A DNA stretch of 39,403 bases from a virus, in IMG/VR virus record IMGVR_UViG_3300009320_001008, positions 1 to 39,403 of that record; one strand, given 5' to 3'. The first letter of the stretch is position 1; each line of letters opens with the position of its first letter. The notes beneath the pieces are model-generated. The model saw nothing but the letters and a program-made list of their open reading frames with translations. It had not been told where the DNA came from and did not search any database. Both the position numbers and the translations under genes were made by a program. This document shows, in pieces, positions 1-39,403 of the stretch.

Positions 1-350
1 CTAGTTCATTAAGCACCACATGCTATGGAATCTTTGCAGACGGGGATCACAATGGTACTGGTGATGGTATCGGAATATTTGCCAGAGGTTCGGCAGCTAG
101 TGGTAATGCCTGGGCTGGTTATTTTTCTAGTGGTAATGTTAAAATAGAGAATGATTTGCATCATGGAACAGCCACTAGTGATAAAATAGGATTTTTTGGA
201 ACAACGCCTGTAGCACAGGTTGCGGCATATACACCTACGAACGTTTCAACAGATAGAAGCTTTGATTGTGACACAGTAGCCGTCGCAGAGCTTGCTGATG
301 TGGTAGCTACTCTTATAGAAGATTTACAAAGTTATGGATTACTAGGTTAA
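1..350 (+). CDS. Tail fibre / structural protein, C-terminal part (5' end outside window)
   Basis: The reading frame is open from base 3 to a TAA at 348-350, so this is the last ~115 residues of a larger protein. The visible part is rich in Gly, Ser, Asn and Ala, with short repeating units such as FADGDHNGTG and YFSSGNVKI, as in beta-structured phage fibres. It ends in a module of the type KIGFFGTTPVAQ...DRSFDCDTV...ELADVVATLIEDL. Such ends recur at the C-termini of phage tail or appendage proteins, where the final helix is thought to help trimerisation. No catalytic motif is visible. Placement just before lysis genes on the same strand fits a late structural gene. Function as a fibre is inferred from composition and this terminal module. 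Confidence 0.6.
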   Translation, partial: SSLSTTCYGIFADGDHNGTGDGIGIFARGSAASGNAWAGYFSSGNVKIENDLHHGTATSDKIGFFGTTPVAQVAAYTPTNVSTDRSFDCDTVAVAELADVVATLIEDLQSYGLLG

Positions 351-375
351 CAAAGTAAATTAACGAACAAAAACC

Positions 376-404
376 TTGCATTTTTAAACTTTTATCAGTA
401 TATT
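376..404 (+). promoter_or_regulatory. Candidate sigma70-like promoter
   Basis: TTGCAT at 376-381 and TATATT at 399-404 are separated by exactly 17 bases, in the 108-bp gap between the fibre gene and the coiled-coil gene at 459. The same TATATT -10 with a 17-bp spacer is seen upstream of the intein-bearing glycosyltransferase. This AT-rich sequence makes chance matches easy. Confidence 0.4.
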
Positions 405-458
405 AATACATTCAAAATATATTCAATTAATAAATTATAACTTAACCAGAGAACAAGC

Positions 459-680
459 ATGAAAAAAGAAGATTTACTTAACAAACTTAACAGTTTAAAA
501 GAAGACAACACTAAAAGAGAAGCCCAGGTTGAAGAGTGGGCTAAACAACGTGCATTGATTTCAGATAATATCCAAAAAGCAAAAGAAGACCACGATTTCG
601 TTAGAGGCCAAATTGCTACATTAGAAGAAATACTTTCTGTTGGTGAACAAGAAGCAAAAGCTAATGAACATAAAAGCTAA
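459..680 (+). CDS. Small coiled-coil protein (73 aa)
   Basis: The protein is almost entirely charged heptad-like helix (Lys, Glu, Gln, Leu) with no membrane segment or signal peptide. It resembles the short coiled-coil proteins found in many phage late regions, but I recognise no family. The upstream ribosome site is weak (AGAGAA about 8 bases before ATG). It lies 14 bases before the membrane-anchored coiled-coil gene at 695 and is probably co-transcribed with it and the amidase. A role in lysis or as a scaffold would be guesswork. Confidence 0.55.
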   Translation: MKKEDLLNKLNSLKEDNTKREAQVEEWAKQRALISDNIQKAKEDHDFVRGQIATLEEILSVGEQEAKANEHKS

Positions 681-694
681 GCTGAGGAAGAATT

Positions 695-1420
695 ATGAAA
701 TTTACAGCAAATAAAGCTGTGGTGGCTGTTCTTTTTGCGATTATAATAACTGGGAGTATTGTCTTTAATATAAAGATAAATAATCTCAAAAAGGAAAAGA
801 CAGAATTATATAATCAAATAGCTAATGAAGATATTATAGTACAAGTAGATTCTACTCTTTATAAAAGAGCAGCTTTACAGCTAGAGAAAATAACAACAGA
901 GAACAAAGCATTAAAGAATCATCTAAAAAACAGCGATGCTACAATCAGAGCCAAAACAGATCTAATTGTTAAGTTATCTGATCAGATGAAAGACATTACT
1001 ACTAGAGATAGTATTATCATTGATGAGCTGTCCAGAAGAGAGATAGGTGTTAGAACATTTTTTGTAGATAGAAATACATTTTCTATAGGTGGGTACTTTC
1101 AAAAACAGCCACCATGGGAACTAACATTCGATAATATCCAAGCTGATATAGGATTAAGAATACATCTTCTTGAGAATAAAAACAGTAGTTGGGAAACATT
1201 TGTTGAAACAGATGATCCGAATATTTTTGTATCTGAATTAAATACCGAAATAAAACCCTATCGTCCTAGATGGTATGAACAATTCCATTATGGCATAGGT
1301 GCTCATGTAGGCGGTGACGACCTAGCCAGTATTTATGGAGCCCTTGGTTATAGTAAATATTTTGTAACTGTTGGGTATTCCACTTATGGAGCGACTCTTG
1401 GAATTCTTTATATGAAGTAA
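695..1420 (+). CDS. Membrane-anchored coiled-coil protein (241 aa)
   Basis: Residues ~7-27 form one hydrophobic segment (VVAVLFAIIITGSIVFNI) that would act as an anchor or uncleaved signal. It is followed by a Lys/Glu-rich coiled coil to ~residue 115. The C-terminal 70 residues are rich in Gly, Tyr and aromatic residues (YGIGAHVGG...YGALGYSKYF) and alternate like beta strands. A GAGGAAG ribosome site supports the ATG. The start lies 14 bases after the previous gene, and the amidase follows 8 bases after its stop. The topology (anchor, coiled coil, outer domain) next to an endolysin would suit a spanin-like or envelope protein, but no family is recognised. Confidence 0.55.
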   Translation: MKFTANKAVVAVLFAIIITGSIVFNIKINNLKKEKTELYNQIANEDIIVQVDSTLYKRAALQLEKITTENKALKNHLKNSDATIRAKTDLIVKLSDQMKDITTRDSIIIDELSRREIGVRTFFVDRNTFSIGGYFQKQPPWELTFDNIQADIGLRIHLLENKNSSWETFVETDDPNIFVSELNTEIKPYRPRWYEQFHYGIGAHVGGDDLASIYGALGYSKYFVTVGYSTYGATLGILYMK

Positions 1421-1428
1421 CCTAAAAC

Positions 1429-2040
1429 ATGTATATCTCAAATTATATAAATATACGACCATTATTTGAATTCCTTAAATTAAATAAACCAAAAAAACTA
1501 ATGAATATAGATATAATAAATTACGTAAACGTATTGCCATGGCACACAAAGAGAAAATGGGGCAAGAGAAGTTTGTCATCCATTAATAAGGTAATCATTC
1601 ATCAGTCTCTTTCTACAGGTAGTTTAGAGGGTGTAAACAATTATCATATTACACCGGGTACAGGTAACCATATCTCTCCATACGGAGCACCGCATATATG
1701 TTATCATTTTGCCATAAATAAAGAAGGCGAGATATATAAATGTAATCCGTTAAGTAGCGTTGTATGGCATTGCAGAAAGCAGAATACTTTTTCGATAGGG
1801 GTACTGATTCTAGGACATTTTTCTGGTCCTTCACATATTGGAAAAGAAGATCCTTCAGAAAGACAATTGGAAAGTCTCAAAGATTTACTAGATGGTATTA
1901 TAGACAAAAATAATGCTATAGCTGGTAATAAAACAAGTGAGATCTTTTTGAGTAAGAATGATATTTTTGGTCATAACTCATTTGGAAAAGAAAATTGTCC
2001 TGGTAATCTGGTATCTGAGTTTATAGAAACGTATAAATAG
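1429..2040 (+). CDS. N-acetylmuramoyl-L-alanine amidase (endolysin, Amidase_2/PGRP fold)
   Basis: Zinc amidase that cuts the bond between N-acetylmuramic acid and L-alanine in peptidoglycan, as T7 lysozyme does. Visible zinc ligands are His58 (VIIHQS), His182 (FGHNSFG) and Cys190 (ENCPG). The CYHF motif near residues 91-94 carries the usual catalytic-area Tyr, and SIGV near 122 matches the family core. About 203 residues is slightly longer than T7 lysozyme because of a 25-40 residue N-terminal lead. An internal Met25 (base 1501) is a possible true start, as neither start has a strong ribosome site. No signal peptide is seen, so export would need a holin; the two-helix membrane protein at 3135 is a candidate. 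Confidence 0.85.
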   Translation: MYISNYINIRPLFEFLKLNKPKKLMNIDIINYVNVLPWHTKRKWGKRSLSSINKVIIHQSLSTGSLEGVNNYHITPGTGNHISPYGAPHICYHFAINKEGEIYKCNPLSSVVWHCRKQNTFSIGVLILGHFSGPSHIGKEDPSERQLESLKDLLDGIIDKNNAIAGNKTSEIFLSKNDIFGHNSFGKENCPGNLVSEFIETYK

Positions 2041-2054
2041 GAGAATAAACGCTG

Positions 2055-3125
2055 ATGAATACAGTATGTTCGATCCCACTTGATGTGGTAGATTATGTTA
2101 TAAATGAACAAATAGATAAATTAGCAGGATATGTTGAAAAACTATCGAGTGCCGCTACAACTGCTTATGTTCCTAGCTATGAAGAGCAAGCAGATATGCA
2201 GGATAAAGAATTCGGAGTAATATTGTGGCATCCAAAATTAGGAAAATTTAATAAGTTTGCTATGAGTGAGCCCGGTATTACTGAAATAAATTTAACCTTA
2301 TTATCCGAAAATATGGAAAAAATTCCTGATGAAATTATAAAAATAGCAGGGGTTAACTTATGTTGCGCCGCTAAAAAATTTAAAATAGGTATTCCAGAAA
2401 ATCTGAAGAAATATGCATCTGACGAGTTCATGTATAATACTCTGGATATTAGAACAATTGACGAAGCAAGATTTGTAGTTAAAACTGCTAACACCCCAAA
2501 ATCAAATAGGTTTGCACTGCCAAAAGATGAAAAATATCCAATTGATGATAAACTACAAATAATAAAAGCTGCCGCATACTTTAAAAAACACCATAATGAT
2601 TTTGCACCGGTAACTAAATTAGAATTTGCTTTAAATACAGTTTCTGCAGCAAAAGAATCCGAGGTAGAACTGGTGGGTTCAGATGTAGAAAAATACGCGG
2701 GTTTAGATACTAAATCTTTTAATGCAGACTTCTCTGATCATTTAGCTATTAGGCAAAGCTATTTAAAGGACAACGAAGATGAATTTAAAGAATTGTATGC
2801 AGAACTCAAAAACAAAGCTGAAAGAATAGGTCCAAATAAGACAGCCAGTGTCCTGTATGAATTGGATAAAAAATCAGGATTGGCTGCAAATTATGGACAC
2901 GGAATTGAGGATCCATTAATTACCACTTTCGCTATGAAAAAAATAGCTGGAAAGGATATAGATGGTGTATTTGTTTCAGCTGAAAGCTTAAAAAATATTC
3001 CAAGTTCCGAATTGACTCCGCTAGTTGGTAATGATGTCATCCCGGAGTTAAAAAGTGACGAAGGTTTGGAAGTCTTAGCAAGTTTACCGACGCCAATAAG
3101 AAAAGAAGTATTAGAATTATTGTAG
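2055..3125 (+). CDS. Hypothetical phage protein (356 aa)
   Basis: Soluble, mostly alpha-helical protein with no membrane segment. The central stretch (RFALPKDEKYPIDDK...AAAYFKKHH...FAPVTKLEFALNTV) resembles a motif common in large phage genomes, where an ALP..KYPID segment is followed by a helical region. I know of no assigned function for it. An AGGAG site lies upstream of the ATG. It sits between the amidase and a small membrane protein on the same strand with short gaps, so a late or virion-associated role is likely but unproven. Confidence 0.6.
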   Translation: MNTVCSIPLDVVDYVINEQIDKLAGYVEKLSSAATTAYVPSYEEQADMQDKEFGVILWHPKLGKFNKFAMSEPGITEINLTLLSENMEKIPDEIIKIAGVNLCCAAKKFKIGIPENLKKYASDEFMYNTLDIRTIDEARFVVKTANTPKSNRFALPKDEKYPIDDKLQIIKAAAYFKKHHNDFAPVTKLEFALNTVSAAKESEVELVGSDVEKYAGLDTKSFNADFSDHLAIRQSYLKDNEDEFKELYAELKNKAERIGPNKTASVLYELDKKSGLAANYGHGIEDPLITTFAMKKIAGKDIDGVFVSAESLKNIPSSELTPLVGNDVIPELKSDEGLEVLASLPTPIRKEVLELL

Positions 3126-3134
3126 GTGAAATAA

Positions 3135-3536
3135 ATGGCAAGTATATCTGAGAATGCAAAATGGATGATATTTGGAATAGTCTTAGCAGCGTTACTTATT
3201 TTAGCAACAGCTATTGGACCTTCTATTGATGCCTTAGCTTTGACTGATTACAAATTAGAAGCTTGGGTGTTGATACTAATACTTATAGCTTTCTTAATTG
3301 TATATATAGTTAAGAAATCAAGCATAGTTGTTAATGTCCCAGAAAAAGCCATAAAAGTGTATGTAGATGTAGAACCTATGAAGTTAGCAGATTCGACTAC
3401 AGTTTATGGACCGGTTCAGCATTTGGAACAAAAAGAAAAACCTGTAGTTGAAATACTATGTGGTGATAAAAATACACAAGCTTGGGCTCCTGTAGAAGTA
3501 GGGGAGATGAGTCTTGATGGTGAAAGAATTAAATAA
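3135..3536 (+). CDS. Two-helix membrane protein (holin-like candidate)
   Basis: Two hydrophobic segments are clear: residues ~11-30 (IFGIVLAALLILATAIG) and ~43-60 (AWVLILILIAFLIVYIV). A basic KK and a soluble tail of ~70 residues follow. AGGTG precedes the ATG. Two membrane helices, small size and position two genes after the amidase would fit a class II holin, but the long C-terminal domain (VNVPEKAIKVYVDVEP...) is unusual for one. It may instead be a virion or envelope protein. The gene is followed directly by the broken homing endonuclease. Confidence 0.5.
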   Translation: MASISENAKWMIFGIVLAALLILATAIGPSIDALALTDYKLEAWVLILILIAFLIVYIVKKSSIVVNVPEKAIKVYVDVEPMKLADSTTVYGPVQHLEQKEKPVVEILCGDKNTQAWAPVEVGEMSLDGERIK

Positions 3537-3552
3537 GCAATCATAAAATAAT

Positions 3553-4092
3553 GTGGAATATATAAAAGAGATTTTTAAAGATATACCAGGTTATGAAGGA
3601 CTTTACCAAGTAAGTAACTATGGTAATGTAAGAAGTTTAAAAAAGAAAATATAATGTAAAAGTAATAACTACAGATTAACTAAAGAAAAATTATTAAAAC
3701 CAAGGAAGGATAAAAAAGGCTATTTACAAGTCACTCTTTGTAAAAACAAAAAACAGAAAAATAAACTTATACATAGATTAGTTTTATTAACTTTTTGTGG
3801 ATATTCAAATTTGCAATGCAACCATAAAGATGGAACAAAAGACAATAACGCTCTATGGAATTTAGAATATTGTACTTCTTCCGAAAACCAGAAACATGCT
3901 TTTTATTTAGGATTAAAAAGCAATAGGGGTGAAAATCATTTACAAAATAAATTAAAGGAGAAAGAGGTTTTAGAGATAAGAGATTTAATTAAACACAAAA
4001 TATATAAACAAAAAAAAGTGTCTGGTATTTATAATGTAAGTAAATCTCTTACGTCCCAAGTTATAAATAGAAAACTTTGGGTCCACATTTAA
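3553..4092 (+). pseudogene. NUMOD4-HNH homing endonuclease interrupted by an in-frame TAA
   Basis: One frame from GTG at 3553 encodes a complete free-standing homing endonuclease except for TAA at 3652-3654. Before the stop is a NUMOD4 module (FKDIPGYEGLYQVSNYGNVRSL). After it come KPRKDKKGYLQVTL, the HNH core (NHKDGTKDNN, WNLEYCTSSEN) and a C-terminal helix-turn-helix tail (LKEKEVLEIRDL...SKSLTSQVI). Family members nick or cut a specific site and spread into it. The TAA falls in the linker after NUMOD4, so the long downstream part could still be made from a TTG near 3811. It is inserted between the membrane-protein gene and the actin-like gene. A single recent nonsense change or a sequencing error are both possible. 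Confidence 0.8.
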
Positions 4093-4133
4093 TAAATACT
4101 AAAATTAAGTAAAATATAATCAAGGGAAAACAT

Positions 4134-5132
4134 ATGAGCTACAAAGCACTTGATGCCGGAACAGGTAATTTCGTTGTTGTAGACGAAGATGGCATTAGAC
4201 TTCAAAGAAATGCTTTTTTAACAATAGATAAAGAAGTTACTACTACAAAAAATTTAAAGAAAATGAATGTACCGTTTGTTGAGATCGATGGTAAAATATA
4301 TATAGTTGGTCTAAAAGCATACGAATATTCGCAAGTTTTTGGTACGCAAGATCTTCGCAGGCCTATGCAAAGTGGGGTTCTGAATCCCACAGAACAAGCA
4401 GCATTACCGATATTAAGATTAATAGTCGGCGGGTTACTAAAGAAACCAGAGAAACGAGAAGATGGTACTAAAGAAAAAGTTGTATATTGTGTACCAGCTC
4501 GTCCAATAGATATAGAACGCGAAATAGATTACCACGAAGATGTTTTAGGACAAATTATTAATAGCTTTGATTATGAAAGTCGTTCTATTAATGAAGCAGT
4601 TGCTCTTGGACTCGCAGGGTTAGAGAACGATGATTTAACTGGGATAAGTATAAGTTTGGGAGCCGGTTTAGTTAATATAGCAATAATGTATAAAGGGATG
4701 AGTCCATTACAATTCAGTATCTCCAAGTCCGGAGATTGGATTGATAAAAATGTTAGTAGAGATTGTGGAATTCCAATTGCTAAAGCTCAATTCATAAAAG
4801 AAAGCGGGGATTACACTATCGACCCAGAATCAACTGTCGAACGCACTCGGGAACAAAACGCGATAAAGAGTTATTACGAATCATTAATTAGATACATCCT
4901 TGTTAACATAGCAACTCAATTTGAAAGTAGTGAAATGCCTAACTTTCCAAAGGCAGTCCCAATTGTTTTGGGAGGAGGAACTGCAATGGTAAAGGGATTT
5001 TTAGAATTGTTCAAATCTCAATTTACTCAAAAAGGGTTTCCGTTAAATATAAGCGAAATAAGATTGGTTAACGAACCTCTTACAGCTGTGGCCAGAGGAT
5101 GTTATATTGAAGCTAAACTTGAAGATGAATAG
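4134..5132 (+). CDS. Actin-like ATPase (ParM/Alp type)
   Basis: Actin-fold ATPase of the type that forms filaments for DNA or virion positioning. Phosphate-1 loop near residues 7-12 (DAGTGN), phosphate-2 loop near 171-181 (ISISLGAGLV) and adenosine motif near 277-288 (IVLGGGTAMVKG) are in the normal order and spacing. NEAVALGLAG at 153-162 is the usual segment before phosphate-2. The 332-residue length is typical of ParM and MreB relatives. An AAGGG ribosome site lies 8 bases before the ATG. The next gene starts 3 bases after its stop. A segregation or virion-placement role is inferred; no partner adaptor (ParR-like) is recognised. Confidence 0.75.
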   Translation: MSYKALDAGTGNFVVVDEDGIRLQRNAFLTIDKEVTTTKNLKKMNVPFVEIDGKIYIVGLKAYEYSQVFGTQDLRRPMQSGVLNPTEQAALPILRLIVGGLLKKPEKREDGTKEKVVYCVPARPIDIEREIDYHEDVLGQIINSFDYESRSINEAVALGLAGLENDDLTGISISLGAGLVNIAIMYKGMSPLQFSISKSGDWIDKNVSRDCGIPIAKAQFIKESGDYTIDPESTVERTREQNAIKSYYESLIRYILVNIATQFESSEMPNFPKAVPIVLGGGTAMVKGFLELFKSQFTQKGFPLNISEIRLVNEPLTAVARGCYIEAKLEDE

Positions 5133-5135
5133 ATT

Positions 5136-5621
5136 ATGACTATAGCTGATTTAATAAATTTTGACGAAAATCTCGAACCAGAGACAATTCGTCGTTTTTT
5201 TCCATTGTTGGAATCGTTAGATGTTCAACAAATTCAAGCCCTACGTGTTCTTAAATATACACGCGCTGCGTATGAAGATATGAATGTATTTGAGAATGTA
5301 GTTTCTGTTCTAAATGGAATTTCACCTACTGTTGATATTATGGAAGGATCAACCCCGGAGTTTATTTGGCGAAGTTTGAATATAATTTTCAAGTTACATC
5401 CTAACTTAGAGTTAGCATGGGAAATAGAATACTATATTAAATATATATTTAATGATAATGGTATCTATTTTTATCATCCCAAACTTCAGCTTGATAATCC
5501 TATATTAGACAGTGTGAAGGAACGTGCAGAGCATGGTCCATTTCCTTTAGAAGAAGATTACATCGGTATACAGGCATATCATTACTTACGTATTCAACGA
5601 TACTTAACTCAAGAGGACTAG
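5136..5621 (+). CDS. Hypothetical protein (161 aa)
   Basis: Acidic, helical protein with no membrane segment and no motif I recognise. The N-terminus (ADLINFDENLEPETIRRFFPLLESL) is strongly amphipathic. It is 3 bases after the actin-like gene and 6 bases before the portal gene, so it is almost certainly co-translated with both. That position could suit a filament partner or a head-assembly protein, but the sequence gives no direct support for either. Confidence 0.55.
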   Translation: MTIADLINFDENLEPETIRRFFPLLESLDVQQIQALRVLKYTRAAYEDMNVFENVVSVLNGISPTVDIMEGSTPEFIWRSLNIIFKLHPNLELAWEIEYYIKYIFNDNGIYFYHPKLQLDNPILDSVKERAEHGPFPLEEDYIGIQAYHYLRIQRYLTQED

Positions 5622-5627
5622 AACAGG

Positions 5628-7502
5628 ATGCCAGTTTCTCCAATTACAGAATCTAACCTTACTCAAACTGAAAGTAGTAAGTTAGCTTATCCAGATCCAT
5701 TTTTTGATTTAGCAAAGAATTATATTCCTAAGAATATAAAAACATTATTTAAATTTTGTAGAACTTTCTTTTATACTTCTGGATTTCTTAGAAACGTAGT
5801 AACTAAACTGACAGAGTACCCAATAACAGATATTTTATATGCTTCCACTACGGATCAAGCTACAAAAGAAAAATATGATACAGCTTTACATCGTAAACTT
5901 AAAATAAAAAGCTTCCTAATAGAAATCGGGTTAGATTTCTTTACTTACGGCAATTGTTTCATATCAACATATATAAAACCAACTAGATTTTTAAAATGTC
6001 CTAGTTGTAAAGAGTCATCATCGATTAAAGAAGTAAGTTACAAACTTGATAATCGCTATAAATTTAAAGGAACATGTCCAAAATGTAATTTAAATGGAGT
6101 ATTGTTTACAGTTGATGACACCTTCACTAAAAGTATCGATAACTTTAAACTACTTAGATGGGCACCAGAAAGTATTGATATAGAATACAATCCATTATCT
6201 GGCACAAGCACATATCATTATAAAATCCCGGCTAAGATAAAAAGTTCGATAATAAAAGGCAATAAAACTATAATAAACGAGATACCTATGGTATTTCTAG
6301 AAGCACTGGCTCAAAAGAAGAGTATTACCCTTGATACCAATAATCTTTTTCACTTTAAACGTCCAACTCTTGCTGAGGATGACCAAGGATGGGGTAAACC
6401 GGTAATACTACCCGCGTTAAAAGATATATACTATTTACAAACATTGAAACGTGGTAATGAAGCAATAGCTAATGAACACGTCGTGCCTAAAAAATCTATT
6501 TTTCCGGCAAATACAACCACATTAGATCCATTTACTCAAATGAATCTTGGTAAATGGAAAGGACAAATAGAGGATCAAATAAAAAAATGGAAATATGATC
6601 CTAATCATATAGGAGTTTTCCCAATTCCTATTGGATACCAAGAACTTGGTGGCAACGCACGAGCATTGCTACTTACAGCTGAAATGAAATTTTTAGAAGA
6701 GACGATTATTAATTCTCTAGGAGTACCTGTTGAATTTGTTAAAGGTGGCACTACATGGACAGGGGGAAGTATTTCACTAAGAATTGTTGAAAATCATTTC
6801 TTAACTTATAGAGAGCTTTTAGAAGATTTCTTGAATTATTTCCTTATATATAAATTAACTACAGTATTAAAGTATCCGGAAACTCGTTTGAAATTTAAAA
6901 AGTTCAAAATGAGTGACGATATTCAACATAAAAATCTTGTCGTCAATTTAAACAATGCTGGTAAAATTTCGGATACAAAACTTTTAGATGAATTTGGATT
7001 TGACGCAGAAGCTGAAACAGCTGCATTAAAAGCAAGCAGAGCAAATCAGGTTGAAGATATGGCATCTCAGGCAGAGGCCGATGCGGAAGCTAGAGGCAGA
7101 GCCACTGTGACAATGGCCAAATACCAGGTACGTGCGCAAGCGATAGCGGCATCAGAACAATTATTAGTAGAAACAGAGCTGTTTCAAGAAGAATTAGCCA
7201 AAGAAAATGTCGGAATACCGTATTCACCTGCAGTAGTTATTGAAAAGTATGCAACTGAAATAATGGCTTTACCACCTGGAGGTCAAAATAAATACTTAGC
7301 TTCTATGTCTAAAAGTATGCCAACAACATACATGTTAGTTGTTAAAAGACTACAAAGTATGCAATTGGAACAAGCTCAACAACAAGTGTTATTACAGCAA
7401 ATGTACGGTCCTGCAGAAAGCGTAAAGAAAAAGCAAGTAGAACAAGTGTCTGGTGAAGAAAAACCAGAAAAAAAGAAAGGACAAACCACTGGAGAAGCGT
7501 AA
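5628..7502 (+). CDS. Portal protein with a zinc-ribbon insertion
   Basis: Portal subunits form the dodecameric ring through which DNA enters the head. The core is recognisable: the FKRPTLAEDDQGWGKPV region (~355-370), the KRGNEAIANEHVVPKKS segment, and the helix-rich stem with SLGVPVEFVKGGTTWTGGS (~367-385) followed by a conserved REL-type helix. The C-terminal ~170 residues are Gln/Glu/Ala-rich helix, as in many portals. Odd feature: residues 124-153 carry two CxxC pairs (C124/C127, C150/C153), a zinc ribbon inserted in the N-terminal wing. The length of 624 residues is in the usual range. The stop overlaps the next ATG (TAATG), indicating translational coupling. Confidence 0.75.
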   Translation: MPVSPITESNLTQTESSKLAYPDPFFDLAKNYIPKNIKTLFKFCRTFFYTSGFLRNVVTKLTEYPITDILYASTTDQATKEKYDTALHRKLKIKSFLIEIGLDFFTYGNCFISTYIKPTRFLKCPSCKESSSIKEVSYKLDNRYKFKGTCPKCNLNGVLFTVDDTFTKSIDNFKLLRWAPESIDIEYNPLSGTSTYHYKIPAKIKSSIIKGNKTIINEIPMVFLEALAQKKSITLDTNNLFHFKRPTLAEDDQGWGKPVILPALKDIYYLQTLKRGNEAIANEHVVPKKSIFPANTTTLDPFTQMNLGKWKGQIEDQIKKWKYDPNHIGVFPIPIGYQELGGNARALLLTAEMKFLEETIINSLGVPVEFVKGGTTWTGGSISLRIVENHFLTYRELLEDFLNYFLIYKLTTVLKYPETRLKFKKFKMSDDIQHKNLVVNLNNAGKISDTKLLDEFGFDAEAETAALKASRANQVEDMASQAEADAEARGRATVTMAKYQVRAQAIAASEQLLVETELFQEELAKENVGIPYSPAVVIEKYATEIMALPPGGQNKYLASMSKSMPTTYMLVVKRLQSMQLEQAQQQVLLQQMYGPAESVKKKQVEQVSGEEKPEKKKGQTTGEA

Positions 7503-7663
7503 TGGAAAAATATGGAACATATAATATATTTCAAAACACAGTCACTAACGAAATAAAAAGAATACCAATTGGCTCCAATGAAGAGGAGTTAGTTAAACTA
7601 GCTAATGATTCTGATTGGAAACAACTGGAAAAAGATCCGGAAGGCAATCTAAATGATAGATAA
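7502..7663 (+). CDS. Small hypothetical protein (53 aa)
   Basis: A short frame beginning MEKYGTYNIFQ and ending GNLNDR starts inside the portal stop (TAATG). It overlaps the start of the next gene by 11 bases. Overlap at both ends argues that it is a real coupled gene. It is charged and soluble, with no recognised motif. Confidence 0.5.
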   Translation: MEKYGTYNIFQNTVTNEIKRIPIGSNEEELVKLANDSDWKQLEKDPEGNLNDR

Positions 7664-7946
7664 TATCGATGGAAAACAATGTGTTGAGGTATTTCGTCTA
7701 ACAGAACTTGACGAAAGAAACTCTTATGAGATTTTATTAAATAATCCTAATATAAAAGTAATTAGGGATAACTTTACTTATGATAAGAAAGGAAATCCGG
7801 TTATTACAGTTTGGTATATAAAAGAGTTTGAAGAGTCAGAGGAAGTTGCAGTATTAGATGACTTAAACGATTTTGGATTCGACATGTTGAAGGAACCTGA
7901 AGAACCTACTGGTCGACTTATTAAAGAAGGCAAAGAAGGCGGGTAG
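7653..7946 (+). CDS. Hypothetical protein (97 aa)
   Basis: Last gene of the first plus-strand block. The protein is acidic, with a short beta-rich half (IKVIRDNFTYDKKGNPVITVWYI) and a charged tail. No family is recognised. It overlaps the preceding 53-residue gene, so it belongs to the portal transcription unit. The inverted repeat at 7967-8001 follows 20 bases after its stop. Confidence 0.55.
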   Translation: MIDNIDGKQCVEVFRLTELDERNSYEILLNNPNIKVIRDNFTYDKKGNPVITVWYIKEFEESEEVAVLDDLNDFGFDMLKEPEEPTGRLIKEGKEGG

Positions 7947-7966
7947 GAAGAAGCTTTTAAATAAAC

Positions 7967-8001
7967 ACCAATACTGCTAATAAAAACTTAGCAGTATTGG
8001 T
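7967..8001. terminator. Inverted repeat between convergent genes, likely bidirectional terminator
   Basis: A perfect 14-bp stem (ACCAATACTGCTAA / TTAGCAGTATTGGT) with a 6-base loop lies between the plus-strand gene ending at 7946 and the minus-strand glycosyltransferase ending at 8012. T-runs are weak on both sides (TCTACCTTTT on plus, TGTTTATTT on minus). The position and stem length support transcription termination. Confidence 0.65.
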
Positions 8002-8011
8002 AATCTACCTT

Positions 8012-10426
8012 TTATAAACTATTTGTTTCTAAGACCTTATCAAAAATTTCATTAAGTACTTCTACTTTATCATCCCATTTAAAGTTTTTTTGTATATTAG
8101 CTAAGCAATCTGCATTTATATCTTTCTCATTCGGAGATTCTTTCCACTTCTGATACTCCTTCTCTAAAGCTTCAGTCATTTTCCATACATCAACAACTGG
8201 GCGTAAGTGTCCGTTATCCAACGCTTGATTCATAACACAAACATTTGGAATCAAGTGCCCTGTTCTTCTAAGCATTTCTGGTATGGCGCTGTTAGCCGGA
8301 GCTATGCTTGGGGTACCAGCAGCAGCTGCTTCTAATAACGATAGTCCACAATTATGAACGGTAGCTTGGGCTGTGGTATATGATTCTCCGTCAGGAACTT
8401 CTAAATCGTATCCTGTTCCGTATGGTTCTATTTTAGATATTGATAATAAATTTAAATACACAAATTCATCAGTAAGCTCGTACTTGTGCATAAGGTGGCC
8501 TTTAGTTTTTAATGGTTTTCGATCTTCATAGTATTTTACAGAATAAATATACCCATCACCGAAACCTTTCGAGTTATCTTCTTTATTAACACTTGCAACT
8601 TTACCCAAAGTTAACCACACGTCTCTTACTAAGTAAGCTAAATATTGTGACACTGTTTTATATCTAGTATAATGCCTCTTATTACTTATATCACCGTCAC
8701 CTGCAATAAGACCATTAAGTAGAGATTCCTTATTAGGAATATCTAATGATAAAAAATACAATGGGAATTTTTTTGTGTGTGCATTAGTTCCAAACATTTC
8801 TTTAAACATTCGCCCTAACATTGGTGCGGAGAGTATTATATATCCGGAGTTATCTTTATCAGACTTCTTGAATTCTGGTTTTTTGTAATTGTTATAAATA
8901 TTGATGTACTTTTGGTATGTATCGATTACAAATTTATGTAAATCTGTTTCATCATTATGAAAAGAAAATCTTATCCCACTTGGACAAGTTGCTCCTTCAG
9001 CAATATATAAACCAAAAAATTTACATATGTCTTTATTAATTGGTATATATCTAGTTATTTTCTTTTTATCGGTTGACTTTTTTGAAATTAAGTATTTATC
9101 TTCTATTTCGTAGTCATAACTAGATACGTAATTACTTAAATCAAGTTTTTCAGGTGTAGGTAAATTATATTTCGGACGTCGCAGAGCTACTATATCTGTT
9201 AAGTTTAATTCATCAGCACGTTTATATGTGCCGTCTTGTAATAAAAGTGGGTGATCCTTTGAACAAATAAGGGGTTCTGTAAATTTACTTAACCTGATAG
9301 AAAACACTGGTTCTGTAAATTTGGTTTCTAGAGTTTTGTTTACGTTAGACCACTTACCTTTGTCGTTAATAACATAATCCCCCTTTGTTACTTCTTCTAT
9401 AGGTTTGTATCCGTTTTTGGTTAAGATCTGTGTTCCTTTCAATAAGGCACCCTCACCTAGACTCGATGATATGTTTACATTAGCTATATTGTAAATATCA
9501 TTTATTACTTTATCTGAAACTGCACCGGCGTAAATATTAGCAGCGTTGACGCCAATTATATTATTTACATCTTCATCTGTAAAGCTAGCATTTAATAGAT
9601 GATTTTGGAGAACGTTTGTTCTGCCAGGCCCCATACTCATCTCAGAAGCCATCATATGTAGGTATAAGAACACATCGTCTCTATCATGTTTTACTACTTT
9701 TTTTATGTCTCTGGGAGAACATGGATTTACATCGCATGATGTTCTATCTAGTGGCATATGATTACCACACTTGCATACCTTATAACCTTTTGCGAACATA
9801 GAGAAAGCTCTAATTGATAATGGAATACATTTTCGTGGCTGAAATCTATTTATATTCACCACTACGAATTTACCTGCCCAACCAAAAGCTTCTTTTTGTT
9901 TTAATATAGTTTTGTATTCGATAGGATGATATACTTTCGGGTCGACTCCATGATAAAGTTTATAAATTTCTTTTTTATAATCCGGAAATCTATCGCGTAT
10001 TACTTTAATGGCCCAATCACTGTAAGTGATAACAGCGTCAGCGACATTTAATACATTTCCCCAGGCTCTGGAAAACGGTTGACCATCTACTGGAAAATAT
10101 ACTACTATTTTATTTTTGGGATGTAACACATTTCTAATTTTATCTATTACATCAGAAATATGAAATATATCTTGAAAAAGGAACACAATGTCTGGTTGTT
10201 CTCTCCTAACGATTGGAATAAGTCTTTTCATCCCAAGCATATCATCTCTACTAACTGGGTACACAAAGTATTTCTCTGTATTATAGTGTTTTTCGCCATG
10301 ATGATTTATAGCTAATACCTGTGTATCATATTTCTGATACATATCTTTTAGAAGATTTTCTGCTACATGACCAAATCCAGTATCTACCAAGAAATCGCAC
10401 CAGGCAAGTAATTTTTTTCTTCTCAT
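8012..10426 (-). CDS. GT4 glycosyltransferase with intein (precursor 804 aa)
   Basis: The two outer parts, residues 1-326 and 693-804, join to a ~438-residue GT-B retaining glycosyltransferase that would transfer a sugar from a nucleotide donor. N-terminal motifs include VDTGFGHVAENL. Residues ~189-197 (VVVNINRFQPRK) are the usual GT4 linker strand. Splicing restores the donor-binding EX7E motif as E325-G-C693-G-L-S-L-L-E699. An unusual Cys cluster (C218, C220, C231, C236) inside the catalytic region looks like a zinc knuckle. The gene is separated from the main glycan cluster by about 18 kb. A well-formed promoter lies 39 bases upstream of the ATG. Confidence 0.85.
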   Translation of the reverse strand: MRRKKLLAWCDFLVDTGFGHVAENLLKDMYQKYDTQVLAINHHGEKHYNTEKYFVYPVSRDDMLGMKRLIPIVRREQPDIVFLFQDIFHISDVIDKIRNVLHPKNKIVVYFPVDGQPFSRAWGNVLNVADAVITYSDWAIKVIRDRFPDYKKEIYKLYHGVDPKVYHPIEYKTILKQKEAFGWAGKFVVVNINRFQPRKCIPLSIRAFSMFAKGYKVCKCGNHMPLDRTSCDVNPCSPRDIKKVVKHDRDDVFLYLHMMASEMSMGPGRTNVLQNHLLNASFTDEDVNNIIGVNAANIYAGAVSDKVINDIYNIANVNISSSLGEGALLKGTQILTKNGYKPIEEVTKGDYVINDKGKWSNVNKTLETKFTEPVFSIRLSKFTEPLICSKDHPLLLQDGTYKRADELNLTDIVALRRPKYNLPTPEKLDLSNYVSSYDYEIEDKYLISKKSTDKKKITRYIPINKDICKFFGLYIAEGATCPSGIRFSFHNDETDLHKFVIDTYQKYINIYNNYKKPEFKKSDKDNSGYIILSAPMLGRMFKEMFGTNAHTKKFPLYFLSLDIPNKESLLNGLIAGDGDISNKRHYTRYKTVSQYLAYLVRDVWLTLGKVASVNKEDNSKGFGDGYIYSVKYYEDRKPLKTKGHLMHKYELTDEFVYLNLLSISKIEPYGTGYDLEVPDGESYTTAQATVHNCGLSLLEAAAAGTPSIAPANSAIPEMLRRTGHLIPNVCVMNQALDNGHLRPVVDVWKMTEALEKEYQKWKESPNEKDINADCLANIQKNFKWDDKVEVLNEIFDKVLETNSL
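8351..9448 (-). mobile_element. Intein in the glycosyltransferase, Ala1 class with LAGLIDADG endonuclease
   Basis: Residues 327-692 (366 aa) form a complete intein. Block A is ALLKGTQILT (Ala at position 1). Block B contains SKDHP (H392). The endonuclease motifs are FGLYIAEG (~471-478) and LNGLIAGDGD (~570-579). Block F is GYDLEVPDGESY, and the end is TVHN (H691-N692) followed by Cys+1. Ala1 with Cys+1 is the pattern of class 2 (KlbA-type) inteins, in which the +1 Cys attacks the N-terminal junction directly. The block F Cys that marks class 3 is absent. The insertion is inside the EX7E catalytic motif. Confidence 0.88.
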
Positions 10427-10464
10427 CTATAAGTTTGGTTAATAATAAGTATATCCCTTTAACT

Positions 10465-10493
10465 AATATACAAAATAAAATATTAAAAATCAA
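10465..10493 (-). promoter_or_regulatory. Candidate promoter of the intein-bearing glycosyltransferase
   Basis: On the minus strand TTGATT (10493-10488) and TATATT (10470-10465) are spaced by 17 bases, ending 39 bases before the ATG at 10426. The remainder of 10427-10518 is AT-rich with no gene. Confidence 0.45.
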
Positions 10494-10518
10494 ACTATTT
10501 TTTAAAAATTTTTAAGCT

Positions 10519-10549
10519 AAAAAAATGGGGTGGCTTAAGTATCCACCCC
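10519..10549 (-). terminator. Intrinsic terminator of the GC-rich element
   Basis: On the minus strand a GGGGTGG / CCACCCC stem (7 bp, 9-base loop) is followed by A and seven Ts. This is a textbook rho-independent terminator, and it fixes the direction of transcription of the element as minus. Confidence 0.8.
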
Positions 10550-11202
10550 TAGTTCCCACCTACCTACCCTACCTTCCACGCTCAATTGCTCGAAAGAAGA
10601 TAAAACAGATAGATAAAGTGAGAGAGGCGGAACCTCTCTCGTTAAGTTACAACTTGCACGAAAAATTACGGCAATATTCGGCCGTTTCCTCTTCAGGATC
10701 CTTAGTCCGGAGGACAGCGGTCGGTATGTTCCGGAATTCACCTAGGCGAATTCTTACCGGCGGTCTTCTCCCGGGTCTCCCGGGATATCGGGAGCTGGCG
10801 AATTTATTCTCAGGAGAGGATGCATGCGGCGAGGAGCGGGAGGCCACTCGCGTTACCGGACCATGGGCCGCCTTTTTACCGGCGCCACCAGTTTAGTCAT
10901 CGATCGTTTAGCGGCGGATGATGCTGGAGACCTGGATGACCGGCCGGTCTAGCTGCAGCTGCTAGAGCTGCTGAGGTGACCGGCGGTGGGCGGTTGTTTC
11001 GAACGGGACCCGCGGTTTATCTGTGGTCGTTACTGGGGTCTGGAGTTAAGGCCTGGAGGGACTGGCGTCATGAGCTCGAGGGATACCCGGGCGCTGCCGA
11101 CGTTAACCCTTAGGACGGCGAGGCCGTAGGAAGGGAGTGTTGTTCTCCCCGGCCGATCCGTCCGATGGTTAACGATTAACCTACAGAAACGAATCGCTTC
11201 TG
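10519..11202 (-). ncRNA. Large GC-rich structured, palindrome-rich element (candidate ornate noncoding RNA)
   Basis: About 0.68 kb of clearly GC-rich DNA in an AT-rich genome, with no credible coding frame. On the minus strand it begins with hairpins at 11202-11184 (CAGAAGCG-ATT-CGTTTCTG) and 11181-11167 (GGTTAA-TCG-TTAACC) and ends in the terminator at 10519-10549. Other strong stems are 10640-10620 (8 bp, 5-base loop), 10794-10777 and 10753-10734. The last has a GAATTC/GAATTC stem whose 8-base loop contains CCTAGG. A 12-base perfect palindrome spans 10938-10949. Six-base palindromes are about three times commoner than chance. Size, terminator and stems suggest an ornate RNA comparable in scale to GOLLD or ROOL, but I cannot match it to either. 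The first hairpin resembles that of the retron RNA. Confidence 0.7.
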
Positions 11203-11224
11203 CTTATATAATTTATAGTAATAC

Positions 11225-11253
11225 ATTATATAAAGGTCGCTGCAAATTGTGAC
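11225..11253 (-). promoter_or_regulatory. Possible promoter of the GC-rich element
   Basis: On the minus strand GTCACA (11253-11248) and TATAAT (11230-11225) are 17 bases apart and lie just upstream of the first hairpin of the element. The -35 matches consensus at four of six positions only. The element could instead be transcribed from the retron operon, as no terminator is seen after the gene ending at 11271. Confidence 0.35.
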
Positions 11254-11270
11254 TTACTTTACCTATCTAA

Positions 11271-11945
11271 TTATTTCCAACATTTGTTACAATAACTACA
11301 ACTCTGCTGTAGTTTCATTTTTCCTGAATCACATGGACAAGCTTCTGCTATTTTTTCAGCTTTTGCTTGCTCAACATGTTTCTTGCTTATATTAAAAAAA
11401 GCATTGAATTTGAAGCCACTTAACTTGGTGAACTCATCAGGCATGCCTGTGAAACAAGTTTTGACTTTATTATTTACTAAGTAATTATTATTGTAGTTTT
11501 TTAAATTAGTATTATCAAAACTTAAAAGGACCGATGTTAAGTTGTTTATATCTGCTACTTCTTTTATATATTCAATGCCTAAGTATGTTAAACTCTTGCT
11601 AATTACAAAAAATTTAAAATCTAATTTTTTTAAAAAAGTGTAGTGCTCAGGAATAAAATCCCCGCTCCCATAAACTCTAACTGGGAGCTTCTTTAGTCGT
11701 TTTAAAGCTTGACTCTTGCTAGTTTTCAGTTTCCGGTATTCATCGTTTAATTGGTTTGCGAAAGCTTTTCCATTTCTAGTTGCCATTACACTGTTTCGTT
11801 CTGTCTTGTTTCCGTACGCTGGATAGATTCTCAGCATATTTTCGACGTAACAATACTCGCATAGTGGGTGATAACGTTTACACGTTTCATCTCTACTAAA
11901 ATCTATAGATAGTATTGTTTTTTGATTTCGTGTAAAGACTGTCAA
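11271..11945 (-). CDS. GP88-like cysteine-rich phage protein (224 aa)
   Basis: The N-terminus has C22-x6-C29-x2-C32 followed by Tyr (LCEYCYVEN). The middle has VRVYGSGDFIPEHY (~89-102). The C-terminus has ACPCDSGKMKLQQ followed by C216, C219 and C222. This arrangement, with a GDF segment and a terminal Cys set, matches the phage 'gene product 88' family, which looks like a relative of radical SAM enzymes with iron-sulphur sites. No reaction is known to me for the family. It is the last protein gene of the retron module and lies ~70 bases before the GC-rich element. Whether it works with the retron is unknown. Confidence 0.55.
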   Translation of the reverse strand: MTVFTRNQKTILSIDFSRDETCKRYHPLCEYCYVENMLRIYPAYGNKTERNSVMATRNGKAFANQLNDEYRKLKTSKSQALKRLKKLPVRVYGSGDFIPEHYTFLKKLDFKFFVISKSLTYLGIEYIKEVADINNLTSVLLSFDNTNLKNYNNNYLVNNKVKTCFTGMPDEFTKLSGFKFNAFFNISKKHVEQAKAEKIAEACPCDSGKMKLQQSCSYCNKCWK

Positions 11946-11958
11946 AACAATTTAACGG

Positions 11959-12150
11959 TTAATTATCGTACTTTTTTCCAACCCCGGTCATATACTCTTT
12001 TCTACTTATTGGAGTAATATTTTTCATAGTGGAATTCTTCACTTTTTTTGATATATCTAAAGCTCCTAAAATCGTCGGGTCTGTAACAAAAAGTTTTCTT
12101 TCACTGCTTCTTTTCTTACCAGTTTCTAACAAGATTTTGTAATAAGGCAT
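11959..12150 (-). CDS. Small hypothetical protein (63 aa)
   Basis: Basic, soluble protein (MPYYKILLETGKK...KEYMTGVGKKYDN) with no recognised family. A GAGG site lies upstream, inside the end of the 44-residue membrane gene, from which it is separated by three bases. It belongs to the retron RT transcription unit and could be a retron accessory gene, but nothing in its sequence says so. Confidence 0.5.
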   Translation of the reverse strand: MPYYKILLETGKKRSSERKLFVTDPTILGALDISKKVKNSTMKNITPISRKEYMTGVGKKYDN

Positions 12151-12153
12151 TTA

Positions 12154-12288
12154 TTATTCCTCGTTGTCGCTAGGTTGTCTGTTTTCCTTTTTATATTCTT
12201 TTATCTTACTACTTGCCCAGAAGCTTATTATTTCTCCTGTAACAAATATAGCAACATATATAATATATTGACCTAGCTTTTTATCCAT
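12154..12288 (-). CDS. Single-helix membrane miniprotein (44 aa), coupled to the retron RT
   Basis: The frame starts MDKKLGQYIIYVAIFVTG and ends PSDNEE. Residues ~5-26 form one hydrophobic helix, and the tail is strongly charged (KIKEYKKENR). The ATG starts one base after the RT stop codon, so translation is likely coupled. Small membrane proteins are among the known kinds of retron effector, so this is a candidate toxin or effector. It could equally be a holin-like or unrelated phage miniprotein. Confidence 0.55.
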   Translation of the reverse strand: MDKKLGQYIIYVAIFVTGEIISFWASSKIKEYKKENRQPSDNEE

Positions 12289-12289
12289 T

Positions 12290-13510
12290 TTAATCTTTAC
12301 TCACATTATTGGTTAATATGGTGGTTAATTCATTTTTAAATCTGTTTCCTCTTTCCATATGAAGTGAGTATATCCACTCTGCAAACCCACGTAGTTTTTG
12401 ATAATCATCTATTGTTATTATTTCATCATTAGCAATAATATTGTGTAATTTTGCTCTAAAATTTCTCCATTCCCATTTAGGGATTGAAAGTTTTTCATTT
12501 ATAACAATGCCTGTCACCATCATACGCCTGTGTGGACGCATTATTTTTGTTTTCTTGTTCTTTATTTTTAGTTTGTATTTTTCTACTATTGATGTCACCT
12601 CATCTATAATTACCCCGATATCAAAATTTTTTAAGGGGTGACTAAATGATATATCATCCGCATCATTTTGTGTTAGCTACATATTTCTATATAGATCAGA
12701 CTATATCTTCATCCTCATTTGAGGAGCTGGACGCTCTTGATGGTTATTAAGAAGACTACACTTCTCCATTAGTCGTTGCACGTTCTTTTAGTGTACTAAA
12801 AGCTTCGCTCAGGGTTACCGTACTATTTTATAGGTTAGGCTTTCTCTGAATTCATCCAGTTGCTACTACACGTTACCGTGTAGCGAGACTGCTTTTTTAA
12901 ATTTATCATGTTTTCTTTTTAAACATTTGCATAGCTTGTCAAGATAAATTTAATTTTTTTTCAATCTAGTGTAGATGATATTATTTTTTGTAGCTAATAC
13001 ATGTAATTCTTCATCTAAAGGAATACAATATAAATTAGCTATTGCTGGGCTCGTTGGGGCGCCTTGAGGCAATCGATTTTTATAAGTTACCAAGTCGGTA
13101 AATATTTTAAACGAATTCCTTGCATCACCAAGAGTATACTCTGGACGTAATCTGATTAATTTTGCACTTAAACTAGCCATTAGTGTTATAACCATGTCGT
13201 AGCTTATACTCCCAAAGAAGTCTTGGAAGTCCATATTTAATAAAACTTTTGAGCCTAAATGCCTGTGTGCATTTTCACGAACATTGAGTCTTTTTACAAA
13301 CCCAGTAGCTGATTCATGAAGTCTGAATCTATATAACATCTTAAGTAAAATGCTACGCTGGATTGTTTTTAATGGATCCAACGGTGCGTCTATCCATCTA
13401 CTTTTGTGGTCTGACTTCTTTTTTGGATAAGAGTTATAGTAATTCCTTTTATTAGATATTATCTCATTTATTGTCGATGCATCAGTATCTAAAAATCTGT
13501 AAATTGTCAT
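12290..13510 (-). CDS. Retron reverse transcriptase, split by a group I intron (306 aa after splicing)
   Basis: Exon 1 is 13510-12964 and exon 2 is 12663-12290; joined they give 306 residues, a normal retron RT length. Retron hallmarks: the NAxxH motif at 80-84 (ENAHRHLG), catalytic Asp94 in NMDFQDFFGSI, LPQGAPTSPAIANL at 147-160, Y183-A-D-D186 at the joint, and VTG at 232-234 (MMVTGIVINEKL). Exon 1 ends ...IIYTR plus one T; exon 2 begins AT GCG GAT GAT, so splicing creates the Tyr codon TAT. Without splicing, translation stops four codons past the junction and gives an inactive 186-residue product. Retron RTs reverse-transcribe part of the RNA encoded upstream into branched msDNA. The matching RNA lies at 13529-13851. 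The membrane miniprotein gene follows one base after the stop. Confidence 0.9.
12664..12963 (-). ncRNA. Group I intron (300 nt, no ORF) in the retron RT
   Basis: The 3' part contains GAAGATATAGTCTGATC, nearly identical to the P7/P3 core of the T4 td intron (GGAGATATAGTCTGCTC). It is followed by a P9-like hairpin (CTATAT-AGAA-ATATGTAG) and a final G at 12664 after ACACAAAAT. Upstream are a 7-bp hairpin with a GTAA tetraloop (CTACACG-GTAA-CGTGTAG, P2-like), CCTGAGCGAAG, a CTTTTAG/CTAAAAG stem, and GTGCAACGACTAATGG. The 5' exon ends in T, as group I splicing requires. GACTA/TAGTC supply a P7-type pairing. I could not assign the P1 guide pairing with its U-G pair by eye. It has no internal endonuclease; a broken HNH gene lies at 3553. 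Confidence 0.88.
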
Positions 13511-13528
13511 TTATTTTTTACCGTGTAA

Positions 13529-13851
13529 GTCACTAAAACCTCAGCTATACTTGAATTTCGAAGAAACATCGTTAGCCTGGGGCGGAGCCGTCGAGAATAG
13601 TTTAGTTATTAAAGCAATTTGCGAGAACGGGGCTTGCACCGTTAAGCAATTTGGTTTTATCACTAAAGTATTCTTGATTGCGATGACCCATCCTTTCCGA
13701 GAAATTCTTACTGTGGGATAGCGAGCTGACGGGATCATGAACTAGATCTTTATTTTAGGTTCAGGTTCGCGGCAGCTGGGTCCCTTATTGAGTTAGCATA
13801 GAGACGAATCGTCTCTGTGATTAATTGTGTCTATAGCTAAGGTTCAGTGAC
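13529..13851 (-). ncRNA. Retron msr-msd noncoding RNA
   Basis: The element lies between the 117-residue gene and the RT, in the standard retron order. Its ends form the a1/a2 inverted repeat: 13851-13832 (GTCACTGAACCTTAGCTATA) pairs with 13549-13529 (TATAGCTGAGG, one bulged T, then TTAGTGAC), 20 pairs in all. CCTTAGC within a1 matches the branch-point context of retron Ec86 (CCCTTAGCG), so the priming G is probably the G of TTAGC (13837). The first msr hairpin is 13816-13800 (AGAGACG-ATT-CGTCTCT). Inside are a GACCCA/TGGGTC pairing and a direct repeat of CAAATTGCTT. At ~323 nt it is longer than most retron RNAs. The a2 end is 18 bases before the RT start codon. Confidence 0.82.
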
Positions 13852-13853
13852 AG

Positions 13854-14207
13854 TTAATTATCAAAAAGTTTTAGTTGCTTTTTTTCTGCTTCTAACTTTT
13901 TAATCTTTGCTGATAATATTCCAGCTAAAATTAATAAACGAGCTTCCACTAGTTCTGCTAAGTTTACACCGTTATTGAATTGGTGAGGATAAATCAATGT
14001 TGATTCTTCATCAATATCTTTACATACTGGGAATACACTTAGTTTCAAAGAAGTTAATAATTGTAGTTCATTCCAATTTTTTTCAAAAGAAATGCTTTTT
14101 ATTAATGGCATAACTTCCTTATCTTCTTTGTTGAAAATTTCTATTATTTCTTCAATAGCATGTGTTAGCTCATCTTTGTCGCTAGTCGTCGGTTTGTTTT
14201 TGTTCAT
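13854..14207 (-). CDS. Hypothetical protein upstream of the retron RNA (117 aa)
   Basis: Helical, charged protein (IEEIIEIFNKEDKEVMPLIK...LVEARLLILAGILSAKIKKLEAEKKQL) ending in a short coiled-coil-like tail. No family is recognised. The ATG has a strong GAGG site. It overlaps the end of the upstream 43-residue gene by 26 bases. Its stop is three bases before the retron a1 repeat, so the retron RNA is probably processed from, or overlaps, the same transcript. It may be part of the retron system or a neighbour. Confidence 0.55.
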   Translation of the reverse strand: MNKNKPTTSDKDELTHAIEEIIEIFNKEDKEVMPLIKSISFEKNWNELQLLTSLKLSVFPVCKDIDEESTLIYPHQFNNGVNLAELVEARLLILAGILSAKIKKLEAEKKQLKLFDN

Positions 14208-14313
14208 CTGTTACCTCGTTTTTAGTTACCACTTTTTCCTCCAGTGCGTCAAGAAGTAGTTCGATGGCTTCTGTGACCATCCTTCTAATTCTTTTAAACA
14301 TTGATTTTTCCAT
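14182..14313 (-). CDS. Small hypothetical protein (43 aa)
   Basis: A short frame beginning MEKSMFKRIRRMVTEAIELL and ending DEQKQTDD. It is an amphipathic helix with a basic N-terminal face. It overlaps the next gene by 26 bases and is the first gene of the minus-strand module. The ribosome site is weak. No family is recognised. Confidence 0.4.
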   Translation of the reverse strand: MEKSMFKRIRRMVTEAIELLLDALEEKVVTKNEVTDEQKQTDD

Positions 14314-14406
14314 TGCTTTTTTACTGGTTTATTACTATATTGAAAAAGGGATACTAAATATATTCATAATTCTTATACCATAAAAATCTAGAAAAGAGGT
14401 TTGTAG
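14314..14406. promoter_or_regulatory. Divergent intergenic region between retron module and RNA polymerase
   Basis: This 93-bp AT-rich gap must hold start signals for both directions. On plus there is TATATT at 14359-14364 but no good -35, and an AAGAGGT ribosome site just before the RNA polymerase ATG at 14407. On minus TATAGT at 14339-14334 could be a -10. Neither promoter is convincing by eye. Confidence 0.3.
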
Positions 14407-17400
14407 ATGGAAAGCAGACGTACAACTCAGCAACAGAATAAAAAGATCCAGGACGCTGTTACAGCTTCGATACAAAATGTATTTCCAATAGTATCAAAGG
14501 GAAGGCGTTTAGAAATATTAAACATAGATGTAAAAGACACACTTTCTGATACAGATTTTCCTAACCAGAAAGAAGTTAAATTGTCTAGAAAAACATGGGA
14601 GAATCCAGTTTACGCTGATGTACAAATAGTAGATGATGCTACAAATAAAGTTATATCTAGATCAAAGAAAGTTAAAATAGCGTCATTACCAAAGCTTACA
14701 AATAGATTTACCATGATTATTAACGGAAACGAGTATCAAACTATAAATCAGATTCGTAGAAAGCCGGGTATATACTCTATTATGGCCCAAAACGGTATGC
14801 TTATTTCTGAAGTTCATATCAAAGGGAAACCTTTTAAAATTCACCTCAAACCTCAAACTCAAAGATTTATATTTAAATTTAAAAATAGAGAATTCCGTCT
14901 ATGGACATTATTAAATACGTTGGGTGTTCCGGATGCCACTATAGAAGATGCTTGGGGAAGATCTCTGTTGGATATAAATAAAAAAGGAGCATTAAATACT
15001 GAAGTGTCAGAAATGACTGCTGTTTATAAACTTATATACGGAAAAGAACCCAGTAATTATAAGAATGTTATAAATGGTATAAAAGACTTCTTTAAAAGCA
15101 CTGAGATTGACCCACAAGTAAGTAAAGTTACACTTGGTGCTGAGTTTTCTAGTGTAACTCCTGAGGCGTTACTAAAAACGTCGAAGAAGTTAATTGGAAT
15201 TCAGAAAGGGGAGATTAAATCAGATAGCAGAGATAGTCTCATATTTAAAAATATCCATTCGGTTGATGACCTTCTTATTGAGCATTTTGATCAAAACAAA
15301 GCTGTTTTAGCTAAAAAGATTCAAAGAAGTTTAGGGATACGAGACAACATTCGTGACATCATTCCGTCTAATACATTTTCTAAACCTATAAAACAGTTTT
15401 TTACAGTTGGTGACTTATCTTCTACTGCTCCTCAAACTAATCCAGTAACCATTGCTACAGATTGGCAAAAAACTTCTCCAATGGGTACTGGTGGTATTAG
15501 AAATGAAAATCAAATAACTTTCGAAACTAGAGATATTCAACCAACTCATTTAGGATTCCTTGACCCAACAGCTACTCCGGAGGGGCCAAGAGTTGGAGTT
15601 ACTGTAGGACTTGCATCAGAAGTAACTAAAAAAGGAAATAATATTCTCACGCCAGTAATTGATAAAAACGGTAAACGTCATAATTTAAATCCAATAGAAT
15701 TTTTTGAAAAAAAGATCGGCTTTCCTGATCAATTTAAAATAGTTGATGGTAAACCTAAGCCAATAACTAAATCTATAAAGGCTATGTATAGGGGTAAAAC
15801 TATACAATTAACAGATAAAGAACTTGATTTCTACATCAGAAGCCCTAGATCTATGTTTAGTTACTCTACTAATCTTGTACCATTTCTTGCAAATACACAA
15901 GGTAACCGTGCCTCAACTGCTGCACGAATGATAACACAAGCTTTATCATTAGATAATCCGGAACCACCTTTAGTCCGGGTTACTAGAACAGCGGGAGATA
16001 TCGGAGCCCCCACATATGAAGGAGAATTAGGAAGCTATCTGAATGAATGGGGGATTGGTTCTGACGGTAAAAAAAGAACCGGAGTGGTAACAAAGATAAG
16101 TGATGACTATATCCATATCAAAGATAGTGAGGGAAAAGTAGATAAATTTGGATTGTATCGTGATTTTCCACTAAACCAAGATGGTTACTTAAATGTAACC
16201 TCTATTAATGTAAAACCGGGCGACCGTGTTAATGATAAAACTGTATTAGTAGATACAAATTATACATCTAATAAAGGATTACTTTCTTTAGGGAAGAACT
16301 TGACAACGGCTTATATGTCATATAAAGGGTTAAACTGGGAAGATGGAACCATTATTTCAAATTCTGCCGCAAAAAAACTTAGTCATACCTCTATTCATAA
16401 AAAGAATATATTCTTTTCTCCGAAAGTAACTACATTTGATTTAAAAAAATTCAGAGCTTGGTACCCAGATGCTTTAACTACTGTCAATGCGGAGAAGCTA
16501 GATGAACGTGGATTGCCAAAAATTGGTAAAACATTTCTCCCTGGAGAAAATGTAGTTGCTTTTTTAATAGAAAAGGAAATGGATTCAAATGATGAAGCAT
16601 TAAGACGTCTTGATAAAACATCTTTTCGTCCCTACAAAAAACACATCACCGAATGGGATGAAGAAGAACCGGGTATCGTAACAGATGTTAGAATTAGTGG
16701 GCGAAACATAGATGTGTATATTAAATCTATCCATCCATTCAAAGAGGGAGATAAACTTTGTGTAGACGAATTAACAGAAATTTTAACTAAAGATGGATGG
16801 AAATTTTTATTAGATATAAATATAAATGATCTGTTTTGTACATTAGATCCTAAAACGCATAATATTGAATACCAAGAAGCGTCACAAATAAATATTTATG
16901 ATCATAATGAGAAATTATACCATATAGAAAATACATTAATTGACCAAATGGTAACTTTTGACCATAGGATGTATATAAAACAAAGACATAGTGATCAATA
17001 TAAATTGATAAAAGCGAAAGATATACAAAATAAAAGAGTTAGGTATTTAAAAAATGGTCATTGGAAAGGAATGACGGGCATTGTTCCTGACGAATTTAAA
17101 AACAAAATGGATGATTTTGAATATGCGGCCTTATTAGGATGGTACTTGTCAGAAGGTAACACAAACAAAGGTAAAAAAGGCTATGTAACTACTATTCACC
17201 AATCAAAAAAAGTAAATTTTAAAAAATATAATGAGATAGCTAACTTAATACAACTTTGTGGGTTTACTCCTATTTACAGGCCAGATCGAATTTTATTTAA
17301 TGGGAAAGCTATTCATTACTACCTAACACAGTTTGGGCATGCTCATGAAAAATATGTTCCAGGTGAAATTAAGAAAGCTTCTTCTGAAATCATAAAAACA

Positions 17401-20400
17401 TTTTTAGATGCATATAGTAAAGGAGATGGTCATAAAACAAAGACAGGGCAGCATGTTATCACTACTAATAGTGTAAGAATGCGAGATGACCTTATGGAGC
17501 TTTGGTTAAAAGCTGGATATAGTGCTACTTATAAATTAAGAGTAAAAAAAGGTGATCTTGTCTGTGGAATAATAGCAAATCATGATATTTGGGATGTAAG
17601 GCAAATAAGAACAAAAAATTCTCCTCAAGTTAATCATGGACATATACATACACAACAAGGCCAAATAGAAGAAATAATATCTTACCAAGGAAAAGTTGGG
17701 TGCCCTACAACTTCTAACGGAGTTATATATATTCGTAGAAATGGAAAAACTTCATGGACGGGTAACTCAAATCGTTATGGCGGAAAAGGCATTGTAACAA
17801 AAATAATACCCAACGATGAAATGCCTCATCGCAAAGATGGGACTCCGATAGAGGTTATATTAAACGCTCATGGTGTCCCCGGCAGAATGAATATAGGCCA
17901 ACTCTTGGAAACAGCAGCAGGTAAAGTAGCTGCCAAAGAAGGGAAGCCATACCATATAGCCAATTTTTCTAATTTTGGGAAAGATGCTAGTAAGGAATTA
18001 TTGGATTACATGAAAAAAAAGGGCATATCCCCTAATGAAACCCTCACTGATGGCAAAAATGGAAAAGAAATAGAAACTCCTATATTCGTTGGTAATCAAA
18101 ATTTTATAAAATTAAGACATGTAATTAATAAAAAATTAGGTGTTCATAACATCGGGCAATACGATATTGATAAAGCTCCCGTTGGTAAAGGTGCCCAATC
18201 AGTAGGTGTTTTAGATACTTATGCTTACTTGGCCCACGGAGCTAACTGCTTTAAAAACAGTACATTAATAGATACTTTGGAAGGGCCTATGACAATTGGA
18301 GCTATATATGAAGCAACCAAGGATATTTATGTAAAAAGTTGGAATGGTGAAAAAATAGTATTTAATAAAGTTATAAATAAATTTAAACGAAAAGCATATT
18401 TAAATGAGTTAACAAATATTAAATACAGAAATTATGTAGAAACAACTACTTTAGGTCATGAATTTTATCAACCTGATATGACCAAAAAAGAAATTGGTGA
18501 TACAAACCTCGCTGTATTAGAAAATAGGGATGGTATTTCCGAAAAACAAAAACAAATCTTTATTGGTTCATTTTTAGGAGATGGTTATGTCCATCCTGGT
18601 GGGCATCTTCAAATTACCCATTGTGAGCAGCAAGAAGAATATTTAAAATACAAAGCTTGTATTTTAGAATCAAAAGTTAGTGACAAAACATTACGTAAAA
18701 ATGGATATAAACCAAATTCATTTTATTATAAAACAATTTATCCTGTAACAGCTTTTGGTAAGTATGTTAGGTACATTGGGTACAATAAGAATAAAAAAGT
18801 TGTAAATAAAGAAATTTTGGATTTGCTAGATATAGAAGGATTAGCTATTTTATATGGAGATGATGGAACATTTTACACTAATTCAAAAAAATCAGCCAAT
18901 ACTGTACGTATATGTACATATGACTTTACTGAGAATGAAAATAAATTAATAGCAAACAAAATTCAAAAACTTACTGGGGCAAAATTTGATGTAAGATCGA
19001 AAGATAATAAATATTGGATGTTAAAATGTTCACGAAAAAAAGATTTAGTAAAGTTCTTTGAAGCTATTGCTTCACACATTCATTATAATATAGATTATAA
19101 ACTTCCAGATGAATTCAAAAATAGATTTGATAAAGATGATAAGAATTCTATAATTAATTCCATAACTCCTGTCGCTGTAAAAAAATTCGATTATCATTTT
19201 CCACCCTCTGCATCTAACTCCAAATTTAAATGGGTTTATAATATAGAAGTAAAAGATACTCATAATTACTTTTTAACTTCAGGGTTTCTTGTTGGTAATT
19301 CCAATCTTAGAGAAATAGCTGAGATAAAAGGAAGACAGAATGAAGAATACTGGCGTAATCTCCAATTTGGTTTACCTTCTATCCCTACTAAAGAAAATTT
19401 TGCATTTGATAAGTTTTTGACTTATTTAAAAGGTATGGGAGTTAACACTCAAAAAAAAGGAAATCGATTGCGAATTTTTCCGTTAACGGATGCCAACACT
19501 ATGATGTTATCGAATGGTGAATTGCCAGACCCGGGAGCTGTTCTAAAAGGCAAAAATCTTATTGGGAGAAAAGGAGGATTATACGATTCAACCATTACCG
19601 GTGGAGAATTAGGCACACAATACTCTCATGTAAACCTCGCTGTAAGGATTCCTAATCCTATGTATGAGAATGCTATACAAAAAGTTCTAGGTTTAACAGA
19701 GAACAAATATGTTGCTATCATCGATGGTAAAGAAGAATTAAATGGTATGACAGGTGTTACAGCTATTACTAATGCACTAAAAGATGTTAAAGTAACACCG
19801 ATGTTACGTAGTATGGAGAAAGAATTAAAAATAGCTCCACCATCAAAAGTTAACAGATTAAATACGACCATAAAGTATCTTAGAACTTTAAAAGATTTAA
19901 AAATGAAGCCTGATCAAGCCTACACAATGAAAAAATTATTGGTAATACCTCCAATATTTAGACCAGTATACCCATTACCAAGCGGTGATTTAATGGTGAG
20001 CGATCTAACCAAACATTACAAGGACGTTGGAGCTATAAATACTAGATATAAAAAAGCTAGAAAAAATCTATCTGAGTCTGATGATGTTCGTGCCAGTTCT
20101 CATCTCTATGCATCTGTAAAAGCTTTGCAAGGTTTCACAGACCCAGTTGTCTACGGAGAAAGTAAATACAAAGGGTTTATGAAAGAAATGGAACACTTAA
20201 AAAAGGGTATCATATTTGGTAAAAATTGGAGCAAGCGTCAAGATATTTCTGCCAGATCTACAATCACAGTGGATCCGTCTCTGGGGGTAGATGAAGTTGG
20301 TATACCTACTGCAATGGCAAACAAGATGTTAAAACCATTTATTATCTCAGAATTAAAAACTTCTGGAATACCTGCTAGTAAAGCCTTAAAAGAATATGAA

Positions 20401-22539
20401 AACCAGACAGTGATGGCAAAAGGAGCACTACAAGAGGTTCTTAGAAAACGGCCAGTTATTTTAAACCGTGCGCCAGCATTACATAAACACAGTGTACAGG
20501 CATTAAATGCACAACTTACAGATGGAAAAAGTATAAAAATGAATCCACTGATTGCGAAAGGATACAATTTTGACTTGGACGGTGATACTATGGCTGTCCA
20601 TGTTCCAATTGGTCCAGCAGCCGTTGAAGAAGCAAGACATATGCTTCCTAGCCAAATCTTGTTTAAGCATGGAGATGGTAAACTTGTTCCTATGTTGTCA
20701 CATGAGTACATCTATGGACTTTACCTATTATCAAAAATAGATAAAAAAACAAGTAAAAGTTTTTCTTCAATAGAGGAGGCTAAGGAATCTGGAATACCGT
20801 GGACACATCAATTTGATCTTAATGGTAAAAAAATGACTATAGGGCAGTATATGATAAACGCAGAACTTCCAGAGGAGTTTCGTGATTATGAACTAGTCCT
20901 TGATGCAAAAACCGCAAGGAGAGTATTAACACGTATAGGTAAAGAAAAGCCTGGATTTTTTAAAGATGTTATTAACTCTTGGAAATCGCTTGGTAACCTG
21001 AAAGCTTACCAACAAGGTAATACTTTGTCTATAACTGATATGGCTATTGATAGGAGTTATAAACACGATCTGTTAAAGAAAAAATTACCAAGTATAGAAA
21101 AAATAAAAGATGAAGACAAAAAGATTGAGGCATATCAAAAATTGGTAGATGAAATTGAAAAAGCTCAAGGAACGCAAATAAAAAAAGAAAAAAATAATTT
21201 GTTAGGTATGATTACTTCAGGTTCATTTGGAAAGGTAGGAAATATTAGACAAGTTTTGTCATTACCGGGTCTTTTAACAGATATCGAAAATAAACCGATA
21301 CCTATGTTATTTGATAAAAGTTACGCAGAGGGGTTAGATACTAGTTCTTATTTTAACCATTTAACGGGTGTTAGGAAAGGAACAGTTGATAGAAGTGTTA
21401 ATACACAACATAGCGGCAATCTAAATAAAGTCTTGTTGTCTGTTAACAGACGTTTGATGATCACTAAAGAAGATTGTGGAACACAAAGGGGGAAAAGTGT
21501 TTCTATAGATGACAGAGATGCTATTGATAGGACATCGTTGATAACTGTTGCTGGTATAGTTAAACGTAATGACGTACTAACTGGAGAAGTAATTCTTAAG
21601 TTAAAAAAAGCCAAAGTTAAAGAAATAAAGGTCAGATCGCCACTTACTTGTGATGCTGTAGAAGGGATATGTTCGTTATGTTACGGGCTTACTCCTGACG
21701 GTAAATTGCCAGATGTTGGAACTAATATAGGAGTTTTAGACAGTTCCGCAGTAACTGAGGCAAGTACGCAGTTAGTTATGAACTCATTTCATTCTGGGGG
21801 CGCTGTTGGTAGCGGAGGAGAAGTAACTCAAGAATTTCCAAGACTAAAACAGTTATTCTTTGTTCCGGAAAAACTCGCCGGTAAAGCTACGCTAAGTAGC
21901 GTAAAAGGAACTGTAAAAACTTTAGAAAAAAACGAAACTGGAGGATACAACGTTCGTATTGAAGGTTATGGTAAAGAAAACGATAAAGATTTTGTTATAG
22001 GACCCGGTAGAACTCCTACTGTTTCCGTTGGTGATAAAGTTGAACCGGGTGATCGCCTTTCCGATGGAGTAATTAAGCCGCAGGAACTTTCTGCTTTTAA
22101 AGACCATCTTAGTGCGCAACGTTATCTTGTTGAAGAGGCTTCTGCTATTTACGGGCCAGGTTTTCATAAGAAAACTTTCGAAACTGCAATACGCGGTGTT
22201 TCAGATAATGCAGAGGTAATAGATGCTCCGAATGACTCAGGATTTATTCGTGGGGACAAAACTTCAATTTCTTCTTTAAAGAGTCTAAATAGGAAAAGAC
22301 GAAAAGAAGGTCTTGGTGAAATCAAATTTATACCGTATTTTAAGAGTATAGATACGTTAAACACTGATGCTGAGGATTTCTTAACAAGATTAACCTCTTC
22401 GAGAGTTAAGGCTGGATTAACTACTGGCGCAGCTAAAGGATTGTATGCCAACATAAAAGGTAAAGATCCGATACCTGCCTACATTTATGGTGAAAACTTC
22501 GGTAAGAACACCGATTACAAAAAGGGGAATTTCTTTTAA
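14407..22539 (+). CDS. Fused beta/beta-prime multisubunit-type RNA polymerase with two inteins (precursor 2710 aa)
   Basis: After removal of both inteins the chain is ~2023 residues, holding RpoB-like then RpoC-like halves. Beta landmarks: NGNEYQTINQIRRKPGIY, RDIQPTHLGFLDPTATPEGP (~374-393), GDKL|SNRYGGKG split by intein 1, and a VILNAHGVPGRMNIGQLLE segment. Beta-prime landmarks: LLVIPPIFRPVYPLPSG, RPVILNRAPALHKHSVQAL, the Mg-binding NFDLDGD at 2054-2060, a C-x6-C-x2-C zinc segment from 2415 (TCDAVEGICSLCYG), and the trigger-loop-area STQLVMNSFHSGG. The junction is near residue ~1690, and the beta-prime N-terminal zinc domain seems missing. This enzyme could transcribe phage genes independently of host polymerase. 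No sigma, alpha or omega gene is seen here. An AAGAGGT site supports the start. Confidence 0.93.
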   Translation: MESRRTTQQQNKKIQDAVTASIQNVFPIVSKGRRLEILNIDVKDTLSDTDFPNQKEVKLSRKTWENPVYADVQIVDDATNKVISRSKKVKIASLPKLTNRFTMIINGNEYQTINQIRRKPGIYSIMAQNGMLISEVHIKGKPFKIHLKPQTQRFIFKFKNREFRLWTLLNTLGVPDATIEDAWGRSLLDINKKGALNTEVSEMTAVYKLIYGKEPSNYKNVINGIKDFFKSTEIDPQVSKVTLGAEFSSVTPEALLKTSKKLIGIQKGEIKSDSRDSLIFKNIHSVDDLLIEHFDQNKAVLAKKIQRSLGIRDNIRDIIPSNTFSKPIKQFFTVGDLSSTAPQTNPVTIATDWQKTSPMGTGGIRNENQITFETRDIQPTHLGFLDPTATPEGPRVGVTVGLASEVTKKGNNILTPVIDKNGKRHNLNPIEFFEKKIGFPDQFKIVDGKPKPITKSIKAMYRGKTIQLTDKELDFYIRSPRSMFSYSTNLVPFLANTQGNRASTAARMITQALSLDNPEPPLVRVTRTAGDIGAPTYEGELGSYLNEWGIGSDGKKRTGVVTKISDDYIHIKDSEGKVDKFGLYRDFPLNQDGYLNVTSINVKPGDRVNDKTVLVDTNYTSNKGLLSLGKNLTTAYMSYKGLNWEDGTIISNSAAKKLSHTSIHKKNIFFSPKVTTFDLKKFRAWYPDALTTVNAEKLDERGLPKIGKTFLPGENVVAFLIEKEMDSNDEALRRLDKTSFRPYKKHITEWDEEEPGIVTDVRISGRNIDVYIKSIHPFKEGDKLCVDELTEILTKDGWKFLLDININDLFCTLDPKTHNIEYQEASQINIYDHNEKLYHIENTLIDQMVTFDHRMYIKQRHSDQYKLIKAKDIQNKRVRYLKNGHWKGMTGIVPDEFKNKMDDFEYAALLGWYLSEGNTNKGKKGYVTTIHQSKKVNFKKYNEIANLIQLCGFTPIYRPDRILFNGKAIHYYLTQFGHAHEKYVPGEIKKASSEIIKTFLDAYSKGDGHKTKTGQHVITTNSVRMRDDLMELWLKAGYSATYKLRVKKGDLVCGIIANHDIWDVRQIRTKNSPQVNHGHIHTQQGQIEEIISYQGKVGCPTTSNGVIYIRRNGKTSWTGNSNRYGGKGIVTKIIPNDEMPHRKDGTPIEVILNAHGVPGRMNIGQLLETAAGKVAAKEGKPYHIANFSNFGKDASKELLDYMKKKGISPNETLTDGKNGKEIETPIFVGNQNFIKLRHVINKKLGVHNIGQYDIDKAPVGKGAQSVGVLDTYAYLAHGANCFKNSTLIDTLEGPMTIGAIYEATKDIYVKSWNGEKIVFNKVINKFKRKAYLNELTNIKYRNYVETTTLGHEFYQPDMTKKEIGDTNLAVLENRDGISEKQKQIFIGSFLGDGYVHPGGHLQITHCEQQEEYLKYKACILESKVSDKTLRKNGYKPNSFYYKTIYPVTAFGKYVRYIGYNKNKKVVNKEILDLLDIEGLAILYGDDGTFYTNSKKSANTVRICTYDFTENENKLIANKIQKLTGAKFDVRSKDNKYWMLKCSRKKDLVKFFEAIASHIHYNIDYKLPDEFKNRFDKDDKNSIINSITPVAVKKFDYHFPPSASNSKFKWVYNIEVKDTHNYFLTSGFLVGNSNLREIAEIKGRQNEEYWRNLQFGLPSIPTKENFAFDKFLTYLKGMGVNTQKKGNRLRIFPLTDANTMMLSNGELPDPGAVLKGKNLIGRKGGLYDSTITGGELGTQYSHVNLAVRIPNPMYENAIQKVLGLTENKYVAIIDGKEELNGMTGVTAITNALKDVKVTPMLRSMEKELKIAPPSKVNRLNTTIKYLRTLKDLKMKPDQAYTMKKLLVIPPIFRPVYPLPSGDLMVSDLTKHYKDVGAINTRYKKARKNLSESDDVRASSHLYASVKALQGFTDPVVYGESKYKGFMKEMEHLKKGIIFGKNWSKRQDISARSTITVDPSLGVDEVGIPTAMANKMLKPFIISELKTSGIPASKALKEYENQTVMAKGALQEVLRKRPVILNRAPALHKHSVQALNAQLTDGKSIKMNPLIAKGYNFDLDGDTMAVHVPIGPAAVEEARHMLPSQILFKHGDGKLVPMLSHEYIYGLYLLSKIDKKTSKSFSSIEEAKESGIPWTHQFDLNGKKMTIGQYMINAELPEEFRDYELVLDAKTARRVLTRIGKEKPGFFKDVINSWKSLGNLKAYQQGNTLSITDMAIDRSYKHDLLKKKLPSIEKIKDEDKKIEAYQKLVDEIEKAQGTQIKKEKNNLLGMITSGSFGKVGNIRQVLSLPGLLTDIENKPIPMLFDKSYAEGLDTSSYFNHLTGVRKGTVDRSVNTQHSGNLNKVLLSVNRRLMITKEDCGTQRGKSVSIDDRDAIDRTSLITVAGIVKRNDVLTGEVILKLKKAKVKEIKVRSPLTCDAVEGICSLCYGLTPDGKLPDVGTNIGVLDSSAVTEASTQLVMNSFHSGGAVGSGGEVTQEFPRLKQLFFVPEKLAGKATLSSVKGTVKTLEKNETGGYNVRIEGYGKENDKDFVIGPGRTPTVSVGDKVEPGDRLSDGVIKPQELSAFKDHLSAQRYLVEEASAIYGPGFHKKTFETAIRGVSDNAEVIDAPNDSGFIRGDKTSISSLKSLNRKRRKEGLGEIKFIPYFKSIDTLNTDAEDFLTRLTSSRVKAGLTTGAAKGLYANIKGKDPIPAYIYGENFGKNTDYKKGNFF
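16759..17766 (+). mobile_element. Intein 1 in the beta part of the RNA polymerase
   Basis: Residues 785-1120 (336 aa). It starts CVDELTEILTKDGWK, has block B TFDH, endonuclease motifs LLGWYLSEG and FLDAYSKGDG (LAGLIDADG type), and ends VIYIRRNGKTSWTGN followed by Ser+1. The penultimate residue is Gly rather than His. The insertion splits the GDK-L/S-NRYGGKG motif, which in bacterial beta holds two active-site lysines. Confidence 0.9.
18247..19299 (+). mobile_element. Intein 2 in the beta C-terminal part of the RNA polymerase
   Basis: Residues 1281-1631 (351 aa). It starts CFKNSTLIDTLEGP, with block B TTLGHEF, LAGLIDADG motifs FIGSFLGDGY and LAILYGDDGT, block F YNIEVKDTHNYFL, and ends GFLVGN followed by Ser+1. 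The penultimate residue is Gly. The insertion is at AYLAHGAN|SNLREI, the counterpart of the bacterial ALQAYGAA-YTLQEM segment near the end of beta. The endonuclease motifs look intact. Confidence 0.9.
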
Positions 22540-22547
22540 TATTACTA

Positions 22548-23030
22548 ATGACAAAAGCTGAGAAAATATTTTACAAATACTCCGATCTCGGTGATTACTT
22601 CTCATACGGCAAAGACGTGTTTAGACATAAAGTTGATGTCTATAAAGCCGGTAGAGAACTTGATGTACCAAGATTACAATTACTTAAACATGATATTGAT
22701 AAACTTTTACCAAAAAGCTTCAAAGCTTACGCGAAGTGGTTTTATGGACAAGGAGGTGTAAAAGGAACGAAAGATCCTAAGTTAAGAAAGGAATGGAGAG
22801 CAGCTGTGCAGAAACATTACGAACGTAATCCACATCATGCTGCCAAAATTGGTAAAAGCAAAACCATCAACGTTGAATTAGAATCACTTGCCGATTGGTT
22901 TTCTGCAAGTGCCAGAGCCGGAGGGTATAAAAAAAATTTTCCAGCTTTTCGTGAATGGGTGTTACCTAGGTTAGACAGCTTCACAATTAGCCAAGAAGCT
23001 AAGCAAATAGTTAAGGAAATGTTATTATGA
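22548..23030 (+). CDS. DUF5662-like protein (160 aa)
   Basis: The motif set LLKHDIDKLLPKSFKAYAKWF (~44-64), a Trp and His in WRAAVQKHYERNPHH (~83-98) and a C-terminal WFSASARAGG match the DUF5662 family, common in phages. The conserved His/Asp residues suggest a metal site and possibly HD-type chemistry, but no reaction is established. It begins 8 bases after the RNA polymerase stop and is probably in its operon. Its stop overlaps the ATG of a 10-codon frame (23027-23059), whose own stop overlaps the GTG start of the next gene. Confidence 0.65.
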   Translation: MTKAEKIFYKYSDLGDYFSYGKDVFRHKVDVYKAGRELDVPRLQLLKHDIDKLLPKSFKAYAKWFYGQGGVKGTKDPKLRKEWRAAVQKHYERNPHHAAKIGKSKTINVELESLADWFSASARAGGYKKNFPAFREWVLPRLDSFTISQEAKQIVKEMLL

Positions 23031-23058
23031 GAGACTCACTTATTAAAGGAACAGCCTA

Positions 23059-23637
23059 GTGCCACTCTTTGTTAAAATAGACACACCTACTGTTATTTTC
23101 CGTTCACATGAATTCAATGCTGAATACGTAGATGGGAGAATTGATCTAATATCTGATAACACTCCTTGTTATCTCGTACAGCATTCACCCAATAAGAAAT
23201 TTGGCTATGACATTCTTATAGTAAGCGGCATCTCAGCAGAGAAAGGTTGGGAAGAATTAAAAGTATTTCCACGCTTTGATGAAAAAGATCCTGCTAAGGA
23301 CTTTTATGAATTAGTACTAGCCAGTAGATGGTCTGAATATAAAGCTAAAGAAAATTTTACTGAGGTAAAACATGAGAAAGCAAAACGTGTAATTTCTACT
23401 GTTGTACCACCAAAATCAAAAAAGGTTCAAAATATAACTACACCTAAGCCTGATAAGTATTATATTCCAGGACCTGAAGACGATAAAGAAAAACCTAAAG
23501 AAAAAGTTAAAGAAAAAGTTAAAGTAGTTCCAGAAATACCATCCAAAAAAAGTACCCCTATTAGCGATGGTCCTAAACTTGTAAGGGATAGTGAAGTCCC
23601 TGTGTATACTTTTGATTCGAGACGAAATGCTAGATAA
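23059..23637 (+). CDS. Hypothetical protein with a Lys/Pro/Glu-rich linker (192 aa)
   Basis: Residues 1-105 look like a compact beta-rich domain (FVKIDTPTVIFRSHEFNAEY...). After that comes a low-complexity Lys/Glu/Pro/Val region with a KEKVKEKVKV repeat, ending VYTFDSRRNAR. It starts at GTG with an AAAGGA site 8 bases upstream. The GTG overlaps the TAG of a 10-codon mini-frame (TAGTG), so translation may be coupled through it. No family recognised. The terminator at 23652 closes the unit. Confidence 0.55.
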   Translation: MPLFVKIDTPTVIFRSHEFNAEYVDGRIDLISDNTPCYLVQHSPNKKFGYDILIVSGISAEKGWEELKVFPRFDEKDPAKDFYELVLASRWSEYKAKENFTEVKHEKAKRVISTVVPPKSKKVQNITTPKPDKYYIPGPEDDKEKPKEKVKEKVKVVPEIPSKKSTPISDGPKLVRDSEVPVYTFDSRRNAR

Positions 23638-23651
23638 AAACTTAATCTAAA

Positions 23652-23680
23652 AAAAAGACGCGGTTAAGCGTCTTCTTTCT
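23652..23680. terminator. Bidirectional intrinsic terminator
   Basis: A 7-bp stem AAGACGC / GCGTCTT (23655-23661 with 23668-23674) has a 6-base loop. It is followed by CTTTCTTT on plus and by a run of eight Ts on minus. It lies between the convergent genes ending at 23637 and 23699. Confidence 0.75.
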
Positions 23681-23698
23681 TTACTAATTGTCTATAAC

Positions 23699-23971
23699 CT
23701 ATTTTTGATGAGTTCTCTTTTTAAAGTTTATAATTGTTATTCCAGTTAAAGCTTTATTATCCGGATTCACGCGAATCAATACACCATTCCCTGCCTCTAT
23801 ACACGTGCTTGGTGTTGGATTTGGGAAAGAGAGATAAAGTACATCCGCCCCTCCGTCATAATTCATAGTTACTACGGGGTTTCTAGCATGTTCAATAACT
23901 TGCTCCAGCTGATCCGATATTTGCTTATTCTTTTTTAATAACTTTTCTATTTTTTTAGGCCACTTAAACAT
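23699..23971 (-). CDS. DUF2283-like protein (90 aa)
   Basis: The core VVTMNYDGGADVLYLSF...GNGVLIRVNPDNKALTGITIINF matches DUF2283, a small family of unknown function often found in bacteria, phages and toxin-antitoxin-like loci. The N-terminal 30 residues are a basic helix. It lies 6 bases after the DHH-like gene and ends the large minus-strand unit. Confidence 0.7.
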   Translation of the reverse strand: MFKWPKKIEKLLKKNKQISDQLEQVIEHARNPVVTMNYDGGADVLYLSFPNPTPSTCIEAGNGVLIRVNPDNKALTGITIINFKKRTHQK

Positions 23972-23977
23972 GTGCCC

Positions 23978-24754
23978 TCATTGTGTTATAATTGTAGATA
24001 CTAATTCAGTTACGCGCTCCGTGGATGTATTTGGTGGAGTTTCTTTTGGAGATTTTCTACTGCCCCAACATGAAAGAAATCCGTCGGGGTGATGGAACCA
24101 ATCTGGGAAATGTGGTTTAAGTAGTGTGCCGACGTTAACCCAATGATCCGGAGATCTCATTACTCCCATAGTGTTGCCCTCTTCATAAACTATAAATTTT
24201 GCTCCTTTGCTAAAAAGTAAGGAACATAGTTGTGGTTTAGTCTTTCCTCTTATTACTGCAACTTCCGGATAAGGCCATTCAACGCGCCTTACTTGTTTTT
24301 TCGCTATTTGCAATGACTCATAGCTTTGATAAATACCTACTATGATGATATGCCAAAAAGCTAATAGCTCTTTATCATTATCGGCGGTTTCTTTTAGAGC
24401 ATGAAAAACTGTAAGCATAGTTGGAACTTCTTTTCCAGTTTTTTTATCTATTGGGTAAAGGCTAGTCCACTGTCCAGTTTTATCATAAGAATTAATAAAT
24501 TTCGACAATGGTTTAAAAGCTTCTTTTAAATCACCTTCTGGTAATCCGCGATGTATTTCGGTAAACGCTGACGAATTAATTCCTTTTATGCCAAGTGAAA
24601 TATCAACAGCAATGTCCTTTTCTTGTAGCGGACCTTCCCAATCAGCAGGTACAAACTCGACATTTTCAATATTGGTATTTAGGTGCATCATAAGTAATGC
24701 GACTGTGCTGGCTGCATCTATATCAAGTGATACATGGGTATATATTTTCATCAT
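23978..24754 (-). CDS. Possible DHH-like phosphoesterase-fold protein (258 aa)
   Basis: The start IYTHVSLDIDAASTVALLMM resembles motif I of DHH phosphoesterases (D-x-D then small residues). DIAVDISLGIKG is placed where a second metal motif would be, but the family's DHH signature itself is not visible. The C-terminal DWFHHPDGFLSCWGSRK segment resembles the substrate-binding end of some DHH and MYG1-like proteins. If the fold is right it may bind a nucleotide or short oligonucleotide without activity. The start overlaps the upstream gene by four bases. Confidence 0.4.
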   Translation of the reverse strand: MMKIYTHVSLDIDAASTVALLMMHLNTNIENVEFVPADWEGPLQEKDIAVDISLGIKGINSSAFTEIHRGLPEGDLKEAFKPLSKFINSYDKTGQWTSLYPIDKKTGKEVPTMLTVFHALKETADNDKELLAFWHIIIVGIYQSYESLQIAKKQVRRVEWPYPEVAVIRGKTKPQLCSLLFSKGAKFIVYEEGNTMGVMRSPDHWVNVGTLLKPHFPDWFHHPDGFLSCWGSRKSPKETPPNTSTERVTELVSTIITQ

Positions 24755-24969
24755 TTCTCCAATTTCAGAATTTCTGTAGAAAATCTTTTAACAAAAGCTT
24801 TCCTTATTTTATCTCTGTCTAATAGTAATAAGTCAGTTTCCCATAAAACTTCTTTTAGGATACTATCAACTTTAGCTAATAATCCGGTTTGCGAAGCTAA
24901 GATCATTTCCTTAGCCTTCTCTTGTTCATCCCCGCTTACGCTATTTAATATTAATTCTGCTATGTTCAC
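24751..24969 (-). CDS. Small hypothetical protein (72-84 aa)
   Basis: Helical, charged protein (IAELILNSVSGDEQEKAKEMI...). Two starts are possible: ATG at 25005, which would overlap the upstream gene by 34 bases, or GTG at 24969 (given here), which lies just past the upstream stop with AAAGG about 10 bases before it. Its end overlaps the next gene by four bases. No family is recognised. Confidence 0.5.
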   Translation of the reverse strand: MNIAELILNSVSGDEQEKAKEMILASQTGLLAKVDSILKEVLWETDLLLLDRDKIRKAFVKRFSTEILKLEK

Positions 24970-24971
24970 AA

Positions 24972-25439
24972 TTATTTGCCTTTCTTGGCTGGTCTCTGCA
25001 TACAAATCGTTGAAGGCTTTTTACTGTTAGGATCTAAAATTTTCGGCTCGTGTACAAATGCAAATTTCCAACCTTCTCGCCCTAACTTTGTTAAACCTTC
25101 TAACTTGAAATTTTTGTCGATCTTTATGTATTTCCAATCCCAGGAGCATCTCTCTAATTCGTTATTTAATACTTCCTGGACAGTTTTTCCATTTTTAAGA
25201 ATAACTGTTTCAGTTTTTACAACAGGTTCTTTCGTTTTATTAACTTTTTCCGATGTTTTAATAGCAGGTTTCTTTCTAACCGGTGATTTTAAATCAGATA
25301 CAGTTTTCCCCTCTAATTTTTGTGTATAGGTCATACCTGCTTTTTTCTCGTCTACTGTCATACCAATAGAAATCTCATCCCGGGTTCTGCGTCCAGGACG
25401 AGCTATTTTCTTACACTTAGCTTTTTTTGTTTTGCTCAT
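24972..25439 (-). CDS. Hypothetical basic protein (155 aa)
   Basis: The first ~85 residues are Lys/Arg-rich and probably disordered. Residues ~90-150 form a compact domain (LERCSWDWKYIKI...GLTKLGREGWKFAFVHEP) of the kind annotated as DUF4177-like: a short beta sheet with a conserved GWE/GWK segment. It overlaps the ClpP-like gene by four bases (ATGA) and is presumably co-translated with it. Its role is unknown. Confidence 0.5.
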   Translation of the reverse strand: MSKTKKAKCKKIARPGRRTRDEISIGMTVDEKKAGMTYTQKLEGKTVSDLKSPVRKKPAIKTSEKVNKTKEPVVKTETVILKNGKTVQEVLNNELERCSWDWKYIKIDKNFKLEGLTKLGREGWKFAFVHEPKILDPNSKKPSTICMQRPAKKGK

Positions 25440-26020
25440 TTTAGTACCTTATCAATAATTTCATGATCTAAACATTCCTCCACTGATAAGTAAAAATTAA
25501 CTTTTGTTTTCTTTTTCCAGTAAATTGGTGTTTTGTTAGAGTAATTACCGAGAATGGTAAATAATCTATTCTGTACTTTCTCGAGATGCTTTGATTCCGT
25601 AATAATGTCTTTCGAATTTCCCATTAATAATGTACGTACTTCATGGATCATTACAACGCTATTAGGCGTTAATATTCTATTTCCGGTGCCGGCTATTAGT
25701 ATAAACGCAGCCGCTGACATGACTGCGCCACGACCGAGTACATTTATTTTCATCTTAGCACCAGCCATTACATCCATTACTGCCAGTGCGCCATACAGAT
25801 CGCCACCAAATGAATTAATTTCTATCGTTATCGGTGAATTATAGTCTCCTGTTACCCTGGAGATTAACTCTATTCTTTGTTTGATAAACGATGCTGTAAA
25901 TAGTTCAACCTCGTCTTCTAAGTAAATAATTCTGTTTGTAATATCTATATCATAGTCTACACCTTTTAATAAAGCATCAATCTGTTCCTTCTCATCCAAA
26001 TCTTTATATAAATTATCCAT
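25436..26020 (-). CDS. ClpP-like serine protease (194 aa)
   Basis: ClpP-fold protease. ITIEINSFGGDLYGALAV is the oxyanion-hole and substrate strand. GAVMSAAAFIL carries the catalytic Ser by alignment with the ClpP ASMGA motif. PNSVVMIHE carries the catalytic His. The last triad Asp is less certain. Residues ~39-46 form the family's initial strand. Phage ClpP relatives often act as prohead proteases, but this one lies far from the portal, next to a cold-shock gene, so it may instead work in the infected cell. The start overlaps the cold-shock gene stop by eight bases. Confidence 0.8.
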   Translation of the reverse strand: MDNLYKDLDEKEQIDALLKGVDYDIDITNRIIYLEDEVELFTASFIKQRIELISRVTGDYNSPITIEINSFGGDLYGALAVMDVMAGAKMKINVLGRGAVMSAAAFILIAGTGNRILTPNSVVMIHEVRTLLMGNSKDIITESKHLEKVQNRLFTILGNYSNKTPIYWKKKTKVNFYLSVEECLDHEIIDKVLK

Positions 26021-26246
26021 TATTTACCTTTTTGGTTTTAGTTCTAACAATTTCTATATTGGCAGCTTTAGGTCCTCTATCGGTGTATTTATATTCGTAG
26101 TTGACTGTCTGTCCTTTTATTAATTTCTTGTATCCATCCATTTTGATGTCATTGAAGTGAACCATAATATCATTCGGAATCCCTTCGCTGGTAATAAAAC
26201 CGTATCCAGCTTTTGGAGAAAACCACTTAACAACTCCTTGTGGCAT
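26013..26246 (-). CDS. Cold-shock domain protein (CspA family)
   Basis: Single cold-shock domain (OB fold) that binds single-stranded RNA or DNA. GVVKWFSPKAGYGFIT contains RNP1 (GYGFI) and NDIMVHFNDI contains RNP2. GQTVNYEYKYTDRGPKAANI is the usual end. The length of 77 residues is close to the family norm, with a short basic tail. It probably acts as an RNA chaperone during infection. Confidence 0.9.
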   Translation of the reverse strand: MPQGVVKWFSPKAGYGFITSEGIPNDIMVHFNDIKMDGYKKLIKGQTVNYEYKYTDRGPKAANIEIVRTKTKKVNNG

Positions 26247-26257
26247 ATGTCACCTCT

Positions 26258-26632
26258 TTAATTATTATCTGATGAACTTATTATCCCCAATTTTGTACCT
26301 TTTGGTGCGCCATTTCCACCAGAATCAGGCCTATCTTCAGTTTTAACTTTTGGCGGCGGATCATCTTGTGATTCAACTTTGTCTTTGGGTACTACACCGG
26401 CTCTTTCTTCTTCTGTACTTTCTATTGAAAGTAGCTCACCGCATTTGCTACAAACGAATATTTGTTCCGGGGCTACCATTGCCTGTCCGGTCGGTGAGAT
26501 AATCGCCGATATAAACTTGAATGCAAAAGCTGCATTATATACACTAGATCCACATGTACATGTGATATCTCTAGCATTTTTTAAAACACTAGGGTCTATT
26601 TGTGGCATTTGTTGATTCATTTGTTGATTCAT
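26258..26632 (-). CDS. Zinc-ribbon-type hypothetical protein (124 aa)
   Basis: Two Cys pairs, ITCTCGSS (~24-28) and FVCSKCGELL (~60-66), would form one zinc ribbon around a hydrophobic strand. The C-terminal ~50 residues are acidic and Pro/Gly-rich, probably disordered. The N-terminus is Met/Gln repeat (MNQQMNQQM). Phages have similar small ribbon proteins; no function known. It precedes the cold-shock gene by 11 bases. Confidence 0.55.
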   Translation of the reverse strand: MNQQMNQQMPQIDPSVLKNARDITCTCGSSVYNAAFAFKFISAIISPTGQAMVAPEQIFVCSKCGELLSIESTEEERAGVVPKDKVESQDDPPPKVKTEDRPDSGGNGAPKGTKLGIISSSDNN

Positions 26633-26642
26633 AATTTAATCC

Positions 26643-27035
26643 CTAAGCTATTTTTATTTTAAATTGTACATCTGTATTACAATTAGTACAATAATACAGA
26701 TTATTAATTAATTGTAGACCGTTATTACATTCTGGGCATTTGTATTTATTCTTCCTTACCCAAAATGGTATCTCTTTTAGAATTTTCTTTGGAGCCATCA
26801 CCCCAAACTTATTTTCCCTGTTATTCCAGTCATGGTATAATTCTGTGGCAGTTTTTTCTATTTCCAGTTTAAACGACTTTGGTGGTTCTTCACCACTAGG
26901 CCAGCCAACTCTGATATAGTCAAACCCGCCGTCAATCCATACTTTCCCGCACGAACACGGGTGGTGATCGTGTCTCGCTCTGCTAAAAATTACATCACGA
27001 CATGACTTGCACTTTATAGCTGTTACTGTAGTCAT
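26643..27035 (-). CDS. Double zinc-ribbon hypothetical protein (130 aa)
   Basis: The N-terminal half has IKCKSCRDVIFSRARHDHHPCSCG followed by WIDGGFDYIRVGW, a combination I have seen in a widespread uncharacterised bacterial and phage family. The C-terminal half holds a second ribbon (YKCPECNNGL...YYCTNCNTDV). It sits 11 bases before the other zinc-ribbon gene and 11 bases after the polysaccharide lyase gene. Confidence 0.55.
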   Translation of the reverse strand: MTTVTAIKCKSCRDVIFSRARHDHHPCSCGKVWIDGGFDYIRVGWPSGEEPPKSFKLEIEKTATELYHDWNNRENKFGVMAPKKILKEIPFWVRKNKYKCPECNNGLQLINNLYYCTNCNTDVQFKIKIA

Positions 27036-27046
27036 AACGTTTCCTT

Positions 27047-28321
27047 TTATTTTATAGTTGTGTCATACATCCCTGTAATAATTACAGATGGCTTCTTATA
27101 ATCATAGATTACCTCTGATGCTATGTTAGACCATTCTGTGATTGGTTGTTTATTAGAATCCAATCCACGCACAGCATAGTAATATTCGCCAGGTGTTAAA
27201 CAGCGGCGGTATTCTTTGAAATGTGCGTGGCCATGATGATTTGCCCAATTGCCGCATCCAGCATCTCGCAATTTAAAAATTGGCTTAAAGTTATCGATAG
27301 AATCTTTTGAGCATACTATTTCGAAATAGTCTGGTTTTACATCAGCGGGGACTTCCCATTCTAAACGCATTCCATACCCATACTTGAAGGTATCTTCACC
27401 AGGCAAGTATATATTGAAAAGTTTCTCGGCAGGTTTTTTTAGAAAAATTAAATTACTTCCTGCTTCATCATGAATTACGCACGGTACATCTGGTACATCG
27501 TCTGTCATCAGGAAGTTATCAAAATAAGCGTATTCATTTTTGACGGGCTTGTATTCATTAGAGTTTCCACCAAAGAACGTAGAGAAATACATTTTATTTA
27601 CTAACAGTTCGCTTTTAAAGCAATTTCTGCTCCTGAATTCGAACCCATGTACGTTTAAAACTAGTCTACCATTAAACCATGCCTGTGTAAATCCGTTTTT
27701 ACATCCTGGGTCGTTGACATGAGTTCTGATGGTTACATGATGCCATTCTCCTGGAGTGATCCTTACTAGTTTATCACTATCGACGGAATGTCCGCCACTT
27801 TGTATCCAATACGGTTCTGGCTCATAAGCCCAATAAAAACTCTCTCCATATTTTCCAGGTTGGTCTTTATGATAAACATAAGTATTGATTTTATTATCGG
27901 GTCCCCAGTGAGCACGTGTACTCCATCCGTCATTACCGTTTGGTTTCCTACCACCGGTATTTGCAGTTCCACCGGTGAGGCCATGAATTTTTCCACCAGC
28001 GCGAAACACAAACCTATCACTGAACTTAACCCAGTAAGATAAATATCGATCTTGACCTTTTTGGAAATCTGAGCAAAACCAGCTTGCACCTGAGTCTTTT
28101 GGACGTATTTTCCCTTTCGGGTATTTAACTATTAGAACTCTTTTGTGAAGGTTTTCTTCACTTGCCTTTGTTATTTTAGTTCTATTCCACGGCCACCACG
28201 TTCCCCATGATAACCATGTCTTAAAGTCTTTTTTAACATCACAGCCAGAGTAAGCACCCACGGCTTGATCATTAAAAGAAACGTGTTTTAGTATTTCTTT
28301 TTTACTCATATTTTCAACCAT
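27047..28321 (-). CDS. PL14-family polysaccharide lyase (424 aa), probable depolymerase
   Basis: Matches the PL14 alginate/glucuronan lyase fold (Chlorella virus vAL-1, mollusc AkAly30). Landmarks: SYWVKFSDRFVFRAGGKIHGL (~94-114), NDGWSTRAHW (~130-139), NTYVYHKDQPGKYGE, PGEWHHVTIRTHVND and MYFSTFFGGNSNEY (~244-257). These cover the jelly-roll strands lining the active cleft, including the Lys, Arg, Tyr and His positions used in beta-elimination. The last ~120 residues look like a fibronectin-III domain (YYYAVRGLDSNKQPITEWS). A phage enzyme of this type would degrade capsule or exopolysaccharide. It heads the small-protein unit and follows the glycan cluster by one base. Confidence 0.8.
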   Translation of the reverse strand: MVENMSKKEILKHVSFNDQAVGAYSGCDVKKDFKTWLSWGTWWPWNRTKITKASEENLHKRVLIVKYPKGKIRPKDSGASWFCSDFQKGQDRYLSYWVKFSDRFVFRAGGKIHGLTGGTANTGGRKPNGNDGWSTRAHWGPDNKINTYVYHKDQPGKYGESFYWAYEPEPYWIQSGGHSVDSDKLVRITPGEWHHVTIRTHVNDPGCKNGFTQAWFNGRLVLNVHGFEFRSRNCFKSELLVNKMYFSTFFGGNSNEYKPVKNEYAYFDNFLMTDDVPDVPCVIHDEAGSNLIFLKKPAEKLFNIYLPGEDTFKYGYGMRLEWEVPADVKPDYFEIVCSKDSIDNFKPIFKLRDAGCGNWANHHGHAHFKEYRRCLTPGEYYYAVRGLDSNKQPITEWSNIASEVIYDYKKPSVIITGMYDTTIK

Positions 28322-28322
28322 T

Positions 28323-29435
28323 TTAGTTTTTATTAAAAAAATCTATAATTCTTTGTGCTATATCAATCCATTTCCAATTTTCAGTAACGTATACTGAACC
28401 TTTCATTCCAAACTCCTCTGCGGCTTTTCTATTATTATAAACCTCTCTCATCTTTTTACGAAAGCCATCTACAGAAGGTTCCGTCCAGTATTCTTTACCT
28501 ACAGCTATATCGCCACGTGATATGTGCAAGTCAGCATCAGTTATTTTATAATCAATAAAGTACACACCATATTTTCCATACAAACGGGGACCACCACAAT
28601 TAGTGGCTATCGTAGGAGTTCCGCAAGCCAAAGCTTCTAGAATACAAGCTTCCCACCTGCAGTCTCGTATTGGAGAAAGCATGCAATCTGCACTCTTTAA
28701 TTTAGCAGCCATAACACCTTGCTGGTTATTTCCATAGTCTTTAATTATTTTGGGTACATTGGGCTTTTTTAGGACTGAGCTTACTATAAAATCATCTATA
28801 ATTTTGTAGTTATGAGCTACTTTGACAATAAGACATACATCATCTTTGTTAGAAAATTCGTCTATAAATGCTTCTATAGCTATGTCACTTCCTCTAAAAC
28901 CTCCATGTGGCCTTCCTGCAGTCGAGTTGCCTCCATCACAAGCTATGAAAAATTTAAAAGTACTTTTCAATATATCAAAATCAAATGGTTCAATTCCTGG
29001 ATTAAACATTGTAGGATCTATTCCACTGTCAACTCCTAATCCAATAGTAGGTATCGGTGTATATTTATTCACTTCATTAGCACAGTCTGGTGTCGGTAAC
29101 CATAAGTGTGTGGAGGGACATGATTTGATTCGGTTGTTGTTAGTCACTGTAGACGTGTAACTACCATCACTATGGAGTATACAGTTAAATTTAGCAGAAG
29201 TCATTACTTTAATTGCAGGAAATTTAAATATATTAAAATCAGAGTTAAACTTTTCATTCTCTGAATCTTTGATTACTGCGTGAGCTTTATTGTTACTCTT
29301 GAATAAGTTAGTATCTAAAATATTGGTTACTTTAATCTTGTGGCCTAATTCAGTTAATGCTGTGACAAGGCCTCTATTTATATTTGCATGTGACCTAACA
29401 CCGTAAAACTGATCTCCATTCCATGTTATATTCAT
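28323..29435 (-). CDS. GT4-like glycosyltransferase (370 aa)
   Basis: GT-B fold glycosyltransferase. The N-terminus WNGDQFYGVRSHANINRGLV resembles the acceptor-domain start of GT4 proteins. The C-terminal donor motif CRWEACILEALACGTPTIAT is the EX7E region, but the first Glu is displaced (Cys stands at the -8 position), so donor contacts may differ. TEPSVDGFRKKMREVYNNR is the usual C-terminal helix. An AGGG ribosome site precedes the ATG. It is separated from the upstream glycan genes by a 67-bp gap in which no clear signal is seen. Confidence 0.75.
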   Translation of the reverse strand: MNITWNGDQFYGVRSHANINRGLVTALTELGHKIKVTNILDTNLFKSNNKAHAVIKDSENEKFNSDFNIFKFPAIKVMTSAKFNCILHSDGSYTSTVTNNNRIKSCPSTHLWLPTPDCANEVNKYTPIPTIGLGVDSGIDPTMFNPGIEPFDFDILKSTFKFFIACDGGNSTAGRPHGGFRGSDIAIEAFIDEFSNKDDVCLIVKVAHNYKIIDDFIVSSVLKKPNVPKIIKDYGNNQQGVMAAKLKSADCMLSPIRDCRWEACILEALACGTPTIATNCGGPRLYGKYGVYFIDYKITDADLHISRGDIAVGKEYWTEPSVDGFRKKMREVYNNRKAAEEFGMKGSVYVTENWKWIDIAQRIIDFFNKN

Positions 29436-29502
29436 TGTATTACTATTTCCCTAACTTTACTATGTCTTATAAAAAATGACCGATTATTAGTATTTATCTG
29501 CA

Positions 29503-30411
29503 TTATAGTTTTCTTATATCCGAAATATTTTTATATGGGTGATCGTCTAATACTTCTGGGTATTTACCTTCGTAGTTAACTAATTCTTGCCACATTGCCG
29601 GTCCTGTATTTGGTGAATCCTTTGCATACCCGTAGTGGCCAGTTAATCTTTCATTGGCCTTATAGGCTTCTGTTAAGTTATTTAAATCAGCAGCTAACCA
29701 TACTTCATTATGCCATTTCATAGCATTCGGTGTATTAATTTCAGCTGATAGACGATACCTCATTTCTTCTCTTTTCACTCTCTTTACTCTGTTAAAGTGA
29801 AAAGTGGTATAATCAAAATCCGGTACATAATGTATTTTATCAGCTTTTGTCAAATAAGGACATCCGTCTTTATAACATAGTGTGGATATCGGTTTCCAAT
29901 AGCTATCTTTTGTCCATCTGTTTAGAATATAGGCTGTGCGATTCAAATGATGAAGTTTCATGTTAAATGAAAAAGCCAATTGTCTTGTCATAACCATATC
30001 TTTACTATTTGTATCTGCTGCTTTTACTATATTTTTTATATCTCTTAGAAATTTATCAAAGAAGAATTCATCATCTTGTGTTACAAATATCCATGGATCT
30101 TCTTTTGTATCCAAAGGAATAGTGTTGCACATAGTATTCAATAAATCAGGCTGCACCTGGTCATAGCTATTATGTTTATCTCTAAAAGGTACTGCATCAA
30201 ATAACTGATAATTAGGGTTATTGCCGACAGTTTTTTGTAGATACTCCCATGATCCATCTGATGAACGCCCAGACATATTTTTAGAGTGTCCTCCTTCTGC
30301 TATAAGTACTTTATCCAAAGATCCATAACTTAAAGCTCTGTTAAGTTGCTTAATAGCCCACGGAAGCCAATCAATTTGCTCCCAGGTAAACATTATTGCA
30401 TAAATTTTCAT
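29503..30411 (-). CDS. Glycosyltransferase-like protein, GT-A type (302 aa)
   Basis: The N-terminus IYAIMFTWEQIDWLPWAIKQL is like other phage GT2-type proteins. The metal-binding region is WIFVTQDDEFFFDKFL, where DDE would be the DxD-type motif. RGHY/GHYGYAKDSP near the end and KYPEVLDDHPY match the last segment of the enzyme at 33114 (GEHPSVLNNHPWR), so the two are related paralogues. The start shares one base with the stop of the gene at 30411-31088. Confidence 0.65.
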   Translation of the reverse strand: MKIYAIMFTWEQIDWLPWAIKQLNRALSYGSLDKVLIAEGGHSKNMSGRSSDGSWEYLQKTVGNNPNYQLFDAVPFRDKHNSYDQVQPDLLNTMCNTIPLDTKEDPWIFVTQDDEFFFDKFLRDIKNIVKAADTNSKDMVMTRQLAFSFNMKLHHLNRTAYILNRWTKDSYWKPISTLCYKDGCPYLTKADKIHYVPDFDYTTFHFNRVKRVKREEMRYRLSAEINTPNAMKWHNEVWLAADLNNLTEAYKANERLTGHYGYAKDSPNTGPAMWQELVNYEGKYPEVLDDHPYKNISDIRKL

Positions 30412-31088
30412 TATAATTTTCGGTTGGGGGTTTGAGTACGGCTATTTACATCTATGTTTCGGTAAGGTTGGTTTTCTAACAAATAATTGTCACATCCACA
30501 AGTAGAAAAGTGTTTTATACGTACACTTTCATTGAGAGGACCATTAAACATATCTTTGGCGATACTAATTCTAGAAAATCCTGGCAAGTCACAGTAGTGC
30601 CAATTACCTGGTATGAACTTCTCTGCGCCAATAGTAATGGTGTTCCCAGGAGTTATTTTTTCTTTTGTATATAAGTTAATTCTTTCAGCAGTTGACGAAG
30701 GCCTTGCATTATCTTTACCTTTATATTGTGTAGTTTGTAAATGTCCTGCATTTGGATAACTTTCAAAAAAATTCTCTATCGCTTTTAAATCTATATATCT
30801 AACTTGTCTCCAGTCATTTTGTATATAAAGGATAATTTGGCCATAATTTGCTGCTTCCAAAACTAACTGTTTTATTCCGTTTGTTATACCACGCCTATTT
30901 TTGCTAGTTACTAATTCATCTATATATGGCAAACCCTTAAGATAATCTATTGTATTATCTGTTGAATTGTCGTCATAAACAACCCACGGATATTTTACAG
31001 AATTTGGATTATGTTTCAGTATTGAACTAATAACTTCTTTAGTAAACTTTATTCGATTGCACGTTTGTAGACCTATTACTAGCTTCAT
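30411..31088 (-). CDS. GT2 family glycosyltransferase (225 aa)
   Basis: GT-A fold: [22 protein letters not shown], then [16 protein letters not shown] (nucleotide-binding DD), then [11 protein letters not shown] at the metal-motif position. An upstream in-frame ATG at 31109 exists, but the ATG at 31088 overlaps the TGA of the truncated epimerase frame (ATGA) and is preceded by AGAAG, so I prefer it. Short compared with most GT2 enzymes. Acceptor unknown. Confidence 0.7.
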
Positions 31089-31243
31089 AATATCTTCTTT
31101 TTTCCCCATTTTTTATAACAGCTGTGTTTGCAGTCTTTTAATATCGAACATGGGTGAATAATAACTGTATCCCCTCTTTTAATCAGTGTATCAGCTAGAT
31201 GCGAGCCTATAAATCCGGCTCCGCCAGTAATCAAAATTTTCAT
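31085..31243 (-). pseudogene. Truncated NAD-dependent epimerase/dehydratase remnant (52 aa)
   Basis: The frame starts [20 protein letters not shown], the classic Rossmann GxxGxxG of extended SDR sugar epimerases. After ~30 residues it turns into unrelated sequence ([19 protein letters not shown]) and stops at TGA inside the next gene's start. Only the first beta-alpha unit remains of a ~300-residue family, so it has no enzyme activity. It may persist because its end couples translation of the GT2 gene. Confidence 0.75.
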
Positions 31244-31256
31244 ATCTATATTCTAC

Positions 31257-32201
31257 CTATAAAAAATTAATATGTTCTACTTTACTGAGTAAGTTATTTA
31301 AAAATAAATTGTAATTGTCATAATAGCATTTTGTACATTTACTGCCGTTAAAATATTCTGCTTTATGGAATTCGTTCCAATAGCACATCCTTAAGTTTTT
31401 TGGAGGATGTTTAAAGTCACCAGCGGCATGTTGTATATCACAACAAGGAAATATATAACCTGTAGCATTTACAACTGGTTTTAATAAACTAATTTGGCAT
31501 TTTTGCTGACCTTTGGTATAATCTGTACGTGGTACAAAAAAGGCCTTATTCGTTATTTTATTGCAGGCTATTTCAACCTCTTTAATAGCGTTACTATTTA
31601 AATTGTATGAATCTTGTATAAACTTTATATGGGTGATATTCGATATACCTTTTACTAAATTACATATATCTATAGCTAACTGAATATTAACATCATCCGG
31701 AACAACAAAACTTATGCCAATATCTACGTTAGATAAATTATTTGCAAATCGTGAGATCTTTTTTATATCATAGTCACCTATTGTCTCAATTATTGACATT
31801 CTTGCCCAAGTTAACGTTTTATTTGCTACATCTAGTTTAAGATTTTTTTTGGACCACTTTAATCCGTTAGTAACTAGTCCACAACTTATTCCTTTATCTT
31901 TAGCAAAGGACAGCATGTCATCTATGTGCGGATGTACTGTAGGCTCTCCTCCCCCAGAGAAAGTAATAGCGCGTGTTCCCAATGCAAAAAAATATAATAT
32001 AATCTCTTTTATTTCTTCTATTGAAAGCTCTACTTGTTTGTCTACGTCAGCATAACAACACCATTTACAATTAGCATTACATCTATTTGTTGGCATTAAA
32101 CGAATGTGAAGGGGCTCTATTCTTCTGGGGAATATGTTATAGGATTTTACCAATTTCCAAGGAATGGCATTGAACGCGGAATATTTAGTTTTGTTATTCA
32201 A
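31257..32201 (-). CDS. Radical SAM protein with C-terminal Cys motif (314 aa)
   Basis: The [4Fe-4S] motif is C41-x3-C45-x2-C48 (RCNANCKWCCY). FSGGGEPTVHP follows as the SAM-binding GGE segment. The C-terminus has FPCCD and CTKCYYDNYN, a SPASM/twitch-like second cluster site. Such enzymes make carbon-radical changes to sugars, peptides or nucleotides. Being inside a glycan cluster suggests sugar modification, but no substrate can be read from sequence. It overlaps the upstream gene by eight bases. Confidence 0.75.
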   Translation of the reverse strand: MNNKTKYSAFNAIPWKLVKSYNIFPRRIEPLHIRLMPTNRCNANCKWCCYADVDKQVELSIEEIKEIILYFFALGTRAITFSGGGEPTVHPHIDDMLSFAKDKGISCGLVTNGLKWSKKNLKLDVANKTLTWARMSIIETIGDYDIKKISRFANNLSNVDIGISFVVPDDVNIQLAIDICNLVKGISNITHIKFIQDSYNLNSNAIKEVEIACNKITNKAFFVPRTDYTKGQQKCQISLLKPVVNATGYIFPCCDIQHAAGDFKHPPKNLRMCYWNEFHKAEYFNGSKCTKCYYDNYNLFLNNLLSKVEHINFL

Positions 32202-33114
32202 AGTTCTTTATGAGGTTTTTTATTCTGATGTCCCACGTACATTCTGTAGTTACGTATTTGTACGCGTTGTTCACTATATTGTTCCTTTCTTTTTCATTAT
32301 CTAAGTAGTGTAAAAATTTTTCCTTAAAAGAAGATACACTATCGTCGTACATCACGCATGTTTTCCCATCAACAAAAGCACCATCATAGTTATCTCGCGG
32401 TGCAAGGATCATGGTGCCGACGCAAGCTAACTCATAAAATCGTAATCCAATTATTTTGGACGGAGACAGAGTAGACACCGAAATTTTAAATGAGTTAAGT
32501 GCTCTTATGTATTCCTCGCCTGAAAAAAGCTTTTTATTATAATCATCTCCCCACATAATATTATATTTTTCCGATAAATTACTTTTATCAAAGATGAACT
32601 CTTTTGCTTTTTTTCTAAAGGAGACTCCTTGTTTATCAAACAGTGCTCCTAAAAATCCCAGATCATACTTCCTGGTTATATTCAAATTAGGAAATTTATC
32701 TGGAAATATACCATGCGGTGTCTGTACAAATCTTATTCCAGTTAAACGTTCCCATGGAGTATAAATTTCTTTATTTAAAATCGTAGTAACTAAATTAAAT
32801 TTATTTTTCTTAATAAAATCTAGTTTTCTATCTATCCATTGGTATTCCTTATTTAAAAATATAAGCTTTGGTATCTTTATAGAGGGTAGTCCACGAATGT
32901 TGAGTCCGTAAAGCACTTGGGCAGTCCCAAATATAATTAAGTTCGGTGTAAATCCGGATTTCGAAATTATGTCGTGTACAGTATCACTTTGAGAGAAATA
33001 ACTAAATCCTGGACCATACTGATATACATTATATAACTTTGACAAAGTATTTATTATATCTGTGTGGTATAAACATGGTTTATCCAATTTAGGAGTTATT
33101 AATATTATATTCAT
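32194..33114 (-). CDS. GT-B glycosyltransferase, CgeB/DUF3880-like (306 aa)
   Basis: I place the start at ATG 33114, which overlaps the upstream TAA (TAATG), rather than an ATG 33 bases upstream. The C-terminal half has YDLGFLGALFDKQGVSFRKKA and SPSKIIGLRFYELACVGTMILA, the donor-domain pattern of CgeB-type glycosyltransferases, ending FVDGKTCVMYDD. Similar in build to the protein at 36528. Acceptor unknown. Confidence 0.65.
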   Translation of the reverse strand: MNIILITPKLDKPCLYHTDIINTLSKLYNVYQYGPGFSYFSQSDTVHDIISKSGFTPNLIIFGTAQVLYGLNIRGLPSIKIPKLIFLNKEYQWIDRKLDFIKKNKFNLVTTILNKEIYTPWERLTGIRFVQTPHGIFPDKFPNLNITRKYDLGFLGALFDKQGVSFRKKAKEFIFDKSNLSEKYNIMWGDDYNKKLFSGEEYIRALNSFKISVSTLSPSKIIGLRFYELACVGTMILAPRDNYDGAFVDGKTCVMYDDSVSSFKEKFLHYLDNEKERNNIVNNAYKYVTTECTWDIRIKNLIKNFE

Positions 33115-33911
33115 TATGTAGTTCTGATGTCTTCTGTGTGTCTCCATGGATGATTATTTAAAACTGAAGGATGCTCTCCGTCATATTTTTTTAATGTAAA
33201 CATTGTTCCCAGATGTGACTTTTGTTTAATATTTTCTTCTAATTTTATATTTTCCCAATTGGTGTCGAACCACTCAAGCATCCCCGGATGAAAGTTCGAA
33301 GTTTGCATTCTAATTCTCATCCTATCTGTTGGTTTAAGCCAGGTATAGTGAAACAAGCTATCACTTGTATTCACTAACTTATTCTTTCCTTGGCCGGTCG
33401 GTTTGTGTGTTGGAATAAACTTAAAACTGTTATTGACTTTAAACAGTATATCTTTTTTCCAAACAGCGTTATTACCGAATACTAATCGGTATTTAAAGCT
33501 GAATCCATACAAGTGTCCCTGGCCTAATAGATGATCTATGTGACCAACTTTTGTAATTTCGTTTATTGTATTTAAGAAGTTATCAGAATAAAATTCATCC
33601 ACATCCAAAGGAATAAAATAATCGCCGGGGTTACATTCCCTTAGAGCTCTATTAAAATTTTCACATTGATTTTTTCTGTATTCGGCGCTAACTCTTGAAC
33701 TTGGAATTACTGTTATAACCTGGGGATACTCTCTTTGTTTTTTTGTTATCATATCAAGAGTTCCATCGTTACTTCTTTCCGGTATATCCGTAAATGATGT
33801 AAATTGGGATCCTTCAGAGATAATTATTCTATCACATATTTTCATTGCTTGCTCAATAGCAAACTCAATCCAGTTAACTTCATTAAACGCCATAATAAAT
33901 CCTAAATTCAT
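33114..33911 (-). CDS. GT2-like glycosyltransferase (265 aa)
   Basis: MNLGFIMAFNEVNWIEFAIE is the GT-A start. IIISEGSQ and DYFIPLDVDEFYSDN give the nucleotide and metal motifs (DVDEF as DxD). GEHPSVLNNHPWR near the end is shared with the enzyme at 29503. It ends overlapping the next start (TAATG) and begins three bases after the methyltransferase stop. Confidence 0.7.
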   Translation of the reverse strand: MNLGFIMAFNEVNWIEFAIEQAMKICDRIIISEGSQFTSFTDIPERSNDGTLDMITKKQREYPQVITVIPSSRVSAEYRKNQCENFNRALRECNPGDYFIPLDVDEFYSDNFLNTINEITKVGHIDHLLGQGHLYGFSFKYRLVFGNNAVWKKDILFKVNNSFKFIPTHKPTGQGKNKLVNTSDSLFHYTWLKPTDRMRIRMQTSNFHPGMLEWFDTNWENIKLEENIKQKSHLGTMFTLKKYDGEHPSVLNNHPWRHTEDIRTT

Positions 33912-33913
33912 GT

Positions 33914-34459
33914 TTAGTTTCCTTTTTTAATCCACCAAGTACTATCATCACCAGTGGTTACATCTTCCTTCGTAAATACCTCATTAACTGCTCTGCATGT
34001 ATTGGTTAGGTGATTAATATCATTTGGGTTATAATCATGTCCAGCCAGTATTCCCCCGTTTTTTACTTTATCATAATAAGAAATTATATCGGCTTTAACA
34101 TAGTTGTACAAATGGTTTCCGTCTATAAATACAAAATCTAGTGAATTATTCTTTATTACATTCACAGCTTCTGCCGATAGTGTTCTTAGCAGCACACATC
34201 TATCTATGAATTTGGCAAGCTTTGCTTTTGTACTTTTAAATTGTTCATCAAATTCGTTCTGCGTTGAAAAACCGTGTTGAACTACACCGGACTCGTATTG
34301 TTTTTGATACATTATGAACGGGTCTACAGCATACAATACAAGAGCAGGGTTATGTGTTAGCATATATTCAGTAAATACACCATTACACACTCCTATTTCA
34401 GCCCCTACTGGGTTCTTTACACCTTTTATTAAAGATGTAATAATTTCAAATCTTTTCAT
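33914..34459 (-). CDS. SAM-dependent methyltransferase, Methyltransf_24-like (181 aa)
   Basis: VGAEIGVCNGVFTEYML is motif I of a class I methyltransferase. DFVFIDGNHLYNYVKADI is the typical acidic motif of the Methyltransf_24 group, and GGILAGHDYN follows. Members methylate sugars or small molecules. The start overlaps the upstream methyltransferase gene by 14 bases. Confidence 0.75.
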   Translation of the reverse strand: MKRFEIITSLIKGVKNPVGAEIGVCNGVFTEYMLTHNPALVLYAVDPFIMYQKQYESGVVQHGFSTQNEFDEQFKSTKAKLAKFIDRCVLLRTLSAEAVNVIKNNSLDFVFIDGNHLYNYVKADIISYYDKVKNGGILAGHDYNPNDINHLTNTCRAVNEVFTKEDVTTGDDSTWWIKKGN

Positions 34460-35060
34460 TTTTAAATATGGCTAGTAATTGAAGGTTCCCTTCGCCAAAT
34501 CTTTCGGTAACAATGGGCGCAGGCATGTTTAGTTCTTTTGCTAATTCATTAAATGTCTCTGGCAAGTAATGGTTTATATGGAGTCTGTTACTTTTACAAT
34601 GATCCCATGGTACACTTATGATTAGTAATCCTTCATTAGCAGTTAAGTTATATAACTGCTTTAAAACACTTTTGTGTTTTTCCATATGTTCTAATACCTG
34701 TAGGCAGAAGACTATATCAAATTTTTTATTCAGATAAATAGTCTCTACTTCATTTATGTCACCTATGGTATAACTAAATTCCGGAACATTTTGCTTACAT
34801 TGTCTTATGCCTTCATCACTAAAGTCTAGTGCCTCGACATTTTTATAACCGAATTTTTTAAGGTAAACTTCCAATGGACCCGGGCCGCAACCAACATCCA
34901 ACACATCTACTTCTGGATTGGTTTTGCCAAATTTTTTGATATATTCAAAATATTTTTGGAACCTTTGTGTATCTTTAGAATAACCATCGCCACGGCGAAA
35001 GGCTTCTTGGATTTCAAAGTAACCTTCACGTTCTAACCTTGATAGTTTGGATAAATCCAT
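34446..35060 (-). CDS. SAM-dependent methyltransferase, class I (204 aa)
   Basis: VDVLDVGCGPGPLEVYL is motif I, ALDFSDEGI motif II, and FDIVFCLQVLEHMEKH motif IV/post. GLLIISVPWDH follows as in Methyltransf_11/23. The closing HYLPETFNELAKEL is common in sugar-cluster methyltransferases. Overlaps neighbours at both ends by 1-14 bases. Confidence 0.8.
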   Translation of the reverse strand: MDLSKLSRLEREGYFEIQEAFRRGDGYSKDTQRFQKYFEYIKKFGKTNPEVDVLDVGCGPGPLEVYLKKFGYKNVEALDFSDEGIRQCKQNVPEFSYTIGDINEVETIYLNKKFDIVFCLQVLEHMEKHKSVLKQLYNLTANEGLLIISVPWDHCKSNRLHINHYLPETFNELAKELNMPAPIVTERFGEGNLQLLAIFKNEKI

Positions 35061-35818
35061 TACTTTATCATTACTCCATTTTCTCTTATACTTTTTAATA
35101 GCTGTTTATGATTAAAGGGCCATACCTTTCTATCTACTCTTCCATAGTTTACTATATCCATAGGAACACCCATAGCGTCACATGCATGTACCATAACAGA
35201 TGAAGACAAAACTTTATGTGTAGCTTCTCTTAGTAAAACAAATGTTGCATTTATATCATCTTTCCATCTATAGTAATTACCGCTGTAGCCAGTATCTACT
35301 ATTGGCAGTTTTGGCAAGTTAACATTTATCCAATCTGTCGGATTCCAGTCATGGTAGGTATGTTCTTCAATTAATGTATGTACAAAAGTATACCCATTTG
35401 GGTATGTTTTTTGTATATATTCCAGAACTTCTTTTTCTACAGATTTTGGTATAAATACCTCGAGGGTTTTATCTGTTATATCGAGACCTAATTCTTTAGA
35501 AGTAAAATCTATTTTGTTAATACCACCTATGTTTAGGTGATTTGCATAACCAGCCCAGTCATACTCTGGTTTTATTTTATTAAACAATTGCATATCGACT
35601 TCTAATTGTTTATTAAACCCCAGCGGTGACTTCCACGTATTTGGTATGTCTATGTAGCTATCGGTATAAGGACAAGCATCTAATAGATGGGACGTATTAT
35701 TCTGCGCCATACCCATTATATCAGTAACATACCCCATATGATATAATTTTCTTAAATGAGGAGTTAACTGCAATATATCCCCCAGACCGTGGTGGTATTT
35801 GATAAGTGCTTTTTTCAT
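35060..35818 (-). CDS. GT9-like glycosyltransferase (252 aa)
   Basis: KYHHGLGDILQLTPHLRKL is the heptosyltransferase (GT9) start, where GDxxxxxP binds the acceptor side. YNGYTFVHT-type and VLSSSVMVHACDAMGVP are the donor-site segments. At 252 residues it is shorter than typical GT9 enzymes (~320), so the linker or one subdomain is reduced. Confidence 0.65.
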   Translation of the reverse strand: MKKALIKYHHGLGDILQLTPHLRKLYHMGYVTDIMGMAQNNTSHLLDACPYTDSYIDIPNTWKSPLGFNKQLEVDMQLFNKIKPEYDWAGYANHLNIGGINKIDFTSKELGLDITDKTLEVFIPKSVEKEVLEYIQKTYPNGYTFVHTLIEEHTYHDWNPTDWINVNLPKLPIVDTGYSGNYYRWKDDINATFVLLREATHKVLSSSVMVHACDAMGVPMDIVNYGRVDRKVWPFNHKQLLKSIRENGVMIK

Positions 35819-35820
35819 AA

Positions 35821-36525
35821 TTATTTCCTATAAAGATATACAGCAGCAGTAACGTTACATCGTGGATCTACATCTTTTGGATCCACAAATATTTCTTTAA
35901 ATCCAATATCTTTTAAGTGTATAGACAAACATTCTTCAGTGAACTCAAATAAATGGGCTCCTTCGTAGAAGTTTATTAGCTCGTTAGGAGACTTATGATT
36001 GGGAACTTTAATATAAATTAATCCGCCTTCCTTTAATACCCTATAACATACGTCTAACGTAGTTTTTGGATTACTGGTATGCTCCAACGTATTCCACAAA
36101 ACAACAGCATCGAAGTAAGAGTCAGGTATTTCCAATTCTTCAAGAAATCCGTAAGCTATGTTGATACCATACTCTTTTTTTGCCCAAGCGATGCTTGCCA
36201 TGCTTATTTCATTTCCGTGCGCAACTCCACCTGCGTCTTCTACGGCTTTCATAAAAAACCCGGAAGCTGCTCCAACGTCATATACTTTATCTATAGACCC
36301 GTGTTGTTTTAATGTAGCTACTTGCAAATCCTTAGCTTCACCTAATCTTTGGGTTCTTTTACTGAGATTATGACATGCGCCCAATAGGAAATTTCTATTA
36401 AATTCTTTAATTTGTTCTGGAGACATTTGAGTATTATTTATATACAACCCACAGATACTACACCTGGAATTTTTTGTATTCAAATATTGTGTTACTTTAC
36501 TATTTTTACAGAAAGGACAATCCAT
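35821..36525 (-). CDS. Methyltransferase with N-terminal zinc ribbon (234 aa)
   Basis: The first ~30 residues form a ribbon (CPFCKNSK...RCSICGLYI). KVYDVGAASGFFMKAV is motif I, FDAVVLWNTLEHTSNP motif IV, and GGLIYIKVPNHKSP motif VI. This layout is that of the ribbon-plus-Methyltransf_23 proteins that C-methylate nucleotide sugars or glycans. It fits a cluster building a modified sugar. Confidence 0.75.
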   Translation of the reverse strand: MDCPFCKNSKVTQYLNTKNSRCSICGLYINNTQMSPEQIKEFNRNFLLGACHNLSKRTQRLGEAKDLQVATLKQHGSIDKVYDVGAASGFFMKAVEDAGGVAHGNEISMASIAWAKKEYGINIAYGFLEELEIPDSYFDAVVLWNTLEHTSNPKTTLDVCYRVLKEGGLIYIKVPNHKSPNELINFYEGAHLFEFTEECLSIHLKDIGFKEIFVDPKDVDPRCNVTAAVYLYRK

Positions 36526-36527
36526 GT

Positions 36528-37379
36528 TTACTTAGTCACCTCTTTTAATATGCTTTTAACAAAGTTAATATCATTATATTTTTTGACAGTTTCCATTCCA
36601 TTTTTTGCTATAGCTTCACGTTCAAGTTCATTTGTAAGATAGTATTGAATTTTGTATTTAAGAACATCTACGTTATCAAAAGTAACTAAATCGATTCCTA
36701 ATTCAAACTCGTCTTCAATTTTCTCCCATGGCATAGTTAGTAAAAATCCTCCGGCTGCCATAATTTTATATGTTCTATCTGATGTACCGTCACCTTCTGT
36801 TAATCCGAGATTTATTTTAGTTTCTGAAACAAGTTTCGCATGTTCGTAGTTGAACACATTATTAAATACCGGAACATTTGCCGCATCCAGATATGGTTTT
36901 CTATAAGAACGAGCTTCTCCTATAAAACAAATATCTCTTGTACGTGGAACATTAAAAGGTTTATGTACAAGTGAATCAAAGCCCTCGTGTATCCTAAAAG
37001 AATTGCTATTATATTTTTTTGATTCGTTGTATCCATCCCACCTTGCGCTAAATACGTAGTTGCTAGCTTTCATTTTTTCTATTAGTTCTGTATCAATATT
37101 TCCGGCAGGATCCATATACCATAATACCGTTTTACCTATTTTGCCGCATTCAATAACTACTCTAACATTCATTTTGTTACATTTGGAAAATAAGATCATA
37201 TCAGGTTTATTTTCTCGACAAACATGTATTAAATCATCATCTCTTCCGTTGATTCCGAGTCTTGCAGCTATTGCTCGATACTCATACCTAATGACTTCAT
37301 GTCCTAGCATTTCGAAGCTTTTTGCTTGCCACGCGTTAGTTGACTTTGGGTCAAATACGGCAATAAATAGTATTTTCAT
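36528..37379 (-). CDS. CgeB-like GT-B glycosyltransferase (283 aa)
   Basis: ILFIAVFDPKSTNAWQAKSFEMLG is the typical N-terminus. VLWYMDPAGNID and RDICFIGEARSYRKPYLDA mark the domain link, and the donor region is NLGLTEGDGTSDRTYKIMAAGGFLLT. The acidic/Gly-rich segment replaces EX7E as in CgeB/DUF3880 proteins. Two bases separate it from each neighbour. Confidence 0.7.
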   Translation of the reverse strand: MKILFIAVFDPKSTNAWQAKSFEMLGHEVIRYEYRAIAARLGINGRDDDLIHVCRENKPDMILFSKCNKMNVRVVIECGKIGKTVLWYMDPAGNIDTELIEKMKASNYVFSARWDGYNESKKYNSNSFRIHEGFDSLVHKPFNVPRTRDICFIGEARSYRKPYLDAANVPVFNNVFNYEHAKLVSETKINLGLTEGDGTSDRTYKIMAAGGFLLTMPWEKIEDEFELGIDLVTFDNVDVLKYKIQYYLTNELEREAIAKNGMETVKKYNDINFVKSILKEVTK

Positions 37380-37381
37380 TT

Positions 37382-38251
37382 TTATCTCTGTATCTTTAAT
37401 ATTTTTTTAACTTCATTAATTATTATATGGTGGCCGATATCACGGCATTTCCAATTTTTACAAGTACGTATCCATGCCTTTGATGGCTGGCATGGTTTGC
37501 ATGGTAGATCTGTTCTAGTTATTACAGAGGCAAACTTATGAAAACGCTTGTCATAGTTTTTCTTTATAGAAGTAGCTGTAAATATGACAATGTTTGGGGT
37601 TTCTAATGCATTAGCCGCATGATACATTCCACTATCGTTGGCTATGACTAATTTAGCATTTTTGATTAACCCAAAAGTGTTTAATAACCCAATATTAGTT
37701 TTATTGGTAGTCCCTGGTACATACTCATTGGCTGCTCCTACAGAACAAACAGTGAGCCCAAGTTTTTTTAAACTAGAGACTACCTTTGAATAATAAATAT
37801 ATGATTTTACACTCCAATCTAAGTCAGACTTATAGTTAAATCCATTACTTATAACAATATCATACTTTTCTTGTGTAGGTGTGTACATGCAGTTACCATG
37901 CCAAAATAAGTTTTTTATTCCTAAATCATCGGCCATTTTCATGTATACACTTACTTCCGACTCGTTCATTGTTAATTGTCGAACTTTGTTAAGTAATGGT
38001 AAATTTAATGTTTTCGCTAAACTTTGTCCCCATTTAGTAGCCATTACTCCACTATAATTGTTAATATCTTTTGGCCTTTCTCCACCAGTGAACCATTTGT
38101 TAACATATGGGATTATTTTTGGTAACGGAAATGATCCATGTGCAAACCAAAAGTCTAAGGTTACTCCATGTTCTTTTATAGTTCTGACACATGGGATACA
38201 TTCTATAACGTTCCCTAATCCTTCGCCTGTTATAAAAAGTAATTTTTTCAT
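37382..38251 (-). CDS. GT9-family glycosyltransferase (heptosyltransferase-like, 289 aa)
   Basis: FITGEGLGNVIECIPCVRTI is the GT9 N-terminus. KLVIANDSGMYHAANALETPNIVIFTATS is the donor-binding segment. The terminal CKPCQ...WIRTCKNWKCRDIG Cys pattern is shared with many GT9 proteins of polysaccharide loci. It overlaps the upstream gene by four bases. Confidence 0.8.
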   Translation of the reverse strand: MKKLLFITGEGLGNVIECIPCVRTIKEHGVTLDFWFAHGSFPLPKIIPYVNKWFTGGERPKDINNYSGVMATKWGQSLAKTLNLPLLNKVRQLTMNESEVSVYMKMADDLGIKNLFWHGNCMYTPTQEKYDIVISNGFNYKSDLDWSVKSYIYYSKVVSSLKKLGLTVCSVGAANEYVPGTTNKTNIGLLNTFGLIKNAKLVIANDSGMYHAANALETPNIVIFTATSIKKNYDKRFHKFASVITRTDLPCKPCQPSKAWIRTCKNWKCRDIGHHIIINEVKKILKIQR

Positions 38252-39147
38252 TTTGGTTTAATCCAAAATTTTAAAGTGCCATCCCATTCATTTAATTTCC
38301 CAGACAATCTTTGGTAGTCACCATATTTGGCACTATTTGGTATCCTACTTGTGTCTTTTGAGGATATTATATTTTTTATATTACGTAATCTTTCTTCAAA
38401 GTTGTTGCCATTCACTTTACCTGGTCTATTTTTGCCATAGAATCCTATATGCACTGCCCTACTAATATAAGGTAATAGTATTTCCCCATCCCCTTCTATT
38501 TTTGCAACATCTATTAATCTATTTATAAGACCAGCTTGTTCATTATGACAACTAGAGAAATCTCTATATTTATAACCTTTCACAAAATATTTTTCATTTT
38601 GCTTATCAAGATTTTTTATATAAGATATTCTACTACCATCGTCTTTATAGTAAGCATCATTCACATGTTGTAATATATATTTATCAAAGAATGGCTTCAT
38701 AATAATCGGACCTAATGCTGAATAACGATTCCCTCTGGCTACTTTGTTAATATCTCCACTATTTGTAAAACTAAAAGATGATACTATTGTAAACTTTTTT
38801 TTATCGCATAACTCTAATGCGGTATCCATATATTGAAAGTATGTTTTATGTACAATAATATCATCTTCTATGTAGAATATGTAATCGTCAGATTTCGAAA
38901 AAGCTGTTTTCATACCTTCTAGTATATTTTTAGTTAATCCGTATTGAGTATCTCTTATTATTATTTCTTTTTTATAAGGGTAAGCTTTTGCTAATTCTAT
39001 AACTTTAGCGTTATCACCAGCATCAATTACAAATATCGTTAGTAAATCACTTAAAGGCTCACAATATTTTCTAGCTGCAATCTCCGTTTCAATAGAAATA
39101 TGTAGCATCTCTGGGCGATTACAAGCAGGTCTTAATATTACATTCAT
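38248..39147 (-). CDS. GT-A glycosyltransferase-like protein (299 aa)
   Basis: VILRPACNRPEMLHISIE opens a GT-A domain. IFVIDAGDNAKVIEL and YIFYIEDDIIVHKTYF give the nucleotide and DxD-type (EDD) motifs. The position of EDD ~30-35 residues after a GLTKNILEGM helix suits GT2-like and GNT-I-like enzymes. It overlaps the RNA ligase end by 29 bases and is the first glycan gene of the cluster in transcription order. Confidence 0.7.
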   Translation of the reverse strand: MNVILRPACNRPEMLHISIETEIAARKYCEPLSDLLTIFVIDAGDNAKVIELAKAYPYKKEIIIRDTQYGLTKNILEGMKTAFSKSDDYIFYIEDDIIVHKTYFQYMDTALELCDKKKFTIVSSFSFTNSGDINKVARGNRYSALGPIIMKPFFDKYILQHVNDAYYKDDGSRISYIKNLDKQNEKYFVKGYKYRDFSSCHNEQAGLINRLIDVAKIEGDGEILLPYISRAVHIGFYGKNRPGKVNGNNFEERLRNIKNIISSKDTSRIPNSAKYGDYQRLSGKLNEWDGTLKFWIKPK

Positions 39148-39403
39148 TTTCTTTCTTTGGTTTAATTAACTTCCAAACAATCTCGGAGTAATCACGGTTA
39201 TCCAACATAGCAAACAATATTCCTGGATATTTCTTTTTATTAAAATATTCTGCTATGTCTTTTCGTTCTTTAAATAAACACGGCCTTTTCTTAATTACTT
39301 GGAAATCTATTTTGCATTTATTTACAATATTCCTGTATTTCTTTTTAAATTCAAGGCTGGTAGTTTTTAGCCAATCCATGAATTCATCTGGAATGTCTAA
39401 CTC
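39119..39403 (-). CDS. Probable RNA ligase, C-terminal part (5' end outside window)
   Basis: The frame is open to the window edge, so this is a C-terminal fragment of ~94 residues. LDIPDEFMDWLKTTSLEFKK, then KERKDIAEYFNKKKYPGILF, then AMLDNRDYSEIVWKLIKP matches the closing region of T4 Rnl1-like RNA ligases from large phages. The catalytic Lys lies outside the window, so the assignment rests on this tail only. Such ligases repair host tRNA cleaved by defence nucleases. Confidence 0.55.
   Translation of the reverse strand, partial: ELDIPDEFMDWLKTTSLEFKKKYRNIVNKCKIDFQVIKKRPCLFKERKDIAEYFNKKKYPGILFAMLDNRDYSEIVWKLIKPKKENECNIKTCL

What the first reader, a model, noticed from the sequence alone, without database searches (positions are those of the whole stretch)
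10534..11173. Extreme density and variety of six-base palindromes, like a natural polylinker
Seen: about 31 hexamer palindromes of 25 kinds in ~640 bp (for example GGATCC, GAATTC twice, CCTAGG, CCCGGG three times, GATATC, ATGCAT, GCATGC, CCATGG, GGCGCC, ATCGAT, CTGCAG, TTCGAA, CCGCGG, AGGCCT, GAGCTC, CTCGAG, GTTAAC). About 10 are expected by chance. Phages usually avoid such sites. Possible explanations: a decoy or sponge for restriction enzymes or methylases, kissing-loop surfaces of a multimeric RNA, or foreign or synthetic sequence.
Basis: seen in the sequence. Interest (0 to 1): 0.85.

Follow-up and report, generated by a model that had tools for sequence, protein, structure and literature searches.

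The report
Natural restriction-site array beside phage retron
A group of large phages carries, next to a retron-type reverse transcriptase, a short non-coding stretch that natural selection has packed with dozens of different restriction-enzyme recognition sites, like a laboratory polylinker, most plausibly as a decoy or bait for enzymes that recognise such sites.

Summary
Window 10534-11173 holds 32 six-base palindromes of 25 kinds; dinucleotide shuffles give 10.7 +/- 3.2, with a maximum of 23 in 3000. It is not an artefact. Six further viral contigs with unrelated element sequences show the same density beside the same genes (pooled 181 against 50.6 expected, z about 19). The signal is exact, contiguous and six bases long. 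One-mismatch and G-U versions are not enriched, and the sites do not sit in hairpin loops, so kissing-loop RNA is disfavoured. Palindromes for which no restriction enzyme is known are avoided (4 against 15.4). Seven-base odd palindromes are enriched only where an enzyme is known (20 against 8.9; others 44 against 39.4). In two elements all 24 sites are different. The elements lie beside one clade (support 98/98) of retron reverse transcriptases; other retron loci lack them. In the window the element is closed by a 14-bp a1/a2-like stem and ends at a terminator. Best reading: a phage retron whose template RNA encodes a broad set of restriction sites, copied into DNA as a decoy for restriction enzymes or a bait for them. 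Reverse transcription and double-strandedness are inferred, not shown.

The parts
10650..11180 (-). restriction-site array: GC-rich non-coding core with 30 exact hexamer palindromes of 23 kinds
   Evidence: z about 7 against dinucleotide shuffles
11256..11269 (-). 5' arm (a1-like) of a 14-bp stem that closes the whole element
   Evidence: TAGATAGGTAAAGT pairs with ACTTTATCTATCTG, p 0.003 against shuffled flanks; also in the fold
10606..10619 (-). 3' arm (a2-like) of the closing stem
10520..10549 (-). intrinsic terminator (GGGGTGG...CCACCCC then T7) ending the element's transcript
   Evidence: read directly; folded
11271..11945 (-). gp88-family protein with CxxxCxxC in relatives, radical-SAM-like; conserved neighbour
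   Evidence: Pfam PF17338 E 3e-9; motif alignment
11959..12150 (-). 63-aa basic protein (YKILLETGKKRSSERKLFV...), conserved in the cassette
12154..12288 (-). tiny single-transmembrane-helix protein (44 aa), conserved in the cassette; candidate effector
   Evidence: transmembrane helix judged by eye
12290..12663 (-). retron RT, second exon (ADDISFS..., VTGIVIN)
   Evidence: exon border inferred
12664..12963 (-). group I intron inside the RT gene at the YADD codons
   Evidence: Rfam RF00028, 93 bits, core 12677-12914; splice sites inferred
12964..13510 (-). retron RT, first exon (NAHRH, PQGAPTSP)
   Evidence: Pfam RVT_1 4e-11; PADLOC and NCBIfam retron RTs
13536..13845 (-). structured RNA directly upstream of the RT, closed by a 14-bp stem; canonical position of a retron msr-msd
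   Evidence: GAACCTTAGCTATA / TATAGCTGAGGTTT; none of 300 shuffles as good
8012..10426 (-). glycosyltransferase interrupted by an intein; neighbour downstream of the terminator, conserved in synteny

Best explanation
The element is the template part of a phage-borne retron-like system. [quoted passage not shown] The neighbouring retron RT copies the array into many DNA molecules. Because the array samples a large part of the possible site repertoire, the copies present a binding or cleavage site to many different orthodox Type II restriction enzymes (or their methylases) and keep them off the phage genome, which itself does not avoid such sites. Shown here: selection for exact RE-type sites, recurrence in seven unrelated sequences, linkage to one clade of retron RTs, terminator and closing stem in the window. 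Inferred: reverse transcription of the array, double-strandedness of the product, decoy action.
For: Exact hexamer palindromes 181 against 50.6 in seven elements, z about 19; one-mismatch hexamers flat. Hexamers without a known enzyme 4 against 15.4, label-permutation P 0.003; 7-bp odd palindromes 20 against 8.9 if an enzyme is known, 44 against 39.4 if not; interrupted palindromes 35 against 19.0 for RE types, 344 against 264.5 for others. 24 of 24 sites different in L021 and in L022, P about 3e-4 each. All seven beside RTs of one clade, 98/98 support; the other retron RT loci scanned stay at z 3.7 or less. RT is retron: PDB Ec86 RT E 1e-32, PADLOC, NCBIfam. In L021 the array lies directly upstream of the RT; L004 and L020 have no room for a template RNA directly upstream of the RT. 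Closing stem in the window. Phage palindromes not avoided genome-wide, ratios 0.96-1.00, and no C5 or N4/N6 DNA methylase above cut-off in nine contigs.
Against: No RT-DNA was seen. The array is not a long hairpin: most sites occur once, so a single-stranded cDNA would not present duplex sites without second-strand synthesis, an RNA-DNA hybrid or pairing of two copies. Three members of the clade (L014, L020, L084) keep a GC-rich element with weak or no enrichment. The window also has a second, ordinary-looking template candidate upstream of the RT (13536-13845), so the RT may not need the array. Closing stems are weak in several relatives. The 5-bp odd palindromes are enriched whether or not an enzyme is known.
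Confidence: 0.45

Rival explanations
1. Bait or sensor, not sponge: as in bacterial retrons, the msDNA holds an effector (perhaps the tiny membrane protein) inactive, and cleavage or methylation of any of its many sites by a restriction enzyme or by a rival phage's methylase releases the effector.
For: RT family and the sensor logic of known retrons, in which methylases or nucleases acting on msDNA trigger the toxin (PMC12409349); conserved tiny transmembrane ORF between RT and gp88; same site statistics as for the decoy.
Against: No recognised effector; a phage gains little from killing a cell that is already cutting it, so the natural use would be exclusion of rival phages; effector role of the tiny ORF is a guess.
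Confidence: 0.25
2. The array acts as RNA: each self-complementary hexamer pairs with its twin in another copy, giving a multimer or condensate.
For: The element is on one transcribed strand, U-poor, with a terminator and more stable folding than shuffles (z -4.4, 20 shuffles only); self-complementary sites would permit homotypic pairing.
Against: Palindromes are no more often in hairpin loops than other hexamers (18.3% against 16.1%), G-U versions are not enriched (42 against 48.4); avoidance of enzyme-less hexamers including CGCGCG, and the RE-specific 7-mers, are not predicted; no Rfam match.
Confidence: 0.1
3. The array acts as DNA in the phage genome itself, for example as a landing or exchange site or as binding sites for symmetric DNA-binding proteins, and its nearness to the RT is incidental.
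For: Statistics are strand-symmetric and concern duplex DNA; one copy per genome in the 205-kb and 131-kb contigs.
Against: Association with one retron RT clade and absence elsewhere; in the window terminator and closing stem mark it as an RNA; a genomic array of cut sites alone would be a liability.
Confidence: 0.1
4. Vector, synthetic or chimeric sequence, or compositional chance.
For: Resembles a cloning polylinker.
Against: Seven different sequences in independent metagenomic contigs at conserved loci, no plasmid match for the densest one, dinucleotide controls.
Confidence: 0.01

Closest known systems
Retrons (RT, msr-msd RNA, msDNA, effector)
   Same: RT with NAxxH (window), VTG, PQGxPTSP; matches solved retron RTs (Ec86, Ec78) and PADLOC types XIII, II-A, X; structured RNA with closing stem next to the RT
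   Different: Phage-borne; neighbours gp88, a tiny membrane protein and a 63-aa basic protein; a 270-550-bp array of restriction sites that the other retron loci scanned do not have; effector not recognised
Anti-restriction decoys of phages such as Ocr (protein DNA mimic; own knowledge)
   Same: Proposed outcome: restriction enzymes titrated away from phage DNA
   Different: Here the decoy would be nucleic acid carrying real recognition sites of many enzymes, not a protein mimic
Restriction-site avoidance by phages (PMC6286503)
   Same: Both would answer Type II restriction
   Different: Opposite strategy: sites concentrated in one array and not avoided genome-wide
Large ornate non-coding RNAs of phages (ROOL, GOLLD; own knowledge)
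   Same: Several-hundred-base structured phage RNA between genes
   Different: No Rfam match; primary sequence not conserved; palindromes not in loops

Membership tests
Retron | Retron-type RT with NAxxH, VTG and YxDD motifs | tested here: met
   Motifs (NAxxH exact in the window, EGAKRH and DGVKRH in L004 and L008; YADD split by a group I intron in the window); PDB and family matches
Retron | Template RNA closed by a1/a2 inverted repeats | tested here: met
   In the window: array RNA 14 bp p 0.003; RNA upstream of RT 14 bp, none of 300 shuffles. In relatives mixed: L084 p 0.03, L016 p 0.06, others not significant
Retron | msDNA produced from the array | not testable with these tools
   needs RT-DNA sequencing
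Retron | Effector protein held by the RT-msDNA complex | tested here: inconclusive
   No Pfam, PADLOC or NCBIfam match for the small ORFs tested; tiny transmembrane ORF is only a candidate
Restriction-site decoy | Exact Type II sites enriched over near-sites and over sites without enzyme | tested here: met
Restriction-site decoy | Duplex product binds or is cut by restriction enzymes and protects phage DNA | not testable with these tools
   bench test needed
Kissing-loop multimeric RNA | Palindromes in apical loops, G-U tolerated, conserved structure | tested here: not met
   no Rfam match
Diversity-generating retroelement | DGR-type RT with template and variable repeats | tested here: not met
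   RT matches retron families; repeats were not searched for
Vector or synthetic polylinker | Sequence match to vectors or plasmids | tested here: not met
   L021 array: no match; window element: no meaningful phage-record match

The most novel reading that the evidence does not exclude
Phages have evolved a reverse-transcribed restriction-site library: a retron makes multicopy DNA bearing a broad set of Type II recognition sites, acting as a broad-spectrum nucleic-acid decoy or bait against restriction-modification.
Probability: 0.5. Interest if true: 0.97.

Novelty: categorically new. Interest (0 to 1): 0.9.

Why it matters
I found no description of a natural sequence selected to contain many different Type II restriction sites (eight paper searches; subscription papers and preprints mostly not held). 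If the array is copied into DNA it would be a new form of counter-defence (a nucleic-acid decoy against many enzymes at once) or a retron sensor with many triggers, and it would give phage-borne retrons a function. It also gives a reading of which site specificities matter in nature, because the array appears to avoid hexamers for which no enzyme is known.

Tried and rejected
Kissing-loop RNA: tested by loop context and near-palindromes, not supported. Rfam at gathering and at relaxed thresholds: no match for the element. Direct homologues by DNA: none; relatives had to be found through neighbouring proteins. Volactin query: one 4-kb contig without the locus. gp88 in 50,697 phage records: none; in GTDB genomes: one weak hit, L087, without array. 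Other palindrome-dense tracts in the 205-kb and 131-kb contigs: two at z 4.6 and 4.9, both in coding or repeat regions, judged chance. RNAduplex as a test of the closing stem was uninformative because it allows long gapped duplexes; replaced by ungapped stems. Correlation of element use with site avoidance in the genome: none in the window or G001, weak in G002 (rho -0.23, p 0.07). Search for other strains by exact RT pattern: only the known contigs. 5-bp sites do not discriminate RE from non-RE. The 4526 against 4251 excess of asymmetric sites used a weak null and is not used. The null gave an even smaller chance for enzyme-less hexamers; the stratified permutation is the safer figure.

Full report
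Observation. Window 10534-11173 has 32 hexamer palindromes of 25 kinds; dinucleotide shuffles give 10.7 +/- 3.2 with a maximum of 23 in 3000. The excess is specific to contiguous six-base palindromes: three-base half-sites with spacers 1-9 show little or no excess in the window. The tract is a GC-rich island in an AT-rich contig, lies between a gp88-family gene and a glycosyltransferase gene with an intein, and on the minus strand ends in an intrinsic terminator.

Relatives. The element has no detectable DNA relative. Relatives of the neighbouring proteins led to the same locus elsewhere. L002-L006 (one virus in five contigs, up to 205 kb) have gp88, a non-coding stretch with 33 palindromes of 28 kinds, a terminator and the glycosyltransferase, in that order. 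L008 (131 kb) has the same, including six CCCGGG at 11-bp steps with unrelated spacers. The sequences themselves cannot be aligned; what is conserved is the density of exact sites.

The reverse transcriptase. In these loci a reverse transcriptase of about 300 aa lies upstream of gp88. In the window it is split by a group I intron at the YADD codons. It is a retron RT by motifs, by solved-structure relatives (Ec86 RT, E 1e-32) and by PADLOC and NCBIfam models, though below the NCBIfam curated cut-off. A scan with this RT gave 64 viral loci. Palindrome-dense tracts occur beside the RT in L016, L021, L022, L008 and the L004 group, not in the other loci (z 3.7 or less); a gp88 scan added L086. The ten RTs of this locus type form one clade with 98/98 support, and L021 branches outermost (the drawing root is the midpoint). 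In L021 the array lies directly upstream of the RT gene, where retron template RNAs lie, and reads like a cloning polylinker: 24 sites, all different, in 271 bp.

What is selected. Pooled over seven elements: exact hexamer palindromes 181 against 50.6; 8-mers in the same ratio, so hexamers are not selected to extend; 4-mers no excess beyond the hexamers. Hexamers with one G-U pair, one A-C pair or another mismatch are at expectation (42/48.4, 90/85.0, 280/296.8), and palindromes are not placed in hairpin loops (18.3% against 16.1%). Of the 64 palindromic hexamers, eight have no enzyme in the Biopython copy of REBASE; they make up 4 uses against 15.4 expected from their GC class, P 0.003 by permuting labels within GC classes. 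Odd seven-base palindromes are enriched if an enzyme is known (20 against 8.9, sd 3.2) and not otherwise (44 against 39.4, sd 6.4). Interrupted palindromes show the same tendency (ratios 1.84 and 1.30). Two elements use 24 different sites in 24 (P about 3e-4 each); the others are nearer the number of kinds expected. Several tests were made on the same seven elements, so single P-values should be read with that in mind; the main effect does not depend on them.

Anatomy in the window. Minus strand, 5' to 3': a structured RNA closed by a 14-bp stem (13845-13536), retron RT (13510-12290 with intron), a 44-aa single-helix membrane protein (12288-12154), a 63-aa basic protein (12150-11959), gp88 (11945-11271), then the element: 14-bp closing stem arm at 11269-11256, array at 11180-10650, hairpin, second stem arm at 10619-10606, terminator. 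Both closing stems are rarer than 1 in 100 shuffles. In L004 and L020 there is no room for a template RNA directly upstream of the RT, which suggests that the downstream element holds the template there.

Phage context. The contig carries its own large RNA polymerase gene, portal protein, volactin and amidase, as expected for a large phage. Six-base palindromes are not avoided in 38 kb, 200 kb and 120 kb of these genomes (observed/expected 1.00, 0.96, 0.99), and no C5 or N4/N6 DNA methylase passes the family cut-off in nine contigs. So the usual answers to restriction, site avoidance (PMC6286503) and conventional methylation, are not evident, although incomplete contigs may lack the gene.

Mechanism. 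The most economical reading is that the array is the informational part of a retron product: DNA copies offering many Type II sites act as a decoy for restriction enzymes (or methylases). The close rival is a bait: known bacterial retrons fire when msDNA is methylated or degraded (PMC12409349), and an array of sites would widen the range of triggers. The present data do not separate the two. The open problem for both is duplex formation, because most sites occur once and cannot be paired within a single strand.

Limits. Nothing here shows transcription or reverse transcription. Three clade members have an element with little or no enrichment (L084 9 against 6.9, L020 7 against 3.7, L014 6 against 2.9), so the array can be reduced or lost. 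The window may have two template RNAs. Host and environment are unknown.

Noticed in passing
window 12664-12963: Group I intron inserted in the retron RT gene exactly at the codons of the YADD active site.
   Followed up: partly
window 8012-10426: Glycosyltransferase with an intein; the relative L004 7439-9778 carries an intein at the same place.
   Followed up: partly
window 14407-22539: Single 2710-aa ORF with RNA polymerase beta and beta' domains plus LAGLIDADG domains.
   Followed up: no
window 4134-5132: Volactin (actin-like) gene of a large phage.
   Followed up: no
window 11271-11945: gp88 family protein with CxxxCxxC and a cysteine-rich C-terminus in relatives, radical-SAM-like; found by Pfam but in none of the phage records searched with the L008 copy.
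   Followed up: partly
L008 4412-4472: Six CCCGGG at 11-bp steps with unrelated spacers, as if the sites but not the spacers of an old tandem repeat were kept.
   Followed up: no
L071 8970-9500: Non-coding tract (18 palindromes against 7.7) about 2 kb from a distant RT, with CTCGAG and GGATCC repeated in the arms of a hairpin, that is as duplex sites; possible second origin.
   Followed up: partly
L086 3642-4253 and L008 1104-1603: Long imperfect hairpins (about 200 and 110 bases) upstream of the RT, like retron msd stems.
   Followed up: no
L020 8598-8630: Segment resembling the complement of a tRNA T-arm and acceptor region inside the element.
   Followed up: no
L016 8996-9070: Long near-perfect inverted repeat inside the gp88 coding region, possibly an assembly artefact.
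   Followed up: no
window 10998-11003 and the cores of L004, L008, L016, L021, L022: TTCGAA occurs in all six of the first elements studied and is the most over-represented site (9 against 0.5), often followed by AC.
   Followed up: no
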